NCBI RefSeq assembly: GCF_003402235.1
Contig: NZ_QEWO01000005.1
Span: forward strand, 372,001 to 436,000
Source of the DNA: Parahaliea mediterranea
GTDB lineage: Bacteria; Pseudomonadota; Gammaproteobacteria; Pseudomonadales; Halieaceae
Direction of reading: 5' to 3'
DNA length: 64,000 bases
Shown here: in pieces, positions 1-64,000 of the stretch
Layout of the letters: every line of letters starts with the position of its first letter
Numbering within the stretch: the first letter of the stretch is position 1
Position numbers and translations under genes: made by a program
Notes under the pieces: generated by a model
Told to the model about the DNA's origin: nothing
The model's input: the letters and a program-made list of their open reading frames with translations, nothing else
Databases searched by the model: none

Positions 1-401
1 TGGCCAATACCACCGCCTACGACGGGGCCACCGCCCTGCACCGGGCCTTGGTTGAGCCGCGCTACGATCCCGCGGTTCTGGCGCCGCTGATCAGCGCCCA
101 GCGCGATATCAACGCACGCAACATCGATGGCGAAACGGCACTGCATCTTGCCCTGCACTCTCCGGCGGTAGTGGCCAGGTTGCTGGCTGCAGGAGCCGAT
201 CCCAACGCGCGGGATGAGCGCGGCAGAACGCCTCTGCATCGAGCAGCAGCCATGTGGCTGGGTCAGGGGAGTATCGCTGAACTGTTGGCCGCCGGCGCTG
301 ATGCAGCGCTGCAGGACGCCGATGGGAAAACGGCGCTGGATATCGCACGGCAGAGGCTTTTGCCAGCCAATGCCGACCTGTTGGGTGGGGTATCACTGTG
401 A
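1..401 (+). CDS. Ankyrin-repeat protein (5' end outside window)
   Basis: The frame is open from the first bases of the window, so the start lies upstream. About 132 residues are visible. They contain ankyrin repeats, seen as GATALHRAL, DGETALHLAL, GRTPLHRAA and DGKTALDIA, each followed by a helix ending in a LLAAGADPNA-like turn. Ankyrin repeats bind proteins; the partner here is unknown. The stop (TGA, 399-401) overlaps the GTG start of the next gene, so the two are translationally coupled and may act together. Without the N-terminus I cannot say whether the protein is exported. Confidence 0.85.
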   Translation, partial: ANTTAYDGATALHRALVEPRYDPAVLAPLISAQRDINARNIDGETALHLALHSPAVVARLLAAGADPNARDERGRTPLHRAAAMWLGQGSIAELLAAGADAALQDADGKTALDIARQRLLPANADLLGGVSL

Positions 402-817
402 GAGGTGTGTGTTGCGGTCTCGCGCTGTTGTGGGCAGTGAGCGGTTTTGCGGCGGCACCAGGCCCACACCTGCCGCCGCGCTATTCGGAGCCGGGCATGT
501 GGCACTGGCGCCTGCCCTACGAATTGCGGTTTGACGGCGGTTGCCTGATACAGCGCGCGCCCACGCAGGTTCTGCTGGAGTTCAAGATCCAGGCCGACGG
601 CCGTGTGGCCTCGGTGCGAGCCCGGCCGCCGGCGCCCGCCCACGATGCACTGGATGCTCTGTTACAGGCTGCCCGTTCCTTCTATTTTCGCCAGAGAATC
701 ATCGAATGGGAGGCGCAGCCCTATACCACGGTTGTCGCACTACCGCTGCCCAATGACAGTTGCTGGCACCCGCCGCTGGGCGATGAGCAGGGTGCCGCCT
801 TCCCTCAAGGCGGCTAG
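398..817 (+). CDS. Small secreted protein of unknown function
   Basis: 139 residues from a GTG that overlaps the upstream stop codon as GTGA; a GGTGGGG stretch upstream can serve as ribosome binding site. The N-terminus reads as a signal peptide (GLALLWAVSGFAAAPG), so the product is probably periplasmic. The middle (QVLLEFKIQADGRVASVRA...) vaguely recalls the beta-alpha-beta C-terminal domain of TonB-type proteins, but there is no N-terminal anchor and the match is too weak to name. Cysteines near residues 49 and 122 could form a disulfide. Coupling to the ankyrin gene suggests a joint role. Confidence 0.7.
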   Translation: MRGVCCGLALLWAVSGFAAAPGPHLPPRYSEPGMWHWRLPYELRFDGGCLIQRAPTQVLLEFKIQADGRVASVRARPPAPAHDALDALLQAARSFYFRQRIIEWEAQPYTTVVALPLPNDSCWHPPLGDEQGAAFPQGG

Positions 818-948
818 CACTGCCCGGTTGTACGGGCCTGTTTGCAGCAATAAAGTCCATATCCTTCGCAACTTCGTGAATATGCCCCTGCCCGGGGAGC
901 TGCTACCTTTATGGATAACGATTCGGATAATCCAGCAGGTACGCACGC

Positions 949-2448
949 ATGACACGCCAGGTTCCCCTGTTCATCAACGGTGAGTTCGTCACCAGCGGCA
1001 GCAGCAACAAACTGCCGGTTACCAACCCCGCCAACCAGCAGCTGCTGGCCGAGGTGCCCATGGCCACCGAGGCCGAGGTGGAGGCCGCCATTGCCTCGGC
1101 CAAGCAAGCCTTCCAGAGCTGGCGCAATGTGCCGGTGGCCGAGCGCGCGCGGCTGATGATGCGCTACGTGGCGCTGCTGAAGGAGCACCACGACGAGCTG
1201 GGCGAGCTGCTGTCGCAGGACACCGGCAAAACCTTTGAGGATGCCAAGGGCGATGTGTGGCGCGGTATCGAGGTGGTGGAGCAGGCCGCCAATATCGGCT
1301 CCAACATGATGGGCGAGACGGTGGAGAACGTGGCCAACGGCATCGACACCTACAGCTACATCCAGCCCATTGGCGTGTGCGCCGGCATTACGCCCTTTAA
1401 CTTCCCGGCGATGATCCCCCTGTGGATGTACCCGCTGGCGATTGCCGCCGGCAATACTTTTGTGCTCAAGCCCTCCGAGCAGGATCCGCTGACCCCGGTG
1501 CGGCTGGTGGAGCTGTTCATCGAGGCCGGCGCGCCCAAGGGAGTGCTGAACATGGTGCACGGCGGCGCCGATGTGGTGAACCAGATTCTCACCCACAAGG
1601 ACATCCAGGCCATCTCCTTCGTTGGCTCCTCCCGCGTGGGCGACCACATCTACCGCACCGGCACCGATGCCGGCAAGCGGGTGCAGTGCATGATGGGCGC
1701 CAAGAACCACATGGTGGTGATGCCCGACGCCGACAAGAACAGCACGCTCAATGCGCTGGTGGGTGCCTCGGTGGGTGCCGCCGGCCAACGCTGCATGGCG
1801 ATTTCGGTGGCGGTGTTTGTGGGCGAATCGAAGGCGTGGATCGACGAGCTCGGCGAGCGCATGGCCACGGCCCGCCCCGGCGCCTGGAACGACGCCGGCG
1901 CCAGCTACGGCCCGATTATCTCCCGCCCGGCCTATGAAAAAGTCCTCGGCCTGATCCAGAAGGGCAAGGACGAGGGCGCCACCTGCCTGCTCGATGGCAG
2001 CCAGTGCGTGGTGGATGGCCTGCCCGATGGCAACTGGGTTGGCCCGACCCTGTTTACCGACGTCACCACCGAGATGGCCATCTACAACGAAGAGATCTTC
2101 GGCCCGGTGCTGTGCTGCATCACCGTCGACACCCTGGAAGAGGCCATTGAGCTTATCAACAACTGCCCCTACGGCAACGGCACCTCCATCTTCACCAACT
2201 CCGGTGGCGCGGCGCGTAAATACCAGCACGAAATTCTGGTGGGCCAGGTGGGTATCAACATTCCCATTCCGGTGCCGCTGCCGTTTTTCTCCTTCACTGG
2301 CTGGCGCGGCTCCTTCCGCGGCGATCTGCACGCCTACGGCAAGCAGGCGGTGCGCTTCTACACCGAGACCAAGACCATCACCGCCCGCTGGACCCACTCC
2401 GAGGCGAGCACCTCCAAGCAGCCGAACATGAGCATCAACCTGCGTTAA
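949..2448 (+). CDS. mmsA: CoA-acylating methylmalonate-semialdehyde dehydrogenase
   Basis: 499 residues, the usual family length. The enzyme oxidises methylmalonate semialdehyde (and malonate semialdehyde) to propionyl-CoA (acetyl-CoA) with NAD+ and CoA in the cytoplasm, the last step of valine breakdown. Aldehyde dehydrogenase landmarks are present: [19 protein letters not shown], the NAD-binding FVGSS turn, and the nucleophile Cys282 in [10 protein letters not shown]. The QRC context and C-terminal end fit MmsA rather than other aldehyde dehydrogenases. It is the first gene of a five-gene operon holding every other step from isobutyryl-CoA onward. A 102-nt gap with a hairpin separates it from the next gene. 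Confidence 0.96.
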
Positions 2449-2479
2449 GCGGCTGGCCGGGCGCGGTTGCGGCATGGCG

Positions 2480-2507
2480 CCGGGCCCGGTATTTACCACC
2501 GGCCCGG
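2480..2507 (+). promoter_or_regulatory. GC-rich hairpin between mmsA and the acyl-CoA dehydrogenase gene
   Basis: CCGGGCCCGGT and ACCGGCCCGG flank a 7-nt loop (ATTTACC), with one bulged C. No T-tract follows, so it looks more like an mRNA processing or stabilising hairpin, or a leaky terminator, than a strong terminator. It sits in the only long gap of the operon. Confidence 0.4.
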
Positions 2508-2550
2508 GGCAGGCAAGCGCCCGGCACGCACAATAACAAGGAGGAAGGCA

Positions 2551-3711
2551 TTGGACTTTTCCCTGACTGACGACCAGAAGGCCTTTGTGGAGAGCGCCCG
2601 CGCCTTCAGCGAGGGCGCCCTGGCACCCATGGCGGCCGAGTGGGACGCCACGGCCCACTTCCCCAAAGCGGTGCTGGCCGAGGCCGGCGAGCTCGGCTTT
2701 ATGGGCATGTACACCCCCGAGAGCGCCGGCGGGCTTGGCATGGGCCGGCTCGACGCCAGCCTGATTGTGGAAGAGCTGGCCAAGGGCTGCACCACCACGG
2801 CGGCGTTTCTCACCATTCACAACATGGCCACCAGCATGATCGGCAAGTACGGCAGCCAGGCCCTGGTTGACGCCTGGTGCCCGGCGCTGGTGAGCGGCGC
2901 CAAGCTGGCGTCCTACTGCCTGACAGAGCCCGGGGCGGGCTCGGATGCCGCGTCCCTGCGCACCACCGCCACCCGCGACGGTGACGACTACCTCGTCAAC
3001 GGCAGCAAGGTGTTCATCTCCGGCGCCGGCGAAACCGACGCCCTGGTGGTGATGCTGCGCACCGGTGACGCCGGGCCCAAGGGCATCAGCGCCCTGTTGA
3101 TTCCGGCCGACGCCGAGGGCGTGAGCTACGGCAAAAAAGAGGAAAAAATGGGCTGGAACGCCCAGCCCACCCGCATGATCAGCTTTGACAACGTGCGGGT
3201 GTCGGTGGGCAATCGCCTGGGTAACGAGGGCCAGGGTTTTGCCATTGCCATGGAGGGCCTGGACGGCGGGCGCATCAACATTGCCACCTGCAGCGTGGGC
3301 ACCGCCCAGCAGGCGCTGGAGGAGGCCACCGCCTACGTGCAGGAGCGCAAGCAGTTCGGCAGCGAAATTGCCGCCTTCCAGCACATCCAGTTCAAGCTGG
3401 CGGACATGCTCACCGAACTGGTGGCGGCGCGGCAGATGGTGCGGCTGGCGGCCTTCAAGCTGGATGCCGGCGACCCCCAGGCCTCCACCTACTGCGCCAT
3501 GGCCAAGCGCTTTGCCACCGACGCCGGCTTCACCGTGTGCAACGACGCCCTGCAACTGCTGGGCGGCTATGGTTATATCCGCGAGTACCCGATGGAGCGC
3601 CACGTGCGCGACACCCGGGTGCACCAGATCCTGGAAGGGACCAACGAAATTATGCGCGTGATCATTTCACGCAAACTGTTAATGGAAGGCGCACTGGAGG
3701 TGATCAAATGA
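2551..3711 (+). CDS. Acyl-CoA dehydrogenase, probably isobutyryl-CoA dehydrogenase
   Basis: 386 residues from a TTG preceded by AAGGAGGAAGG; an upstream in-frame ATG would add an implausible Arg/Pro-rich leader. It is an FAD enzyme forming the alpha-beta double bond of an acyl-CoA. Motifs include CLTEPGAGSD (flavin/substrate loop), the LLGGYGYIREYP segment, and the catalytic-base Glu362 in ILEGTNEIMR. The length and the base in the C-terminal EGT motif match the short/branched-chain acyl-CoA dehydrogenases. The operon makes isobutyryl-CoA the likely substrate; sequence alone does not fix the chain length. It overlaps the next gene by 4 nt. Confidence 0.92.
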   Translation: MDFSLTDDQKAFVESARAFSEGALAPMAAEWDATAHFPKAVLAEAGELGFMGMYTPESAGGLGMGRLDASLIVEELAKGCTTTAAFLTIHNMATSMIGKYGSQALVDAWCPALVSGAKLASYCLTEPGAGSDAASLRTTATRDGDDYLVNGSKVFISGAGETDALVVMLRTGDAGPKGISALLIPADAEGVSYGKKEEKMGWNAQPTRMISFDNVRVSVGNRLGNEGQGFAIAMEGLDGGRINIATCSVGTAQQALEEATAYVQERKQFGSEIAAFQHIQFKLADMLTELVAARQMVRLAAFKLDAGDPQASTYCAMAKRFATDAGFTVCNDALQLLGGYGYIREYPMERHVRDTRVHQILEGTNEIMRVIISRKLLMEGALEVIK

Positions 3712-4508
3712 GCCCGAGCCAGCTGGCAAGTACATCCGACAAAATCAAGGTAGAGCAGCGCGGCCACACTGCGCTGGTGACCATCGACAACCCCGCCGCC
3801 AACACCTGGGACACCGAGAGCCTGCCGGCGCTGAAGGCCCTGGTGCAGGCGCTCAACGAGGCGCGCGACATCTACGCCCTGGTGCTGACCGGGGCCGGTG
3901 AAAAGTTCTTCTCTGCCGGCGCCGACCTGAAAATCTTTGCCGACGGCGACCCGGCCAAGGCGGATGAAATGGCGCGCTACTTCGGCGAGGCCTTCGAAAC
4001 CCTGGCGGACTTTCGCGGCGTGTCCATTGCCGCCATCAACGGCTTTGCCATGGGCGGCGGGCTGGAAGTGGCCCTGGCCTGTGACATCCGCATTGCCGAA
4101 GAGCAGGCCCAGATGGCGCTGCCAGAAGCGAAGGTGGGCCTGTTGCCCTGCGCCGGCGGCACCCAGCGCCTGTCCTGGCTGGTGGGTGAGGGCTGGGCCA
4201 AGCGCATGATCCTGTGTGGCGAGCGCATCAATGCCGCCACGGCGGAAAAAATCGGCCTGGTGGAGGAAGTGGTTGGCAAGGGCCAGGCCCTGGACAAGGC
4301 CCTGGCCCTGGCGGAGCAGGTGGGCGAGCAGAGCCCGTCCTCCATTGGCCGCTGCAAAACCCTGATCCACAGCGCCCGCGACAAGGCCATCGGCGACGGC
4401 CTGGCCGGCGAGCGCGAACTGTTCGTGGAGCTGTTTTCCACCGAGGACCAGCGCGAGGGCGTGAACGCCTTCCTGGAAAAACGCAAAGCCGAGTGGAAGA
4501 ACCGCTAA
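3708..4508 (+). CDS. Enoyl-CoA hydratase (methacrylyl-CoA hydratase)
   Basis: 266 residues, starting at an ATG that overlaps the upstream TGA and follows a strong GGAGGTGAT site. It belongs to the crotonase fold: the oxyanion-hole segment is FSAGADLKIF, and the two catalytic glutamates of hydratases are present in GGGLEVALACD and ALPEAKVGLLPCAGGTQRL. In this operon it should hydrate methacrylyl-CoA to 3-hydroxyisobutyryl-CoA. Both Glu residues argue for hydratase rather than isomerase activity. The longer upstream frame is not used because it lies inside the preceding gene. Confidence 0.93.
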   Translation: MSPSQLASTSDKIKVEQRGHTALVTIDNPAANTWDTESLPALKALVQALNEARDIYALVLTGAGEKFFSAGADLKIFADGDPAKADEMARYFGEAFETLADFRGVSIAAINGFAMGGGLEVALACDIRIAEEQAQMALPEAKVGLLPCAGGTQRLSWLVGEGWAKRMILCGERINAATAEKIGLVEEVVGKGQALDKALALAEQVGEQSPSSIGRCKTLIHSARDKAIGDGLAGERELFVELFSTEDQREGVNAFLEKRKAEWKNR

Positions 4509-4517
4509 GGAATGCCC

Positions 4518-5630
4518 ATGAGTGACGCAGCCGTACTGTTTGAGGAACTGCCCGCCAAGGCGGGCCGCATTGGCCGGGCCACGCTGAACGTGCCCGCCAC
4601 GCTGAATTCGTTGACCCTGGACATGGTCGACCTGCTGCAGGTGCAGCTGGATGCCTGGGCCCGGGACGAGGACATCGCCGCGGTGTTTATCGACGGCAGT
4701 GGCGAAAAGGCCTTCTGCGCCGGCGGCGACGTGCAGGCCCTGCACCGTTCGGCGGTGGAGCAACCCGGCGGCCCCTGCGACTACGCGGAAAACTTCTTCG
4801 CCCGCGAATACCGCATGAACTACACCCTGCACACCTATGCCAAGCCCGTCATCTGCTGGGGGCACGGCATTGTGATGGGCGGCGGACTCGGGGTCATGGC
4901 CGGTTGCAGCCACCGCATTGTGACCGAAGCGACCCGCATCGCCATGCCCGAGGTGACCATTGCCCTGTTTCCCGATGTGGGCGGCAGCTGGTTTCTCAAT
5001 CACATGCCGGGGCGGGCGGGGCAGTTTCTGGCGCTGACCGGCGCCTCCATCAATGCCGCCGATGCCCTCTACACCGGCCTTGCCGATCGCTTTATCGCTT
5101 CGGAGCACAAGGCGGCGGTGCTCGATGCCCTGCTGCAGCAGGGCTGGGGCCTGGACGCTGCCGACAACCACGCCCTGGTGCGCCACTGCCTGCGCCCCTT
5201 TGCCGAGCGCAGCCTGGGCAGTGTGCCGGCGGCCCAGGTGGAGCCGCACATGGCGACCATCAACCGCCTGTGCGACGGCGACAGCGTGCACGAGGTGATC
5301 GACAACATTATCGGCCAGCAAACCGACGACCCCTGGCTGGCCCGCGCCCGCGACAGCCTGGCCCACGGCTCCAAGCTGGCCGCGCTGTGGATTGCCCGGC
5401 AGCTGTGGGAGACCCGCCACGCCTCGCTGCGCGAGGTGTTCCAGGCGGAAATCCAGCTCGCTACCAACGTGGTGCGCTACCCCGAATTCGCCGAGGGCGT
5501 GCGGGCCCTGCTGATCGACAAGGATCGCAAGCCCGCCTGGCAGTACGACACCTCGCGGGCCGTGCCGGACGAGGTGCTGGACGGGTTTTTCCGTGCCCCC
5601 TGGCATGCCAACCCCCTGGCCAACCTGTAA
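4518..5630 (+). CDS. 3-hydroxyisobutyryl-CoA hydrolase
   Basis: 370 residues. Of two nearby ATGs the second (4518) has an AAGGA six bases upstream, whereas the first (4512) abuts it. The protein is a crotonase-superfamily thioesterase that releases 3-hydroxyisobutyrate from its CoA ester, removing toxic methacrylyl-CoA by mass action. Features are FCAGGDVQALH, GGGLGVMAGCSHRI, and MPEVTIALFPDVGGS with the conserved Glu and Asp typical of HIBYL-CoA hydrolases; the length also matches this subgroup rather than plain hydratases. It lies 9 nt after the hydratase and 19 nt before mmsB. Confidence 0.94.
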   Translation: MSDAAVLFEELPAKAGRIGRATLNVPATLNSLTLDMVDLLQVQLDAWARDEDIAAVFIDGSGEKAFCAGGDVQALHRSAVEQPGGPCDYAENFFAREYRMNYTLHTYAKPVICWGHGIVMGGGLGVMAGCSHRIVTEATRIAMPEVTIALFPDVGGSWFLNHMPGRAGQFLALTGASINAADALYTGLADRFIASEHKAAVLDALLQQGWGLDAADNHALVRHCLRPFAERSLGSVPAAQVEPHMATINRLCDGDSVHEVIDNIIGQQTDDPWLARARDSLAHGSKLAALWIARQLWETRHASLREVFQAEIQLATNVVRYPEFAEGVRALLIDKDRKPAWQYDTSRAVPDEVLDGFFRAPWHANPLANL

Positions 5631-5649
5631 TCGCTGAAGGAAGCAAGTC

Positions 5650-6537
5650 ATGGCAAACGTCGCATTTATCGGTCTTGGCAACATGGGCGGGCCAATGGCC
5701 GCCAACCTGATCAAGGCCGGCCATCACGTTACGGTATTCGATCTGTCCGAGGCAGCCTGCCAGGCCCTGGCCGCGGTGGGCGCGGGAGTGGCGCAGAGCG
5801 CCAGCGAGGCCGCCCGGGGCGTGGACTATGTCATCAGCATGCTACCGGCGGGCAAGCACGTGGCCGGCCTGTACCTGGGTGACGAGGGGCTGCTGGCGCA
5901 GCTCGATGACAGCACCACGGTGCTGGACTGCTCCACCATCGATGCCGCCACCGCCCGCCAGGTGGGCGAGGCGGCCCAGGCCGCCGGCATCGGCTTTATG
6001 GATGCGCCGGTGTCCGGCGGTGTCGCGGCGGCAGCGGCGGGCACCCTGGCCTTTATGTGCGGCGGCGACGCGGCCACCTTCCCCAAGGCGCAGGCGATTC
6101 TGGCCGACATGGGCAAGAACATCTTCCACGCCGGGCCGGCCGGCGCCGGCCAGGTGGCCAAGGGCTGCAACAACATGCTGCTGGCCATCCACATGATCGG
6201 CACCTGCGAGGCGCTGGAGATGGGTGCCCGCAACGGCCTCGATCCGAAGGTGCTGTCGGAGATCATGCTGGCCAGCTCGGGCCGCAACTGGTCGCTGGAG
6301 GTCTACAACCCCTATCCCGGGGTGATGGAAAACGCGCCGGCCAGCAAGGATTACAAGCCGGGCTTCATGGTCGACCTGATGGTCAAGGACCTGGGGCTGG
6401 CGCTGGACATTGCCGGGCAGTGCGATTTCGACAACCCCATGGGGCAGCTGGCGCGCACCCTCTACAGCGAACACCAGGCCGCCGGTAACGGCAGCCTGGA
6501 CTTTTCCAGCATCCTGCAAAAACTGAAGGGCGGATGA
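5650..6537 (+). CDS. mmsB: 3-hydroxyisobutyrate dehydrogenase
   Basis: 295 residues, the standard length, with AAGGA upstream. It oxidises 3-hydroxyisobutyrate to methylmalonate semialdehyde with NAD+, producing the substrate of MmsA. The N-terminal Rossmann motif is FIGLGNMGGPMAANL, the substrate loop is DAPVSGGVAAA, and the catalytic lysine is Lys171 in GAGQVAKGCNN. It is the last gene of the operon and ends 1 nt before the convergent DUF4340 gene, leaving no room for a separate terminator. Confidence 0.96.
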   Translation: MANVAFIGLGNMGGPMAANLIKAGHHVTVFDLSEAACQALAAVGAGVAQSASEAARGVDYVISMLPAGKHVAGLYLGDEGLLAQLDDSTTVLDCSTIDAATARQVGEAAQAAGIGFMDAPVSGGVAAAAAGTLAFMCGGDAATFPKAQAILADMGKNIFHAGPAGAGQVAKGCNNMLLAIHMIGTCEALEMGARNGLDPKVLSEIMLASSGRNWSLEVYNPYPGVMENAPASKDYKPGFMVDLMVKDLGLALDIAGQCDFDNPMGQLARTLYSEHQAAGNGSLDFSSILQKLKGG

Positions 6538-6538
6538 A

Positions 6539-7474
6539 CTAGCGCCCGGCGGGCGCCGCCTCGCCGGCGCCGCTACCCTTTTCTGGCAAGCCACTCAGGC
6601 TGCCTGGATCAAACTGCAACAGCGCCAGGTACTGGCGCGGGTCGAGGGCAAAGAACAGCGCGTAGCGGCTGTCGTGGGCGTAGAGCCTGCCCTCGAAGGC
6701 CAGCAGTTCCAGGCGGTGGTGCTGGCCATCCTGCTGCAGGCGGAAGCTGCGCTGCACGCTGCCATCCTCGGCCAGGCTGCGCTGGCTGTCCTCGTCGGCA
6801 AGGCCGGTAATGCGCAGTTCCTGCAACAGCTGCAGCAGGCGGGCGAGCTGTTGTTCGTCGGGCTTGCCGCCGGTGGCTGTGTGCCACTGCCCCCCGGTGT
6901 TGCGCTCCAGCACCAGCCCGTCCATGTCGATGCGCCCGGGTGTGCTCTGCAGCAGCCGGCGATCCAGCCAGGCGTCTGCGCTGACCGGGGCATCATGCTC
7001 GCTGTAGCGCAGGTTGTAGATGTCATGGTCGCGACGGTTGCGGGCATACACCCGGCGGTAGGCGGGGGAGCGCCCGAGGTAGATGGTCTCCAGCAGGTCG
7101 TCGCCGTGGTAGAAGGCAAGGCGGCGATGGTGCTGGTAGGAGGTGACCCGGTAGCGCTGGCGGGCGGCGGCGGAGCTGGCCACGGGAAAGCCCTGGGGCT
7201 GGTGCGACAGGGTGTCCAGCAAGCGGTGGACCCGTTGCTGGTCGGCCGGCAAATCCTGCAAATCGGGCAGCAGCCAGCGGCCCCGCGACTGGCGCAGCAC
7301 TACCTCGCCGTCCTGGTCGTCGGTAATCCGGATCTCGTCCACCCCCAGCGCAGTCGAGGGCTCCAGCAGGCGTGTGTGCTGGCTGACCGCGCGTTCACCC
7401 TGCCAGTACAGCGCGCCCACCAGCACCAGTTGCACCACCAGCAGAAACAGCAGGCTGGCCACCGTGCGGTTCAC
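6539..7474 (-). CDS. DUF4340 membrane-anchored protein of an ABC system
   Basis: 311 residues. One N-terminal membrane segment (VASLLFLLVVQLVLVGALYW) anchors a soluble, probably periplasmic, domain. The domain has the DUF4340 look: repeated beta-rich units with DEIRITD, GRWLLPDL and a YLGRSP turn. DUF4340 proteins regularly follow GldF/GldG-type ABC genes, as here: its start overlaps the stop of the permease/GldG fusion by 4 nt. Its exact role is unknown; it presumably works with that transporter at the cell envelope. Confidence 0.8.
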   Translation of the reverse strand: MNRTVASLLFLLVVQLVLVGALYWQGERAVSQHTRLLEPSTALGVDEIRITDDQDGEVVLRQSRGRWLLPDLQDLPADQQRVHRLLDTLSHQPQGFPVASSAAARQRYRVTSYQHHRRLAFYHGDDLLETIYLGRSPAYRRVYARNRRDHDIYNLRYSEHDAPVSADAWLDRRLLQSTPGRIDMDGLVLERNTGGQWHTATGGKPDEQQLARLLQLLQELRITGLADEDSQRSLAEDGSVQRSFRLQQDGQHHRLELLAFEGRLYAHDSRYALFFALDPRQYLALLQFDPGSLSGLPEKGSGAGEAAPAGR

Positions 7475-10314
7475 AGCCCCAACTCCCTGCGCCAGGCGCG
7501 CCGGCGCAGCGCGCGGCGCAGCCCGCCGATGGCGGCCAGCACCAGCAGCCAGGCCAGCGCCAGGGCGTAGTGGGTGTACTCGATAAAGCGCTGGGCGCGG
7601 CGCTCCATGACCGGCAGCGTCTGGTTGAACTGCCCGCGTGAGCGAATGCTGAGCAGGGTGTCGTCCTGCAGGGCCCAGTCCAGGGTGTTCATGAACAACT
7701 CCAGCGCCCCGCTGTACTGGGTGCCGCGGGCGGCCACGCTGGCGTTCAGCATCTGGTCGTCCAGAAAGTCGTTGGAGGCGAACACCACCAGCCGCGCGGA
7801 ATGGGGCGAGTGCTGTAATAACGGCGGCAGTGGCGGCGCGCTGGCGCCACCGGATGCCACTGCAGCCGGCGCCGGCAGGGGGTGCTCGCTGTACCAGGAG
7901 CGAAAGCGCCCGCGCAGGACCGCCCCCACGGCAAAGCTGCCACGCTCCGGGCCGGGTTCAAACTGCGTCCGGCCCTGTTCATCCACCACCGGGGTGATGT
8001 TGGCATCGCGCGACAGCCAGGCCTGGTCGGAGCTGCGCAGCAGTGTCAGGTGCTTGCGGCCGCGCTGGGGCGTGAGTTGCAGGGGCGAGGCCCAGGCCAT
8101 AGTGGCCTGGGGCAGGCTGGCGGTCACCGGGTGCTCGCCGTGCAGGCCCGGGGGGCGCAGGTCCAGGAAGTAGGGGAAGTCCAGCAGGTAGACATCGCGA
8201 AACTGCTGGCCGCCGCGCTCGCGGATAACCGGCACCGGGAAGGGGCTGCTGCGGGTGTCCATCACCAGGCTGTTGTCGATGGCCACGCCCTGGAAGGCGA
8301 GCCAGTCCTGCAGTCCGCTCGGCCAGGGCAGCAGGGCCATGTCGCCGTCGCTGATCTGGGTGGTGAAGGGCGAGGTGGCGAGAATCACGGTGCCGCCGCG
8401 CATCAGGAACTGGTCGATGGCGTACACCGCCTGCGGGGGCAGCTGGTGCGGCGCCATCACCGCGAGGATATCCGCCTCGGGGCTCACGCTGCCATCGCCA
8501 AGCTGCTCCAGGCGCAGGCTGTAGTCCTCGCCGATCTGGCGCTCCAGCTGGGCAAAGGTGGGCGCCCCCAGGTGGTGCTCGGCCATGCGCGCCTGCACCG
8601 GCGGCAGCGCCAGGGCCACGGTGCGGGTCATGTTGTCGGCAAAGCGGCGCAGGCCGGCGTCCAGGGTCTTGTTGAAGTCGTCCGGGTCGAAATCGCCGGT
8701 GGGCAGCTGGATGACCTGGTGCCCGTCCCCCAAAGTGAGGTGGAAGAAAAACGCCCCGCCCTCGCCCACGGCGGTGGCCATGGGCTGAATGCCGTATTGC
8801 TCCTGCAGGCGGGTGGCCACGGCGCCGTCGCCGGCGGTGGGGTCCACCCAACGCACGCTGAGCATGCCGCCGGCGTTTGCCACGCGCTGTTCCAGCTGCG
8901 CGCGCACCGAGCGCTGGTAGGCCGCCAGCAGGGGTGGCAGCTGGGCCTGTTGTGACACATAGGCCACCACTTCCACCGGCTGGTTGAGCCCGGCGAAGGG
9001 GTCGCCGCTGGCGCGCTGGCGGTGCAATACGTCGCGCAGGGCCCGGGTCAGGTTGTACTCCGGGTTGCGCAGGCGCACCTGAGCCTGGCGATTGGCAGCG
9101 GTGCGCACCTCCACCAGTTGGTTAAAACCCAGCGTTTCAAATTCGTCGTCGTAACTGACCAGCACCTGAAACCAGGCGTTGACCAGGGCACTCTGGTGGC
9201 GGTCCGCCACCTGGAAGGGGCGGGCGCGCATGCCGTAGCGGTCGATCGCTTCGCGCTCCAGCTCCGGGTGTTCGGCGGGGTCGATGAATTCAACCTGGAT
9301 GCGACCGCCCGAGGCGGCGGCGTATTCGGCCATCAGGTCTTTCAGGTGCGGCACCAGCGGCGCCAGCTGCGGGTGCTGGCGGGGACTGAAGTAGCCGCGC
9401 AGCAGCAGGGGTTGCTCCAGCCGCTCCAGCAGCCGGTGGGTGGCAGCGGACAGGGTGTAGCGTTGATCGCCGGTCATATCCAGCCGCAGTTGTGGCAGCT
9501 GCGCCAGCCACAGGTTGGCCAGCAGCAGGTTGGCCAGCATCAGCAGGGTGACGATGTGCCAGGTGCGATGGCGGGCGCTGCGGGCGCGCGACCAGCGGCT
9601 GCGCTCCAGCACGTAAACGTTCAGCACCAGAAACAGGCCGCACAGGCAGAGGTAGTAGTACAGGTCGCGCAAGTCCAGCACGCCACGGCAGATGCTTTCG
9701 AAGCGGGCACCGCTGCCAAGGGCGCGCAGCCACTGGGCGGCGCTGTCGTCAAAAAAGGCGGTCAGCAGCGGGCTGCCCAGCAGGTAGAGCCCCAGGCACA
9801 AGGCCAGTGCGCCGAGCAGGGCGACAAGCGTGTTGCCGGTGCAGGCGGACACCAGCAGGCCGGCGGCCAGGTAGGCCGCGCCCAGCAGCAGCGTGGCCAG
9901 GTAGCCGGCGGCGACGGGGCCCGGGTCCAGGTCGGCGATCAGGGCCACGGTCAGCGCCAGCGGCAGGGTGGCCAGCAGGGCCAGGACGAGCAGGGTGAGG
10001 GCGGCGGCGAACTTGCCCAGCACAAAGCGGCCGATGCTCACCGGCAGGGTCAGCAGGTGTTCCAGGTTGCCGCTGCTGCGCTCCTCGGCCCAGGCCCGCA
10101 TGGTGAGGGCGGGGCACAGCACGGCCAGCAGCAGGGGCATCCACTGGAACAGGGGGCGCAGGTCCGCCACGTTGCGGGCGAAGAAGGATTCCACCCAGAA
10201 GAAGATGAACAGGCTGGCCCCGGCAAAGGCGGCCAGAAACAACCAGGCCACCGGCGAGCCGAAGTAGTGGCCGAGTTCACGCTCGGCAACCCGGCGTATC
10301 ACACCCTGGCTCAC
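7471..10314 (-). CDS. ABC-2 permease fused to a GldG-like domain
   Basis: 947 residues. About the first 240 form an ABC-2-type permease with six hydrophobic segments (beginning RELGHYFGSPVAWLFLAAFAG and the WAEERSSGNLEHLLTLPVS loop), as in GldF. A further membrane segment near residue 260 (LLMLANLLLANLWL) leads into a GldG-like periplasmic region with the typical LSAATHRLLERLEQPLLLRGY start, and a last membrane segment sits near the C-terminus (ALALAWLLVLAAIGGL). In gliding Bacteroidetes GldF and GldG are separate; here they are one chain. With the ATPase upstream it forms an exporter-like complex whose cargo is unknown. It overlaps both neighbours by 4 nt. Confidence 0.88.
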   Translation of the reverse strand: MSQGVIRRVAERELGHYFGSPVAWLFLAAFAGASLFIFFWVESFFARNVADLRPLFQWMPLLLAVLCPALTMRAWAEERSSGNLEHLLTLPVSIGRFVLGKFAAALTLLVLALLATLPLALTVALIADLDPGPVAAGYLATLLLGAAYLAAGLLVSACTGNTLVALLGALALCLGLYLLGSPLLTAFFDDSAAQWLRALGSGARFESICRGVLDLRDLYYYLCLCGLFLVLNVYVLERSRWSRARSARHRTWHIVTLLMLANLLLANLWLAQLPQLRLDMTGDQRYTLSAATHRLLERLEQPLLLRGYFSPRQHPQLAPLVPHLKDLMAEYAAASGGRIQVEFIDPAEHPELEREAIDRYGMRARPFQVADRHQSALVNAWFQVLVSYDDEFETLGFNQLVEVRTAANRQAQVRLRNPEYNLTRALRDVLHRQRASGDPFAGLNQPVEVVAYVSQQAQLPPLLAAYQRSVRAQLEQRVANAGGMLSVRWVDPTAGDGAVATRLQEQYGIQPMATAVGEGGAFFFHLTLGDGHQVIQLPTGDFDPDDFNKTLDAGLRRFADNMTRTVALALPPVQARMAEHHLGAPTFAQLERQIGEDYSLRLEQLGDGSVSPEADILAVMAPHQLPPQAVYAIDQFLMRGGTVILATSPFTTQISDGDMALLPWPSGLQDWLAFQGVAIDNSLVMDTRSSPFPVPVIRERGGQQFRDVYLLDFPYFLDLRPPGLHGEHPVTASLPQATMAWASPLQLTPQRGRKHLTLLRSSDQAWLSRDANITPVVDEQGRTQFEPGPERGSFAVGAVLRGRFRSWYSEHPLPAPAAVASGGASAPPLPPLLQHSPHSARLVVFASNDFLDDQMLNASVAARGTQYSGALELFMNTLDWALQDDTLLSIRSRGQFNQTLPVMERRAQRFIEYTHYALALAWLLVLAAIGGLRRALRRRAWRRELGL

Positions 10315-11243
10315 GTTGCGGGTGCCTCGCTGCCGGTGGCTTCGCGAAATACTGTTTCCAGGTCTTTGCGCTGGGCCTGCAGGGCAACCAGCCCGGCGCC
10401 GGCAGCTTGCACCGCCAGGGCCACCTCGCCGGCCACGGCGTCGGGGTCGCTGTCTTCGCGCAGCAGCAGCTGGTAGGTGTTGTTATCCGGCTGGCTCTGG
10501 ATGCCGGCGATGGACCCCAGGGCCTCCAGGGCGTGGCGCAGGGCCTCGCAGGGCGCGCTGACCCGCAGCAGCAGGGTACAGCTGTGGCGCAGGTCGGCCA
10601 TCTCGGCGTCCAGGGCCAGCTGGCCGCGATGCATGATCAGCACCCGCTCGCACAGGGCGTCCACCTCCTGCAGGATGTGGGTGGACAGAATCACCGTGGC
10701 GCGCCGCGCCAAGCGCTGGATGAGCGCTCGCATCTGCTGGTTCTGTTGTGGGTCCAGGCCGTTGCCGGGCTCGTCGAGAATCAGCAGCCGGGGTTTGCCG
10801 AGCACCGCCTGGGCCACGCCCACCCGCTGCTTCATGCCGCGGGACAGGGTGGCAATGCGATCCAGGGCGCGGGGCAGCAGGTCGGTGGCCTGCAAGGACT
10901 CGCGCACCGCCGCGCGGCGCTGCCCGCGCGGCAGGCCCTTGCCGGTGGCCACAAAGTCCAGGTAGTCCGCCACGCTCATGTCCGGGTACAGGGGCAGGGC
11001 CTCCGGCAGGTAGCCCAGGCTGCGCTGCACTTCCCGGCAGCTGTGGGCGTAGTTGTGGCCGTTCACGCTGAGCTGGCCGGCGGTGGGTTCCAGGTAGCCG
11101 CTGAGCATTTTCATCACCGTGGATTTGCCGGCGCCGTTGTGGCCCAGCAGGCCGACAATACCGTTGCGCTCGATGCGAAAACTAACGCGGTTCACCGCAG
11201 TGGTGCTGCCGTAGCGGCGGGTGAGGGACTGGGCTTCAATCAT
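10311..11243 (-). CDS. ABC transporter ATP-binding protein (GldA-like)
   Basis: 310 residues. Walker A is GHNGAGKST (34-42), the signature is LSRGMKQR, and Walker B is LLILDEPGNGLDP followed by the switch His in ILSTHILQEVD. A C-terminal extension of about 90 residues is typical of ABC-2 export ATPases. It energises the fused permease encoded by the next gene, which it overlaps by 4 nt. It starts 59 nt after glutathione reductase on the same strand, so cotranscription with gor is possible. Confidence 0.93.
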   Translation of the reverse strand: MIEAQSLTRRYGSTTAVNRVSFRIERNGIVGLLGHNGAGKSTVMKMLSGYLEPTAGQLSVNGHNYAHSCREVQRSLGYLPEALPLYPDMSVADYLDFVATGKGLPRGQRRAAVRESLQATDLLPRALDRIATLSRGMKQRVGVAQAVLGKPRLLILDEPGNGLDPQQNQQMRALIQRLARRATVILSTHILQEVDALCERVLIMHRGQLALDAEMADLRHSCTLLLRVSAPCEALRHALEALGSIAGIQSQPDNNTYQLLLREDSDPDAVAGEVALAVQAAGAGLVALQAQRKDLETVFREATGSEAPAT

Positions 11244-11302
11244 GGCGGGGTGGGGCCGGGCGCCGGGGCTCGGTGGGTGATCGCTTGGCGCTCGGTCGGC
11301 GC

Positions 11303-12661
11303 TCAGTCAGCACGCCAGGCCTCGCGCATGGTGACGAACTCCTCCGCCGCCGTGGGGTGAATACCAATGGTGGTGTCGAACTGGGCCTTGGTGGCGCCGC
11401 AGCGCATGGCGATGGCCAGCCCCTGCATGATTTCGCCGGCGTCCGGCCCCACCATGTGGGCGCCCACCACGCGGTCGGAGGCGTCGTCCACAATCAGCTT
11501 CATGAAGGACTTCTCCTCGCGGCCGCTGATGGTGTGCTTCATCGGGCGGAAGGTCGATTTGTACAGACGCAGTTTGCCAAAGCGCTCGCGGGCCTCGTCT
11601 TCGGTAAAACCCACGGTGCCGATATTGGGCTGGCAGAACACGGCGGTGGGAATAAAGTCGTAGTCCACCTGTTGTTCCAGGCTGCCGAACTGGCGGCGGG
11701 CGAAGGACATGCCCTCGGCCAGTGCCACCGGGGTCAGCTCCAGGCCGCCGGTCACATCGCCCACGGCGAAGATGCTGGGCTCGCTGGTGCGGTAGTCGTC
11801 GTCCACGGCAATGGTGCCGTTGTCGTTCAGCTGCACGTTGACGTTGTCCAGCCCCAGGCCGTCAAGGTGGGGCTTGCGGCCGGTGGCGTAGAGCACGCAG
11901 TCCGCCTCCAGCTGGCTGCCGTCGGTCAGCTCCACTTGCAGGGCGCCGCCGCCGCGCTTGATGGCGACCACGTTGGTTTCAAAGCGCAGGTCTACGCCGG
12001 TTTTGGCTATCTCCTGGGCGGCGTGGGCGCGAATGTCGGCGTCGAAGCCGCGCAGGAACAGGGGGCCGCGATAGAGTTGGGTCACCCGGGCGCCGAGGCC
12101 ATTGAAAATGCCGGCGAACTCCACCGCGATATACCCGCCGCCCACCACCACCAGGCGCTCGGGGAAGTCGTCCAGGTCGAAGATCTCGTTGGAGGTAATG
12201 GTGTACTGGCTGCCCGGGAATTCGGGTACGTAGGGCCAGCCGCCGGTGGCAATCAGGATGTTGGCGGCGCTGTACTGTTTTTTGCCGACGGCCACGGTGT
12301 GGGCATCCACAATGCGCGCGCGGCCGTCCATCACGGTCACGTCGGCCCCATCCAGCATCCGTTCGTAAATGGCATTGAGGCGGCTGATTTCGGTTTGCTT
12401 GTTGTCGCGCAGGGTGGCCCAGTCAAAGTCAGGCACCTGGCTGTCCCAGCCGAATTCGCGAGCGTCCTCAAAGGCCTTGCTGTACTCCGCGGCGTATACA
12501 TAGAGTTTTTTGGGCACGCAGCCGACATTCACGCAGGTGCCGCCCATGTAGCGATCTTCCGCCACCGCCACCCGGGCGCCAAAACCGGCCGCCATGCGAG
12601 CGGCACGCACCCCGCCCGAGCCGGCGCCGATCACAAACAGGTCGTAGTCCATGGCAGTCAT
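11303..12661 (-). CDS. gor: Glutathione-disulfide reductase
   Basis: 452 residues, the normal length. This FAD enzyme reduces glutathione disulfide with NADPH in the cytoplasm. The dinucleotide fold is FVIGAGSGG; the redox pair is Cys43/Cys48 in [13 protein letters not shown]; a second [11 protein letters not shown] fold binds the pyridine nucleotide; and the active-site His435/Glu440 pair is in HPTAAEEF. The CVNVGC spacing is that of glutathione reductase. A GGAG lies about 7 bases before the ATG. It is divergent from the beta-lactamase-like gene. Confidence 0.95.
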
Positions 12662-12746
12662 TCGCTTCTCCTTTGCGGCGCCCGGCCCAAAGGCGGTAAC
12701 AACGCAGCTTTAATGCAACATCAAAAAAGTGTAACAGCCTTGTGCG

Positions 12747-12775
12747 TTGGGCTGTACAGCGCGCCCCGGTATTAT
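12747..12775 (+). promoter_or_regulatory. Sigma70-type promoter for the serine hydrolase gene
   Basis: TTGGGC (12747-12752) and TATTAT (12770-12775) are separated by exactly 17 bases and lie 25 bases before the GTG start of the downstream gene. Both boxes are close to the sigma70 consensus. Prediction by eye only. Confidence 0.5.
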
Positions 12776-12800
12776 GGGGGCTTTTCCGGGGAGGGCCGTT

Positions 12801-14204
12801 GTGGCGCGCAAATCACCGAAGGGTGCTTTTTTGAAGGGCGTATGGCCGAAGGGCATCCTGCTTGTGGCCGCGCTGCTGGTGCTGGCCTGGCTGGGCGCGC
12901 GCCCGGCGCTGCAGGTGGCCACCGGCTACACCGCCAAGCAGCTGTGCTCGGGGCTCAAGGTGTCGGGCCTGCCAGAGGCGCTGCTGTGGCAGGCCGACCT
13001 GCTGCCGCGCATGGCGGTGATGGGCCCGCTACGGCAGTGGCTGCAGGCGGGGGTGCGTGTTGACGCAGACGGTGTCAGCAGCCAGCTGCTGGGCGTGCAC
13101 AGCCGGGCGTACTTTGAGCCGGGCGCCGGCTGCACGCTGCACGGCAAGCCATCTGCCGGGCCGGCACACCTCACCGGCAATCGGCTGGTGGCATTGGCCA
13201 GCCCCGCGGGCGATGGCTCCCTGGGGCCGGTGCTGGATGCCGCCTTCGCCGAGCCGGGTGGCCGCAATACCCTGGCGGTGCTGGTGTCGCACCGGGGCCG
13301 GCTGGTCGCCGAGCGCTACCGCGCGCCGGTGGGCGCGATGACCCGCCTGCAGGGCTGGTCGATGAACAAAAGCCTGATGGCCACCTGGGTTGGCCTGCAG
13401 GTGCAGCGCGGGGCCCTGTCGCTGCAAGCCAGTGCCGCCGAGGCGCTGCTTGCGGCGCAGCGCGACGACCTGGCGGCCAGCGTGGACGCCGGGCTCAATC
13501 TGGGCCATTTGCTGCACATGGAGAGCGGCCTGGATTTTAAGGAAACCTATGCCCCGGGCGATGATGCCACCGACATGCTGTATCGCCGCACTGCGGCCTG
13601 GGCGGTGGCGCCCGGGCGCGGGCAGGCCCACGCGCCGGGCACCCACTTCAGCTATTCCAGCGGCGACACCAACCTGGCGGCGCTCATCTGGCAGCAGTCC
13701 CTCAAGGGTGAGGACTACCGCGCCTGGCTGCACCGCGAGCTGGCCGAGCCGCTGGGGCTGCTCATGGTGGCGGAGGCGGATGCCAGCGGGGTGCAGGTGG
13801 GCTCGTCCTATGCCTACCTGCGCGGCCGCGACTGGCTGCGCATGGGCCAGCTGTGGCTGGATGCCTGGCACGGCCGCAGCAATCTGTTGTCGCAGCGCTG
13901 GCAGCGGGCGGCGGTGACACCGCGCCCCGCCGCGGCCGATGGTGGCTACGGTCGCGGGTTCTGGCTGAATAGCGGCGGCGTGAGTTTCCCGGGGCTGCCG
14001 TCGAGCCTGTTCTACGCCTCTGGCAACAGCGGCCAGGCCGTGGTGGTGCTGCCGGAGCAGGAGCTGGTGGTGGTGCGTCTGGGCCTTAGCGCCACAGGTG
14101 CCGACACTGGCCTGCAAGCCCTGCTGGAGGGCGTGATGCGCGAACTGGCCGGGCCCCGGCCTTCCCCAACGGACTACAACGAGGCAGGCCATGCACCTGA
14201 GTGA
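12801..14204 (+). CDS. Beta-lactamase-family serine hydrolase, membrane anchored
   Basis: 467 residues from a GTG with GGGGAGGG five bases upstream. A basic N-terminus and one hydrophobic stretch (GILLVAALLVLAWLGARPAL) suggest a signal anchor, with the catalytic domain in the periplasm. Class C beta-lactamase/esterase landmarks are SMNK (SxxK nucleophile and base) and a YSS box in HFSYSSGDTN; a GNSG near the C-terminus may be the third box. Family members hydrolyse esters, short amides or peptides; the substrate cannot be read here. Its end overlaps the MOSC gene by 14 nt. Confidence 0.85.
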   Translation: MARKSPKGAFLKGVWPKGILLVAALLVLAWLGARPALQVATGYTAKQLCSGLKVSGLPEALLWQADLLPRMAVMGPLRQWLQAGVRVDADGVSSQLLGVHSRAYFEPGAGCTLHGKPSAGPAHLTGNRLVALASPAGDGSLGPVLDAAFAEPGGRNTLAVLVSHRGRLVAERYRAPVGAMTRLQGWSMNKSLMATWVGLQVQRGALSLQASAAEALLAAQRDDLAASVDAGLNLGHLLHMESGLDFKETYAPGDDATDMLYRRTAAWAVAPGRGQAHAPGTHFSYSSGDTNLAALIWQQSLKGEDYRAWLHRELAEPLGLLMVAEADASGVQVGSSYAYLRGRDWLRMGQLWLDAWHGRSNLLSQRWQRAAVTPRPAAADGGYGRGFWLNSGGVSFPGLPSSLFYASGNSGQAVVVLPEQELVVVRLGLSATGADTGLQALLEGVMRELAGPRPSPTDYNEAGHAPE

Positions 14205-15009
14205 GATACACATCTACCCGGTCAAATCCTGCGGTGGCATTGCCCTGGAGGCAGTCCAGCTGGATCGCTTTGGCCCCGCCGGTGACCGGCGCTGGATGGT
14301 GGTGGATGAGGCCGGCGGCTTTCTCAGCCAGCGCCAGTTGCCGGCCATGGCCCTGCTGCGGGTGGCCCCGCGCGACGATGGCAGCCTGCACCTGCAGTGC
14401 GCCGGCGACCTGGGTGACGGCGGCCACTGCGAGGTGCCGTTGCCCGGCGAGGCCGCGCCCTTGCGGCCGGTGACGGTGTGGTCCGACACGGTACTGGCGC
14501 GGGATGCCGGCGACGGCGCGGCGGCCTGGCTGACAGGCGTGCTGGGGCGCGCCTGCCGGTTGGTGTACATGCCGCCGGACTGCGAGCGGCGGGTGGATGG
14601 TGCCTACGCCCGCCACGGCCAGGCCGTGGGCTTTGCTGATGGCTTTCCCCTGCTGCTGATTGCCGATGCGTCGCTGGGCGAGCTGAACCTGCGCCTTGCG
14701 GCCGACGGCAAGCCCGCGGTGCCGATGAACCGCTTTCGCCCCAACCTGGTGGTGTCTGGCTGCGCGCCCTTCGCCGAGGACGGCTGGCGGCGCCTACGCA
14801 TCGGCGCACTGGAATTTGAGGTGGCCAAGCCCTGCGCCCGCTGCGCCATCCCCTCCATCGACCAGGCCACGGGGCAGCGCGACCCCCACATCAATCGGGC
14901 GCTGGCGGCGTTCCGGCGCGTGGGCGGCGAGATCCTGTTCGGGCAGAACCTGCTCTACCGCGCGGCCGGCGCCCTGGCTCTGGGCGATACGGTGACGGTG
15001 CTGGAATGA
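14191..15009 (+). CDS. MOSC domain protein (YcbX type)
   Basis: 272 residues, GAGG before the ATG. An N-terminal MOSC beta-barrel (HIYPVKSCGGI, GDRRWMVVDEAG) precedes a MOSC domain with NRFRPNLVVSG and the conserved cysteine segment AKPCARCAIPSID. Homologues such as YcbX and mARC bind molybdenum cofactor and reduce N-hydroxylated compounds, with a conserved Cys as likely Mo ligand. YcbX also has a C-terminal ferredoxin domain, absent here, so a separate electron donor is needed. It overlaps the upstream hydrolase gene. Confidence 0.88.
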   Translation: MHLSEIHIYPVKSCGGIALEAVQLDRFGPAGDRRWMVVDEAGGFLSQRQLPAMALLRVAPRDDGSLHLQCAGDLGDGGHCEVPLPGEAAPLRPVTVWSDTVLARDAGDGAAAWLTGVLGRACRLVYMPPDCERRVDGAYARHGQAVGFADGFPLLLIADASLGELNLRLAADGKPAVPMNRFRPNLVVSGCAPFAEDGWRRLRIGALEFEVAKPCARCAIPSIDQATGQRDPHINRALAAFRRVGGEILFGQNLLYRAAGALALGDTVTVLE

Positions 15010-15137
15010 GGGCCGGGTGGCATTTTTGCCGGCTCGGGCTGGGGATTTGCGGCGTTTTCCGGTATGGTTGCGCCGCTTAAAAAATGAGCGAACGGCCTGG
15101 CCGCTCGCATCTTGTAGGGATAACACAGGACAGGACT

Positions 15138-16199
15138 ATGGCTGCACATCGGTCTCCCATTCGCCTTCGTCGCGGGCTCTGCGCCGCCGGCCTGCTGGCC
15201 TTGCACATTGCCAGCGCCGTGGCCGAAGACAGCGCCACCCCCATGGATGAAATCGTGCTCCAGAACGGCTCCCGCATTCTCGGCACCGTGACCGCCACCC
15301 GCGACGGGGTGGTCACCGTGGAAACCGAGTTTGCCGGCACCCTCAGCATCGCCCAGGACAAAATCGCCTCCATGCGCACCCAGACGCCGGTGGTGATACA
15401 GCTGGAAGACGGCACCGTGGTGGAAGATCAACCCATCGTCGTGGCCGACAGCGAGTTGGTGCTGCCGCCCGCGCTGGTGACCCAGAACTACCCCCTGGCC
15501 GACCTGGCGGTGATGAACCCCGAGCCCTGGGAACTGGGCCAGGGCTATCGCTGGACGGGCCTGGTGAGTGCCGCCCTGACCATCGAGGACGGCAACACCG
15601 ATACCGAGGAATTCGACTACCGGGTGGAATCCATCTGGCGCAGCCTGCGCGACCGCTTCACCACCAAGCTGAACGGCGAGGTGGACGAGGCCAACGGTGT
15701 CAAGAACGCCGAGAACTGGAACGCCACCGCCAAGTACGACTACTTCTTGGAGGATCCCACCTGGTATACCGGTATCACCGCGGCGGCTGAGTCGGACAAA
15801 TTCGCCGACCTGGACCTGCGGTATTACATCGGTCCCTACCTCGGTCACCAGTTCTACGAAGAGCCGACGTTGACCCTCTCCGCCGAGGTCGGTGCGGTGT
15901 ACGTCAACGAGGACTTCATTGTCGCCGATGACAAGGAATACCCCGGTATGAACTGGACGGTGAATGCCAGCTCCAACATCCTCGGCGGCGATTCACGGCT
16001 GTACCTGGATCACAACGGTATCCTCAACCTGGATGACGCCAACGACCTGATCATGAACACCACCTTTGGCCTCGCCTTCCCGCTGATGTTCTCCATCGAG
16101 GCGGCGGCCGAAGTGCTGCTGGAATACGATAGCGGCCTGCCGCCGGAGGTCGAAAAACTCGACCAGACCTACCGCTTCCGCATCGGCTACACCTGGTAG
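15138..16199 (+). CDS. DUF481 outer-membrane beta-barrel-like protein
   Basis: 353 residues. The chosen ATG gives a proper signal peptide (RGLCAAGLLALHIASAVAED); the alternative upstream start adds an unlikely leader. Residues about 35-110 form a small beta domain (IVLQNGSRILGTV, VVIQLEDGTVVED). The rest is the DUF481 beta-barrel with alternating strands and an aromatic C-terminal residue (FRIGYTW), as expected for outer-membrane insertion. Members (YdiY-like) are poorly understood. It is convergent with DAHP synthase with no gap. Confidence 0.83.
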   Translation: MAAHRSPIRLRRGLCAAGLLALHIASAVAEDSATPMDEIVLQNGSRILGTVTATRDGVVTVETEFAGTLSIAQDKIASMRTQTPVVIQLEDGTVVEDQPIVVADSELVLPPALVTQNYPLADLAVMNPEPWELGQGYRWTGLVSAALTIEDGNTDTEEFDYRVESIWRSLRDRFTTKLNGEVDEANGVKNAENWNATAKYDYFLEDPTWYTGITAAAESDKFADLDLRYYIGPYLGHQFYEEPTLTLSAEVGAVYVNEDFIVADDKEYPGMNWTVNASSNILGGDSRLYLDHNGILNLDDANDLIMNTTFGLAFPLMFSIEAAAEVLLEYDSGLPPEVEKLDQTYRFRIGYTW

Positions 16200-17255
16200 T
16201 CAGCCCGCCCTGCGCACCGCCGCCGCCAGCGCTTCCAGCAGCGGCGAGGTGTCTTCAATGCTCAAACAGGCGTCGGTAATGCTCTGGCCGTAGGTCAGCG
16301 CCGCCGGCGCTGCCATCGGCTGGTTACCGCCCAGCAGGTGGCTCTCCAGCATCACCCCGCGAATGGCCCGCTGGCCCTGCGCCATCTGGCTGCACAGGCT
16401 CGCCACCACCTGTGCCTGGCGCGCCGGGTCTTTCTCGCTGTTGCCGTGGCTACAATCCACAATCACCGAGGCCGGCAGGCCCTGGCTGGCCAGCGCCTCG
16501 GCGGCGTCCTGCACCGCCTGGGGGTGGTAGTTGGGGCCGGTATCTGCGCCGCCGCGCAGAATCAGGTGGCAGTGGGGGTTGCCGCTGGATTGCAGCACCG
16601 CTGGGGTGCCCTCCTTGGTCAGCGAGGGAAACCAGTGGCCGTGGCTGGCGCTGCGGATGGCATCGATGGCAACGCCGACCTTGCCGCTGGTGCCGTTCTT
16701 GAAGCCCACCGGCATGGACAGGCCAGAGGCCAGCTCCCGGTGCACCTGGCTCTCCACCGTGCGCGCGCCTATGGCGCCAAAGCTCACCAGGTCCGCGTAG
16801 TACTGGCCGAAGGTGGTGTCGAGAAACTCACTGGCCGCCGGCAGCCCCAGGGCGGCCACATCCAGCAGCACCTGCCGCGCCAGGTGCAGGCCCTTGTTGA
16901 TGCGAAAGCTGTTGTCCAGGTCCGGGTCGTTGATCAAGCCCTTCCAGCCGATCACCGTGCGCGGCTTTTCGAAATACACCCGCAGCACCGGCAGCAGGGC
17001 GTCCGTGTAGGGCGCGCAGAGGGCCTTGAAGCGGGCGGCGTAGTCCAGCAGCGCCGCCGGGTCGTGCACCGAGCAGGGGCCGGCAATTACCAGCAGGCGC
17101 GCATCCTCACCCGCCAGTACCGCGGCAATGTCGCGCCGCGCGCGGGCAATGGCCGCGGCCTCGGGCTCGCTCAGGGGCAATTCCTCCTGCAGAATCCAGG
17201 GGGTGATCAGCGGCTGGGCGCGGCTGATGCGAATGTCGTCGGTGCGCTCGCTCAT
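16200..17255 (-). CDS. aroF: 3-deoxy-7-phosphoheptulonate synthase (type I DAHP synthase)
   Basis: 351 residues from the ATG giving MSERTDDIRI, matching the usual 350-358. It condenses phosphoenolpyruvate and erythrose 4-phosphate in the first step of aromatic amino-acid synthesis. Motifs are VIAGPCSVHD, the phosphate-binding RVYFEKPRTVIGWKG, and VIVDCSHGNSEKD near the metal site. The N-terminal extension is of the feedback-regulated AroFGH type. Which amino acid inhibits it, and therefore the paralogue letter, cannot be decided by eye. A longer upstream reading frame is not supported. Confidence 0.93.
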   Translation of the reverse strand: MSERTDDIRISRAQPLITPWILQEELPLSEPEAAAIARARRDIAAVLAGEDARLLVIAGPCSVHDPAALLDYAARFKALCAPYTDALLPVLRVYFEKPRTVIGWKGLINDPDLDNSFRINKGLHLARQVLLDVAALGLPAASEFLDTTFGQYYADLVSFGAIGARTVESQVHRELASGLSMPVGFKNGTSGKVGVAIDAIRSASHGHWFPSLTKEGTPAVLQSSGNPHCHLILRGGADTGPNYHPQAVQDAAEALASQGLPASVIVDCSHGNSEKDPARQAQVVASLCSQMAQGQRAIRGVMLESHLLGGNQPMAAPAALTYGQSITDACLSIEDTSPLLEALAAAVRRAG

Positions 17256-17481
17256 GGCATGGCTCTTGGTTTCACTCTCGGGGCCGCCAAGGGAATAGCC
17301 CCGGCGTTGGTGGGGGCGGGCATTGTGGCCCAGAGCCGCGCGGGCGGGCAAGCCGGGCTGGAAGGGCGGGTTGGAAGGGCGCGCCCGGGCCGGCTATGCT
17401 CAAGGTCAGGCCCGTTGCCGCCACCGCGGGCAATTCGGCGCCGGCACCCACTGCCCGCGTCCGCATGGATGGGGAACGAGC

Positions 17482-18495
17482 ATGTTCGGCACTTATCGAA
17501 CGTTTCTGGCGCTGCTGGTTGTGGCAACCCACCTGGGTGGATACCCCGGTATCGGCTCGTACGCTGTGTTCGGCTTTTATTGCCTGAGTGGCTATCTTAT
17601 GACGCTCATCATGCAGCGGCGCTATGGCTACTCATCGGACGGGGTGCTGCGCTATGGCCTCAACCGTTTCCTGCGTATTTTCCCGGTGTACTGGGTGTCG
17701 ATTGGCCTGTCCCTCGCCCTGATCGCCCTGCTTGGCAGTGAGTTCACCGCCAGTTACCACCACGCCATCTACCGCCCGGAGGGGGTGGCGCAGTGGGCCA
17801 GGAACCTCCTGTTGTATTTCCCGCAGATGGAAGACCCCCGGCTCACGCCGCCGGCCTGGGCGCTGACGGTAGAGCTGTTTTTCTATGCGCTGATTGCTCT
17901 GGGAGCCTCGCGCAGCCTGTTCACCAGTGGGTGCTGGCTGGCCGTTAGTGTGCTGCACCATGTGATTGTGGAGGTGCTGCAGATGGAGAGCGACCACTGG
18001 TATTTTTCGATACCGGCGGCGTCGCTGCCCTTTGCCACCGGCGCGCTGATTTTCCACTACAGCGCGGCTATTACCCGGTTCACCGGGCGCTTCTCGCGGT
18101 CGGGCATGGCCTGGGTGCTTGCGGGGGTTGGCGCGGGCATCCTGCTCAACTGGCTGCTCGGGCAGGTTGTTGGCGGCTCGGCCAAGGCCCACTTTTATAT
18201 CAACTTCCTGCTGTGCGCCGCCATGGTTGCGTTGCTGTTCGACCGTCGGGAGTTGCCGTTGATTTCCCGCGCGGCCGACAAATGGCTGGGGGATTTCAGT
18301 TATCCGATTTACCTCTTGCATTACCAAGTGGGCCTGGTGGTGGTTGTGCTTGGTGGCTACGCCGGGATGACGCTGGAGCGGCCCGGCAATGCGCTGATGA
18401 TCTTTGCCACGCCGTTGATACTGGCCACATCCTGGGGGGTGACAGTGCTGCTGGAGCGCCCCATCGAGCGCCTTCGCTCGCGCATCAAGGCGTGA
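17482..18495 (+). CDS. Membrane acyltransferase (acyltransferase-3/OafA family)
   Basis: 337 residues starting MFGTYRTFLALLVV, the standard beginning of this family; an upstream in-frame extension lacks membrane character. About ten hydrophobic segments follow. The conserved R(TF)LALLVVATH element carries the His implicated in acyl transfer, and the loop YGLNRFLRIFPVYW is typical. Members O-acetylate or O-acylate lipopolysaccharide, exopolysaccharide or antibiotics at the inner membrane. The 3' end overlaps the convergent symporter gene by 11 nt. The sugar substrate is unknown. Confidence 0.88.
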   Translation: MFGTYRTFLALLVVATHLGGYPGIGSYAVFGFYCLSGYLMTLIMQRRYGYSSDGVLRYGLNRFLRIFPVYWVSIGLSLALIALLGSEFTASYHHAIYRPEGVAQWARNLLLYFPQMEDPRLTPPAWALTVELFFYALIALGASRSLFTSGCWLAVSVLHHVIVEVLQMESDHWYFSIPAASLPFATGALIFHYSAAITRFTGRFSRSGMAWVLAGVGAGILLNWLLGQVVGGSAKAHFYINFLLCAAMVALLFDRRELPLISRAADKWLGDFSYPIYLLHYQVGLVVVVLGGYAGMTLERPGNALMIFATPLILATSWGVTVLLERPIERLRSRIKA

Positions 18496-19927
18496 TGGCG
18501 CCGCCGCGTTCCCGCCGCTGCCGCAGGGCCGCCTGCACGCTGTTGACCTGCTCTTCGCTCATGCTGATCTTCATCGCCAGGGCCAGTGATACCAGCAGCG
18601 GCGGAATCACGCCGAGCCCCAGGGCGTAAATCAGGCCATCCAGGGTGGCCGCTGGCACGTTGCCGGGCAGCAGGCCGGCGCGCAGGCCGATGGCGTCCAG
18701 CGCCAGACCGGCATACAGCGGCCCGAGAACAGTCGCGGATTTATTGATCAGGTTGATCATGGAGAAAAAGCCGCCTTCCTGGCGCAGGCCGTGGGATAGC
18801 TCGTGCTCGTCGGTGATGTCGGCGATGACCGACTGGGTACAGATGCTGCGCAGTAAAAAGCAGTACATGAAGATGAGCATGAACAGGAAGTTGAGGGCGA
18901 ATACCAGGGTACCGTCGTTGTCCGGCAACAGGCCGGCGAGCTTCAGGGGGTAGAGCCACAGGCAGTTGAGGATCATGCCGGCCAGGCCGAACTGCATCAG
19001 CCGGTGCTTGGGAAAGCGCCGCCCGAGCGGGCCGAGGGTCAGCATCACCAGAGTGATGGCCAGCAGGCTCGGCAGCGACAGCACCACGGAGGATTCCTCC
19101 GGCGAGAACTCCCACAGGTAGGTCCACACCAGCATGTTGAGGCTGATGATCACCCCGTAGGCGGTCATGCAGGCAAATTCGTAGGTGATCACCATGCGGA
19201 AGCTGCGGTTTTGCAGGGTGCGCAGCAGGTCGCGGGTGAGGGCGGTGAGCACCCGCCCGCCGCCGCGGGGCACTGGGGCGTCGCGGGTGGAGCGGATGTG
19301 GCCCCGGGTGCCGAGCAGGGTGGTGGTGGCGGCGACCCAGGCCACCGCGCAACTGAGGGCGCCGTACCCGGGGTAGTTGGCGGCCACAAAGCGCCCGTCC
19401 TCGCCGCCCTCGGTGGGGAAGATCAGCAGCAGGCCGACGGCCGGCAACAGCACCGAGAACAGGAACATAAAGGCCAGCCGCGCCCCCAGCACCTGGCTGC
19501 GCTGGTGGTAGTCGTCGGTGATCTCCGCCGACAGGGCCAGGTGGGGAATGGAAAAGGTGGTAACAAAGGTGCGGGTCCACAGGGACCAAAACAGCAGCCA
19601 GGCGGCGAGCAGGGCGGGTTCGGCAATCACCGCCTGGGGCGGGCTGAACAAGCCGATAAAGCCAATGCCCAGTGGCAGCACGCTCAGCGCCATGAAGGGA
19701 TGGCGCCGGCCCCAGCGGCTGCGCAGGCGGTCCGACAGGGAGCCTACCAGCGGGTCGGAGATGCTGTCCCACACCAGGCTTGTGGCAATAATGGCGCCGG
19801 TGATGGTGCCGCCCAGCCCCAGTACCTGGGTGTAGAACAGCAGGATGAACATGGCGTAGGCGGATTCTTTGGCCGCGTACACCGCGCCGCCACTGCCGTA
19901 GAAAATACGGGTGCGAAGGTCAGTCAT
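18485..19927 (-). CDS. GPH-type (MelB-like) sugar:cation symporter / MFS transporter
   Basis: 480 residues with about twelve membrane segments. The loop SLVWDSISDPLVGSLSDR, with its acidic residues in helix 2 and the conserved DPxxGxxSDR pattern, is diagnostic of glycoside-pentoside-hexuronide:cation symporters, as are SRWGRRHPFM and the absence of a typical MFS sugar-porter motif. It probably imports a glycoside or related solute with Na+ or H+. No catabolic genes flank it, so the substrate is open. Confidence 0.87.
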   Translation of the reverse strand: MTDLRTRIFYGSGGAVYAAKESAYAMFILLFYTQVLGLGGTITGAIIATSLVWDSISDPLVGSLSDRLRSRWGRRHPFMALSVLPLGIGFIGLFSPPQAVIAEPALLAAWLLFWSLWTRTFVTTFSIPHLALSAEITDDYHQRSQVLGARLAFMFLFSVLLPAVGLLLIFPTEGGEDGRFVAANYPGYGALSCAVAWVAATTTLLGTRGHIRSTRDAPVPRGGGRVLTALTRDLLRTLQNRSFRMVITYEFACMTAYGVIISLNMLVWTYLWEFSPEESSVVLSLPSLLAITLVMLTLGPLGRRFPKHRLMQFGLAGMILNCLWLYPLKLAGLLPDNDGTLVFALNFLFMLIFMYCFLLRSICTQSVIADITDEHELSHGLRQEGGFFSMINLINKSATVLGPLYAGLALDAIGLRAGLLPGNVPAATLDGLIYALGLGVIPPLLVSLALAMKISMSEEQVNSVQAALRQRRERGGAITP

Positions 19928-20064
19928 GTCGGGCGTGTCGCCACCGGGCCCGCGGGCGGGGCCTGTTGTTATGGTTGTCGGTCACAGTCGCCCTATGCTG
20001 CGCGCGGGAACTGAACGCAGTCTTAACGCGGGCGGGGCGTTAGCCGCCGCCGGTGGCAACAGGG

Positions 20065-20086
20065 CGGATGGCCAGCCGGCCATCCG
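20065..20086 (-). terminator. Hairpin downstream of the zinc-ribbon gene
   Basis: CGGATGGCC and GGCCATCCG form a perfect 9-bp stem around a 4-nt loop, 18 bases past the stop of the minus-strand zinc-ribbon gene. There is no T-run, which is common in GC-rich genomes. Confidence 0.55.
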
Positions 20087-20104
20087 TGGCGAGCGCCGCA
20101 GGCT

Positions 20105-20500
20105 TCAGCGATTGCCCTTGATCAGGCTGCGGAAGCGATCAGCGAGGGTTTCGTGTTTGTAGTCGGTGAATTCGCCGGCGTCCATAAACATGCCGTGTTC
20201 GCTGCAGACCTCGTACCAGATGTGGGTCTGCTTGGGGTCAGAGGCCTTTTCCATGTCGCGGCCGCAGCGCGGGCAGGCGATATCTTCCACCGTGTCCCAC
20301 TTTTTGCCTTCGTCGGCCTTGCCGGTATCCAGGGCGTCGCCCATCCACTTGCTTTTCAGGGCGTCGGCTTCGCCGGTGTCAAACCATAGGCCCAGGCAGC
20401 TGCTGCAGCGGTCGATGGTCACACCACCATAGCCCACTTCTTCCATGCCGTGTCCGCACTTGGGACATTTAATACTGTGTACTTCTGGGTTGTATTCCAT
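20105..20500 (-). CDS. TFIIB-type zinc-ribbon protein
   Basis: 131 residues from an ATG with GGGAG upstream; the reading frame extends further 5' without a better start. The N-terminal ribbon is CPKCGHGMEEV...DRCSSCLGLWFD, a CxxC-x(n)-CxxC zf-TFIIB pattern. A second half has CPRCGRDM and a C-x2-H like site (YEVCSEHGMFMD) with the same GEF/GEA ending, so the protein may be a degenerate duplication. Function is unknown; such proteins are small cytoplasmic zinc binders. It is divergent from the cytochrome cluster. Confidence 0.82.
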   Translation of the reverse strand: MEYNPEVHSIKCPKCGHGMEEVGYGGVTIDRCSSCLGLWFDTGEADALKSKWMGDALDTGKADEGKKWDTVEDIACPRCGRDMEKASDPKQTHIWYEVCSEHGMFMDAGEFTDYKHETLADRFRSLIKGNR

Positions 20501-20684
20501 CTGGACTCCCCCGGTCTTGGATGATGAATCTGAGGTGAATGCTATTGTTGTCGAGGCCCTACCCCGGCTCACCCGAGTCTAGCCCAGGCCCGGGCCTTTG
20601 TCGCTCCCTGTGCGGGGGTGGCCCCTGCCGCATCTGGGTAAGGGTCGAAGCGGCAGAAATTCAGCTACGTTTCATCCACAGTGG

Positions 20685-20718
20685 TATGATGCCAATCCAA
20701 TGTGGTACGAAAGTACCA
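20685..20718 (+). promoter_or_regulatory. Putative -10 box and leader hairpin of the cytochrome cluster
   Basis: TATGAT at 20685-20690 could be a -10 box, but no good -35 is seen at the right spacing. TGGTAC and GTACCA (20703-20718) form a perfect 6-bp stem capped by a GAAA tetraloop, ending about 10 bases before the AGAGAGGAG ribosome binding site. The hairpin would lie in the 5' leader. Confidence 0.35.
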
Positions 20719-20738
20719 GTTAGAGAGAGGAGAACACC

Positions 20739-21377
20739 ATGCGCCTGCTCATCCTGAGCCTGTTGGGCATGTTGGCAATGGCGACCGGCCCGGCCCGTGC
20801 CGAGGCCGACCTGCAACGGGGTAAAACCCTGTACGCCACCTGTGCCACCTGCCACGGGGCCGACGCCGGCGGCAATGCCGCCCTGAAAGCACCGCGCCTG
20901 AATCACCTGCGGGAAGTTTACGTGGTGGCGCAGCTGGAGAAATTCCGCAACGGCCAGCGCGGCGGCGAGGGGGCCAGCGCGGAGTCGCGGCAGATGGCAC
21001 CCATGGCCGCCACCCTGCCCGATGAGCAGGCCATGCTGGACGTGGCCGCCTACATCGCCTCGCTGGACAGCGCCGTGCCGGCCGCCACCGTGGCCGGCGA
21101 CGCCGCCCTGGGGGCCGACTACTACAACCAGTTCTGCGGCGCCTGCCATGGGCCGGCGGCCGCGGGCAATGTGGCGCTGAACTCCCCGACCCTTGCCGGC
21201 AGCGACGACTGGTACCTGCTGGCCCAACTCGCCGCCTTCCGCGATGGCAGCCGCGGGGCGGTGGCGGGTGATCGCACCGGGCGCCAGATGCGCGCGATGG
21301 CCGCCGTGCTGCCCTCCGAGCAGGCCCTGGCCGATGTGGTGGCCTTTATTCACTCGCGGGCGGGCGGCGGCGAATGA
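20739..21377 (+). CDS. Dihaem cytochrome c4-like protein
   Basis: 212 residues, strong GAGAGGAG site. A signal peptide (LLILSLLGMLAMATGPARA) sends it to the periplasm. Two tandem cytochrome c domains follow: CATCHG (Cys35, Cys38, His39) and CGACHG near residue 130, each with later methionines as probable axial ligands (MAPMAATLPDEQAM; MRAMAAVLPSEQAL). Cytochrome c4 proteins carry electrons to terminal oxidases or peroxidases. The stop overlaps the start of the MauG-like peroxidase gene by 4 nt, so it probably serves that enzyme. Confidence 0.92.
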   Translation: MRLLILSLLGMLAMATGPARAEADLQRGKTLYATCATCHGADAGGNAALKAPRLNHLREVYVVAQLEKFRNGQRGGEGASAESRQMAPMAATLPDEQAMLDVAAYIASLDSAVPAATVAGDAALGADYYNQFCGACHGPAAAGNVALNSPTLAGSDDWYLLAQLAAFRDGSRGAVAGDRTGRQMRAMAAVLPSEQALADVVAFIHSRAGGGE

Positions 21378-22579
21378 GACTGGCGCGCAGCCTTGCCGGC
21401 CTGGCCCTGTTGCTGGCGGCGTCCGCCAGCCTGGGCGCCGGGCCCCGTATCCAGCTCAACCCGGACTGCCCGCCCGGCTTTGAGCTGGATGCCGGCCACT
21501 GCGAGCTGCGCAGCCTGTACCAGATGTACCCCTCGCTACAGGACGCCGGCGTGGGCGGCCTGAAAACCGGCCTGCCCCGCTACCGCGACGGCTTTTCGCC
21601 GCAGCAGATCGACCTCGGCCGCTACCTGTTTTTTGACCCGCTGCTGTCGGTGGACGGCACGCAGTCCTGCGCCAGCTGCCACCAGCCGGACAAGGGCTTT
21701 GCCGATGGCCTTGGGCGCAGCGTGGGCCACAACGGCGAGCGGCTGACCCGCTCCGCCCCCAGCCTGTGGAATGTCGCCTTTCTGCAGAGTTTTTTCTGGG
21801 ATGCCCGGGCCTTCACCCTGGAAGAGCAGATGCAGGGGCCGCTCTACCACCCCAAGGAAATGGCCAACAACCCGGTCAAGTTGCTGGCGGACCTGAATGC
21901 CAGCAGCGAGTATCGGCGCCTGTTTGCCGAGGCCTTTCCCGCTGGCGAACTGGCGGCGGATGACATCACCCTGGCGCAGATTTACGCGGCCCTGGCGGCC
22001 TTTGAAAGCTCCCTGGTGTCGTTGAACAGTCGCTACGACCAGTACGCCCATGGCTATGCCGATGCGCTCACCGACAATGAAAAAGCCGGGTTGAACATCT
22101 TCCGTTCCTTTGTGGCGCGCTGCGCCGAATGCCATACCCCGCCGCTGTTCACCAACCAGCAGGTGGCGGTGCTGGGCACGCCGGAGCCCGAGGGCATGCC
22201 CTTCGACCCGGGTGCCGGCGTGATCAACGACCCGACCCAGCGCGGCGGGTTCAAGGTGCCGTCTTTGCGCAATATCGCCCTCACCGCGCCCTACATGCAC
22301 TCGGGGCGCTTTGCCACGCTGAAGGAAGCCGCCGAGTTTTACACCCTGGGCCGCGGCCACGCCGTGCCCGAGGGCGAAGACCTGAAAATCCACTGGCATA
22401 TCTGGGAGCCCAAGCTCACTGATGAGGAACTGGACCGCTTGGTGGATTTCATGAAGACCCTGACCGACGAAAGTTTCAAACCGCGGGAGCCCGAGCTGTT
22501 ACCCTCCGGACTGGCGCCCGTTCACCGTAATCAGGCTCGCGGGGGCGAGCTGGCAAGTGGAGATCACAACAATGAATAA
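21374..22579 (+). CDS. Dihaem cytochrome c peroxidase / MauG-family protein
   Basis: 401 residues with a signal peptide (LARSLAGLALLLAASASLGAG). Two haem sites are CASCH (Cys99, Cys102, His103) and CAECH (Cys250, Cys253, His254), the order of bacterial CcpA peroxidases and MauG. Also typical are KGFADG, RSAPSLWNVAF, FWDARAFTLEEQ and the C-terminal GGFKVPSLRNIALTAPYMHSG, where family members place a sixth ligand or electron-transfer residue. A short Cys-containing segment (NPDCPPGFELDAGHCELR) precedes the first haem domain and is unusual. It could reduce peroxide or oxidise a partner protein. Its 3' end overlaps the beta-helix gene's start by 8 nt. Confidence 0.9.
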   Translation: MRLARSLAGLALLLAASASLGAGPRIQLNPDCPPGFELDAGHCELRSLYQMYPSLQDAGVGGLKTGLPRYRDGFSPQQIDLGRYLFFDPLLSVDGTQSCASCHQPDKGFADGLGRSVGHNGERLTRSAPSLWNVAFLQSFFWDARAFTLEEQMQGPLYHPKEMANNPVKLLADLNASSEYRRLFAEAFPAGELAADDITLAQIYAALAAFESSLVSLNSRYDQYAHGYADALTDNEKAGLNIFRSFVARCAECHTPPLFTNQQVAVLGTPEPEGMPFDPGAGVINDPTQRGGFKVPSLRNIALTAPYMHSGRFATLKEAAEFYTLGRGHAVPEGEDLKIHWHIWEPKLTDEELDRLVDFMKTLTDESFKPREPELLPSGLAPVHRNQARGGELASGDHNNE

Positions 22580-24089
22580 GCTGGTTCTCGCAGTGGGGGC
22601 CCTCGCACTGGCGGCGGGCGGATTCTACCTGGGGCAATCGCGGGCGCCCGAGCCCACGGTGATCAAAGTTGGCAGCGAGCCCAAGGCCGCGTTTTCTTCC
22701 GGCGGCGCCGAAGAAGTGAGCGCGGCGGGGCAGGCCGAGCATGTGCGCAGCTGGGAAACACCCACCTCCGGTGAGTTGATCGTGGTCAAAGACGGCGAGT
22801 CCATCCAGGATGCGGTGGCCGCGGCCAGCCCCGGCGCGGTGATCAAGGTCATGCCCGGCACCTACAAGGAAACGGTGTACATCGACAAGGACAACATCAC
22901 CCTGTCCGGCGTGATCGAAAAAGGCAAATACCCGGTGCTGGAAGGCGAGGGCGTGCGCAACGACGCCATCCTGTATTCCGGTAACGGCGTGACGGTGGAG
23001 AACTTCTACATCACCCACTACAAAGGCAACGGGGTGATGGGCCAGGCCGGCAACAACTTCATCATTCGCAACAACATCGTGGTAGACACCGGCGTTTACG
23101 GCATCTTCCCCCAACTCGGCAAGAACGGCATTGTGTCGCACAACATCCTGTCCGGCATCGAGGACGCGGCCATCTACGTGGGCATGTCCGACAATGTGGA
23201 TGTGGTACACAACGAAGTGTTCGAGAGCGTGGCCGGCATCGAGATCGAAAACAGCCGCAAGGCCCTGGTGGAAAACAACTACGTTTACAACAACACCGGC
23301 GGCATTCTGGCCTTTATCACCCCGGGGCTGCCCATCAAAACCTGTGGCGATGTGATCATCCGCAACAACTTCGTGGTCAACAACAACCATGAGAACTTCG
23401 CCATTCCCGGCTCGCTGGTGTCCAACATCCCGCCCGGCACCGGGGTGCTGGTCATGGCCTGCGACGATGTGGTGATCGAGGGCAACATCATCTCCGGCAA
23501 CGAATCCATGGGCATTACCTTCACCAACTTCGACCTGGCAACCAGCGCCGCCAACGACCCGGAGTCGGACCCCAACCCCAACCGCCCGGTGATCCTCAAC
23601 AACATCATGCACTCCAACGGCGAGAACCCGGCGCCGGCGGTGCGGGCCATTCTGGCTGCCATGCTGGAAACCACCGGCCCGGACATTGTCGACACCGTGG
23701 GCATGAGCGATGGCTGTATCCTGAACAAGGAGCGTTTTCGCACCATTGGCCTTGGCAAATACAGCGAGTGTGAGTTCGACACCACCATGAACGTGGCGAG
23801 CTACACCCTGCCCGAGCGCGTGCCGCCGCGGAACAAAGAGCACATGGAAACCGGCAAGCTGGTGTACTACGGCATCTGTGCCGGCTGCCACGCCTACAAC
23901 TCGCGCATGATTGGCCCGCCCACCCAGATCATCCAGGCCCTGTACATGGATGACCCGGAAGGTATCGCCGCCTACGCCGCCAACCCGGTGAAAAAACGCG
24001 ACGACTATCCCGAGATGCCGCCGCAGTCGCACCTGGATGCCAAGAGCCTGCAGGCCGCGGCCGAGTTCATGCTGCAACTGAAGAAGTAA
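22572..24089 (+). CDS. Right-handed parallel beta-helix protein with C-terminal cytochrome c motif
   Basis: 505 residues from the ATG with GGAG nine bases upstream. An N-terminal hydrophobic segment (LVLAVGALALAAGGFYLG) exports or anchors it. Residues about 70-340 are stacked parallel beta-helix coils: recurring GVTVENFYITHYKGNGV, NNFIIRNNIVVDTGVYGI, NGIVSHNILSG and similar N-rich turns, as in NosD/pectate-lyase folds. A C-terminal haem site CAGCH (Cys436, Cys439, His440) with likely axial Met482 (YPEMPPQ) follows. I recall the families TIGR03805/TIGR03806, a beta-helix protein paired with a partner of unknown function; this may belong there. Coupled genes suggest an electron-transfer partner of the peroxidase. 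Confidence 0.88.
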   Translation: MNKLVLAVGALALAAGGFYLGQSRAPEPTVIKVGSEPKAAFSSGGAEEVSAAGQAEHVRSWETPTSGELIVVKDGESIQDAVAAASPGAVIKVMPGTYKETVYIDKDNITLSGVIEKGKYPVLEGEGVRNDAILYSGNGVTVENFYITHYKGNGVMGQAGNNFIIRNNIVVDTGVYGIFPQLGKNGIVSHNILSGIEDAAIYVGMSDNVDVVHNEVFESVAGIEIENSRKALVENNYVYNNTGGILAFITPGLPIKTCGDVIIRNNFVVNNNHENFAIPGSLVSNIPPGTGVLVMACDDVVIEGNIISGNESMGITFTNFDLATSAANDPESDPNPNRPVILNNIMHSNGENPAPAVRAILAAMLETTGPDIVDTVGMSDGCILNKERFRTIGLGKYSECEFDTTMNVASYTLPERVPPRNKEHMETGKLVYYGICAGCHAYNSRMIGPPTQIIQALYMDDPEGIAAYAANPVKKRDDYPEMPPQSHLDAKSLQAAAEFMLQLKK

Positions 24090-24094
24090 GCCCC

Positions 24095-24117
24095 CGGCCC
24101 CGGGTACACCGGGGCCG
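24095..24117 (+). terminator. Terminator-like hairpin after the haem cluster
   Basis: CGGCCCCGG and CCGGGGCCG form a perfect 9-bp stem with a 5-nt loop, 6 bases after the beta-helix stop codon. No T-tract follows. It would end the three-gene transcript. Confidence 0.6.
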
Positions 24118-24232
24118 TACTCCCTCCCCGCCAGCGGGCGCATGCCAGGCGGCATTCGCCGACCGTTACAAGCCTGCAAAATAGGCCTACACTTTCCCTG
24201 CGGTACCCATCCTTTCAGGGAGTGCACAACGC

Positions 24233-24940
24233 ATGCTGGAAAAAGAACTGGCCCAGGCCACCAAAATGGCCGAGCAGGCCAACAAAAAAGTGGAACAACT
24301 GCGCAAGAAGCTACTGGCCGAAACCGAAAAGGCCCACACCAAGGCGAAGAAGGATCTTTCCGCCGCCCGGAAAAAGCAGACCAGCGCCAATGCCCGGCTG
24401 AAGAAAGCGCGCACGGCCTTGCGCAGCAAGGCATCGGTCGCCAACCAGAAAAAAGTCGACGAGCTGATGAAGCAGGTGCAGGAACTGGCGGAGGCCGTGG
24501 CCGGTATCGCCAAGGCCGCCTACGAATCTGCCGAGAAGCTGATGCCCATGCAGGCCGATGCGGCGCTGGAGTCACGCAAGGCCCAGGCCGCCGAGCGCGC
24601 CGCCGCCATGGTGGAGAAGGCCGCGCAGCAGCAGGCCAAGTTGCGCGCCAAGGTATCGTCGACAAAGAAAAAGCCCGCCGCCAAGAAAAAAGCCGCGGCG
24701 AAGAAGAAGCCCGCCACGAGCAAGGCGAAAAGCAAATCCAAGCCCAAAGCCAAGGCGAAAGCAAAAACCAAAGTGAAGACGAAAGCGAAGACCAAGGCAA
24801 AGGCAAACGCCAGAGCCGGCACCCGCGCCAAGGCAACAGCCAGGAAAAAGGCGCCGGCAAAAACCAAGGCCAAAGCAAAAACCAAAGCCAAAGCAAAAAC
24901 CAAAACAGCACGCAGAAAGGCCGCCCCCAAGGCGTCTTGA
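24233..24940 (+). CDS. AlgP-like histone-H1-like Lys/Ala-rich protein
   Basis: 235 residues, GGGAG upstream. The first ~130 residues are a charged, alanine-rich helical region, probably coiled coil (LEKELAQATKMAEQANKKVEQ). The rest is a low-complexity tail of KKPAAKK, KAKSKSKPK and KAKTKAK units with almost no acidic residues. This matches AlgP (AlgR3) of Pseudomonas, whose KPAA-repeat tail resembles eukaryotic histone H1 and binds DNA. A nucleoid or regulatory role is inferred. The tail DNA is repetitive and prone to length change. Confidence 0.82.
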   Translation: MLEKELAQATKMAEQANKKVEQLRKKLLAETEKAHTKAKKDLSAARKKQTSANARLKKARTALRSKASVANQKKVDELMKQVQELAEAVAGIAKAAYESAEKLMPMQADAALESRKAQAAERAAAMVEKAAQQQAKLRAKVSSTKKKPAAKKKAAAKKKPATSKAKSKSKPKAKAKAKTKVKTKAKTKAKANARAGTRAKATARKKAPAKTKAKAKTKAKAKTKTARRKAAPKAS

Positions 24941-24954
24941 GCCGCGCGGCGTGT

Positions 24955-24976
24955 CAGCCCCGCTTGTCCGGGGCTG
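24955..24976. terminator. Bidirectional hairpin between convergent genes
   Basis: CAGCCCCG and CGGGGCTG form a perfect 8-bp stem with a 6-nt loop, lying in the 57-nt gap between the stop codons of the AlgP-like gene and the sugar dehydrogenase gene. It can end transcription from both sides. Confidence 0.55.
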
Positions 24977-24997
24977 GGCCGTTGCCGGTGCGGTGCG

Positions 24998-26128
24998 TCA
25001 GGGCGTTTCGCTGGCCGGGCGCACCCGCACCAGCGCACCGTTCTCGCTGTCGGTCAGCAGGTAGAGATAGCCATCAGGGGCGGCGTAGACATCGCGGATG
25101 CGCTCGCCCAGTTCAGCAAACAGCGGCATTTCCGCCACCACCCTGCCGTCCTTCATCTCCAGGCGCCGCACTTCCTTGTCCACCAGTGCGCCGATGAACA
25201 AATCCCCCCGCCATTCGGGAAAGCGCGCGCCGCCGTACCAGGCCATGCCGGAAGGGGCGATGCTCGGCACCCAGTAGTGCAGCGGCTGCTCCATGCCGGG
25301 AAGCTGGGTGTAGGGGCTGACGTAGGCCCCGCTGTAATCCACCCCGTAGGTAATGGCGGGCCAGCCGTAATTGTTCCCCGCCTGCAGGCGGTTGAGTTCG
25401 TCGCCGCCACGGGGGCCGTGTTCGTGCAGGTAAATGGTGCCGGTGTCGGCATCCAGGGCCAGGCCCTGGGCATTGCGGTGGCCCATCGACCACACCCGGG
25501 GGCGCTTGCGGCTGAGGGTGGGGTTGTCTCCCGGCACGCTGCCATCGTCGGTAACGCGCAGCACTTTGCCAAGTTCGCTGTCGGGGTTCTGGGCCTGCTC
25601 GCGGTAGTCAAAGCCATCACCGGTGGCCACCAGCAGGCTGTTGTCGGGCAAAAAAAGCAGCCGGGCGGCATAGTGCTGGGGCGTGTCCTTGCGGTCTGCA
25701 ACTTCAAGCACGGTTTCAACCTGCTCCAGGCGGCCATCACTCAGCCGGCCGCGGATCACGGCGGTGCCATTGTCGGCGGGGCTGCCCTGGGCAAAGGACA
25801 GGTAAACCAGCTGGTTGTGGGCAAAATCCGGGTGCAGGCGCACGTCAAAGTAACCGCCCTGGCCGGCCACGTAGGTGGCGGGAAGGCCGGCCAGCGGCGT
25901 GCCGCTGCCGCCATCGGCGGGAATGCGCAGCAGGCGGCCGCCGCGTTCGGTCACCAGGAAATCGCCCCCTGGCAGCTGGGTGACAGACCAGGGGTGCGCC
26001 AGGCCCTCGCTGAGGGTCTGCAGGCGGTAGTCGCCGGCACTGGCGTGGCCGCTGCCGCCAAACGCCAGTGCCAGGGCAATGCCGATGGCCTGTAGTCCCT
26101 GTTTGATGCTGGCGTTTGCAAACGGCAT
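24998..26128 (-). CDS. PQQ-dependent soluble aldose sugar dehydrogenase-like protein
   Basis: 376 residues from an ATG with AGGGGAAAC upstream; longer in-frame starts lack a ribosome site and spoil the signal peptide (GIALALAFGGSGHASA). It is a six-bladed beta-propeller of the GDH-B/YliI type: LAHPWSVTQLPGGDFLVTERGG, YFDVRLHPDFAHNQLVYLSF, ARLLFLPDNSLLVATGDGFD, MGHRNAQGLALD and HEHGPRGGDELN. The H-R-N-x-Q-G and HGPRGGDE motifs contribute to the PQQ and calcium site. It oxidises aldose sugars in the periplasm. Substrate and electron acceptor are not shown by sequence. Confidence 0.92.
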   Translation of the reverse strand: MPFANASIKQGLQAIGIALALAFGGSGHASAGDYRLQTLSEGLAHPWSVTQLPGGDFLVTERGGRLLRIPADGGSGTPLAGLPATYVAGQGGYFDVRLHPDFAHNQLVYLSFAQGSPADNGTAVIRGRLSDGRLEQVETVLEVADRKDTPQHYAARLLFLPDNSLLVATGDGFDYREQAQNPDSELGKVLRVTDDGSVPGDNPTLSRKRPRVWSMGHRNAQGLALDADTGTIYLHEHGPRGGDELNRLQAGNNYGWPAITYGVDYSGAYVSPYTQLPGMEQPLHYWVPSIAPSGMAWYGGARFPEWRGDLFIGALVDKEVRRLEMKDGRVVAEMPLFAELGERIRDVYAAPDGYLYLLTDSENGALVRVRPASETP

Positions 26129-26254
26129 GGTTGTTTCCCCTGTCATTGGTTGGGCTTTCCTGATTGGCGCTCCTGCCTTGGGCTTCGTTGGCATGGGCTT
26201 TCACCCTGCAGCGCTTCGCGCCATTATAGGCTCGAATATCGGGGGAGCATCCAT

Positions 26255-26695
26255 ATGTTGCGCGTACTGAAGGCGTTTTTTCCGGCCCTGCTGCTGGCCT
26301 ATCTGCTGGCGGTCACACTGGCCACGGCGTCGGTGATGGACAACCTGCGCGGCATGGGGGTGGCGGTATCGACCACGGTGCAGTTGCAATCCACCTGGCA
26401 TGACATTCTGGGCATGGCCAGTTCCTATCTGCCGCTGCTGGCGCTGGCCATTGTGCTCGCCTTTGCGGTGGCGGCGCTGGTGGTCCGCCTGGCCGGGGGT
26501 GGCCGCGCCTTCTGGTACCTGCTGGCCGGTGCGGTGGCGGTGCTGGTGCTGCATCTTGCCCTGCAACTGGCGCTGCAGATTACCGTGGTGGCGGTGGCGC
26601 GCACCGCGCAGGGGCTGGCCGGCCAGTGCCTGGCGGGGGCGCTGGGGGGCTGGCTGTTTGCGCGCCTGAGCCGGCCGGCGGCGCCGGCCCGCTAG
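26255..26695 (+). CDS. Small integral membrane protein, unknown
   Basis: 146 residues from an ATG with GGGGGAG upstream; the longer frame upstream is not membrane-like. About four hydrophobic segments are visible: residues 5-25, 50-70, 78-100 and 103-125 roughly. No catalytic or binding motif is recognisable. It is divergent from the sugar dehydrogenase and convergent with the subtilisin-like gene. It could be a membrane protein of any small family; I do not recognise it. Confidence 0.7.
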   Translation: MLRVLKAFFPALLLAYLLAVTLATASVMDNLRGMGVAVSTTVQLQSTWHDILGMASSYLPLLALAIVLAFAVAALVVRLAGGGRAFWYLLAGAVAVLVLHLALQLALQITVVAVARTAQGLAGQCLAGALGGWLFARLSRPAAPAR

Positions 26696-26723
26696 CGGGG
26701 CGCAGGCACAGCGCGCTATCTGC

Positions 26724-29624
26724 TCAGGGCGTTCGCCGCAGCAGCGGCGCGGCGCCGGCGGTATCGTCAAGCGCCTGCACCCCGGGCAGGTAAATCAGGA
26801 AGTCCACCGGGAAGTCGACGGCATCCCGGTCCTCATCCAACACCACCTCCGCCGGCTGTCCGTAGGTCAGCCAGGCGCCGCAGGCCTCGCCGGCATCGCA
26901 GATCAGAAAATCGTTGTCGGCATCGGTGCCGGCGTAAATCTGGTAGCTGCCGGCACTCACCCGCTCGAAACGGTAGGCGTAGCCACCGCTACCGGGCTGC
27001 AACACGGCCTGCTCCACCACCGCGTCGGATTCCGGGTGGTACAGCAGCAGGTACAGGGTGCCGAGGTCGCCATTCGCACTGGTGTCGCCCACCGCCATCT
27101 GCACTCGCAGTTGCAGGGTGTTGGCGGTGGAGCGCACGGTGACGGTGGCGCTGTAGAGCCCGGCATCCAGGCCGCTGCGATCCACCTGCAACTGGTAGCT
27201 GCCCAGCCCGCCGTCGGCCACATCCACCGGCACCAGGGCGAGCCAGGGCGCGGAACTGGCGCGCTCGATGATGCGCACGCTGCCGCTGGCTTGCAGGGTC
27301 AAATCCAGCGCCTGCAGCGCGCTGCCAAAGCTGAAGGTGGTGGCAGAGGCGCTGAGGCGCGCATCCACGCTCGGGCTTTCGCCGCCGACTTCCAGCGCCG
27401 CGGTGACGGCGCGATAGGCGTTGATCAGGCCGTAGCCGTAGCTGTCGTCGCGCCCGGGCGGGCCCAGGTCATCGGTGAGCCGGCCCTCACGCAGCAGCTG
27501 TTCGAGGGTGGCCGGGCCGAGCGCAGGATTGACCGACTTCATCAGTGCAATCACCGCGCTGACATGGGGCGCGGCCATGGAGGTGCCGTTCAGGAAGGTG
27601 TAGGCAAACTCGCGCTCGCCGCCGCTGCCGGTGGCGCCGTTGCTGAGCACGCCGTCGGGGTAGCCGTCGCCGCCCACATCCTGGCGGCTGTCGCCCCCGG
27701 GGCCGGCCAGGTCAATCAGCGGCCCGCGGTTGCTGTAGCTGGCCAGCTGGCGGCGGGCGTCAACGGCGCTGACGGAAAGCACCGCGTCGTAGGCGGCCGG
27801 GTAGGACGGCAGGCGGCTGGCCTCGTTGCCGGCGGCGGCCACCACCACAATGCCGGCGCTGCGCACCTGGCGGTAGAGGTTGTCGGCCACGCTGCTGAAG
27901 CCCTCGCCGCCCAGGCTCAGGTTGATGATATCGGCGGGGCGCTCGGGCAGGGTGCCGGAGTCGTTGTCGAGCCCGGCGGCGTAGCGCACGGCCTGCAGCA
28001 CGTCGTAGGTTGTGCCGCCGCTTTCGGTCAGCGCCCGCAGGGGCATCAGCCGAACGCCAAAGGCGGCGCCGGCACCGCCGATGCCGTTGTTGCCGGTGGC
28101 GGCGACGGTGCCCGCCACGTGGCTGCCGTGGAAGCTGCTGCCGGTCTCTCCGCTGCCGCCGGGGTCTTGCGGGTTGCTGTCAATGCCATCGCCATCGCCG
28201 GCACGCAGCGGGTCGCGAATAAAGTCGTAGCCGCCCAGCAGCCGGCCGGCAAAGTCAGGGTGGTCGCGCAGGATGCCGGAGTCCACCACCGCCACGGTGA
28301 CGGTGTCGCTGCCGGTGGAAATATCCCAGGCGGCCGGCAATTGAATGAGCGGGTAGTGCCATTGAAAGGGCAGGGCCGGGTCGTTGGTGGTGAGGTGGGG
28401 GCGCAGGCGGTAGTTGGGGCTGACGGCGGCCACGCCCGGGCTGTTGCGCAGGTGCTTGATGGCCACCAGGGTCTGCCAGCGCGTGGCCAGGTCGGCGCTG
28501 GCAAACTGCCCGGCGCGCCCGGCGGCCGTGCCGGCCATCAGGGCGAGATCCCTGACCGCGCTTTGCATTGCCAGCAGGCGCGGCCTGCCGGCACCACCGG
28601 CGCGCTGGCGCATGCCCATTTTCCAGGCCAGATCCTCGCTGCTGAGGTCGGGCCCCTGGCGCTGATCGGCCGCGTCGGTATAGCTGATTATGGCCTCGCC
28701 GGGCACAAAGTCCGGTGCGTGCGCGGCGGTGCTGAAGCCCGTGCCTGGGGCTGAGATTGTGCCTGTGCCTGTCAGCGTGCCCGGGTCGCCAATGGCGAGG
28801 ATGTAGTTGGTCGCCCCGGCAAAGGCGAACACGTTCACCGCATAGCGGCCGTCGGTGGGTACGGTGACCTGCTCCAGGTTGCCGGTATCCACCGAGAAGG
28901 CGACGATCTCGCCCCGGCTGTCGTACAGGTAGAGATCGGCGTCGCCGCCGCTTTGCTCGCTGTCGGCCACCAGCAGGCTGATGCTCTGCCCGGCCAGCAA
29001 GTCCACCTGAAAGTAGTCATCGATATCGCCGCCGGCCAAGGAGCGCCCCTCGGCCCCGCTGCCGGGCTGGTTGACGTAGCCGCCCAGGGTCACCGGGTTG
29101 CCCACCGGCTGGGCGTTGCCCAGGCTGTCGTTGGCCTGGTAGCGGGTGGCCGGGTCGTTCACGTCGCCGTCCACCACCTGGCTGGGGGTGGTGAGAATGC
29201 TGCCGGACAGGCTGAAGGTGGTGTTGTCGGCCGGTGGCTGCACCTGCAGGCTGACGCTGGCAGTGGCGCTGGCCCCGCGATCGTCGGTGACGGTGAGGGT
29301 AAAGGCGAACTCCGTCACGCGGCTTACCGGCGGGGCGGTAAAACTGCTGCGGGGGGCGTCGGCGTTGTCCAGGGTCAGGGCCGGCCCGGCCACCTGCTCC
29401 CAGGCCCAGGCGGTGATGCTGCCGTCGCTGTCGCGGCTCTCGCTGCCGTCCAGTTCCACCCGGGTGTTGGCGGGCGCGCTGGTGGGGGCGCTGGCCACCG
29501 CCACCGGGGGCTGGTTGGCGGCGGGGGGGTTATTGCCGCCGCCCCCGCCGCCGCCACCCCCGCCACAGGCACCGAGCAGAAGGGTCAGGCAGAGGGCGAG
29601 CCCCGGATGGTTTGCTGTTTTCAT
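26724..29624 (-). CDS. Subtilisin-family (S8) protease lipoprotein with PKD-like and PPC domains
   Basis: 966 residues. The signal peptide ends in a lipobox LGAC, and the lipidated Cys is followed directly by about ten glycines, a flexible tether. Residues ~40-130 are a PKD/cadherin-like domain (VELDGSESRDSDGSITAWAWEQ). Residues ~165-285 look like a bacterial pre-peptidase C-terminal (PPC) domain (DIDDYFQVDLLAGQSISL, DADLYLYDSRG). The S8 domain has Asp448 (VAVVDSG), His499 (HGSHVAGT) and Ser682 (NGTSMAAPHV). A C-terminal beta region follows. It is probably outer-membrane bound and degrades extracellular protein. Confidence 0.92.
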   Translation of the reverse strand: MKTANHPGLALCLTLLLGACGGGGGGGGGGNNPPAANQPPVAVASAPTSAPANTRVELDGSESRDSDGSITAWAWEQVAGPALTLDNADAPRSSFTAPPVSRVTEFAFTLTVTDDRGASATASVSLQVQPPADNTTFSLSGSILTTPSQVVDGDVNDPATRYQANDSLGNAQPVGNPVTLGGYVNQPGSGAEGRSLAGGDIDDYFQVDLLAGQSISLLVADSEQSGGDADLYLYDSRGEIVAFSVDTGNLEQVTVPTDGRYAVNVFAFAGATNYILAIGDPGTLTGTGTISAPGTGFSTAAHAPDFVPGEAIISYTDAADQRQGPDLSSEDLAWKMGMRQRAGGAGRPRLLAMQSAVRDLALMAGTAAGRAGQFASADLATRWQTLVAIKHLRNSPGVAAVSPNYRLRPHLTTNDPALPFQWHYPLIQLPAAWDISTGSDTVTVAVVDSGILRDHPDFAGRLLGGYDFIRDPLRAGDGDGIDSNPQDPGGSGETGSSFHGSHVAGTVAATGNNGIGGAGAAFGVRLMPLRALTESGGTTYDVLQAVRYAAGLDNDSGTLPERPADIINLSLGGEGFSSVADNLYRQVRSAGIVVVAAAGNEASRLPSYPAAYDAVLSVSAVDARRQLASYSNRGPLIDLAGPGGDSRQDVGGDGYPDGVLSNGATGSGGEREFAYTFLNGTSMAAPHVSAVIALMKSVNPALGPATLEQLLREGRLTDDLGPPGRDDSYGYGLINAYRAVTAALEVGGESPSVDARLSASATTFSFGSALQALDLTLQASGSVRIIERASSAPWLALVPVDVADGGLGSYQLQVDRSGLDAGLYSATVTVRSTANTLQLRVQMAVGDTSANGDLGTLYLLLYHPESDAVVEQAVLQPGSGGYAYRFERVSAGSYQIYAGTDADNDFLICDAGEACGAWLTYGQPAEVVLDEDRDAVDFPVDFLIYLPGVQALDDTAGAAPLLRRTP

Positions 29625-29692
29625 GGGCCATCATCACCGCGGGTTGTTGCACTTACCTTAGCAGATTGGGCAAGCGGTGCCGGTGGCGCGGC

Positions 29693-30919
29693 TCAGTTGT
29701 GGTTGAAAGTCTTGTTGAGAGCGCGGTCGAGGGCGCGGGCCGGGCGAATCACGCACAGCAGCGACAGCACCAGGGCTACCACGCCCAGGTTGATGAGCAG
29801 GGCGTAATTGGCATCGCCAATTACCAGGGCGCCCACCATGGGGCCGCTGGCCAACCCCATTTTGGAGGCAAAGCCCCCAAGGGCGGCGGTCTGGCCGGTG
29901 CTGTCAAAGGCCGAGCACATGCCCAGCAGGTAGGAAATCACAAAGGCCCAGGTAATGCCCACACCCACATTGGCCAGCCAGTACACCCATCCCACCTGGC
30001 TGTAGTGCAGGATCCAGGTGCCAGCAATGGTGAGCACAATGGCCAGCGACACCGGCAGCAGGCGCCCGAAGCGGGTGGACAGCAGGATCACCGCCACCGA
30101 GCCGGCAATGGCAATCCAGGCGGCAATACCCAGGGTGTTGCTGATGAACGCAGGGCCGAGTCCCGCGTGCTTGCCAAGGCCGATGATGTAGGCGTACAGC
30201 GCCATGTTGGCCGCCTGGAACAGAAACGTGGCGGCCAGGGCCAGCCCCAGCAGGGCGCGGCGGCGCACCGGGCGGTGGCTGCCGTCGGCCGCGCTGGATG
30301 CATCGGCCGGCACCGCGGCCTGCACCGGGTAGTCATTGAGGAAGGGCACCATCAGCAGGGTGACCAGCGAAAAGGCGATCAGGGCAAAGAACAGGGCGGA
30401 TACGCCAAATTCCGGCACCAGGCCCGGCAGGTAGAGCAGGCCCAGCCCGCCAAGGCCGAACTGCACCGTCAGCAGGTAGCCAAAGGTGCGGTCGGCCTCG
30501 CTGGTGCGGGCGATGACCGCAAAGCCCACGCCCACCAGCACGCCGCCAATGCAGCCGTGGGCAAAACGCAGGGCGATCATGGCGCCGGCGCCCTCCACCA
30601 GGGTGGACAGCAAGTCGGCGCAGATCAGGCCCAGCAGCAGGCCCACCGCCAGCGGCCGCCAGGGCAGGCGCTTGACGACAAACACCGCCGCCAGCGCGCC
30701 GAGAGAGGCGCCGTAGACATTGGCAGACCCGACAAACCCCGCCTGGCGGTTGCTGAAGCCGAGTCCGCCGATCAGGCCATCCACCAGGGCCGGCATGATG
30801 TTCACGTAGAACAGGCCGGCGGTGGCGAGGAAGGCCAACAACACCCGGGCCAGCTCACCGTTGGCCGGCAAGGTGGGAAAGTGGCGACTGCGGCTGGCGA
30901 TGGGGTCGGCGCGATTCAT
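29693..30919 (-). CDS. MFS transporter
   Basis: 408 residues from the ATG that overlaps the upstream stop (ATGA); the longer frame upstream is an Arg-rich artefact. Twelve membrane segments are apparent, in two blocks of six separated by a charged loop (SSAADGSHRPVRRRALLGL). The segment LRFAHGCIGGVLVGVGFAVIAR and the closing GMCSAFDSTGQTAALGGFASKMG are recognisable within a branch of aromatic-acid or siderophore-like MFS carriers, but the substrate is unknown. Coupling to the beta-lactamase-like protein suggests transport of that enzyme's product or substrate. Confidence 0.85.
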   Translation of the reverse strand: MNRADPIASRSRHFPTLPANGELARVLLAFLATAGLFYVNIMPALVDGLIGGLGFSNRQAGFVGSANVYGASLGALAAVFVVKRLPWRPLAVGLLLGLICADLLSTLVEGAGAMIALRFAHGCIGGVLVGVGFAVIARTSEADRTFGYLLTVQFGLGGLGLLYLPGLVPEFGVSALFFALIAFSLVTLLMVPFLNDYPVQAAVPADASSAADGSHRPVRRRALLGLALAATFLFQAANMALYAYIIGLGKHAGLGPAFISNTLGIAAWIAIAGSVAVILLSTRFGRLLPVSLAIVLTIAGTWILHYSQVGWVYWLANVGVGITWAFVISYLLGMCSAFDSTGQTAALGGFASKMGLASGPMVGALVIGDANYALLINLGVVALVLSLLCVIRPARALDRALNKTFNHN

Positions 30920-32688
30920 TCGGGGCGTCCTGTGGTGGTTGTAGCGGCGGTGGCTGTGGTGGTCCTGGTTGCCGTGCCGGCGCACAGGGGCTGTTGCTGG
31001 TGCAGCCAGCGCAGCGCGTCGGCAAAGGCAAACTGGCCGCCATCGCCAAAGGCGTAGTACACCCGGCCATCCGGCAGCAGCAATACGCTGATACCTCCGT
31101 AACCCGACAGGAAGGGGATCACCCGCTGTTCGCTGCAGCCCAGCAGACGCGTGGCGTCGTAGCCCCAAAAGCCGTGCTGGTAGTAGATGCCCGGGGCCTG
31201 CGCCGGGTGCGCGCCGCGCTGTTCAGGCTCCTGCTGCAGGGCCTGTCGCAGCATGGTCGCATCCAGCTGTGGGGCTAGCTTGTTGTGGGTCGGAATGTTG
31301 TGGGCGAGGGTGTTGTGGGCGAGAGCGTTGTGGGTCAGAGCCTGGCCAAGGCGCACAATGTCGTCGCGCAACAGGGTCAGGCCATAGCCGGTGAACGGTT
31401 GGCCGCCAGCGCCAGCACTGCGGCGGGTGGTGTCCAGGCTGGGGCTCAGTGCCAGTGCCCGCCACAGGGGCCGCAGCAGGGCGTCGTAAAAGTCGCCGGG
31501 CTGGCCGGTGTGCTGTGCCAGCAAAGCATTCAGTGCGGCGCCAACCAGGTAGGTGTCGGAGGTGTGGTAGACAAAGGTGCCGCCCGGTGGGCCACGACGG
31601 GGCCAGCCGCCGCAGGCAAAGCGCAGTTTTTGCGTGTGGCGGCTGGGCAGGAAGAACCCGCTGCTCATGGCCTCGCTGGCCTCGTCGGCCTGGGGCGCGG
31701 CACTGGCGTAGTGCCCGGTCTGCATGTTCAGGGCGTCGCCAACGGTGACCGCGTCCCAGCCCGGCACCTGCGCACAGGCTGGGATCAGCCGCGCAATGCG
31801 CTGCGTGCGGCTGCCCGGGGCGCGCTGCTCCATGCGCATCAGGCCCAATCCGCCCACCAGGGATTTGGCCAGCGAGTAGGACGGCAGGCTCAAAAAGTCG
31901 CAGTGGGGGTAGGGGCCGCGCCGCGTGGGGCAGTCGCTCACATAGTGGGTATCGCCACTGGCCAGCCCCCAGGCGCTCAGGTGCTGGCCCGGGCCGGCCA
32001 AGGCCGCGGGCCCGGCCTGATCGCCGGGCGCGAACAGGGCGCTTAAGGGGCGGGTGGGCAGCCGGGCCGCCAGCAGGCGGCGGTGGCCGGCCGCGATTGC
32101 CTGGGCATCCGCCACCGGCTCGGCATAAAACCGACCCTTCAGGCTGCCTTCAAGATTGAATTGCAGGTACTGGCAGGTTTCGCTGGCCATCAGCACCGTT
32201 ACCGGAAAAGCCTCGCCATTTGCGCCCAGGCGGGCCCGCAACACGCCATTGTGGGTGCAGTTGGCGTTCTTCTCCTGCAGGGCAAAGGGCAGGCTGATGT
32301 GGCGGCTGCCGTCGGCGTCCTGCCACACGCGGCCGGGCTCCAGCAGCCAGTCCCAGTGGGGGTGGCCGGTAGTGACAAGCCCGCGCTGGCGGGGCACCAG
32401 GTCGCCATCCACCTGCAGGTAGGTGGCATCAAGCAATGGCAGGCTATCCAGGGCCAGCGCCGGCTGGCTGGCCAGGCCGTGGTCATCGCGCAGCACCGTC
32501 AGGGTGAGCTCCTGCAATGTGCTCAATTGCAGGCGACCGCCGAGCTGCCCCGGCGGGGCTACGGCATTGGCCGGGGGCGCCATGGCCTGCATGGCGAGCG
32601 CCCCCTTGGCGCCGGCTGGCATGGCCGCCAGGGTGCAAAGGGCCCACAGCAGCAGGGCGGTGAATGGCGTTGGCAGGGGTTGGCGCAA
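30916..32688 (-). CDS. Secreted beta-lactamase-family serine hydrolase with internal repeat
   Basis: 590 residues from a TTG; the start is chosen because it gives a full signal peptide (PTPFTALLLWALCTLAAMPAGA), though no strong ribosome site is visible. The N-terminal ~200 residues are an uncharacterised beta-rich region. The hydrolase part has SLAK (SxxK, in LPSYSLAKSLVG) and YHT in FVYHTSDTY, the Yx[NST] box. Around residue 455 four HNxx pentapeptides sit in tandem, from a 15-bp DNA repeat. The C-terminus is Thr-rich. It is coupled by 4 nt to the MFS gene. It is probably an esterase or amidase rather than an antibiotic-resistance enzyme. Confidence 0.8.
   Translation of the reverse strand: MRQPLPTPFTALLLWALCTLAAMPAGAKGALAMQAMAPPANAVAPPGQLGGRLQLSTLQELTLTVLRDDHGLASQPALALDSLPLLDATYLQVDGDLVPRQRGLVTTGHPHWDWLLEPGRVWQDADGSRHISLPFALQEKNANCTHNGVLRARLGANGEAFPVTVLMASETCQYLQFNLEGSLKGRFYAEPVADAQAIAAGHRRLLAARLPTRPLSALFAPGDQAGPAALAGPGQHLSAWGLASGDTHYVSDCPTRRGPYPHCDFLSLPSYSLAKSLVGGLGLMRMEQRAPGSRTQRIARLIPACAQVPGWDAVTVGDALNMQTGHYASAAPQADEASEAMSSGFFLPSRHTQKLRFACGGWPRRGPPGGTFVYHTSDTYLVGAALNALLAQHTGQPGDFYDALLRPLWRALALSPSLDTTRRSAGAGGQPFTGYGLTLLRDDIVRLGQALTHNALAHNTLAHNIPTHNKLAPQLDATMLRQALQQEPEQRGAHPAQAPGIYYQHGFWGYDATRLLGCSEQRVIPFLSGYGGISVLLLPDGRVYYAFGDGGQFAFADALRWLHQQQPLCAGTATRTTTATAATTTTGRPE
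31282..31341 (+). repeat. Four tandem 15-bp repeats within a coding region
   Basis: Units begin GTTGTGGG at 31282, 31297, 31312 and 31327; the middle two differ at two or three positions. On the coding (minus) strand they encode pentapeptides of the form (A/T)HN(x)(L/P). The length is a multiple of three, so copy-number change would keep the frame. Confidence 0.85.
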
Positions 32689-32804
32689 GGCTTGGGTGGC
32701 TCTGTTATTGGTTTGCCCGAGTCGTCGCCCACCCTAGCAAGGGCAGGCTCCGCGCCATAGGGCCAGTTGCCACGGCGCGGCTAGGCCAATTGTGCCCCAG
32801 CGCG

Positions 32805-34463
32805 CTACAGGGGCACGCCCGCTGCCTGCAGCTGATCCGCCAGGGGTTGTAACTGCCGCTCGTAGCGGCGCCACAGGCCCACCGAGCGGTTGTGCACCGG
32901 CTCGCGCACCTGACTGGCGCTGGCGGTGGTGGAGGCGGCGCCGCTGGTGTGAAAGTCCAGGCAGGCGCTTTCCCAGTCGAGGCCGCAGGCGGCCAGCAAT
33001 GCGCGGGTGGTGGGCTCGAAGGCGTTCACCAGGGCTTCGTACTGCACGGTGTGAATCACGCCGGGCAGGGTGGCCTGCCAGTGCGCCATCAGCTCGCGGT
33101 AAGCCAGGTAGTACTGCGCCAGCTCGTCCAGGCGGTAGGAGAAGGGATAGGCGTCGGCAAACAGCGTTTTGTACATGGCGTAGCAGGCGTCCATGGGGTG
33201 GCGCTGCACGTGCACGATGGTGGCCGCCGGCAGGGCGCGGTGAATCAGCCCGGCGTACAGGAAGTTCAGCGGCATTTTGTCGGTGAAGCGCGGCGCGGCG
33301 TTGGCCGCCGGCGGCAGCGCCGCCAGGTAGGCCCTGCCCAGTGCGGCAAAATCCAGCTGCGCGCTCAGTTGCACCCGCTGCTGTTTGCTGAGGCGCCCCG
33401 GCTGCCCGCCCTGGCGCGCTACCCCCTCGGCCACCGCCCGGGACATGCAGGTGGCAAACTGGTTAAGTTCACCGGCCGCGTGTACCGCGCTGTGCATGCC
33501 CAGTATGCGCTCCACCAGGGTGGTGCCGGTGCGCGGCAGGCCAATCACGAAAATGGGCGCACTCTGGTGCGTACTCTGGGGCGCGCCGGCCGGCGGCGCT
33601 GGTGGTGGTTCGCGGTAAACCTTGCGGATGCAGGCCATGGTGTCTACATCGTCGTCCACGCTGTAGCGCATGCGCTCCCGGCGCAGGCGGGCGCCCTGGG
33701 TCAGGGCTTCGAAGGCGGCGTCCCACTGCGCCAGGTCTTCCAGTTCCTTGGCCTTGGCGTAGTACAGCGTGGCCTGCTGGCGCGGCTGGTTGGCGCACTG
33801 TTGCAGGGCGCTGTCCAGGGCGTCCAGGTGGTGGCTGCTGGTGTTCTGGCGGCGCAGGTCGGCGCGCAGCTTGTGGGCCTCGGCGTCCAGCGGCGCGCGG
33901 GCCAGGCAGTGCGCCAGGGCGTCGTCCGCCGCATCAATGTTGCCAAGGAAGCGATGCACCGTGGCCAGGTTGTAATAGTGCTCGGCCACCTCCGGCTCCA
34001 GGGCCGCTGCCTTGGCATAGTGAGCCAGGGCCTGCTGCTGCAGGTCCAGGCGCGATTGCAGCAGGGCCAGGGTGGCGTGCTGGTAGGCGGTGGACAGGGG
34101 CGCCTGGTCCAGGGCCAGCACCAGCGGCCGCGCCTCGCCGTCGCGGCCCAGGCGCAGCAGGCAGTTGGCTTTTTGCAGCAGGGCGCGGGGGTGGTCCGCC
34201 TCAAGCTGCAGCAGGCGCTCGGTGGCGGCCAGGGCGGCGCCGGCATTATTCAGCCGCAGGCAGATCTGGCTGATGCTGTACCAGCCGGCGGCGTAGCCCG
34301 GATAGCGCTGCCCCAGCTGCTGGCAGGTGTGCAGGGCCTGTCGCGGCTCGCCGCGCTGCAGGGCGCTCCAGGCCCGCTGCTCCAGGGCGCGGGCCGCGGC
34401 AAGGTCGTCGGGCCCGGAGCCGGCTGCCGTTGAGGATGTTGGATTAGGAGGCGGTGTTTTCAC
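32805..34463 (-). CDS. TPR-containing sulfotransferase
   Basis: 552 residues from a GTG; a longer frame to 34586 exists but its leader is Arg/Pro-rich. No clear ribosome site marks either start. Residues ~15-240 are tetratricopeptide-like helical repeats (WYSISQICLRLNNAGAALAATERLL; AEHYYNLATVHRFLGNIDAADDAL). The C-terminal domain has the 5'-phosphosulfate loop of PAPS-dependent sulfotransferases (IFVIGLPRTGTTLVERIL) and a 3'-phosphate site (VHVQRHPMDACYAMYKTLF). Such TPR-sulfotransferases are common in marine bacteria; acceptors are unknown. No PAPS synthesis genes are nearby. Confidence 0.88.
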   Translation of the reverse strand: MKTPPPNPTSSTAAGSGPDDLAAARALEQRAWSALQRGEPRQALHTCQQLGQRYPGYAAGWYSISQICLRLNNAGAALAATERLLQLEADHPRALLQKANCLLRLGRDGEARPLVLALDQAPLSTAYQHATLALLQSRLDLQQQALAHYAKAAALEPEVAEHYYNLATVHRFLGNIDAADDALAHCLARAPLDAEAHKLRADLRRQNTSSHHLDALDSALQQCANQPRQQATLYYAKAKELEDLAQWDAAFEALTQGARLRRERMRYSVDDDVDTMACIRKVYREPPPAPPAGAPQSTHQSAPIFVIGLPRTGTTLVERILGMHSAVHAAGELNQFATCMSRAVAEGVARQGGQPGRLSKQQRVQLSAQLDFAALGRAYLAALPPAANAAPRFTDKMPLNFLYAGLIHRALPAATIVHVQRHPMDACYAMYKTLFADAYPFSYRLDELAQYYLAYRELMAHWQATLPGVIHTVQYEALVNAFEPTTRALLAACGLDWESACLDFHTSGAASTTASASQVREPVHNRSVGLWRRYERQLQPLADQLQAAGVPL

Positions 34464-34612
34464 CGCGGCATTATCGCGGATTGCCCCCGGCGCTGGCCAG
34501 CGAGCACGCGTGATGCTGGCGAAGTGCCGGAGGCAGGGTCTATGATAGCGGGCACTTTTTTGCGGCCGGCGCCGGTTGCTGGCCAACCATGTCGATTGTC
34601 AGGGAGCCCCCC

Positions 34613-35350
34613 ATGTCCAACCCGATGTACCGGAGCACTGCCCCGGTGTTTACCCACCAGCTGAAAAACCTGTCCAACCTGCTCAAAGTCGCAGCCGGAG
34701 ATGCCAAGGCTCGCGGCATCGCACCAGAGGTGATCCTGAACGCGCGCCTGGCGCCCGACATGCTGCCGCTGGTGCGTCAGGTGCAGATTGCCACCGACCA
34801 CGCCAAGGGCTGCTGCGCCCGCCTCGCCGGCCTGGAGTCGCCGGTGTTTGCCGACAGCGAAGCCAGCTTTGCCGAGTTGCAGGCGCGTATCAAGAAAACC
34901 CTGGCCTTCATTCGCGGCATCAAGCCCGCCCTGTACGACGGCAGCGACAGCCGCGACATCACCCTCAAGCTGCCCTTTGGCGAACTGCGCTTTAGCGGCG
35001 AGGACTACCTGAACGGCTGGGTGCTGCCGAACTTCTACTTCCACTACACCACCGCCTACGCCATCCTGCGCCATAACGGTGCCGGTGTGGGCAAGCGCGA
35101 GTTTCTTGGCAGCGTGCCCGGCATGGGCGTGAATGCGGCGGCGGCCAGGGCACTGGGTTTGAAAGCGCCGGCCAACAAGGTGGCTACCAAAAAAGCCACG
35201 GCCAAGAAACCGGCTGCCAAAAAAGCGACGGCCAAGAAATCTTCCGCCAAGAACGCGACGGCCAAGCAAGCAGCGGCCAAAAAAGCCACGCCGAAAAAAA
35301 CGGTCGCCGCCAAAAAACCGGCCGCGAAGAAGCCTGCGAAGGCCGCCTGA
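34613..35350 (+). CDS. DUF1993 protein with histone-H1-like C-terminal tail
   Basis: 245 residues from the ATG with AGGGAG six bases before it. Residues 1-170 match DUF1993, a helical family with the pattern PVFTHQLKNLSNLL, PDMLPLVRQVQIATDHAKG and PNFYFHYTTAYAILRHNG, of DinB-like four-helix character. The last ~65 residues are a Lys/Ala tail (KKATAKKPAAKK repeated with small variations), like that of the AlgP-like protein 10 kb away. Typical DUF1993 proteins lack this tail. Nucleic-acid binding by the tail is inferred from charge. Confidence 0.85.
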   Translation: MSNPMYRSTAPVFTHQLKNLSNLLKVAAGDAKARGIAPEVILNARLAPDMLPLVRQVQIATDHAKGCCARLAGLESPVFADSEASFAELQARIKKTLAFIRGIKPALYDGSDSRDITLKLPFGELRFSGEDYLNGWVLPNFYFHYTTAYAILRHNGAGVGKREFLGSVPGMGVNAAAARALGLKAPANKVATKKATAKKPAAKKATAKKSSAKNATAKQAAAKKATPKKTVAAKKPAAKKPAKAA

Positions 35351-35417
35351 TGCCGCTGGATGTGATGCCGCCAAACACCGCCCCGGCGACGGGGCCTGAG
35401 CCGCGAGATACCCGCCC

Positions 35418-36191
35418 ATGAGCACCTTTCGCGAAGAGCGGCGCAAGCTGGCCGTGCTGATCGACGCCGACAACGTCAGCCCCAAGCTGTGCGAGGCCCT
35501 GATCCAGGAAATCGCCAAGTACGGGGTGGCCAGCGTCAAGCGCGCCTACGGCGACTGGACCACGCCCCAACTCGGCTCCTGGAAGGACATCCTGCACGAG
35601 TACGCCATCAGCCCCATCCAGCAGTTCAGCTACACCCGCGGCAAGAACTCCACCGACGCGTCCATGGTTATTGATGCCATGGACCTGCTTTACACCGACA
35701 AGCTCGACGGCTTCTGCCTGGTGACTTCCGACTGCGACTTTACCCGCCTGGCCACCCGCATCCGCGAGGCGGGGCTGGTGGTGTACGGTTTTGGCGAGCA
35801 GAAAACGCCGACCTCGTTACAGGCGGCCTGCGACAAGTTCGTGTTTTTGGAGGCGCTGGTGGTGCCCCGGGAAGAACCGAAAAAAAGCGACGCCAAGGCC
35901 GGGCAGAGCCAGAGCAAGAAGGCCAGCAAGAAAACCCTGAACCAGGACGCGCGCCTGATCAACCTGCTGCGCGGCGCGGTGGATGCCACCTCCGACGAGG
36001 CGGGCTGGGCCAACATCTCCTTTGTGGGCCAGCACATCGCCAACCAGAGCTCTTTCGATTCGCGCAACTACGGCTATCGCAAGCTGAGCGAATTGATTGA
36101 AGTCACCGAGCTGTTTGACACGGAAAAGCGCAACCCGCGCGACGACGGCTCCTACACCCTCTACATTCGCGACAAGCGATTTAAACCCTGA
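35418..36191 (+). CDS. NYN-domain putative ribonuclease with LOTUS/OST-HTH domain
   Basis: 257 residues. Residues 10-145 form an NYN (PIN-like) domain with acidic residues placed as in metal-dependent RNases: LAVLIDADN, STDASMVIDAMDLL and FCLVTSDCDFTRL. A Lys/Ser linker (KKSDAKAGQSQSKKASKK) connects to a C-terminal LOTUS/OST-HTH domain (~175-255; ARLINLLRGAVD, GWANISFVGQHI, YGYRKLSELIE, LYIRDKR), which in homologues binds RNA, including G-quadruplexes. The combined protein is a likely RNA-processing enzyme. It lies 67 nt after the DUF1993 gene on the same strand. Confidence 0.9.
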   Translation: MSTFREERRKLAVLIDADNVSPKLCEALIQEIAKYGVASVKRAYGDWTTPQLGSWKDILHEYAISPIQQFSYTRGKNSTDASMVIDAMDLLYTDKLDGFCLVTSDCDFTRLATRIREAGLVVYGFGEQKTPTSLQAACDKFVFLEALVVPREEPKKSDAKAGQSQSKKASKKTLNQDARLINLLRGAVDATSDEAGWANISFVGQHIANQSSFDSRNYGYRKLSELIEVTELFDTEKRNPRDDGSYTLYIRDKRFKP

Positions 36192-36214
36192 GTTGATAAC
36201 ACGAGGATAAGATT

Positions 36215-36586
36215 ATGATTGGTTACGTCACTATCGGTGTGCAGGACATGGAACGGGCCAAGGCCTTTTACAGCGCCCTGCTGGAAGAACTCGGTGCCAA
36301 GGTGATTATCGACATGGACCGCATCGCCATGATCGGCAAAAGCATGGAAGAGCCCATGCTCAGCGTGTGCATTCCCTACAACGAAGACGCGCCGAACCCC
36401 GGCAACGGCAACATGGTTGCCATCAACCCCGGCTCCAAGGAACTGGTGGACAAGCTCTATCACAAAGCCATCGAACTCGGCGCCACCTGCGAGGGTGAAC
36501 CCGGCCAGCGCATTCCGGACATGTTCTACGGCGCCTACTTCCGCGACCCGGATGGCAACAAGGTCGCGTTCTACCAGTTTGGCTGA
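36215..36586 (+). CDS. VOC-family (glyoxalase/dioxygenase fold) protein
   Basis: 123 residues, GAGGATAAG upstream. Two beta-alpha-beta-beta-beta modules are visible, beginning MIGYVTIGVQDMERAKAFY and ending YGAYFRDPDGNKVAFYQF, the standard single-domain VOC layout. The metal ligands differ among family members, so lyase, dioxygenase or binding function cannot be assigned. It follows the NYN gene by 23 nt, so it may be cotranscribed. Confidence 0.82.
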   Translation: MIGYVTIGVQDMERAKAFYSALLEELGAKVIIDMDRIAMIGKSMEEPMLSVCIPYNEDAPNPGNGNMVAINPGSKELVDKLYHKAIELGATCEGEPGQRIPDMFYGAYFRDPDGNKVAFYQFG

Positions 36587-36598
36587 GGCGAATGATCT

Positions 36599-36625
36599 GG
36601 CCTCCCGGCCGGGTGCCGGGAGGCC
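36599..36625. terminator. Bidirectional terminator hairpin
   Basis: GGCCTCCCGG and CCGGGAGGCC form a perfect 10-bp stem with a 7-nt loop in the 49-nt gap between the convergent VOC and xthA genes. Confidence 0.65.
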
Positions 36626-36635
36626 CAGTTGCCGT

Positions 36636-37400
36636 TTAATCCAGCACTACACTCACCGGGCAGTGATCCGAGCCCATGATGTCGTTGTGAATCTCTGCCG
36701 CGCTGACGCGTGAGGCCACCAGCGCCGCGGTTGCCAGAAAGTAATCAATCCGCCAGCCGATATTCTTGCCCCGCGCGCCCGCGCGGTAACTCCACCAGCT
36801 GTATTTCACCTCATCCGGATTAAAGTGGCGGAAGGTATCCACAAAGCCGGCCGCCTGCAGGGCGTCCATGCCGTCGATTTCCTTCTGGGTAAAGCCGGCG
36901 CTTTTGTTGTAGTTGGGTTTGGGGCGGGCAATGTCGATGTCGCGGTGGGCCACGTTGAGGTCGCCGCAGATCAGCACCGGCTTTTTCGCCTCCAGGGATT
37001 TGACGAACACCAAAAAGGCGGCGTCCCAGGTTTGCCGGTAGGGCAGGCGCACCAGCTCGCTGCCGGAGTTGGGGGTGTAGACGGTGACCAGGTAGAAGTC
37101 CGCGTACTCCGCGGTGAGCACGCGGCCCTCCTGGTCGTGCTCTTCCACCCCGATATCCGCTTGCACTGACAGGGGCTGCTCCCGGCTGAGAATGGCGACG
37201 CCGGAGTAGCCCTTGCGCACCGCCGAGTTGCTGTACACGTGGTAGCCGTCGATGGGCTCCAGCGCGGTGAGCACCTGGTCGTCCTGGGCCTTGGTCTCCT
37301 GCAGGCAGAGAATATCGGTATTCAGGGCGGCCAGGGAGCCTGCGAAGTCCTTGTTCATAACGGCGCGCAGGCCGTTGACGTTCCAGGAAGTGATTTTCAT
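36636..37400 (-). CDS. xthA: Exodeoxyribonuclease III
   Basis: 254 residues. It is an AP endonuclease and 3'-exonuclease of base-excision repair. EEP-family motifs are MKITSWNVNGLRA, the metal-binding Glu in LCLQETKAQD, ICGDLNVAH, and the catalytic Asp-His in MGSDHCPVSVVLD; SWWSYRAGARGKNIGWRIDY is typical of ExoA/XthA. A GGAG lies about 12 bases before the ATG. It is the last gene before the HxlR regulator, transcribed in the same direction, 43 nt apart. Confidence 0.93.
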   Translation of the reverse strand: MKITSWNVNGLRAVMNKDFAGSLAALNTDILCLQETKAQDDQVLTALEPIDGYHVYSNSAVRKGYSGVAILSREQPLSVQADIGVEEHDQEGRVLTAEYADFYLVTVYTPNSGSELVRLPYRQTWDAAFLVFVKSLEAKKPVLICGDLNVAHRDIDIARPKPNYNKSAGFTQKEIDGMDALQAAGFVDTFRHFNPDEVKYSWWSYRAGARGKNIGWRIDYFLATAALVASRVSAAEIHNDIMGSDHCPVSVVLD

Positions 37401-37443
37401 CGGTGCCTATGCTCCGCCGTTGCTGTGGGGCGCATAGTCTAGC

Positions 37444-37944
37444 CTAGTTACCGCGCGGCTTGCTCAGCCACTGCGCGTGCCAGTCGTCATCCAGCGCCGG
37501 GCCGGCCACCGCCTTCACATCCATCGGTTTGAGGGGCTTGCCGGCGTGGTTCAGTACCGTCATGGGGCGTATCGGTTTGCCGCTGCTGCGCTCCACAAAC
37601 TCCAGCCGCTTGCCGCCCGGGTGTGGCCGGTAGCGGTCGCCCCAGTGGGTCATGGCCAGCAGCACCGGCTGCAGGGCCAGGCCCTTTTCTGTCAGGCGAT
37701 ACTCCGGGTGGCCGCCGTCGGCGCCCGCGCTGCGCTGCAAAATCCCCTCGTCCACCAGCCGGTTCAGCCGGGTGCTCAGGATGTTTTTGGCGACGCCCAG
37801 GCTGCGCTGGAACTCGCTGAAGCGGCGGGCGCCGAAGAAGGCGTCGCGCAGAATTAGCAGGGTCCAGCGCTCGCCGATGACATCCAGCGTCTGGGCGAGG
37901 GAGCAGTTCATGTCGTCAAAGCGCTTGAGTTTCATGGCGGCCAT
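37444..37944 (-). CDS. HxlR-family transcriptional regulator
   Basis: 166 residues; a second in-frame ATG three codons in is equally possible, and neither has a clear ribosome site. The winged helix-turn-helix begins MNCSLAQTLDVIGERWTLLILRDAFFGARRFSEFQ, the family signature, followed by GVAKNILSTRLNRLVDEGIL (recognition helix) and the EYRLTEKG wing. The conserved Cys near the N-terminus (MNCS) is a redox or electrophile sensor in several relatives. It is divergent from the SDR gene over a perfect inverted repeat, so it probably represses that gene and itself. Confidence 0.92.
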   Translation of the reverse strand: MAAMKLKRFDDMNCSLAQTLDVIGERWTLLILRDAFFGARRFSEFQRSLGVAKNILSTRLNRLVDEGILQRSAGADGGHPEYRLTEKGLALQPVLLAMTHWGDRYRPHPGGKRLEFVERSSGKPIRPMTVLNHAGKPLKPMDVKAVAGPALDDDWHAQWLSKPRGN

Positions 37945-37972
37945 TCTAAGGGGGCATGGTGCACATTTTCTA

Positions 37973-38024
37973 GTTGCATCATTAAACCAAATCGCGTTAG
38001 CCTATTTTGGTTTAATGATGCAAC
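37973..38024. promoter_or_regulatory. Perfect 19-bp inverted repeat, probable HxlR operator
   Basis: GTTGCATCATTAAACCAAA (37973-37991) and its exact reverse complement (38006-38024) flank a 14-nt spacer. Arm centres are 33 bp apart, about three helical turns. The repeat is AT-rich in a GC-rich region and lies between the divergent HxlR and SDR genes, where an operator for a dimeric regulator is expected. Confidence 0.8.
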
Positions 38025-38064
38025 CATGTAGCTGGGTGAATCGAGCCCCGGGAGGGCAGCAGTG

Positions 38065-38808
38065 ATGAGCGAATCCAACGCGCCAGTGGCGCTGATCGTG
38101 GGCGCCGGTGACTTTATCGGCGCCGAAATTGGCAAACGCTTCGCACGCGAGGGCTATACCGTCTGCCTTGGCCGGCGCAAGGGCGACCAGCTGGCGCCGC
38201 TGGTGCGGGCGATAGAAGCCGAGGGCGGCCGCGCCCACGCCTTCACCCTGGATGCCCGCAGCGAAGACAGCGTGCAGGCGGTGTTTGCCGACATCGAGGC
38301 GCGAATCGGCCCCCTGGAGGTGGTGATCTTCAACGTGGGCGCCAATGTGCGCTTTCCCCTGCGCGAAACCACCGCGCGCGTTTACCGCAAGGTCTGGGAG
38401 ATGGCCTGTTTCGCGGGCTTTCTGGTGGGGCGCGAGGCGGCGAGCGTGATGGTGCCGCGCGGTCGCGGCTCTATCTTCTTCACCGGCGCCACCGCCAGCC
38501 TGCGCGGTGGCAGTGGCTATGCCGCCTTTGCCAGCGCCAAATTCGGCCTGCGCGCACTGGCCCAGTCCATGGCGCGGGAGCTGGGGCCGCAGAACATTCA
38601 TGTTGCCCATCTCGTTATCGATTCCGCGGTGGATACCGCCTGGGTGCGCGAGCGCATGGAGACGGGTGGCGTTGATGTGCAGGCCCTGCCCGAGGATGCG
38701 CTGATGAACCCGGCGTCGGTGGCGCAAACCTACTGGCAGCTGCACCGCCAGCCCCGCGATGCCTGGACCTTTGAGCTGGATATCCGCCCCTACGTTGAAA
38801 CCTGGTAA
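38065..38808 (+). CDS. SDR-family protein lacking the catalytic tyrosine
   Basis: 247 residues from ATG 38065 (a GTG one codon earlier is possible) after GGGAGGG. The fold is a short-chain dehydrogenase: the cofactor loop is VGAGDFIGAEIGKRFA and a conserved asparagine sits in IFNVGANVRF. The usual YxxxK is replaced: four residues before the lysine of YAAFASAKFGLRAL is Phe, and a Tyr lies seven before. A distinct SDR subgroup has this AAFASAKFGLRALAQS pattern, so this looks like a subfamily trait rather than decay. It is probably co-transcribed with the DsbA-like gene and controlled by HxlR. Confidence 0.88.
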   Translation: MSESNAPVALIVGAGDFIGAEIGKRFAREGYTVCLGRRKGDQLAPLVRAIEAEGGRAHAFTLDARSEDSVQAVFADIEARIGPLEVVIFNVGANVRFPLRETTARVYRKVWEMACFAGFLVGREAASVMVPRGRGSIFFTGATASLRGGSGYAAFASAKFGLRALAQSMARELGPQNIHVAHLVIDSAVDTAWVRERMETGGVDVQALPEDALMNPASVAQTYWQLHRQPRDAWTFELDIRPYVETW

Positions 38809-38827
38809 CCGAACAGGAGAGCAAGCC

Positions 38828-39439
38828 ATGCGCAAGCAACTGGAATTTCTGTATGACTTTGGCAGCCCCAACGCCTACCTGGCCCACCGGGTGCTGCCGG
38901 ATATTGCCCGGCGCTGCGGTGCCGAGCTGGTGTACCAGCCGGTGTTGCTGGGCGGCATCTTCAAGCTGACCGGCAACGCCTCGCCGATGCAGACCATGGC
39001 GGGCATCCGCAACCGGCTCGAATACGAGGGGCTGGAGACGGAGCGCTTTGTGCGCCGTCATGGCCTGCAGAAGGACTTTCGCATGAACCCGCACTTCCCG
39101 GTGAATACCCTGCAGATCATGCGCGGTGCTGTGGCGGCGCAGGGGATGGGTGCGGATATATATCGCGCCTACGTCGACACCCTGTTTTACGCCATGTGGC
39201 GCGACGGGCGCGACATGGGCGATGTCGATAACATTGCAAGTGTACTGGAAAACGTCGGCCTGCCAGCGGCCGACCTGCTGGTGGCAGCCCAGACCCAGGC
39301 GGTCAAATCCGCACTGCTGGCCAATACCGAGAACGCGGTGGAGCGCGGCGTGTTTGGCGCGCCCTCGTTCTTTGTTGGCACCGAGCTCTACTTCGGCAAG
39401 GATCGCCTCAGGGACATTGAAGAGGCCCTTGGCGACTGA
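38828..39439 (+). CDS. 2-hydroxychromene-2-carboxylate isomerase-like (DsbA fold) protein
   Basis: 203 residues, AGGAGAGC before the ATG. It belongs to the DsbA-fold kappa-GST/HCCA isomerase group: LEFLYDFGSPNAYLAHRVLP has Ser in place of a redox cysteine, as in these glutathione-dependent isomerases, and the cis-Pro segment is VFGAPSFFVGTELYFGKDRL. Members isomerise aromatic ring-cleavage intermediates or act as glutathione transferases. It follows the SDR by 19 nt, suggesting a small detoxification operon with it under HxlR control. Confidence 0.9.
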   Translation: MRKQLEFLYDFGSPNAYLAHRVLPDIARRCGAELVYQPVLLGGIFKLTGNASPMQTMAGIRNRLEYEGLETERFVRRHGLQKDFRMNPHFPVNTLQIMRGAVAAQGMGADIYRAYVDTLFYAMWRDGRDMGDVDNIASVLENVGLPAADLLVAAQTQAVKSALLANTENAVERGVFGAPSFFVGTELYFGKDRLRDIEEALGD

Positions 39440-39446
39440 TCATCAG

Positions 39447-40160
39447 CTAGGCCGGCAGGCCCTGCGCCGCCGTGGGCCAGCCCAGGTGCATGTTCTGCGG
39501 CAGGGCGATGTCCATGGCCTTGGGCCTGGGCAGTGCGATACCGGCCATGAGCGCGGCGTACTGGTCTTCATCGGCCACCTGCAGGCGCGGGTTAAAGCGG
39601 CGCTCTTCGCCGATGGTGCTGCAACACAGGCCGCGGTAATCGTGGCCGGGGTACACCAGGGTCTCGTCCGGCAGGCTGAGCAGCTGGTCGCGCAGGCTGC
39701 GCCAGGCCTGCCGTGCGCAGCCCTGCTGGAAGTCGGTGCGGCCGGTGCCGCGAATCAGCAGGGCATCGCCGGTGAACACGCTGTTGCCGGCGGGCCAGTA
39801 CAGGCAGGCGGATTCGCGGGTGTGCCCGGGTGTGTGCAGCCAGGTCAGCCGCAGGTTGCCAAGGGTCAGCACATCGCCGTTGGCGGGCTGCAGGCAAAGC
39901 CCCTGGGCGCTGCTGTGGCTGTCCTGCACGGTCTGGCAGGCGGTCTCGTGGCGCAGGCGCCCCAGGGCAGTCACGTGGTCTGCGTGGATATGGGTATCAA
40001 TGGCGTAGTGCAGCGTTAAATCCAGCTCCGTTAAAAGCTGCAGGTAAAGGTCCGTCTGTTCCAGCACCGGGTCAATCAGCGCGGCACGGCCTGTTTGCCC
40101 ATCGGCCAGCAGATAGGTGTAGGTGGAGCTGCGGGTGTCAAACAGCTGTCGGAATAGCAT
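39447..40160 (-). CDS. ETHE1-like persulfide dioxygenase (MBL fold)
   Basis: 237 residues. Metallo-beta-lactamase-fold metal sites are THIHADH (His57, His59, His62 with Asp61), His113 in HTPGHTRES, Asp132 in FTGDALL, and His173 in VYPGHDY. The GTGRTDFQQG segment and DYRG are typical of ETHE1/Blh persulfide dioxygenases, which oxidise glutathione persulfide to sulfite using one Fe(II). A glyoxalase II is the alternative, but GRTDFQ favours ETHE1. It is the last gene of an operon whose middle member exports sulfite-type anions. Confidence 0.92.
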   Translation of the reverse strand: MLFRQLFDTRSSTYTYLLADGQTGRAALIDPVLEQTDLYLQLLTELDLTLHYAIDTHIHADHVTALGRLRHETACQTVQDSHSSAQGLCLQPANGDVLTLGNLRLTWLHTPGHTRESACLYWPAGNSVFTGDALLIRGTGRTDFQQGCARQAWRSLRDQLLSLPDETLVYPGHDYRGLCCSTIGEERRFNPRLQVADEDQYAALMAGIALPRPKAMDIALPQNMHLGWPTAAQGLPA

Positions 40161-40163
40161 GGT

Positions 40164-40925
40164 TTAGCTCCATGTGGTTTGTAGCACCAACCCGAGGGCG
40201 GTGGCCATGGCCGCCGTGGCTACCAGCCGCTGGGCAACGCCGCTGTGCAACCGGTGCGCAAGGGCCATGCCAAGGCAGGCGCCGAGCAGGCTGCCGAGGG
40301 CGAGCGGCAACAGCAGGCCCGGCGCCCAGCTGGTTTGCTGCTGCAGGTGAAAGAGATAGCCGGAGGCGCTGACGCAGGCGATCACCAGCAGCGACGTGGC
40401 AATGGCCTGCTGGGCCGACAGGCGGCGTTGCCTGAGCAGCCAGGGCACAATCAGAAAGCCGCCGCCGACGCCAAAAAAGCCCGACACCAGGCCCAGGCAC
40501 GCGCCAGAGGCCAGGTTCGACAGGGGCCGCGCCGTTGCCACCGCCGGCTTTGCCACCGCCGCCCCCAGCGGCAGGGCCTGCCGCCGTGGCCACAGTTGCC
40601 AGGCGATAAACACCGCCAGGGCGGCAAACAGCAGGGTGACCAGGCGCGGGTCCAGCAGCATGGCCACCGCCCGGCCAACCGGCGCCAACACAATGCCACA
40701 CAAAGCCAGTGGCAGCGCCAAGCGCAGGTCGATCTGGCGCCGATACAGTCCGCGCAGGGCGCCGGGGGCTGCCGCCATGGCCACACAGCCAAGGCTCAGG
40801 CCCATCACCTGGGTTGGCGACGTGTGCAGGCCGGCGCTGAGCAACGGCACCGCCAGCACCGAGCCACCCGCGCCGGTGAGGGTGAGCAGCAGGCCGATGG
40901 CAGCGCCAATCAGCAGCAGCATCAA
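40164..40925 (-). CDS. TauE/SafE-family sulfite/organosulfonate exporter
   Basis: 253 residues with about eight membrane segments. Typical landmarks are GAGGSVLAVPLLSAG and the repeated VSGFFGVGGGFLIVPWLL, the two GxGG helices of the TauE/SafE (DUF81) fold. Members move sulfite, sulfoacetate or related anions across the inner membrane. Its ATG overlaps the stop of the desulfurase-like gene by 4 nt and its stop is 3 nt before the persulfide dioxygenase start, so it probably exports sulfite made by that enzyme. Confidence 0.9.
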   Translation of the reverse strand: MMLLLIGAAIGLLLTLTGAGGSVLAVPLLSAGLHTSPTQVMGLSLGCVAMAAAPGALRGLYRRQIDLRLALPLALCGIVLAPVGRAVAMLLDPRLVTLLFAALAVFIAWQLWPRRQALPLGAAVAKPAVATARPLSNLASGACLGLVSGFFGVGGGFLIVPWLLRQRRLSAQQAIATSLLVIACVSASGYLFHLQQQTSWAPGLLLPLALGSLLGACLGMALAHRLHSGVAQRLVATAAMATALGLVLQTTWS

Positions 40926-42625
40926 GCCACCTGGCCTGCCGCTGTTGATGCTGGTGCCGATGCGTCAGCTGCCGATGCGGCAATGTCCGCCACTTCCTGG
41001 GGCAGCACAAACCAGCGCATGGCCTCGGCCTCTGCATCAAGCGTCAGGGCCTGGCCCACAGCCTGTGGGTCGGCGGTCAGCAGTGCTTGCTCGGCATCGC
41101 GCAGCAGGGCGGGGTAATCCGGCGCCGTGGCCGCGGCCAGTGGCGGCGTTTCATCGGCAAAGGCGCTGGCGTCCAGGCGCGAGGGCAGCGCAACTGACTG
41201 GCCGCGGTAGCGCCACACACCGTGGGCGGCATCGTAGTGGTACTGCGGCAGCATCCGCCAGCCCAGGCGGGCAACCTGTTCCAGCGCGCCGAGCAGGTAA
41301 TTGAACTCCTCGTCACTGATAAAGTAATTGAAGTTCAGCCGTACCCAGCCCGGGCGCAGCAGGGCGCAGCCGGCCTGCATGTGTGCCTCGATGCGGGTAC
41401 TGGTGTCGGCATCCAGCCCCAGCAGGGTGTGGGCGTAGGGGCCGGCGCAGGAACAGCCGCCGCGCACCTGGATGCCGTACAGGTCGTTCAGCAGGGCGAC
41501 GATAAAGCCGTAGTGCAGGTCGCGCTCGCCGTGGTGAAAGCGCAGGGAAAAAATCGACAGGCGCTCGGCCCCGCTATCGCCCAGCACCGTCAGGTTGGGC
41601 ATGGCGCGCAGGCGCTGCAGGGCGCGGTTGGCAAAGTCGTGTTCACGGCGCTCGATCTCCCCGATGCCCACCGCCTGTTGCAGGGCAAAAACCAGCCCCG
41701 CCCGCACGGATTCAACAATGCCGGGGGTGCCGCCTTCTTCACGGCGCTCGATGTGCTTGAGGTAGGTGTGGCCCTGGGGCGTCACGAAAGACACCGTGCC
41801 CCCGCCCACCACCGCCGGCACGCTGTTGCGCAGCAGGTGGTTTTTCACCACCAGCACGCCCGGCGTGCCCGGGCCGCCAATAAATTTGTGGGGCGAAATA
41901 AACACCGCGTCCAGCGGGTGTTCGGCGTTCATGTCGATAGTCACGTAGGGCGCGGCCGCGGCGTAGTCCCAGAAGGCCAGGGCGCCGTTGGCTTTCAGCA
42001 GCGCGGTAATGGCGGCAACGTCGCTGCGAATGCCGGTAACGTTTGACGCCGCCGAGAAGCTGCCGATCCGCAGGGGGCGGTGGGCGTACTCGGCCAGGGC
42101 GCGGGCCAGGTGGTCGCTGTCGATGGTGCCCCGGTTGTTGAGGGGGATCACCACCACATCGGCGATGCTTTCGCGCCAAGGCAGTTCATTGGAGTGGTGT
42201 TCGTAGGGGCCAACAAAAACAACCGGGCGCTCGGCGGCGGGGATCTGCCCGCTCAGGCCGTAGCGCTTGTCGAGGTCTGCTGGCAGGCGCAGCCCGAGTA
42301 AATCCAGCAACCGGTTGATTGCAGCGGTGGCGCCGCTGCCGCAGAAAATCACGCTGTCGTCTTCATTGGCGCCAACCGCCGTGCGAATGGTCTCGCGCGC
42401 CTGTTCGCGCAGGGCAGTGGTTTGCGCGCCGGTGAAGGAGGTCTCGGTATGGGTGTTGGCGTACCAGGGCAACACCTGGGTGCGCAGGGCGTCCTCAATG
42501 AAGTCCAGTGAACGCCCCGAGGCCGTGTAGTCGGCGTAAACCAGCGGCCGTGGGCCGAGCGGCGTGGGAATGCGTTGGCCGGCACCGATCACGCCGCGGC
42601 GAATTTTATCAATCAGGGAGTGCAT
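40922..42625 (-). CDS. Class V aminotransferase, cysteine desulfurase-like
   Basis: 567 residues from the ATG with AAGGATCTG upstream. It is a PLP enzyme: Lys247 in FISPHKFIGGPG forms the internal aldimine, with Asp in ALAFWDYAAAAPY. RGGCSCAGPYAH holds Cys391 and Cys393 in the position of a catalytic desulfurase loop. It is about 150 residues longer than SufS/NifS; the extra is a C-terminal part (WRYRGQSVALPSRLD onward) and a loop. It could release sulfur from cysteine or a related thiol. It heads an operon with TauE/SafE and ETHE1-like genes, divergent from Lrp. The ORF upstream of the chosen ATG is not needed. Confidence 0.85.
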   Translation of the reverse strand: MHSLIDKIRRGVIGAGQRIPTPLGPRPLVYADYTASGRSLDFIEDALRTQVLPWYANTHTETSFTGAQTTALREQARETIRTAVGANEDDSVIFCGSGATAAINRLLDLLGLRLPADLDKRYGLSGQIPAAERPVVFVGPYEHHSNELPWRESIADVVVIPLNNRGTIDSDHLARALAEYAHRPLRIGSFSAASNVTGIRSDVAAITALLKANGALAFWDYAAAAPYVTIDMNAEHPLDAVFISPHKFIGGPGTPGVLVVKNHLLRNSVPAVVGGGTVSFVTPQGHTYLKHIERREEGGTPGIVESVRAGLVFALQQAVGIGEIERREHDFANRALQRLRAMPNLTVLGDSGAERLSIFSLRFHHGERDLHYGFIVALLNDLYGIQVRGGCSCAGPYAHTLLGLDADTSTRIEAHMQAGCALLRPGWVRLNFNYFISDEEFNYLLGALEQVARLGWRMLPQYHYDAAHGVWRYRGQSVALPSRLDASAFADETPPLAAATAPDYPALLRDAEQALLTADPQAVGQALTLDAEAEAMRWFVLPQEVADIAASAADASAPASTAAGQVA

Positions 42626-42708
42626 GTCAGATCCTTGCGAAAACTGCCGCATAGCCTAGCGGGAAGTGATCCGAACATTGTTCCCATTTTGGGGCGCTGA
42701 TTATTCCA

Positions 42709-42752
42709 AAATCGAGACAGTGATTCGATTTATGGGTTCCAGGTGGTAAATT
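42709..42752 (+). promoter_or_regulatory. Inverted repeat and promoter of the Lrp-type regulator
   Basis: AAATCGA (42709-42715) and TCGATTT (42725-42731) form an inverted repeat with a 9-nt spacer. The right arm overlaps a -35 box TTCGAT (42724-42729), which is 17 bases from a -10 box TAAATT (42747-42752) facing the regulator gene. On the other strand AATAAT (42705-42700) may be the -10 box for the desulfurase-like operon. An operator here would control both promoters. Confidence 0.5.
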
Positions 42753-42781
42753 GTGCCAATTCGAGCGAAGGGAGCCAACTG

Positions 42782-43243
42782 ATGACCTACACACTGGATA
42801 AAACCGACAAGGTCCTGCTGGAGCACATGCAGCGCGACGCAACGTTGTCGGTGGGGGATCTGGCGGAGCTTGCCGGCCTGTCCAAATCCGCCTGCTGGCG
42901 GCGCCTGCAAAAACTGGAGGGCGAGGGTTTTATCCGCGACCGCGTGGCCCTGCTCGACCCGGCCCGCCTCGGCCTGCCGCTGACCGTTTACGTGTCCATT
43001 CGCACCAACCAGCACAACGCCGCCTGGGCCAAGCGCTTTCGGGCGGTAGTGGAGGGCATTCCCGGCATTCTGGAGGCCTACCGCATGGGGGGCGAGCTGG
43101 ATTACCTGCTAAAGGCGGTGGTGCGCGATTTGCCGGACTACGACCGGCTCTACCAGCAACTCATTCACGCTGACCTGTTCGATGTCACCGCGAGTTTTGT
43201 CATGGAAGAAATCAAGGTCACTCACCGCCTGCCTATTGAGTAG
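42782..43243 (+). CDS. Lrp/AsnC-family transcriptional regulator
   Basis: 153 residues, GAAGGGAG before the ATG. The N-terminal HTH (DKVLLEHMQRDATLSVGDLAELAGLSKSACWRRLQKL) and C-terminal RAM effector domain (VYRMGG-like EAYRMGGELDYLLKAVV) are standard. Divergent placement beside the sulfur operon resembles DecR (YbaO) of Escherichia coli, an Lrp relative that senses cysteine and activates a cysteine desulfidase. A similar role, sensing cysteine or another thiol and controlling the adjacent operon, is inferred. Confidence 0.92.
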   Translation: MTYTLDKTDKVLLEHMQRDATLSVGDLAELAGLSKSACWRRLQKLEGEGFIRDRVALLDPARLGLPLTVYVSIRTNQHNAAWAKRFRAVVEGIPGILEAYRMGGELDYLLKAVVRDLPDYDRLYQQLIHADLFDVTASFVMEEIKVTHRLPIE

Positions 43244-43333
43244 TGGATGCGACGTAGATTTAGACCTGGAATGCCACTATCTTGCTTCATCGTCTCACTC
43301 ATATGACGAGATAGGCTATGTAAAATCGCGGGT

Positions 43334-44128
43334 TTACAAACCAGCTCGTGGCATTTCCATAGGTGTACCTGTTAATCCTCCATTCACCCCGTAGATTTCT
43401 CCAGTGACATAATCGGCAGCCGGGGAAGAAAGAAACAGTGCGCAAGCAGCGACATCTTCAGGCTGACCGAGGCGAGCTAATGGTGTGCGTGCAAGCATAG
43501 CCCGTTCCAAATCGTCGGTCATGATGCCTGAAAGGGCGGCGGTCATCGTTGATCCGACAGCGATTCCGTTAACCCTTACCTTGGGGGCGAAGTCCTGAGC
43601 CAAATTTCTTGTCATGAAATCTAATCCAGCTTTGGCCACGCCATAGCTGGCAAAGCCAGCCTGGGCAAATTTCCCTGCGATCGAAGAAATGTTAACAATC
43701 GATCCTTTGCCACTGGTGTGAACCATCTGCGGTGCGCAGAGACATGACATACGAAACGCAGTCGTGACATTAAATCGAAATGTTTCGTTGAAGTCAGATT
43801 CGCTTGTTTGGAGTGCGGGCATTGGGCCAGAGCCTCCAGCGTTGTTCACCAGGACGTCAAGACGGCCGAACTCTCGCAAGGTCTGTTCTACCAATTCTGC
43901 GCGTTGCTCCTCCATGAGCACATCGCAGGTTACAACCAATGCTCGTCTACCTCGGGCCCTTACTCGTTCGGCAGTTTCTTCGATCTGTGAAACTGTGCGG
44001 GCGGTAACAACAATATCTGCGCCTGCATCAGCCAGGGCAACAGCGGTAGCGGCACCAATACCCCGCCCGGAACCTGTAACAATGGCAATCGCTCCATCCA
44101 AGCGGAATCGATCTAGTATGCTATCCAT
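43334..44128 (-). CDS. SDR-family oxidoreductase
   Basis: 264 residues from the ATG with GGGTGA upstream; longer in-frame starts are less likely. Classical short-chain dehydrogenase motifs are intact: TGSGRGIG cofactor loop, NNAG, the Ser in NISSIAG and YGVAK (YxxxK). The C-terminal PLARLGQPEDVAACALFL and GEIYGVNGG are typical of FabG-like enzymes. It may act on an acyl or alcohol intermediate linked to the lipid genes, but it is separated from them and its substrate is unknown. Confidence 0.9.
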   Translation of the reverse strand: MDSILDRFRLDGAIAIVTGSGRGIGAATAVALADAGADIVVTARTVSQIEETAERVRARGRRALVVTCDVLMEEQRAELVEQTLREFGRLDVLVNNAGGSGPMPALQTSESDFNETFRFNVTTAFRMSCLCAPQMVHTSGKGSIVNISSIAGKFAQAGFASYGVAKAGLDFMTRNLAQDFAPKVRVNGIAVGSTMTAALSGIMTDDLERAMLARTPLARLGQPEDVAACALFLSSPAADYVTGEIYGVNGGLTGTPMEMPRAGL

Positions 44129-44423
44129 GTTTTCACCCACAACTTGTATATTCGAATTCAATGTCAAAGCTAACTCTCTATAAGCGGGTATTTTCTGGCC
44201 CCCACTCGTGCAGGTGCTTTGCTTTCTAGGCTACCATGTCGCCATATTTGGTTTTCTAATGGTACAGCGTTTTCTGGGCGCATCTGACCATGCGCGAAAG
44301 ATCGATAGTAGTCGGCTCACCTCATGATGTTTTGAAGATCGCAATTACCTGCTTTAGCCAGTCCCGTTGCGATGAAAAAACTGAGCTTAAGGCCAAAGTG
44401 GCGCCGGAAGCCTGAGTTCTCTC

Positions 44424-44870
44424 CTATTTCGGGTCAATCTGCGCCAAAGTCATGCCGAAGCCACATTGCTGAGCCGAATTAAGAGTGTGTTCTTCGTATT
44501 TTTTAAACAGCCCGTCTAAATGACGGTCAATTTCATCTTGCGTGTAATCGAGTGAGTGGACGGTTTCTACACCCGACTTTGCTGCCAGTTCTTTCGCGGC
44601 CTCGGCGTTACTTACCCCGAAAAAAACGTTTACGACCCCCTCTCCATTCTTTTCAAGAAAAGCGGAAACCGCGCTATCCCCTTTGCGGCCGGGCATCGGA
44701 GCGCACAGCTCCAGTCCAGCATCCCAACTAATAGCAACATGGATGCCAAATGGCTCTCCTGTCCAGTTTGCATCATGGAAGGTTGCTCCAAGGAGCTTTG
44801 AATAAAACTCTTTGGACTTTTCAAGGTCGTGAACTGCAACAATAACTCGGTTTATTCCTCTAAGCGCCAT
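44424..44870 (-). CDS. VOC-family protein
   Basis: 148 residues from the ATG with GAGAG immediately upstream (the frame extends 19 codons further without a ribosome site). It begins with the VOC pattern GINRVIVAVHDLEKSKEFYSKLLG and has EGVVNVFFGVSN in the second module. The C-terminal ~40 residues (IDRHLDGLFKKYEEHTL...) are an extra helical part. Candidate roles include glyoxalase-like lyase or ring-cleavage dioxygenase. It lies in the low-GC region, 295 nt upstream of the SDR on the same strand. Confidence 0.82.
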   Translation of the reverse strand: MALRGINRVIVAVHDLEKSKEFYSKLLGATFHDANWTGEPFGIHVAISWDAGLELCAPMPGRKGDSAVSAFLEKNGEGVVNVFFGVSNAEAAKELAAKSGVETVHSLDYTQDEIDRHLDGLFKKYEEHTLNSAQQCGFGMTLAQIDPK

Positions 44871-45259
44871 ATATCTCTCATTGATTTTTCTATTGCTGGT
44901 ATCTTTGAAATCTCGCTCCGAAGCCACTCGTAATGTCGGCTTGGGAGAATTTAAACTAGCCTAGCACTGAGTAAGCGTTGTAGCTGGTAATTGGGTTTAA
45001 GAAAATCTACTACGATGGAAATAGTATTGTTTCTGTTATAGGTGCAGAGCACGGTCTTAAGATAGTTGTCTTAAAGAAAATTCGATTGTGGCGATTTTTT
45101 TACTTTTGGTACTTCATTGATTCCTAGGAAAAACGCTATCCGGAATAGCGGTTCTTCGTGATTTAATCCAGGTACTTTCGGTTCTCTAGCCTATCTTACC
45201 CTATCAGGATGCAATGATAGGCGTTCTAACGATCTTACTTATGGTTCGCTCTATGCGAC
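44871..45259. other. Gene-free stretch, AT-rich
   Basis: 389 bases without a supportable gene between the VOC gene and the 72-residue gene. It is one of the most AT-rich parts of the window. It contains the minus-strand terminator at 45129-45150 and an inverted repeat GCCTATC/GATAGGC at 45189-45222. Nothing else is recognised. Confidence 0.6.
45129..45150 (-). terminator. Rho-independent terminator of the small cysteine-rich gene
   Basis: On the minus strand CGCTAT-TCCGG-ATAGCG forms a 6-bp stem with a 5-nt loop, followed directly by five T residues. It is about 110 nt downstream of the small gene's stop and is the only hairpin with a clean T-run that I found. Confidence 0.65.
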
Positions 45260-45478
45260 CTAAGATGTGTGACAAGGCGTAGAGCAGTAGCAGCATCCGA
45301 CTATGATTTTTGTAGGATACCGGCGTTTGGCTTCAGAGACAGCTCTCTTGCAAGTTTCATGGATGCCGAGGTCGATGCGATTAGATGGATGGGGCATTTG
45401 TAAGCAAGTACAATTTTCTTGATGTACTTCATGTTCTCCGGTCGGTTGAGGAGTGTTATTTATCAGGTATCTCGGCAT
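45260..45478 (-). CDS. Small conserved cysteine-rich protein (HEVH...CHTS type)
   Basis: 72 residues, with AGAAGG about 9 bases before the ATG. I recognise its pattern from small hypothetical proteins scattered among bacteria: GEHEVHQENC, a DLGIHETCKRAVSEAKRRYP stretch and a closing GCCYCSTPCHTS. Seven cysteines and several histidines suggest a zinc site or disulfides; no signal peptide is present. The function is unknown to me. It sits alone in the AT-rich part of the island, has its own terminator, and precedes VOC on the same strand. Family recall is from memory. Confidence 0.75.
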   Translation of the reverse strand: MPRYLINNTPQPTGEHEVHQENCTCLQMPHPSNRIDLGIHETCKRAVSEAKRRYPTKIIVGCCYCSTPCHTS

Positions 45479-45609
45479 GGCTTGTGCCTTCTTATGTAAG
45501 TAGACATTAATTCACATGGTTTCTTGGCCAATAAGTTGCTGGAGGTGTGCGCTTCCTCTGAGGTATTTAAGCCATTTCATCCGGGGTGACGCAGCCAGAT
45601 AGACTCTAT

Positions 45610-47124
45610 TTATGTTCGTCTTGCTTTTGGTCGACTGCGACGCTTGGTTGCCGCAGCCTGGCGACGTGGACTTTTAGTGCGTCTACGAGGCGGCGAGAGA
45701 CTTGTTTCACAGGCAACTTTGAGCTCTTCAAAGCTATCTCGAATGCACTGCTGGTAATGATCGGGGTCGGGCATTATGTCTCGACAGCACGTAGCGGAGA
45801 TGGTGATTGTGTTGTCGTGACTGACCACAGTCTGGAATAGACCGGTGCCAGGCATTAATGGGCCCAGACCGAGCCCACCGACTGATTTGGCGCCGCATAG
45901 ATAAAACGGCACTGGAGAGCTGGCTACGTTGCTGATGATGGTCGCTGGCGGCACCGGCAGGTGACGTTTCAGTGCAGGGAGGTGATCGCTCCCGTTTTGT
46001 AGGGCGAACCATGCCCGGCCCAGAAGGGGCGGCAGTGCTTCACCTACCTCCGTCATCAGGTCTACGCCTAATTCCCGGTGGTATCGTTTGGCACTGTCAG
46101 AGCTGTTGTGCACCGCACTCAGGCGTTCTAAAGGATGCTCGATATCGGTGCCAATGGAAACATTCATCGCGTTGATCTGGTTGCCCGTCCCTTTCGAACC
46201 GTGGGCCCGTAAGTCAACAGGCGTCTGCGCCACGAGGGATGCTTCTGGCAGCTCCTGATGATTCAAGAGGTATTGGCGTAGGGCTCCGCCGAGCACTGCG
46301 AGCATAAAATCGTTGATGGTCGCGCCAGGGTGGGCTTTCCGCAGGCGCTGTACATCTTCTAGTGGCAGCGCTACCGAGGTGACAACTCGGTGCGGAGAAG
46401 CCGGCCGGTTGAAGCGGGTCAATGGTGATTCTGGCGGGCTGGCCAGTTCGCCACGTTTTACAGCCTGGTTAACTCGGTGCATTGCGCCGAGAGCCTTGCG
46501 CCCGGTCTTCAGAATTCTCCCACTGCGAATAAAGCCATTGCTGGCGGCTCGGGTCAGCAGACCCAGCGTGTTGGGTCTCGATTCTACGATCAGCGGTGGC
46601 TTATCGACTAGCCGCTCGCGAAGGGTAGGGCTAAATTCATGCACGTGAAGGAAGAGTTGATTCGCTGACTGCCCGTCCAATGCAGCGTGGTGCATTTTTG
46701 TCATCACAGCAAAACAGCCGGACTGTAAGCCCTCAAGGGCATCAAGCCCCTCGATAACAATAGTTTCCCAGAGTGGACGCGAGCGATCCAACTCACGAGC
46801 CTGCAAACGCGCCAATTGGATAAAGAACTGCCGCCAATCGCCCGGCGCAGGTAGGGCAATATGTCGTACGTGGAATTCGATATCGAAGTCCGGATCTTCT
46901 ATCCAGTAGGGCTTATCTAGGGAAAGTGGCACTTCCACTAGCCTGCGACGAAAGAGAGGCACGGAATATACCGCGTCCTCGTAAAGCGCAAGAATATCCT
47001 TGAAACGTACCGTTTGACCGGGCGCAGTCGCTTGATCGTAAATGGCTACCGACGAAAAATGCATCGGAAGCGAGGGTGACTCAGAGTAGATGAACGAGGT
47101 GTCTACTGCATTGAGCTGCTCCAT
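45610..47124 (-). CDS. Wax ester synthase / acyl-CoA:diacylglycerol acyltransferase (WS/DGAT)
   Basis: 504 residues starting MEQLNAVDTSFIYSESP. The acyltransferase motif HHxxxDG is present as His145-His146-Ala-Ala-Leu-Asp150-Gly151. Other family landmarks are PLFRRRLVEVP, DFDIEFHVRHIALP, and the C-terminal ATIISNVASSPVPFYLCGAK. It joins fatty acyl-CoA to a fatty alcohol (wax ester) or diacylglycerol at the inner membrane. A very basic tail of ~30 residues (SPPRRRTKSPRRQAAATKR...) ends the protein and could bind membrane or nucleic acid. It starts 2 nt after the acyl-CoA ligase stop. Confidence 0.95.
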   Translation of the reverse strand: MEQLNAVDTSFIYSESPSLPMHFSSVAIYDQATAPGQTVRFKDILALYEDAVYSVPLFRRRLVEVPLSLDKPYWIEDPDFDIEFHVRHIALPAPGDWRQFFIQLARLQARELDRSRPLWETIVIEGLDALEGLQSGCFAVMTKMHHAALDGQSANQLFLHVHEFSPTLRERLVDKPPLIVESRPNTLGLLTRAASNGFIRSGRILKTGRKALGAMHRVNQAVKRGELASPPESPLTRFNRPASPHRVVTSVALPLEDVQRLRKAHPGATINDFMLAVLGGALRQYLLNHQELPEASLVAQTPVDLRAHGSKGTGNQINAMNVSIGTDIEHPLERLSAVHNSSDSAKRYHRELGVDLMTEVGEALPPLLGRAWFALQNGSDHLPALKRHLPVPPATIISNVASSPVPFYLCGAKSVGGLGLGPLMPGTGLFQTVVSHDNTITISATCCRDIMPDPDHYQQCIRDSFEELKVACETSLSPPRRRTKSPRRQAAATKRRSRPKARRT

Positions 47125-47126
47125 AA

Positions 47127-48758
47127 TCAGGTCCTTCCGTGCCCCGGGATGGCGGCCTCGGCAATGCTCAGGGCGGTTGCGTAGTCAGGTTTGCCGGTAA
47201 TAAGGCGAGGGATATCACCAGTGCAGTGCAATTCCCGCGGGAGCTTATAGCTGGATAAATTGTCGGCCAGTGCGCCTCGCACGGTATCCAAATTAAGCTC
47301 ACTGCCATTACGGGTGCTGATCAAAGCAACAACTCTCTGCCCCCAGCGTTTGTCTTTGCGACCAAACACCAGTGCGTCAAGTATCTCCGGGTGCGCTTTG
47401 AGGGCTTGTTCGACCTCTTCGGGAAATATTTTTTCTCCGCCAGAATTGATGCAGTTGGAGCCACGCCCGAAAACTACGATCTCTCCATTCTTGTCTTGCC
47501 GTGCACTGTCGCCGGTTAGCAGCCAACGTCGGCCATCCACCATGACAAACACTTCAGCGGTTTTTTCAGGCGCATTGTAGTAATGCTTTGGGATGTGACC
47601 GCTGCGAGCCAGAATGCCGCGCTCTCCGGGGGTAGCGTGACCCCAGCCCGCTCGACCTGTGTTGCTCAACACAGTGATCGTGTCTGAGGCGGGAAAGCTG
47701 GTCAGACCCGCGCCGGACGAGCCGCTGGCCTGGCCAATCTGGCCGGACTCCGAAGAACCGAAACCGTCCACCACCGCCGCCTCTGGAAACTGCTCGCGAA
47801 AGGCCGCCTGGTTGCTCGCGGAAAATACTGCCCCACCCGATCCGATATTGACGATGCTGCCCAGTTGCCAACGCCCCGGATTTTCATGCAGCGCCTCCAA
47901 AAGTGGAATGGCCATGGCGTCGCCAACCAACGAAATAGCGTTAACCTGCTCTGCTTCAACCAGATCCCAAACTTGCTCGCCGCGTAACGAACGGTTTGGG
48001 TTGAGAATCAGAGTGCTGCCACTCAGCAACATCATCAGCGCGTACCACACGGCAGCACCGTGCATCAAAGGGGCCAGCGCAAGTCCGCGAATGGGTTCTG
48101 GTAACAGACGGCTAAGGATATCCTCTGGTTCGCGACAAGGGCCGGCGGGGGAGAACACGGCGCCACCACCGAGTGCTGCGTAGAACATGTCACGGTGGCT
48201 CCAGACCACTCCTTTGGGATAGCCTGTGGTGCCACCTGTGTAAAGAATGAACGTATCATCGTCGCTGCGTGCCAGGAAGTTCCTCTGGCTGCTGTGGGCG
48301 GCCAGTTGCTCTTCATAGTCCCCACTGCGGCTTCCTGCCGAGCGCGGGGCGCTGCGATCATCCACAACAACCAGACTGGTGATGAGCGTCGGGCACTGGG
48401 TCATCACTGATACCAATAGCGGCTCAAACTCTTGCTGTAATATGCAGGCCTTGATATCGGCGTTGTTTAGTAAGTAGATCAACTCATCAGAAGCGTATCG
48501 ATAGTTAATGTTTATCGGTACGGCACGTAACTTGAAGCAGGCCAGCAGGGTTTCGATGTACTGACAGCTGTTGTATAGATATATGCCCACATGGTCCCCG
48601 GGACCGATACCTTTCGCTTGCAATACGTGCGCTAGCTGATTGCTGCGGCTCTCAAGAGAGCTGAAGGTTCTACGTTGATCGCCACAGACTACCGCCTCTC
48701 GCGTTGAGCAGCAGTCGACGACCAGTTCAAATAAATCGGCAAGATTAAATGAACTCAC
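47127..48758 (-). CDS. AMP-dependent acyl-CoA synthetase/ligase
   Basis: 543 residues from a GTG with GGGGGACC upstream. ANL-superfamily motifs are present: the P-loop FILYTGGTTGYPKGVVW, the VDGFGSSESGQ adenylate site, LLTGDSARQDKNGEIVVFGR and the INSGGEKIFPEEVEQAL hinge, with a Gly-Lys in TGKPDYA near the C-terminus supplying the catalytic lysine. It activates a carboxylic, probably long-chain fatty, acid to its CoA ester, the substrate of the reductase and of WS/DGAT on either side in the operon. Confidence 0.93.
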   Translation of the reverse strand: MSSFNLADLFELVVDCCSTREAVVCGDQRRTFSSLESRSNQLAHVLQAKGIGPGDHVGIYLYNSCQYIETLLACFKLRAVPININYRYASDELIYLLNNADIKACILQQEFEPLLVSVMTQCPTLITSLVVVDDRSAPRSAGSRSGDYEEQLAAHSSQRNFLARSDDDTFILYTGGTTGYPKGVVWSHRDMFYAALGGGAVFSPAGPCREPEDILSRLLPEPIRGLALAPLMHGAAVWYALMMLLSGSTLILNPNRSLRGEQVWDLVEAEQVNAISLVGDAMAIPLLEALHENPGRWQLGSIVNIGSGGAVFSASNQAAFREQFPEAAVVDGFGSSESGQIGQASGSSGAGLTSFPASDTITVLSNTGRAGWGHATPGERGILARSGHIPKHYYNAPEKTAEVFVMVDGRRWLLTGDSARQDKNGEIVVFGRGSNCINSGGEKIFPEEVEQALKAHPEILDALVFGRKDKRWGQRVVALISTRNGSELNLDTVRGALADNLSSYKLPRELHCTGDIPRLITGKPDYATALSIAEAAIPGHGRT

Positions 48759-48771
48759 AATAGGTCCCCCT

Positions 48772-50754
48772 CTAGAAATGGACGCCTTTCATCAGCGCGG
48801 CCAATGCTACCTGCTCACTGGTCGGATCGACCTTGTCCTTACCCTCGATACCTTTGGCGGCGTTGGAGTCGTCGAACATACGGAAGCTGGCGTTCATGCC
48901 ATGGGCGAGCGCCTTGGGAAGGAAGGTGCCTGCCACCTGCATCCACTTGCCCATGGGTGTAGTGATGCGGCTTGGGCGGTCAATAATGGCTTCGACGATC
49001 ATCTCCGCAGCCTCTCCGGGCGTCAGAGCAGGAACAAAGTCATATGCCGCTGTCGGACCGATCATAGGCGTTCGCACTAAGGGCATATTGATATTGGTGA
49101 AAGCAATGTTGCGATCCAAAAACTCAGCTTCTGCGACCCGAGTGAATCCCTCCAGTGCACTCTTGCTAGCAACGTAGGCAGAGAATCGCGGTGGCGGGCC
49201 GATAACGCCCATGGAGGAAATATTGATGATCTGGCCATTTCGCTGCACCGACATTCCAGGCAGAAAGCCGAGGGTCAAACGTAGCGCCCCGAAATAATTA
49301 ATCTGCATAGTGCGTTGAAAATCATGGAAGCGATCGTAGGAGAGCTCGATGGAGCGCCGGATTGAACGACCAGCATTGTTGATCAGGATATCAACAGTAC
49401 CGTGCTCGATGAGAACCTGCTTGATAAAGCTATCGCAGGCTTCCATATCGGCATTGTCGGTGGCGTAGACGTGTATTTTGGCGCCTTTTGCGAGAATCTG
49501 GTCGCGCGTCTCTTCCAGCTTCTCAAGGGTGCGGCCTGTGATGATGACTTCAGCGCCGGCCAGTGCGAGGCGTTCAGCTACAGCAGCTCCAATTCCTGAG
49601 CCAGCGCCAGTGATGACCACCCGCTTACCGGCGACATTGCCCGCGAGAGAGCGATCCACAAATAGATTTGGGTCGAGGTTGCGTGCCCAGTAATCCCACA
49701 AGTTCGCTGCATAGTCTTCCAAGGGCGGTAGACTGATTCCGCTATCTTGAAGAGCTCGCTCTGTTTCCCGCGCATCATAGCGGGTCGACCATTTCATCAT
49801 GCCTAAAGCTTCTACTGGCATGCCAAGGCTGTCGCAGATGGCTGCAATCATGCGTTTGACTGGCGGTAGTTTGGCGGCCATGGAAAGTAGACCGCTCGGC
49901 AGAAATCGAAAAACAGATGAGTCGAAGCGCATGGCCATGCGTGGCGCGTGAGCGGCTGCAGCGAAGATGTTAAACATCTCCCCGAAACTGTACTGCCGGG
50001 GATTTACCAGATGAAAGCAACCTCCGTCGCACCCCTCTTTGTGAGCGATGTAGTCTATGGCATCGGCAACATAATCCACTGGAACGACGTTGATGCTGCC
50101 CGAATCCACGCTGGCCAACGGAAACCATGGCGGCAACAGGTCACGCATTTTTCGGATTGCTGTAAAGCTATAATAGGGACCGTCGATTTTGTCGATTTCA
50201 CCTGTGCCCGAATGTCCGACAATGCTTGCAGGACGGTAGATTCGGTAGGGTATTGTGCACTCGTTGCGCACCAGCCCCTCGGATTCGTGTTTGGTGAGGA
50301 AATACGGATTGTCCAGATTCTCCGCCTCATGGAACATGTCTTCACGAAACGTACCACGGAACAGACCGCCCGCTGCGATGGAACTGATGTGGTGAAAACA
50401 GCCTGCTACCAGTGTTTGTGCACAGTTGATGGCGTTGCGCGTGCCCAGCACATTGGCAACATGTTGCGCCTGAGCGTCGGCTGCAATGTCATAGATTGCC
50501 GCAGCGTGGAAGAAATGGTCGATTTGGTTTTTGAGATTTGCAATTGTTTGGGGTGTTAGCCCCAGATCGGGCTTTTCTAGGTCGCCAAAGACCGGGTTTA
50601 GACCGATCGGTGAACCCAGTCGCCTAGCTAGCGCATTGTAGCGCTCACGAGAGGTGGGGCGAACAAGTACATACACGTTGCCGCCACGTTGCAGCAGCTT
50701 CTCAACAAGAAACCGACCCAGAAAGCCGGTTCCACCAGTCACAAAGTAATCCAT
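48772..50754 (-). CDS. Bifunctional fatty acyl-CoA reductase (two-domain SDR)
   Basis: 660 residues with CAGGAGATAACA before the ATG. The N-terminal extended SDR domain (FVTGGTGFLGRFLVEKLLQRG; HHISSIAAGGLFRGTFREDMF; YFLTKHESEG with YxxxK; IVGHSGTGEIDKIDGPYY) is followed from about residue 375 by a classical SDR domain (VVITGAGSGIGAAVAERLAL; INISSMGVIG; YVASKSAL). Length and order match the Marinobacter FAR (Maqu_2220 type) that reduces acyl-CoA through the aldehyde to fatty alcohol with NADPH. It opens the operon; 13 nt separate it from the ligase. The product alcohol is the WS/DGAT substrate. Confidence 0.95.
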   Translation of the reverse strand: MDYFVTGGTGFLGRFLVEKLLQRGGNVYVLVRPTSRERYNALARRLGSPIGLNPVFGDLEKPDLGLTPQTIANLKNQIDHFFHAAAIYDIAADAQAQHVANVLGTRNAINCAQTLVAGCFHHISSIAAGGLFRGTFREDMFHEAENLDNPYFLTKHESEGLVRNECTIPYRIYRPASIVGHSGTGEIDKIDGPYYSFTAIRKMRDLLPPWFPLASVDSGSINVVPVDYVADAIDYIAHKEGCDGGCFHLVNPRQYSFGEMFNIFAAAAHAPRMAMRFDSSVFRFLPSGLLSMAAKLPPVKRMIAAICDSLGMPVEALGMMKWSTRYDARETERALQDSGISLPPLEDYAANLWDYWARNLDPNLFVDRSLAGNVAGKRVVITGAGSGIGAAVAERLALAGAEVIITGRTLEKLEETRDQILAKGAKIHVYATDNADMEACDSFIKQVLIEHGTVDILINNAGRSIRRSIELSYDRFHDFQRTMQINYFGALRLTLGFLPGMSVQRNGQIINISSMGVIGPPPRFSAYVASKSALEGFTRVAEAEFLDRNIAFTNINMPLVRTPMIGPTAAYDFVPALTPGEAAEMIVEAIIDRPSRITTPMGKWMQVAGTFLPKALAHGMNASFRMFDDSNAAKGIEGKDKVDPTSEQVALAALMKGVHF

Positions 50755-50868
50755 TGTTATCTCCTGCCGGTCTACAGGGCTGTTTTTGCGCGCCTAGTAT
50801 TAATGAGCAGGAGGAGTTGGTGACATTGCCAAGCTTGGCAAATTATTGGGCAAATTTTCGCAAATAGG

Positions 50869-51942
50869 TCAGTCGCAGTGCTGTTGCTGGCGAAATGCAC
50901 TGGGTGTAACGCCGGTCCAACGTTTAAATGCCCGGCTAAATGTGGATACATCGGAGAAGCCAAGTTGCTCGGCGATATTGGCCGCAGGCTGCTGATTTTC
51001 ACGTAGCAAAGCAACCGCTCGCTGGCGCCGGAAATGATCTTTTTCCTGCTGGAATGACGTGCCCTCTTCAGCGAGACGACGGTGCAATGTGGCGCAGGTC
51101 ATGTGCAGATCCTCTGCAACCTGTTCTAAACCGGGCAGTGACGACCGGGTTGATTCGAACAGCGCGCAACGCACGCGTGAGACCGTGCTGTCGCGCAGAA
51201 AATCCACCGTTACCAGGTCATCTGGAAAGTTTGCCAGCATTTTTTCGAGATCAGCATTGCTTCGGCTGACTCTACGTTCTAGATAGTGAGCGGAAAATTC
51301 CAGAGCGCAACAATCGGCATTGAAATACATGGTGCAACCGAAGAAATTATTTCCCTCAGACCAATTCCGGGAAGGAGGTAGATCGACATGTACCGCGAGT
51401 AGATCAATGAAGTTGCCAATCAGCCAACTGGCAAAGCGGTGCCATATGTACAGGTTGGAAATACGTCCGAATCGACCTGGAAGGGACAAAAGCTGGCTAA
51501 ATGAAAACTGTTCAAGAGAGAGGATGTCGGTCGCTTTCTGGTCGTCAAATTGCAGTATCACGCGATAGTGATCGCCCTCTCTTTCAAGTTTGATCTGCTG
51601 ACCGTGATGAAAGCGCGTATAGAATTGCCGTCCTTTTTGAAGCGCCTCCTCAAGGGTTTTGCCAGTCAGCATGTAGGTATATAGAAGGCGGTAGCTGCTT
51701 AAGCTCAATATGCTCTCGACGTTTTGAGCAGTGCTGTGGATGTCCTCTTGGGAGCGTCGGACCAAATCAGTAAACAAGCGCCCAGCTGCCAGAACACTGA
51801 CTCCTTGAAGGGTACTTCCGGGAGTCAATAGAGATTCCGGCAGTTGATGGGTCTTCAGTAGCTGCACCAACTCCTCTCGGGGGCGCCTTGCCAGTGCGAG
51901 TAGCCCTTCAAGGTAGTGTGCGGGCATCATTTTATTATCCAT
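50869..51942 (-). CDS. AraC-family transcriptional regulator
   Basis: 357 residues. The N-terminal ~220 residues are the arabinose-binding-like domain (GVSVLAAGRLFTDLVRRS) of OruR/AraC relatives. The C-terminal HTH_18 domain has CATLHRRLAEEGTSFQQEKDHFRRQRAVALLRENQQPAANIAEQLGFSDVSTFSRAFKRWTGVTPSAFR, split here in function only. It lies 114 nt upstream of the reductase gene in the same direction and probably controls the wax-ester operon, perhaps responding to a fatty acid. The direction makes cotranscription possible too. Confidence 0.92.
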   Translation of the reverse strand: MDNKMMPAHYLEGLLALARRPREELVQLLKTHQLPESLLTPGSTLQGVSVLAAGRLFTDLVRRSQEDIHSTAQNVESILSLSSYRLLYTYMLTGKTLEEALQKGRQFYTRFHHGQQIKLEREGDHYRVILQFDDQKATDILSLEQFSFSQLLSLPGRFGRISNLYIWHRFASWLIGNFIDLLAVHVDLPPSRNWSEGNNFFGCTMYFNADCCALEFSAHYLERRVSRSNADLEKMLANFPDDLVTVDFLRDSTVSRVRCALFESTRSSLPGLEQVAEDLHMTCATLHRRLAEEGTSFQQEKDHFRRQRAVALLRENQQPAANIAEQLGFSDVSTFSRAFKRWTGVTPSAFRQQQHCD

Positions 51943-52493
51943 AATAGGACACCCCGCTGCCTAGGCTATGGGCCTTGGCGGTTTACTGTTCGCGGAGACT
52001 ATTTGGAGCCTCTCACTTCAACAACGTAGCAAGGCCAAGGGGTGTGCGCAACGCTTTTAGGCCACAACTTTAGCGCTTCTGATGTATTCAGAAATTCGTT
52101 CAGAATAGCATTGGATCTTTTCGCTTTTGCCGTTGTGCGACTGTGAGTCGGCGTGGAACACTGTCCGGAATTCTGGGTGGTCGGCGTTGAAAGCTAGCCA
52201 CCCTGTTCTATTCAATCTCGGTTTTGTGAACCCGACGTACACGACAGGAGCTTTGCATGGAGGCCGTGCTCAAAGTCCGCCGTTTTTTGCCCGGTTGGAG
52301 GTGACCTCATTGGCGACGTTGCAAGTCGGCTCCACCTGTCGCGCACAGCAGTCTGGCAGTACCTTAAAGATTTGCCGGGTCATCGATTGGTTCGCCCAGT
52401 CAACAAAGCCGTTTGAACTAGCAAGACTTCGCCAGTGACCCTGCTATTCACTGGCGCCAGCGGGTATGAATGGACTGGCATCCAGAATTCCCA
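51943..52493. other. Gene-poor boundary region
   Basis: 551 bases between the AraC gene and the TonB receptor gene. Short open frames occur on both strands but none has convincing family similarity or a good start. One minus-strand stretch (52057-52242, 61 codons) and a plus-strand HTH-like fragment are possible gene remnants. It marks the right edge of the lower-GC region. Confidence 0.6.
52294..52416 (+). pseudogene. Possible remnant of a helix-turn-helix gene
   Basis: In one plus frame the bases encode GDVASRLHLSRTAVWQYLKD and a few more residues before a TGA at 52414-52416. The pattern reads as a helix-turn-helix with a recognition helix. No start codon or intact N-terminal part is found upstream, so it would be a truncated remnant. 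The match is by eye and short. Confidence 0.2.
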
Positions 52494-55007
52494 TCAGAAC
52501 CGGTAGTTGGCCGTCAGCCCCAGGGTGCGCGGCTGCACGATCATCTGCCGGTTGCCGTTGCCGTACCACTGCTCGAATACGCCGGTGTCGTAGCTCCAGT
52601 AGCCGCTGGTAAAGGCCCCGGTCACCCCCTCTTCGTTGCCGAGGTTTTTGCCGTAGAGGGTTAGGTCCCAGTTGCCGGCAACCAGTGACAGGGAGGCGCC
52701 GAACAGCCAGAAGCTGTCGAAGGTCTGGTTGATCACCGAGCGCTGGTTGATGTAGTTCTCGGCCTCGGACTGGTAGTAGGCGCTGGCGCGGGCCACCAGC
52801 GACCAGTCCTCGCCCAGCGCCCAGGTGTTGTCCACCGAGGCGGAGAAGACGTTTTCCGGGGTGCCGGGCAGGGTGGACCCTTGCGGGGCGATGACGCCGC
52901 CGCTCTGGGGGCTGATGAAGTCGGCGTCCAGCTCGGCCTTCACGTAGGTGTAGCCCAGGTGGTAGTGGAAGCGCTCGCCCAGATAACCGTCCAGCTCCAT
53001 CTCGATGCCCTGGGTGCTGGCCTCGTCGCCATTGGCCGCCAGGAAGAAGCCGTACCAGTCGGAGGTGGCGTTCAGCTGTGGGTCCTGCCAGTCCACGTAA
53101 AAGGCCGACACGGTGTAGCTGAGGCTGTCCAGGCGGCCCTTCACGCCCACTTCGTAGTTGGTGGCGGTGTCCTTGTCGTAGTTGCGGATGGCCTCGGCGT
53201 TTGGCTCGCCGAAGTTGTCGCCGTTTTCCAGGCTCGGGATGGCGTTGGCGCCACCGCGGCGGTAGCCCTCGGACACGGTGCCGTAGAGCATCGCGCTATC
53301 GCTCACATCCCAGCTGAGGTTGAGCTTGAGCAGGATGTCGCTGTCGTCGTCGGTGGATTGGGGCACCTCGGATGAGGTCCAGCCCTCCACCAACGGGAAG
53401 CCCATCAGGGTGTCGTTCACCGTTTCGTTGTCGAACCAGCGCGCGCCCACGGTGACGCGGAAGGTATCCGAGACGTTGTAGGTCAGGTCGCCGTAGACGG
53501 CGACTTCCTCAAACTGCACATCCCGCCGGTACTCAAAGTCGCGCTCAGTAAGGCCGCTGTAGAAGCGCGGCCAGAAGTTGTCGCACACCGGTGAGCCGGT
53601 GGCGCGGCAGGCCTCGTTGAAGGCATTCATGCCCGGGTTCCAGCTGTTCTGGTACACCACCAGGTCCTGGTCCATGTAGAAGCCGCCGATCAGCCAGTCG
53701 AAGCCGGCCACCGATTCGTTGGAGATCAGCCGCAGCTCCTGCACAAAGGTGTCGTCTTCGTAGCCGCGTTCGGCGCGCTGGGCCGGGCGCGGCCAGCCGC
53801 TGTAGCCGAAGGATTCTATCCAGTCGCGGGAGGCGGCGGGGTCGTCCTCGCCGCCGCTCACCCACAGGCCGCCGTTGTCGGAGTCGCCCGCGCCCTCGTG
53901 GTCGTACCAGGAGGAGTTGGAGGTAAGGGTGGCAAAGCCGAGGTCCCATTCTACGTCCAGGCTCATCAGGTCCACCTCGCGGGAGGAGGGTTCCAGCAGA
54001 ACCTGGCCGCTTTCGTGCTCGCCGTAGTTGCGATACAGCGGGGAGTCCTGGGGCTGGTTGTTGTCCCCCAGGGTGGTGGCCCGGCGGGCGCCCACCTCGT
54101 CCTGCTGGTGGTGGTAGCTGCCGCGCACGCTGAGCCGGTCGGTGATGTCCCAGGCCAGGGCGGCCTTGGCGTATTCAATCTCCACATCGTCGGCGTCTTC
54201 GGCGTTGCGGTAGCAGGCCCCGTTGTTCAGCAACTGGTCGTTGCTGGCATCGCGGGGGCTCACGCAGTTGCCGTTGCCGGCGTCGATCAGGGGCTCGCCG
54301 AAGGCGTTGAGCTGGTAGGCGTTGACGTAGTCGATCACGCCGTCGTTATCGATGCGCCCGGCAGAGGCGCGCAGGGCCGCGCGGTTGCCGATGGGGATGT
54401 TCAGCATGCCGAACAGATCGGTGTTGTCACCCTCGGAGCCGTCGGTCTGGCTGTAGCTGCCGCTCAGCTGGCCCTCGAATTCCTCGGTATTGGGCTTGCG
54501 GGTGATGTAGCGCACGGTGCCGCCGAGGGAGCCAGACCCGTACAGCGTGCCCTGCGGGCCGCGCAGTACCTCCACCCGCTCGATGTCGCGCAGCACGAAG
54601 TTGGCGAACAGCGGCGTGTTGTCGACATAGGTGGACACGGTGGGCACGGCGTTCAGCGAGACGTCGCCGTTCAGGGAGCTGTCCACGTTGAGGCCGCGGA
54701 TGATGATGCTGTTCACAGTGCCGGAGTTGCGATAGCCGCGATCCACCACCGATACGCCGGAAATGGCGCGCAGCAGGTCGGCCTGGTCGGTGATCTGCTG
54801 GGCTTCCATCTCGCTGCCGGCCATGGCGGAGATGTTGTAGGGAATGTCCTGTACCGACTGTTCCCTGGCCGAGGCGGTGACCAGCACTTCCTCAAGCTGG
54901 GTGCCCTGGGCCTGCAGTGGTGCAGCGCCGTGCAGCAGGCCGGCGGCAACGGCACTGGCCAGCAGGCGGCGCCGGAAAGGGTGGGTTTGGATAGGTGCAG
55001 ACGTCAT
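52494..55007 (-). CDS. TonB-dependent outer-membrane receptor
   Basis: 837 residues from the ATG with GGGGGAAGC upstream; the frame extends into an unlikely leader. The signal peptide (LLASAVAAGLLHGAAPLQAQ) precedes a TonB-box region (LEEVLVTASAREQS), the plug (DLLRAISGVSVVDRG...IIIRGLNVD...RVEVLRGPQGTLYGSGSLGGTVRYIT) and a 22-strand barrel ending in aromatic Phe (TANYRF). The barrel resembles the broad class of marine TonB receptors rather than a known siderophore receptor. The ligand is unknown; the amidase gene just upstream hints at a nitrogen-containing compound. Confidence 0.93.
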   Translation of the reverse strand: MTSAPIQTHPFRRRLLASAVAAGLLHGAAPLQAQGTQLEEVLVTASAREQSVQDIPYNISAMAGSEMEAQQITDQADLLRAISGVSVVDRGYRNSGTVNSIIIRGLNVDSSLNGDVSLNAVPTVSTYVDNTPLFANFVLRDIERVEVLRGPQGTLYGSGSLGGTVRYITRKPNTEEFEGQLSGSYSQTDGSEGDNTDLFGMLNIPIGNRAALRASAGRIDNDGVIDYVNAYQLNAFGEPLIDAGNGNCVSPRDASNDQLLNNGACYRNAEDADDVEIEYAKAALAWDITDRLSVRGSYHHQQDEVGARRATTLGDNNQPQDSPLYRNYGEHESGQVLLEPSSREVDLMSLDVEWDLGFATLTSNSSWYDHEGAGDSDNGGLWVSGGEDDPAASRDWIESFGYSGWPRPAQRAERGYEDDTFVQELRLISNESVAGFDWLIGGFYMDQDLVVYQNSWNPGMNAFNEACRATGSPVCDNFWPRFYSGLTERDFEYRRDVQFEEVAVYGDLTYNVSDTFRVTVGARWFDNETVNDTLMGFPLVEGWTSSEVPQSTDDDSDILLKLNLSWDVSDSAMLYGTVSEGYRRGGANAIPSLENGDNFGEPNAEAIRNYDKDTATNYEVGVKGRLDSLSYTVSAFYVDWQDPQLNATSDWYGFFLAANGDEASTQGIEMELDGYLGERFHYHLGYTYVKAELDADFISPQSGGVIAPQGSTLPGTPENVFSASVDNTWALGEDWSLVARASAYYQSEAENYINQRSVINQTFDSFWLFGASLSLVAGNWDLTLYGKNLGNEEGVTGAFTSGYWSYDTGVFEQWYGNGNRQMIVQPRTLGLTANYRF

Positions 55008-55128
55008 GGTGCTTCCCCCGAAACTGTTGTTATGGCTGTTGGCGTGCTGTGTGAGTGGTGAATGGAGAATGGTGAATAAGGATTGACCAGGCGCCGCGGC
55101 AGACCTAGAGCCAGTTGCGCCCTGTGCG

Positions 55129-56019
55129 TTAGTCCAGTTGTGGTTCGCCCTCCCGGGGCGGCATGCGCAAAGCGCCCAGCTCAGCCAGTGCCCCCTGGCC
55201 GCGCCCGGGTAAATCGAAGGCCGGTAGCGGCATGGTGCTGTCGCGAAAGCTCTTGAGGGTTTGGCACAGGCCAAACACGCCACGCTCGCGCACGCGGCGC
55301 ACGTGGGCCAGGTCGATCTCGACGGGCATCACCTCATGCAGCTCGCCTGCCTGGTGCAGAATCTGGCCGTCGGGCCCAACGATAATGGAGCGGCCGTTAC
55401 CGAGTTCGCCGGCCATGTTCACGTTGAAGAAGTAGCACTGGTTGGTGATGGCGTTGGCGCGGGCCAGGCTCAGTTCCAGGTCGCGGTCGATGGTGTTGGT
55501 CATGGTGGGGCACAGGATGACCTCGGCGCCCAGCCAGGCCAGGTTGCGCGAGGTTTCCGGAAACCACTGGTCGTAGCAGATGGACAGGCCGAAGCGGCCG
55601 ACACCGTCAACGTCGAAGGTGCAGAATTCGGCGCCGGGCGTTACGCCGGTTTCGTAGGGGCAGAAGGGAAACATCTTGCGGTAGCGCCTTACCAGTTCGC
55701 CGGCCGGGTTGAACACCAGCGCGGTGTTGTAGGTGGCCTGCCCCGCGCGCTCGTACACCGAGCCCGGCACCAGCCACAGGCCGGTGTCGCGCGCCAGCGC
55801 CGCGTAGAAAGGCACAATGCCATCGCTGGCGGGGTCGGCTCCCGTGCTCAGCACCGTTGCCGCCGCCGGGTCGGCGCCGCGGGTGGCCAGCTCGCCGAGC
55901 ACCACCATCTGCACCCAGGGAAAGCGCCGGCGCACGCGGCGGATGTGTTGCTCGATCAGGCTGCGGTTGTCCTGGTTCGACAGCTGCAGCTGCACAGCGG
56001 CGATGGCGAAGCGGCTCAT
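55129..56019 (-). CDS. Carbon-nitrogen hydrolase (nitrilase superfamily amidase)
   Basis: 296 residues from the ATG with GGGGGACACC upstream. The nitrilase catalytic triad is Glu43 (VVLGELATRG), Lys115 (RRYRKMFPF) and Cys148 (GLSICYDQWFPE). The family hydrolyses amides or nitriles; substrates range from omega-amidase targets to N-carbamoyl compounds, and this subgroup is not resolved. It ends 121 nt before the TonB receptor start on the same strand, so the pair may act on one imported compound. Confidence 0.92.
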   Translation of the reverse strand: MSRFAIAAVQLQLSNQDNRSLIEQHIRRVRRRFPWVQMVVLGELATRGADPAAATVLSTGADPASDGIVPFYAALARDTGLWLVPGSVYERAGQATYNTALVFNPAGELVRRYRKMFPFCPYETGVTPGAEFCTFDVDGVGRFGLSICYDQWFPETSRNLAWLGAEVILCPTMTNTIDRDLELSLARANAITNQCYFFNVNMAGELGNGRSIIVGPDGQILHQAGELHEVMPVEIDLAHVRRVRERGVFGLCQTLKSFRDSTMPLPAFDLPGRGQGALAELGALRMPPREGEPQLD

Positions 56020-56155
56020 GGTGTCCCCCGGGCCTGGATGTTTATGGGTGCTTGTTTTGTAGCGCTGGCACGGCGCTGGCATGGCCGATACTGTAGGGCG
56101 CGGGCTGCGCGCGAGATAGGGCCAGTCGCACAGCCGCGTTTAGGCCAGTTGCTGT

Positions 56156-56695
56156 TCAGCTGCCCGGCGGGTACTGACGCAGGGTCAGGGTGTCGCCGCG
56201 CTGGGTAAATTCCAGGTGCTTGAGAAAGGACATGCCAAGCAGCACCTGGCCGCTGCCAAGGCCCGGCACAATGGCCGCTGGCATGTCCTCCAGGGCGATG
56301 TCGCCCACGCTGACCCGGTCCACCCGGGTGGCAAAAGCGGTGGCCAGGCCGTTGGCGGTCTGGGTGGTCAGGCGCTGCCCCGGCTGCAGGCGCAACTGCT
56401 CGGCCACGGACTCCGGGATGGCAATGCCAGTGGCGCCAGTGTCCAGCATGAACACTACCGCTTCGCCGTTGATGCGCCCGCTGGTGACGTAGTGGCCCTG
56501 ACGATTGCGCTTGAGGATGACTTCGCGCACCCCGCCCTCAATCACCTGGCTGTTCACCGGCCGGTTGGGGTTCTGTTGGCGCTCCAGCAGCCCGGAGAAC
56601 CACGCGCCCAGCAGGGCCATCAGCACAATCCAGGCCAGGGCCTGCATCACCAGCCCCATGCGTTTTTGCTGTCGGGCGTCCGGTGGCAGGGTCAT
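56156..56695 (-). CDS. Retropepsin-like aspartic protease, single-pass membrane protein
   Basis: 179 residues, overlapping the MocR gene's stop by 4 nt. One N-terminal membrane segment (VMQALAWIVLMALLGAWF) is followed by a retroviral-type aspartic protease domain: Asp85-Thr-Gly in FMLDTGATGIAI, and the second hydrophobic-Gly LLGMSFL. This is the TIGR02281 clan-AA family of small periplasmic proteases of unknown substrate. It needs dimerisation for activity. Coupling to a PLP-dependent regulator is unusual. Confidence 0.9.
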   Translation of the reverse strand: MTLPPDARQQKRMGLVMQALAWIVLMALLGAWFSGLLERQQNPNRPVNSQVIEGGVREVILKRNRQGHYVTSGRINGEAVVFMLDTGATGIAIPESVAEQLRLQPGQRLTTQTANGLATAFATRVDRVSVGDIALEDMPAAIVPGLGSGQVLLGMSFLKHLEFTQRGDTLTLRQYPPGS

Positions 56696-58542
56696 GCGTG
56701 GGCACCCTCGTCCACCGCCACCGGGTTGCGGCGCAGGATGGCGCGGTCGATCAGCCAGCCGTCTTCATCAAACAGTTTGATGATGTCGCCGTCCAGGCGC
56801 ACGTCGTACACGCCGGTTTCGCCCCAGGCCCAGCGCGACCAGCGCCGGTGCCAGCGGTTGTTCTCTATCCACCATTCGCCCTGGTCGCGGTCTTCGTTGG
56901 AGTAGCCGGCAATGCCCACCAGGGCGCCGCCCTGGTGAATGGCAATGGTGCAGGGGTCGCCGTAGGCAATGATGCAGATCATGGTGGTGTCGGTAACGGC
57001 ATCGCGCAGGGCCTGGCCGGTGAGGTGCCTGCCGCGGGCATCGGCGAAGGTTTCGGTTTTGTTGCCGGTGAGGTCGTGGAACAGTTCGCGCAGCTTCAGC
57101 ACGCCCTCGCGAATGCGCTCCAGGGGAATGCCGGTAATGCCCATTCGAAAGCAGTTGCGCGGCGCGTCGTCGGCGCTGGCGTAGTAGTGGCGCACCGGTT
57201 CAATCAGAATGCCGCGGCGGGCCGCTTCCTTGGCCACAAAGGTGTCGTCCAGGTCTTTGGGGCCGCGCACCCACAGGGCGCTGCCGCCCTGGGCCGGCGC
57301 CAGCTCCACGTAAAACAGCATGTAGTAGTTCAGCGCCCGGCGCAGGGCAATCCAGCGCTCGCGAAAGGTGTCGTGCAGGTGCATGAGAAAGGTGTCGTAG
57401 TGGCCCAGCGACAGGAAGAACGCCGCGGTGCGCTGGTTGTTCAGCGGCGGGTGGCGCACCATCAACTGGCGCAGTTTGCGCGCCTCGCGAATCACCTCTG
57501 GCGCCGCCACCATAAAGCCCAGGCGCAGGCCGGGCGACAGCACCTTGCTCAGGCAGCTCATGTAAATCACCCGGTCGTCGCCGTCGAGGCTGCGCAGGGC
57601 CGGGTGGGGGGCGTTCAGGTAATTGCTTTCAAATTCAAAGTCGTCCTCGATGATCAGCGCGTCGTTGCGCTCCGCCAGGGCCAGCACGGCCTGGCGCCGG
57701 GCCATGCTCATGGTAACGGCGGTGGGCGTCTGGTGGCTGGGGGTGACGTAGATCAGCTGGCAGCTGTCCAGCCGCTCGTCCACCACCAGCCCTTCCTCGT
57801 CCACCGGCTGGTGCACCAGCGGCGCGCCGCGCTGGGTGAGCAGGCGGCGCATGGCGGGGTAGCCGGGGTCTTCCACCGCCACCGGCACATCGGCATCCAC
57901 CAGCAGTTGTACTGCCAGGTACAGGGCCTGCTGGGTGCCGACGGTGATCAGGATTTCATCCGGCGAGGCCTGAATACCCCGGCGCGGCAGGATGTGGCTG
58001 CGAATCTGCTCGATCAGCATGGGGTCGTCGGCATCGCCGCTTTCGCCCGCCCACTGGTTGATTTCGCGCACGCCCAGGGCCAGCCGGCTCGCCTCGCGCC
58101 ACTCCTTCACCGGGTACAGGGAGGTGTCGAACTGCCCCTCGATAAAGGGATAGGGATACTGCTGCCAGTTGGGCGGGCAGCTGAAGGCGGGCTCCGGCGC
58201 GCTGCGCCCGCGAAAGCGCTGGCGCCAGCGGGGTGAGAGTGCGCCGCGCTGGCGCTCGCTGCCCTCAAAGCCCACCCGGTCCTGGCGCACCTTTTCGTTG
58301 ACGTACAGCCCGCTGCGCTCGCGGCTGATCAGATAGCCCTCGTCCAGCAACTGCTGGTAGGCCAGCACCACGGTATTGCGGGCCACGCCCAGCTGTTCGG
58401 CCAGCTTGCGGGAGGAGGGCAGCCGGCGGCCCTCCGGGAAGGTGCCCAGCATGATGGCGTCCACCAGTTTCTGGCGTATCTGGGCTTGCAGGCCCAGGGT
58501 GGAATCCGGGTCGAGGTAGATCAGCGTGTCGGTAACGGCCAT
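56692..58542 (-). CDS. MocR-family (GntR/aminotransferase) regulator with C-terminal extension
   Basis: 616 residues. An N-terminal GntR winged helix (LVDAIMLGTFPEGRRLPSSRKLAEQLGVARNTVV) joins an aminotransferase I fold with the PLP lysine in YMSCLSKVLSPGLRLG and Asp in VAVEDPGYPAMRRLL. These MocR regulators use PLP or a PLP-bound ligand to control a divergent gene. About 120 extra C-terminal residues follow (TTMICIIAYGDPCTIAI, EWWIENNRWHRRWSRW, YDVRLDGDIIKLFDEDGWL); the beta-rich, Trp-rich pattern resembles DUF995-like small domains but I cannot name it. It is divergent from the acyl-CoA dehydrogenase gene. Confidence 0.88.
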   Translation of the reverse strand: MAVTDTLIYLDPDSTLGLQAQIRQKLVDAIMLGTFPEGRRLPSSRKLAEQLGVARNTVVLAYQQLLDEGYLISRERSGLYVNEKVRQDRVGFEGSERQRGALSPRWRQRFRGRSAPEPAFSCPPNWQQYPYPFIEGQFDTSLYPVKEWREASRLALGVREINQWAGESGDADDPMLIEQIRSHILPRRGIQASPDEILITVGTQQALYLAVQLLVDADVPVAVEDPGYPAMRRLLTQRGAPLVHQPVDEEGLVVDERLDSCQLIYVTPSHQTPTAVTMSMARRQAVLALAERNDALIIEDDFEFESNYLNAPHPALRSLDGDDRVIYMSCLSKVLSPGLRLGFMVAAPEVIREARKLRQLMVRHPPLNNQRTAAFFLSLGHYDTFLMHLHDTFRERWIALRRALNYYMLFYVELAPAQGGSALWVRGPKDLDDTFVAKEAARRGILIEPVRHYYASADDAPRNCFRMGITGIPLERIREGVLKLRELFHDLTGNKTETFADARGRHLTGQALRDAVTDTTMICIIAYGDPCTIAIHQGGALVGIAGYSNEDRDQGEWWIENNRWHRRWSRWAWGETGVYDVRLDGDIIKLFDEDGWLIDRAILRRNPVAVDEGAHA

Positions 58543-58701
58543 CGCGGCATAGTACCGGAGCCGGGGGGCGGCGCAAGCGCGAGCAAATGCCAGTGCTTTG
58601 TGGCCCGGTGCGCCGTGGCTGCTGCGCCCGAGAGCCCCTAGACTGGGCGCACTTGCAACCGCCTTGCCCGCCAGCGGGCGATGACATCACAGGATAGTGT
58701 T

Positions 58702-60522
58702 ATGGCCAGTTACACCGCCCCCCGCCGCGACATTCAGTTTGTGCTGCGCGAATTTCTTGATGCCGACAGCCACTACAGTGCCCTGGCGGGTGATGCCGCC
58801 GTGGCCCCCGACCTGCTGGACGCCATCATCGACAACGCCGCCAAGTTTGCCGAGGAGGTGGTTGCCCCCACCTTCCAGAGCGGCGACGCCGAGGGCTGCC
58901 ACTTTGCCGATGGCCGGGTGAGCACCCCGGCCGGCTACGCCGAGGCCTTCCGCCAGTGGGGCGAGGGCGGCTGGCAGGGGCTCACGGTGCCGGTGGCCGA
59001 TGGCGGCCAGGGCCTGCCGCCCTCGGTGGGCCTGTGCGTCACCGAAATGGTGGGCGCCGCCAACTGGGCCTGGAGCATGTACACCGGCCTGTCCGGCGCG
59101 CCGGTCACCTGCCTGCTGAACGGCGGCACCGAAGCGCTGAAGGCGCGCTTTCTGCCCAAGCTGTTGAGCGGTGAATGGGCCGGCACCATGTGCCTGACCG
59201 AGGCCCACTGTGGCTCCGATGTCGGCCTGCTGCGCACCCGGGCCAGCGACAATGGCGATGGCACCTGGAACATTACCGGCACCAAGATTTTCATCTCCGG
59301 CGGCGACCAGGACATTACCGACAACATCGTGCATGCCATTCTGGCCCGCACCGAGGGCGCCCCCGCCGGCACCGCGGGCATCTCCCTGTTTATTGTGCCC
59401 AAGTTCTGGGTGGAGGAAGACGGCACCCTGGGGGCGTTCAACCACGTCAGCTGCGGCTCCATCGAAAAGAAAATGGGCCTGAAGGGTTCGGCCACCTGCG
59501 TGATGAACTACGACGGCGCCCGGGGCTTTATGCTGGGGGCCGAGAACCAGGGCCTGGCGCTGATGTTCAAGTTGATGAACACCGCCCGCATCGGCACCGC
59601 CCTGCAGGGCCTGGCCATGTGCGAGCGCGCCTTCCAGGGCGCCCTGGCCTACGCCCGGGAGCGCCTGCAAATGCGCTCCCTCACCGGGGCCAAAAACCCC
59701 GACGGCCCGGCGGACCCGATCATCGTACACCCGGATGTGCGGCGCATGCTGATGACCCAGAAGGCCTTTACCGAGGGCGGCCGCGCCTTCCTGTACTGGC
59801 TGGCCCAGCAGGCGGATGTGATCGCCCACGGCAGCGCGCAAGACGCCGAGGCGGCCAGCGCCCTGCTGGAACTGCTGACCCCCATTGCCAAGGGTTTTTG
59901 CACCGAAACAGCCCAGGAGGTGAGCTACCTTGGCATGCAGGTGTTTGGCGGCCACGGTTACATTGCCGAGCACGGCATGGAGCAGATCGCCCGGGACAAC
60001 CGCATTTCCACCGTGTATGAAGGCACCACCGGCATCCAGTCGCTGGACCTGATCGGCCGCAAGGTGCTGGGCAGCGGTGGCAAGCTGCTGCGCGGCTTTA
60101 CCAAGGTGATTCACAAATACTGCGAGGCCCAGGGGGGCAATGCGGCAATGGCAGAGTTTGTGGCCCCGCTGGCCGAGCTGAACGCCGAGTGGGGCGATCT
60201 CACCATGAAGGTGGGAGAGGCCGCGATGGCCGATGCCGAGGCCGTGGGCTCGGCATCGGTGGACTACCTGATGTTCTCAGGCTACGTCACCTACGCATGG
60301 GTGTGGGCGCGCATTGCCGAAACCAGCCTGGCGGCCCTGCAGCGGGCTGAAGGTGAGGGTGACGGTGAGGGCGAAAGTGACGGCGCGTTTTACCGCGCCA
60401 AGCTGGCCACCGCGCGCTTCTACTTCCAGCGCCTGCTGCCCCGGGCCCGGGCCCATGCGGCGGCGGCCATGGCGCCACCGGCATCGGTGATGGCGCTGGC
60501 GGAGGAGGAATTTGCCTTTTAA
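58702..60522 (+). CDS. Acyl-CoA dehydrogenase of the DmdC/long type
   Basis: 606 residues from the ATG with AGGA upstream; a seven-codon longer start is less likely. The length and motifs (CLTEAHCGSDVGLLRT, SGGDQDITDNIVHAILART, EKKMGLKGSATCVM, GGHGYIAEHGMEQIARDNRI, catalytic Glu in VYEGTTGIQSLDLIGRK) match the subgroup containing 3-methylmercaptopropionyl-CoA dehydrogenase DmdC and similar medium/long-chain enzymes. Which acyl-CoA it uses is unknown; DmdC paralogues are often unrelated to DMSP. It is divergent from MocR, a likely regulator. Confidence 0.9.
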   Translation: MASYTAPRRDIQFVLREFLDADSHYSALAGDAAVAPDLLDAIIDNAAKFAEEVVAPTFQSGDAEGCHFADGRVSTPAGYAEAFRQWGEGGWQGLTVPVADGGQGLPPSVGLCVTEMVGAANWAWSMYTGLSGAPVTCLLNGGTEALKARFLPKLLSGEWAGTMCLTEAHCGSDVGLLRTRASDNGDGTWNITGTKIFISGGDQDITDNIVHAILARTEGAPAGTAGISLFIVPKFWVEEDGTLGAFNHVSCGSIEKKMGLKGSATCVMNYDGARGFMLGAENQGLALMFKLMNTARIGTALQGLAMCERAFQGALAYARERLQMRSLTGAKNPDGPADPIIVHPDVRRMLMTQKAFTEGGRAFLYWLAQQADVIAHGSAQDAEAASALLELLTPIAKGFCTETAQEVSYLGMQVFGGHGYIAEHGMEQIARDNRISTVYEGTTGIQSLDLIGRKVLGSGGKLLRGFTKVIHKYCEAQGGNAAMAEFVAPLAELNAEWGDLTMKVGEAAMADAEAVGSASVDYLMFSGYVTYAWVWARIAETSLAALQRAEGEGDGEGESDGAFYRAKLATARFYFQRLLPRARAHAAAAMAPPASVMALAEEEFAF

Positions 60523-60537
60523 GTGCCGGCAGCCCGC

Positions 60538-62400
60538 CTAGGACTCGCTGGCCGCCGGGGCGTACCAGATGGGCGAGCTGAAGGCCCGCTCCTGGTGTAC
60601 CAGCGGTACCGAGTTGGGCATGTCGGCGCCAAAGCGTACCTTGTCGTACAGAGTCCAGCGCGGGGTCGGGATTTCCAGCACCCGCAGGTAGTAAAAGGCG
60701 CGCTGGCTGGCGTCAAACGCCGGGTCGGACCACACCGCGGTCAGGGCGTCGGCGCCAATGCTGTTGGCGTAGCTGGCTTTGTCGAGGTCCACCGTGTTGC
60801 CCACCGCGGGCAGCTTGCCGCCAGCGTCTGGCTGGCGCTCACCCGACCAGGCCACGTCGAACACCTGCTCGTGCAGCTCGCCCGCGGCGTCCACCCAGCC
60901 CTTGATCACCTGCACCCGGTCCAGGTTGGCGCCCTGCGGGTCGCGCTGGGCGGCTACGATAAAGGTGGGGGCGCGGCCCTCGGTATCGGCGGCCAGGTCG
61001 GCGCCCATCGGCACGCCGCGCTGGTAACCGGCGCGGGCCAGGTCGGCGCCCAGGTCGTCCTGTGTGAAGTCGTAACCGGCAAAGAAGCGCAGGGTCATGC
61101 GCGGGCCGGTGGTGGCGAAGGTTTCGCGGCGCTTCATGGCGTCCCAGATGGCCTCGCGGGTGTTCTCGGTGGCCCACACGCCCATGGCGCCAGAGGCCGC
61201 CATCTCCCAGCCCATGTAGTTGTCGGTTTCGCCTTCCAGCAGCGGGAAGTTCCAGCGCTCCTTGCGCGGCTCCAAGGTTTTGAACTTGCCGAAGAAGTTG
61301 TCTTCCTCGCTGGCGGCGAGCCCGGTGTGGGTGTCGGTGCCGGCATTGGCGCCATAGCGGAAGGGGTTGGCGCCCAGTTCACCTTCAATGCGCATGCCCA
61401 CCTTCAGGGCTTCGCGCCAGTACTCCCTGGGGTAGGAGCCCTCGGGCTTGGGCTTCAAGATCAGGTTGCCCCTGTCCCACAGGTCCCAGCTGGCGAATTC
61501 GTCCTCGGGCGACAGCAGAGGGTGGGATTCACTCTGGCCCTTGATCTGGGTGACTTCGTACAGCGGCTCGTAGTGGGCGCGGGTTTCGGCCCACTCCCGG
61601 GTCATTGGCGAGCCGTCGAACTGCTGTTCCTCGAACATGCGGCCGTTGGACATATTGCCGTTGTGGGGAATGGCCAGCACCTGGCCGCCGGTTTTGTCTT
61701 CGTAGGCCTTCATCCAGGCCCACAGTTTTTCCGGTGCCTGGGTTTCGAAGGTGGTGAGGGGGCGCACCTGCGCCGCGCGCTCGCCGCCATCGCGGAAGAT
61801 AACGTTGCGGTGCAGGTTGTCGCCGCCATCGGCATTTACCGTCCATTCGTAGGCGATGAAGGTGGTGAATTCGCCGGGCTTGTAATACTGCTCGGCGGCC
61901 TTGATGGTTTCGGTCCAGGCGGACTGCATCCACTTGGGGTCGGTGACCTGGCTCGGCAACTCGCCGTTGGACTGCATGCGCACCAGTTCGCTCTTGGCCG
62001 AGGCAGCGGCCGCGCCGCCTTCCTGTAGTGCCGCGCGCCAGCGCTTGAGTGTGGGCACCGCCATCATCTCCGGGTTGCCGTCAATAATCTGGTTGATCAC
62101 GCCCATGCCGTCGGAGTGGTCGGTCACCATGAACCAGTCGAAGGGGCGCTGCAGCTGGGCCTTTTGCCCGGTGTTGGAGGTAACCGCCTGGCCCAGGCCA
62201 AACTGGTAGGCCTGGAAGGGGTCCACCACGGCGCCGTCCATGCCGGCATCGGCGGACCAGCCGGTGTGTACGTGGGTATCGCCAAACAGGGCCTGGCGCG
62301 GGTAGTCGTCTTTGGCCAGGGCCGGCAGGCTGGTGCTGGCTTTTGCTGCAAACAGGGCGGCGAGCAAGGCGGAGAAAAGAGTGCGGCGGGGGAAGAACAT
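60538..62400 (-). CDS. DUF3604 (PHP-like) exported protein
   Basis: 620 residues from the ATG giving a signal peptide (TLFSALLAALFAAKASTSLPALA). The N-terminal part has GDTHVHTGWSADAGMDGA, which looks like the metal-binding HxH of PHP-type phosphoesterases, and IPHNGNMSNGRMF and GTDTHTGLAA later supply more His residues. DUF3604 proteins are about this length, exported, and common in marine bacteria; the reaction is not established. It ends 15 nt after the convergent acyl-CoA dehydrogenase gene. Confidence 0.87.
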   Translation of the reverse strand: MFFPRRTLFSALLAALFAAKASTSLPALAKDDYPRQALFGDTHVHTGWSADAGMDGAVVDPFQAYQFGLGQAVTSNTGQKAQLQRPFDWFMVTDHSDGMGVINQIIDGNPEMMAVPTLKRWRAALQEGGAAAASAKSELVRMQSNGELPSQVTDPKWMQSAWTETIKAAEQYYKPGEFTTFIAYEWTVNADGGDNLHRNVIFRDGGERAAQVRPLTTFETQAPEKLWAWMKAYEDKTGGQVLAIPHNGNMSNGRMFEEQQFDGSPMTREWAETRAHYEPLYEVTQIKGQSESHPLLSPEDEFASWDLWDRGNLILKPKPEGSYPREYWREALKVGMRIEGELGANPFRYGANAGTDTHTGLAASEEDNFFGKFKTLEPRKERWNFPLLEGETDNYMGWEMAASGAMGVWATENTREAIWDAMKRRETFATTGPRMTLRFFAGYDFTQDDLGADLARAGYQRGVPMGADLAADTEGRAPTFIVAAQRDPQGANLDRVQVIKGWVDAAGELHEQVFDVAWSGERQPDAGGKLPAVGNTVDLDKASYANSIGADALTAVWSDPAFDASQRAFYYLRVLEIPTPRWTLYDKVRFGADMPNSVPLVHQERAFSSPIWYAPAASES

Positions 62401-62567
62401 GGCGGCTTCTCGCAGTATGGTCAACGTTGCAGCCAAGCTTAGCAGCTGGGCGGGAAATTGCCGTGGAAAAACGGCCATTGGCACTGGCCGCGCCGGGCAT
62501 TGGCGCAGCGGCGCCCATTGGCTAGGCTGTGGGTAGCGTGCGCCATAACAATAAGGACGGTGATTTC

Positions 62568-64000
62568 ATGCAACGACAGACAGCAAGGCCGGCGCTGGCG
62601 CTGGCATTGATGGCGGCCCTGGTGGCCTGCAGTGATTCCAGCGACCGGGCGCGAGACACCGCGCCCCCCGAACCCCAGTACCTGAGCATTCCCCAGCCGG
62701 CGGTGGCCGCACCCCCAGACGCGGGCGCCATTGCCCTGCTGTCCACCAGTTTCGATCTGGCCGAGGTGGGCTACGAGCAGCAGGAGTACTTCATCAGCGG
62801 TAGCGCGAGTGCCTTTACCAACCTCGGTGAGCTGGGCAGCGATGGCCGCTGGGAGGTGGAGCCCGGCGAGCAGGCGCAGTACCGCACGCGCATTGTGGTG
62901 TATCGCCCGCAGAACGCGGCGGATTTCAGCGGCACGGTACTGCTGGAATGGCTGAACGTGACCGCAGGCTTCGACACCCCGCCCAGCTATGGTTCCGGCC
63001 ATGTGGAAATGCTGCGCGCCGGCCATGTGTGGGCCGGCGTGTCGGCGCAGATTGTCGGCATCGAAGGCGCCGAGAACCCCCTGGTGCCGCTGCACCTGAA
63101 AGCCGCCCAGCCGGAACGCTACGCCAGCCTGGAGCACCCCGGCGACAGCTTCGCCTACGACATTTTTGCCCAGGCCGGCCAGGCCCTGCGCCGCCCGGCG
63201 GAACTGGACCTGCTGAACGGCCTGGTGCCCCAGCGGATCATCGCCCTTGGCGAATCCCAGTCCGCCGGCCGCCTGGTGACCTTCATCAACGCCGTACACC
63301 CGCTGTACAACGCCTTCGATGGCTACCTGGTGCACAGCCGTGGCGATGGCAGCCCCGCCCTGGCCCAGGCGCCGCAGGTGGACATTCCCACCCCGCCGGT
63401 GGTGACGATTCGCGATGACCTGAACGTGCCGGTGCTGAACTTCCAGACAGAAACCGACGTGATTGCCCTGGGCGCGGTGACCGACCGCCAGGATGACAGC
63501 GATCGCTTCCGCCTGTGGGAAGTGGCCGGCTCGGCCCACGGGGATTACTACTCTTTTGTGGCGGGACGCGCCGACACCGGCCAAGACCCCTACTTTGCCG
63601 TGGTGGTGGAACAGAGCGCGATTCTCGGTTTCATCCAGTGCGAACGGCCGATGAACGCAGGGCCCATGCCCTGGGTGTTCAACGCCGCCCTGCGCGCCCT
63701 GGAGGCCTGGGTAAAAGACGGCACCGCGCCACCTGCGGCGCCGCGACTGGCGGTCAACGATGCCGGCGATGCCCTGCTGCGCGACAGCGACGGCATTGCC
63801 ACCGGCGGTATTCGCACCCCCTACGTGGATGCACCGCCCGGGATACTGACCGGCGAGCCCAACGGCGGCGACCCCTTCTGCTTCCTGTTTGGCACCACCG
63901 AGCTGTTCTCTGCCGACCACATGGCCGCGCGTTATACCGACCAGGCGGGTTACGAAAACGCCGTGGCCGAGAGCGCTGATGCCGCCGTGGCCGCCGGCTT
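62568..64000 (+). CDS. Alpha/beta hydrolase domain lipoprotein (3' end outside window)
   Basis: At least 477 residues; the frame is still open at the end of the window. AAGGACGG lies before the ATG. The signal peptide ends in a lipobox (LVACS), so Cys21 is probably lipidated. The nucleophile elbow is GESQSAG (Ser in ALGESQSAGR), and a His in GSAHGDYY is a candidate base. Segments VLLEWLNVTAGFD and GHVWAGVSAQ are typical of the large Abhydrolase_10-type family. It probably hydrolyses an ester or lactone on the periplasmic side. Its stop lies beyond base 64000. Confidence 0.85.
   Translation, partial: MQRQTARPALALALMAALVACSDSSDRARDTAPPEPQYLSIPQPAVAAPPDAGAIALLSTSFDLAEVGYEQQEYFISGSASAFTNLGELGSDGRWEVEPGEQAQYRTRIVVYRPQNAADFSGTVLLEWLNVTAGFDTPPSYGSGHVEMLRAGHVWAGVSAQIVGIEGAENPLVPLHLKAAQPERYASLEHPGDSFAYDIFAQAGQALRRPAELDLLNGLVPQRIIALGESQSAGRLVTFINAVHPLYNAFDGYLVHSRGDGSPALAQAPQVDIPTPPVVTIRDDLNVPVLNFQTETDVIALGAVTDRQDDSDRFRLWEVAGSAHGDYYSFVAGRADTGQDPYFAVVVEQSAILGFIQCERPMNAGPMPWVFNAALRALEAWVKDGTAPPAAPRLAVNDAGDALLRDSDGIATGGIRTPYVDAPPGILTGEPNGGDPFCFLFGTTELFSADHMAARYTDQAGYENAVAESADAAVAAG

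Follow-up and report, generated by a model that had tools for sequence, protein, structure and literature searches.

What would a MauG-type dihaem protein do beside a β-helix protein that carries its own cytochrome? Known β-helix proteins are carbohydrate enzymes, adhesins or a copper scaffold, and none is known as a redox enzyme. The question arises from the window, the whole 64,000-nucleotide stretch of Parahaliea mediterranea DNA analysed here, in which a preliminary description had placed a three-gene haem cluster at 20739-24089 and proposed it as an undescribed system. Indeed, keyword searches of the open-licence full-text literature returned no description of the MauG/β-helix-cytochrome pair, which is weak evidence of absence.

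Layout of the locus

The open reading frames agree with the proposed cluster: all three genes lie on the + strand, with overlaps of 4 nt (ATGA, joining the stop of the c4-type gene to the start of the MauG-type gene) and 8 nt. The last reading frame runs mechanically from 22557 to 24089, with a GTG at 22557 as its first mechanical start; the ATG at 22572, which gives the 8-nt overlap with the end of the MauG-type gene, is preceded by GGAG. The c4-like product has two haem motifs, the MauG-type product two and the β-helix product one. For the conservation counts out of 75 and 72, sequences sharing the same last 300 residues were collapsed into one, which left 75 β-helix and 72 MauG-type rows, window included.

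20703..20718, no strand: perfect inverted repeat TGGTAC-GAAA-GTACCA, candidate operator, directly before the operon
20739..21377, +: dihaem cytochrome c4-like gene (ORF list; 212 aa), accessory
21374..22579, +: MauG-type dihaem gene (ORF list; CCP_MauG; 401 aa)
21668..21682, +: first haem motif CASCH, peroxidatic haem domain (C99, C102, H103 71/72, one gap)
22121..22135, +: second haem motif CAECH (C250, C253, H254 72/72)
22340..22342, +: Tyr323, aligned where bacterial cytochrome c peroxidases have their Met ligand (72/72)
22391..22405, +: HWHIW loop behind Tyr323 (H340, W341, H342 72/72; W344 64/72)
22572..24089, +: gene for β-helix plus C-terminal monohaem cytochrome c (505 aa; N-terminal hydrophobic helix)
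22770..23696, +: β-helix domain, about residues 67-375 (TIGR03805 match at residues 78-367; AlphaFold2 model)
23037..23249, +: conserved β-helix face M156, F179, Y202, M205, E224, E226 (each 75/75)
23877..23891, +: CAGCH haem motif of the fused cytochrome (C436, C439, H440 75/75)
24015..24017, +: Met482, probable axial haem ligand (PEMPPQ; 75/75)
24095..24117, +: 9-bp perfect hairpin after the last stop codon, without a T run; possible transcript end

The hairpin is absent from the predicted terminator-like sites.

A near-obligate pair and an optional third gene

The three genes had been read as one unit, and for two of them this holds. A MauG gene lies upstream of the β-helix gene in 47 of 49 loci from named genomes, the two exceptions beginning at the edge of a contig, and in 81 of 84 β-helix loci overall, always on the same strand, with the other three cut by contig edges (this larger count is not de-duplicated, some genomes being listed twice). 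A β-helix-cytochrome match of at least 476 bits is found in 26 of 58 relatives (the own genome counted among them), and all 26 carry an adjoining same-strand MauG homologue of at least 498 bits; a 27th MauG copy (445 bits, G031) sits at a contig end, and the next paralogue reaches 180 bits. In a class-wide survey at E<=1e-60 the β-helix protein was found in 3 of 274 genomes and the MauG-type protein in the same three. Across 46 sequences the pairwise identities of one protein track those of the other (r = 0.89; the pairs are not independent). The gene pair is present in Halieaceae and other Gammaproteobacteria, in Bacteroidota and in Ruegeria pomeroyi. One case counts against the pairing: a second MauG copy in genome G201 (L098, 5720-6919, one in-frame stop) has no β-helix match in the 12 kb covered.

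The third gene does not define the unit. Cytochrome c4 relatives, represented in the window by a protein that Cytochrom_C (Pfam) matches in two stretches, are present in only 18 of the 49 loci (17/17 gammaproteobacterial, 1/32 Bacteroidota). The evidence thus supports a real, conserved, haem-based core in which MauG and β-helix form a near-obligate pair, and cytochrome c4 is an optional third member.

A MauG-type protein with tyrosine at the second haem

The middle gene product scores 188.4 bits against CCP_MauG (Pfam) and falls below the cut-offs of both TIGR03791 (MauG; 170.1 vs 443.85 bits) and TIGR04039 (MbnH; 229.5 vs 362.85 bits). It had been called MauG/CcpA-like: the MauG-type assignment stands, but the likeness to CcpA breaks down at the second haem, where the Met of the His/Met pair is replaced by Tyr323 in 72/72 sequences. 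Tyr323 aligns with Met in 2c1u, 3hq8 and 1zzh, a comparison with peroxidases that follows CcpA residue numbering; a Tyr in place of that Met is a feature of MauG. The HWHIW loop falls within a stretch missing from the Nitrosomonas europaea peroxidase 1iqc (an alignment gap). The peroxidase site retains W142 (71/72, one gap), Q152 and E162 (both 72/72), and position 119, His in the aligned peroxidases, is His in 7/72. The model of this protein is poor (pLDDT 60.8).

Could it then be a cytochrome c peroxidase for peroxide defence, with the β-helix-cytochrome as electron donor or docking scaffold? The CCP_MauG fold, the three kept residues and the adjoining cytochrome genes would suit this, as would a PDB profile search in which CcpA-type peroxidases rank first. 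However, the invariant Tyr at the Met ligand position, the importers that adjoin some loci and the groove residues common to relatives with another haem partner (see below) all speak against it, and we consider it unlikely.

A conserved groove and a fused cytochrome

Searching the two parts of the last protein against profile libraries gave unequal results. The β-helix belongs to TIGR03805 (NCBIfam; 178.6 bits vs the curated cut-off of 141.5), and most ten-residue blocks of its AlphaFold2 model exceed pLDDT 85; the C-terminal cytochrome is poorly modelled and scores below the Pfam gathering score (22.6 vs 27). As a single sequence it finds cytochromes c-551/c-552 weakly (best E 0.012), and with a profile it finds cytochromes at E 1e-4 to 8e-3. 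Judged by its conservation, the tail is more than a chance match: the haem motif and plausible Met ligand noted in the preliminary description are present in close homologues and invariant down to Ruegeria pomeroyi, the most distant relative at 40.8% identity.

The six conserved β-helix residues would lie on one face, as placed by strand register and not by coordinates. Y202, E224 and E226 are common to other TIGR03805 proteins, of which we compared 35, and M156, F179 and M205 are specific to this clade; position M156 is Lys in 29/35 of the others and position M205 Gln in 32/35. The groove residues Y176, Y202, E224, E226, N227, L246, F248 and F276 are each kept in at least 75% of those 35. The groove might bind the partner protein and not a compound, a point against the oxidation reading that we come to prefer.

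What might a MauG-type protein do to such a partner? MauG chemistry yields TTQ, and MbnH chemistry yields kynurenine in MbnP. In a 58-row alignment of the β-helix protein no conserved Trp was found: the sole Trp of the window protein, W61, occurs in 9/58 rows, and the two columns richest in Trp have it in 37/58 and 33/58. This speaks against TTQ or Trp-to-kynurenine chemistry, and on sequence grounds leaves Met156, Met205 (both 75/75) and Tyr150 (74/75) as candidate MauG targets. One reading is maturation: the MauG-type protein would use peroxide to oxidise Met156, Met205, Tyr150 or Tyr202 into a protein-derived cofactor that acts together with the fused haem, in the manner of quinohaemoproteins. 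The pairing itself, the invariant Tyr at the second haem and the clade-specific, oxidisable Met residues all favour it, as does a single-sequence PDB search whose best match is the MauG-like 6e1c. Yet 6e1c drops to eleventh in the profile search, Trp chemistry is disfavoured, and TIGR03806-type relatives keep the groove with no MauG match in 26 loci (L070-L095, most of them with short flanks), which suggests that the site can function without MauG. We hold maturation to be somewhat improbable.

Two further explanations follow from the β-helix fold. In the first, a NosD-like scaffold would load copper while the haem proteins set the redox state of the metal, with Met156 and Met205 binding Cu(I). 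The NosD Pfam family is matched above its gathering score (51.1 vs 23.6 bits), the Met residues are conserved, and the title of 6e1c, which we take to be MbnH, names a MauG-like protein associated with microbial copper homeostasis. Nevertheless, the score against TIGR04247 (NosD) is 56.6 bits vs a cut-off of 300, the 15 genes annotated near the Ruegeria locus include no NosF/NosY-type transporter, and Met156 and Met205 are absent from most TIGR03806-type relatives; metal handling seems very unlikely. The second is a polysaccharide lyase or epimerase whose cytochrome tail has a separate function. Foldseek indeed returns mannuronan epimerases and alginate lyases as best matches (best E 7e-8), and SusC/SusD genes lie near some Bacteroidota loci. 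But Foldseek compares the overall fold, and the 11-16% identities among the 50 matches listed are what any β-helix would give; moreover, a lyase needs neither the invariant haem tail nor the MauG gene of nearly every locus, and we give this explanation very little credence.

TIGR03806-type relatives

The pair TIGR03805/TIGR03806 had been named in connection with this locus. The first member is correct; as a local partner, TIGR03806 was rejected, a profile search of the own genome giving no match at E<=0.001. TIGR03806 is itself a dihaem protein, and elsewhere it accompanies the same β-helix family: 33 of the 35 other TIGR03805 proteins have such a partner. With L073-L087 left out, having been fetched through TIGR03806, 24 other loci were counted (L070-L072, L088-L095, L107-L111, L113, L115, L116, L118-L122; L088-L095 are eight of the weaker-scoring places, picked by hand), and 21 have a TIGR03806 match, the exceptions being L091, L118 and L120, the last below the TIGR03805 cut-off. 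A plasmid neighbour annotated as an SO2930 family diheme c-type cytochrome was taken by us to be TIGR03806.

The common groove residues, and the related AraC regulators and TonB receptors at some loci, suggest that the MauG-type and TIGR03806-type systems may be two variants serving a single function. Several genomes (G012, G013, G030, G032, G035) carry both the MauG/β-helix system and a TIGR03806 protein over cut-off, which would not be expected if one had simply replaced the other.

Neighbouring genes and regulation

The order TonB receptor, AraC regulator, cytochrome c4, MauG, β-helix recurs in L132-L135 and L066, and a related TonB receptor also lies by L137 and L036; the receptors of L132-L135, L137 and L066 share 43-63% identity along almost their whole length. 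The AraC protein in this gene order is 34-37% identical to its counterpart at L090, a TIGR03806-type locus, and 25-30% identical to the one at L093. TonB receptors also adjoin the TIGR03806-type loci L138, L139, L140 and L124, with a PQQ dehydrogenase at L140. Receptors and regulators indicate uptake, not oxidation, a further point against the oxidation reading. In the window the operon has no TonB receptor next to it, and a receptor-like stretch further along, at about 54-55 kb, shares only 28% identity over 253 residues.

Among the 32 Bacteroidota loci, an aldehyde dehydrogenase gene lies near 15, a SusC-like gene near 13 and a SusD-like gene near 8 (the clustering took in L021-L069, with one or two members used to name each family). 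Chance may account for these neighbours, since most Bacteroidota loci lack them within reach and eight of the 15 aldehyde dehydrogenase loci belong to one genus, Arenibacter. The neighbours in Halieaceae look like ordinary vertical synteny.

The candidate operator TGGTACNNNNGTACCA occurs at this single place in its own genome. It also precedes the operon in L021, L022 and, by eye, L023 (all Parahaliea), with an imperfect version seen by eye in L033 and none in the other upstream stretches compared. A search for a regulon was unproductive: the palindrome and the element TTCAGCTANNTTTMA each occur at one genome place, so no co-regulated genes were found.

A possible periplasmic redox system

Taken together, we tentatively favour, at rather less than even confidence, a periplasmic redox system in which a TonB-imported compound is oxidised in the β-helix groove and the MauG-type protein uses peroxide. 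Its core would be the MauG-type dihaem protein and a β-helix, probably membrane-tethered, with its fused cytochrome c. The imported compound, a small organic molecule, would enter through a TonB-dependent receptor (in some Bacteroidota, SusC/SusD), bind in the conserved groove, as the putative active site, and be oxidised there. Electrons would leave via the fused haem and, in Proteobacteria, reach terminal oxidases by way of the dihaem c4 carrier. The MauG-type protein, whose peroxidatic haem is probably open and whose second haem has a Tyr, would use hydrogen peroxide either in the oxidation of the compound or in a one-time maturation of the β-helix after synthesis.

A bolder form, which we think distinctly unlikely, has the MauG-type protein writing a new protein-derived cofactor (from Met156, Met205 or a Tyr, not Trp) into the groove; the product would be a self-contained, quinohaemoprotein-like periplasmic oxidase of a TonB-imported marine compound, with TIGR03806 systems reaching the same end through another haem partner.

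Whichever form applies, TIGR03805, an uncharacterised β-helix family, is tied to c-type haems in two ways, one of them via a MauG-type enzyme. If the favoured system is real, TIGR03805/TIGR03806 would gain a function class, the short list of MauG-type systems a new partner, and Ruegeria pomeroyi DSS-3, a model marine bacterium, a testable uptake-and-oxidation pathway. Perhaps this conserved pair in some marine bacteria is an undescribed machine that oxidises something taken up from outside.

Comparison with known systems

Several known systems resemble parts of this one. CcpA-type peroxidases share the fold, the inter-haem Trp and the distal Gln and Glu, but have Met where Tyr stands here and a distal His that is mostly missing here. 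MauG of methylamine dehydrogenase (TIGR03791) shares the CCP_MauG fold and a redox protein as partner; the window protein is below its cut-off and its partner lacks a conserved Trp. MbnH (TIGR04039, copper homeostasis) is likewise a MauG-type dihaem protein, the Tyr of 6e1c falling at the Tyr323 position, whereas the window protein, again below cut-off, has a β-helix cytochrome as partner, the HWH loop and a CPPGF...C segment. With NosD (TIGR04247) the likeness is the right-handed β-helix, though the window protein is far below cut-off and carries its own haem. The TIGR03805/TIGR03806 pair agrees in β-helix family (over cut-off), groove residues and a haem c partner, in a related AraC regulator by L090 and L093 at least, and in TonB receptors near several loci; it differs in that here the partner is MauG-type, the β-helix has its own cytochrome, and M156, F179 and M205 stand where Lys, Tyr and Gln mostly stand there.

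The operon and its products

The operon identified in the preliminary description has the coordinates proposed there, and the overlaps of 4 nt and 8 nt between its genes are present. It lies among the following features:

20739-24089 (+): cytochrome c4-like, MauG-type and beta-helix-cytochrome genes
20660-20674: element TTCAGCTACGTTTCA, with look-alike stretches, recognised by eye, 5' of the operon in several Halieaceae; the pattern occurs once in the window's own genome
24233-24940: Lys/Ala-rich histone H1-like protein, with no Pfam match; 10 of the 17 gammaproteobacterial loci have a relative of it after the operon
24998-26194 (-): member of the glucose/sorbosone dehydrogenase family (409 bits for PF07995), downstream of the operon

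The first product is indeed a dihaem cytochrome c4-like protein, and the second matches the CCP_MauG profile. For the third, the beta-helix is borne out by TIGR03805 (178.6 bits, cut-off 141.5); its C-terminal cytochrome falls below the Pfam gathering score but gives a weak sequence match to cytochromes c-551/c-552. This protein is 96% identical to that of P. aestuarii, placing the genome close to Parahaliea.

Distribution and pairing

A scan of named genomes returned 52 loci, 49 of them with a cytochrome tail: 17 in Gammaproteobacteria (Halieaceae, Zhongshania, Paraglaciecola, UBA2168 and others) and 32 in Bacteroidota, assigned by title (Arenibacter, Maribacter, Cellulophaga and kin). The idea that all three genes travel together holds for the MauG and beta-helix-cytochrome genes, the former lying upstream in 47/49 loci while the remaining two start at a contig edge, but not for the c4 gene, a relative of which accompanies 18/49. 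A beta-helix-cytochrome match of at least 476 bits is present in 26 of 58 relatives, each with an adjacent MauG homologue of at least 498 bits (26/26); a 27th MauG copy, located where its contig ends, reaches 445 bits, against 180 bits for the next paralogue. The system is rare: class-wide, the same three of 274 genomes carry both genes (E<=1e-60), and it is present in 8/80 genomes of the order of genome G336 and, when the protein of Ruegeria is searched phylum-wide, in 7/398, of which the six outside the own genome have the MauG gene in 6/6 and the c4 gene in 5/6. The 10 genomes behind ten named loci hold one MauG homologue above 510 bits apiece (runner-up at most 174 bits). Against this pairing, genome G201 has a stray second MauG copy with an in-frame stop (L098:5720-6919), and the 12 kb fetched around it hold no beta-helix match.

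A TIGR03806 match, in proteins with two CXXCH motifs, is fused or nearby in 21 of 24 other TIGR03805-like loci, none of them picked via TIGR03806. With the MauG-type pairing, this ties the beta-helix family to c-haem in two ways. The two systems are not simple substitutes, since five genomes (G012, G013, G030, G032, G035) have both. L091:574-4457 may represent a third arrangement: here the neighbour of a TIGR03805-like protein is a divergent ORF of 784 aa that has a single CXXCH and lacks a TIGR03806 match.

Neighbouring genes and a possible function

The order TonB receptor, AraC regulator, cytochrome c4, MauG, beta-helix recurs at five loci (L132, L133, L134, L135 and L066, Paraglaciecola arctica); the receptor is divergent at L137 and downstream at L036. 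TIGR03806-type loci also adjoin TonB receptors (L138, L139, L140, L124; that of L139 recognised by eye), and others of their neighbours are a PQQ dehydrogenase (L140), a molybdopterin protein (L143) and DUF1302 (L090). In Bacteroidota, a LytTR-type regulator lies upstream in 18/32 loci (Arenibacter contributing 10) and an aldehyde dehydrogenase nearby in 15/32 (Arenibacter, 8). We tentatively posit a system that oxidises an imported compound in the periplasm; this fits the facts better, if not decisively, than either simple peroxide defence or a scaffold for metal.

The Ruegeria pomeroyi DSS-3 locus comprises a divergent AraC gene, a c-type cytochrome, a cytochrome c peroxidase, a TPR protein and the beta-helix. 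Its AraC protein (L123:4942-5958) reaches 195.8 bits, below the cut-off of 250, with the NCBIfam model QhpR, a regulator that controls a quinohaemoprotein amine dehydrogenase. The TPR protein (L123:7835-8911), between the peroxidase-like and beta-helix genes, has TPR as its sole recognised domain. Going by the tag of cuyZ, SPOA0157 (PMC4334477), the beta-helix gene is probably SPOA0154.

The two paired proteins

In alignments with solved peroxidases, Tyr323 of the MauG-type protein occupies the position of the second-haem Met ligand, and it is Tyr in 72/72 distinct sequences; behind it lies an HWH loop, also in 72/72 and absent from 1iqc, the N. europaea peroxidase. The N-terminal pair C32 and C43 is kept in 70/72 (two gaps). 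We take W142, Q152 and E162 to be W94, Q104 and E114 in P. aeruginosa CcpA numbering. A distal His is present at its expected position in only 7/72, so the peroxidatic haem is probably open. PMC6405878 describes a six-coordinate haem with Tyr-His ligation in MauG, and a conserved Tyr in BthA.

AlphaFold2 gives the beta-helix-cytochrome an N-terminal hydrophobic helix, a low-confidence linker (25-58), a confident right-handed beta-helix and a poorly modelled cytochrome. Among the matches listed, the nearest folds to the helix are alginate epimerases and lyases (11-16% identity). From the strand register of the model, M156, F179, Y202, E224, L246 and Q158, E226, F248, M295 would line one face. 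When 58 MauG-kind rows are set against 35 further, distinct TIGR03805 proteins, 14 of which were fetched through TIGR03806, Y176, Y202, E224, E226, N227, L246, F248 and F276 are common to both, whereas M156, F179, M205, R229 and K256 are MauG-kind-specific, the others having mostly Lys, Tyr, Gln, various residues and a gap, respectively. Because of this division, we take the groove as a candidate family-wide site whose lining varies with the haem partner. The MauG-type protein may act on the compound, the beta-helix or peroxide only; that it matures the beta-helix seems unlikely to us, and a new cofactor in the beta-helix, serving oxidation of the imported compound, quite improbable.

Comparison with known systems

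Both the MauG superfamily and TIGR03805, a named family without an assigned function, are already known; in open-licence papers we found no description of the MauG-type and beta-helix-cytochrome pairing. The best PDB match of the MauG-type protein is 6e1c, a MauG-like protein associated with microbial copper homeostasis, by single sequence, whereas a profile favours CcpA-type peroxidases, with 6e1c eleventh. A Foldseek search based on its model, of modest quality (pLDDT 60.8), returned cytochrome c peroxidases, 6e1c and MauG. The protein scores below the cut-offs of both the MauG and the MbnH family.
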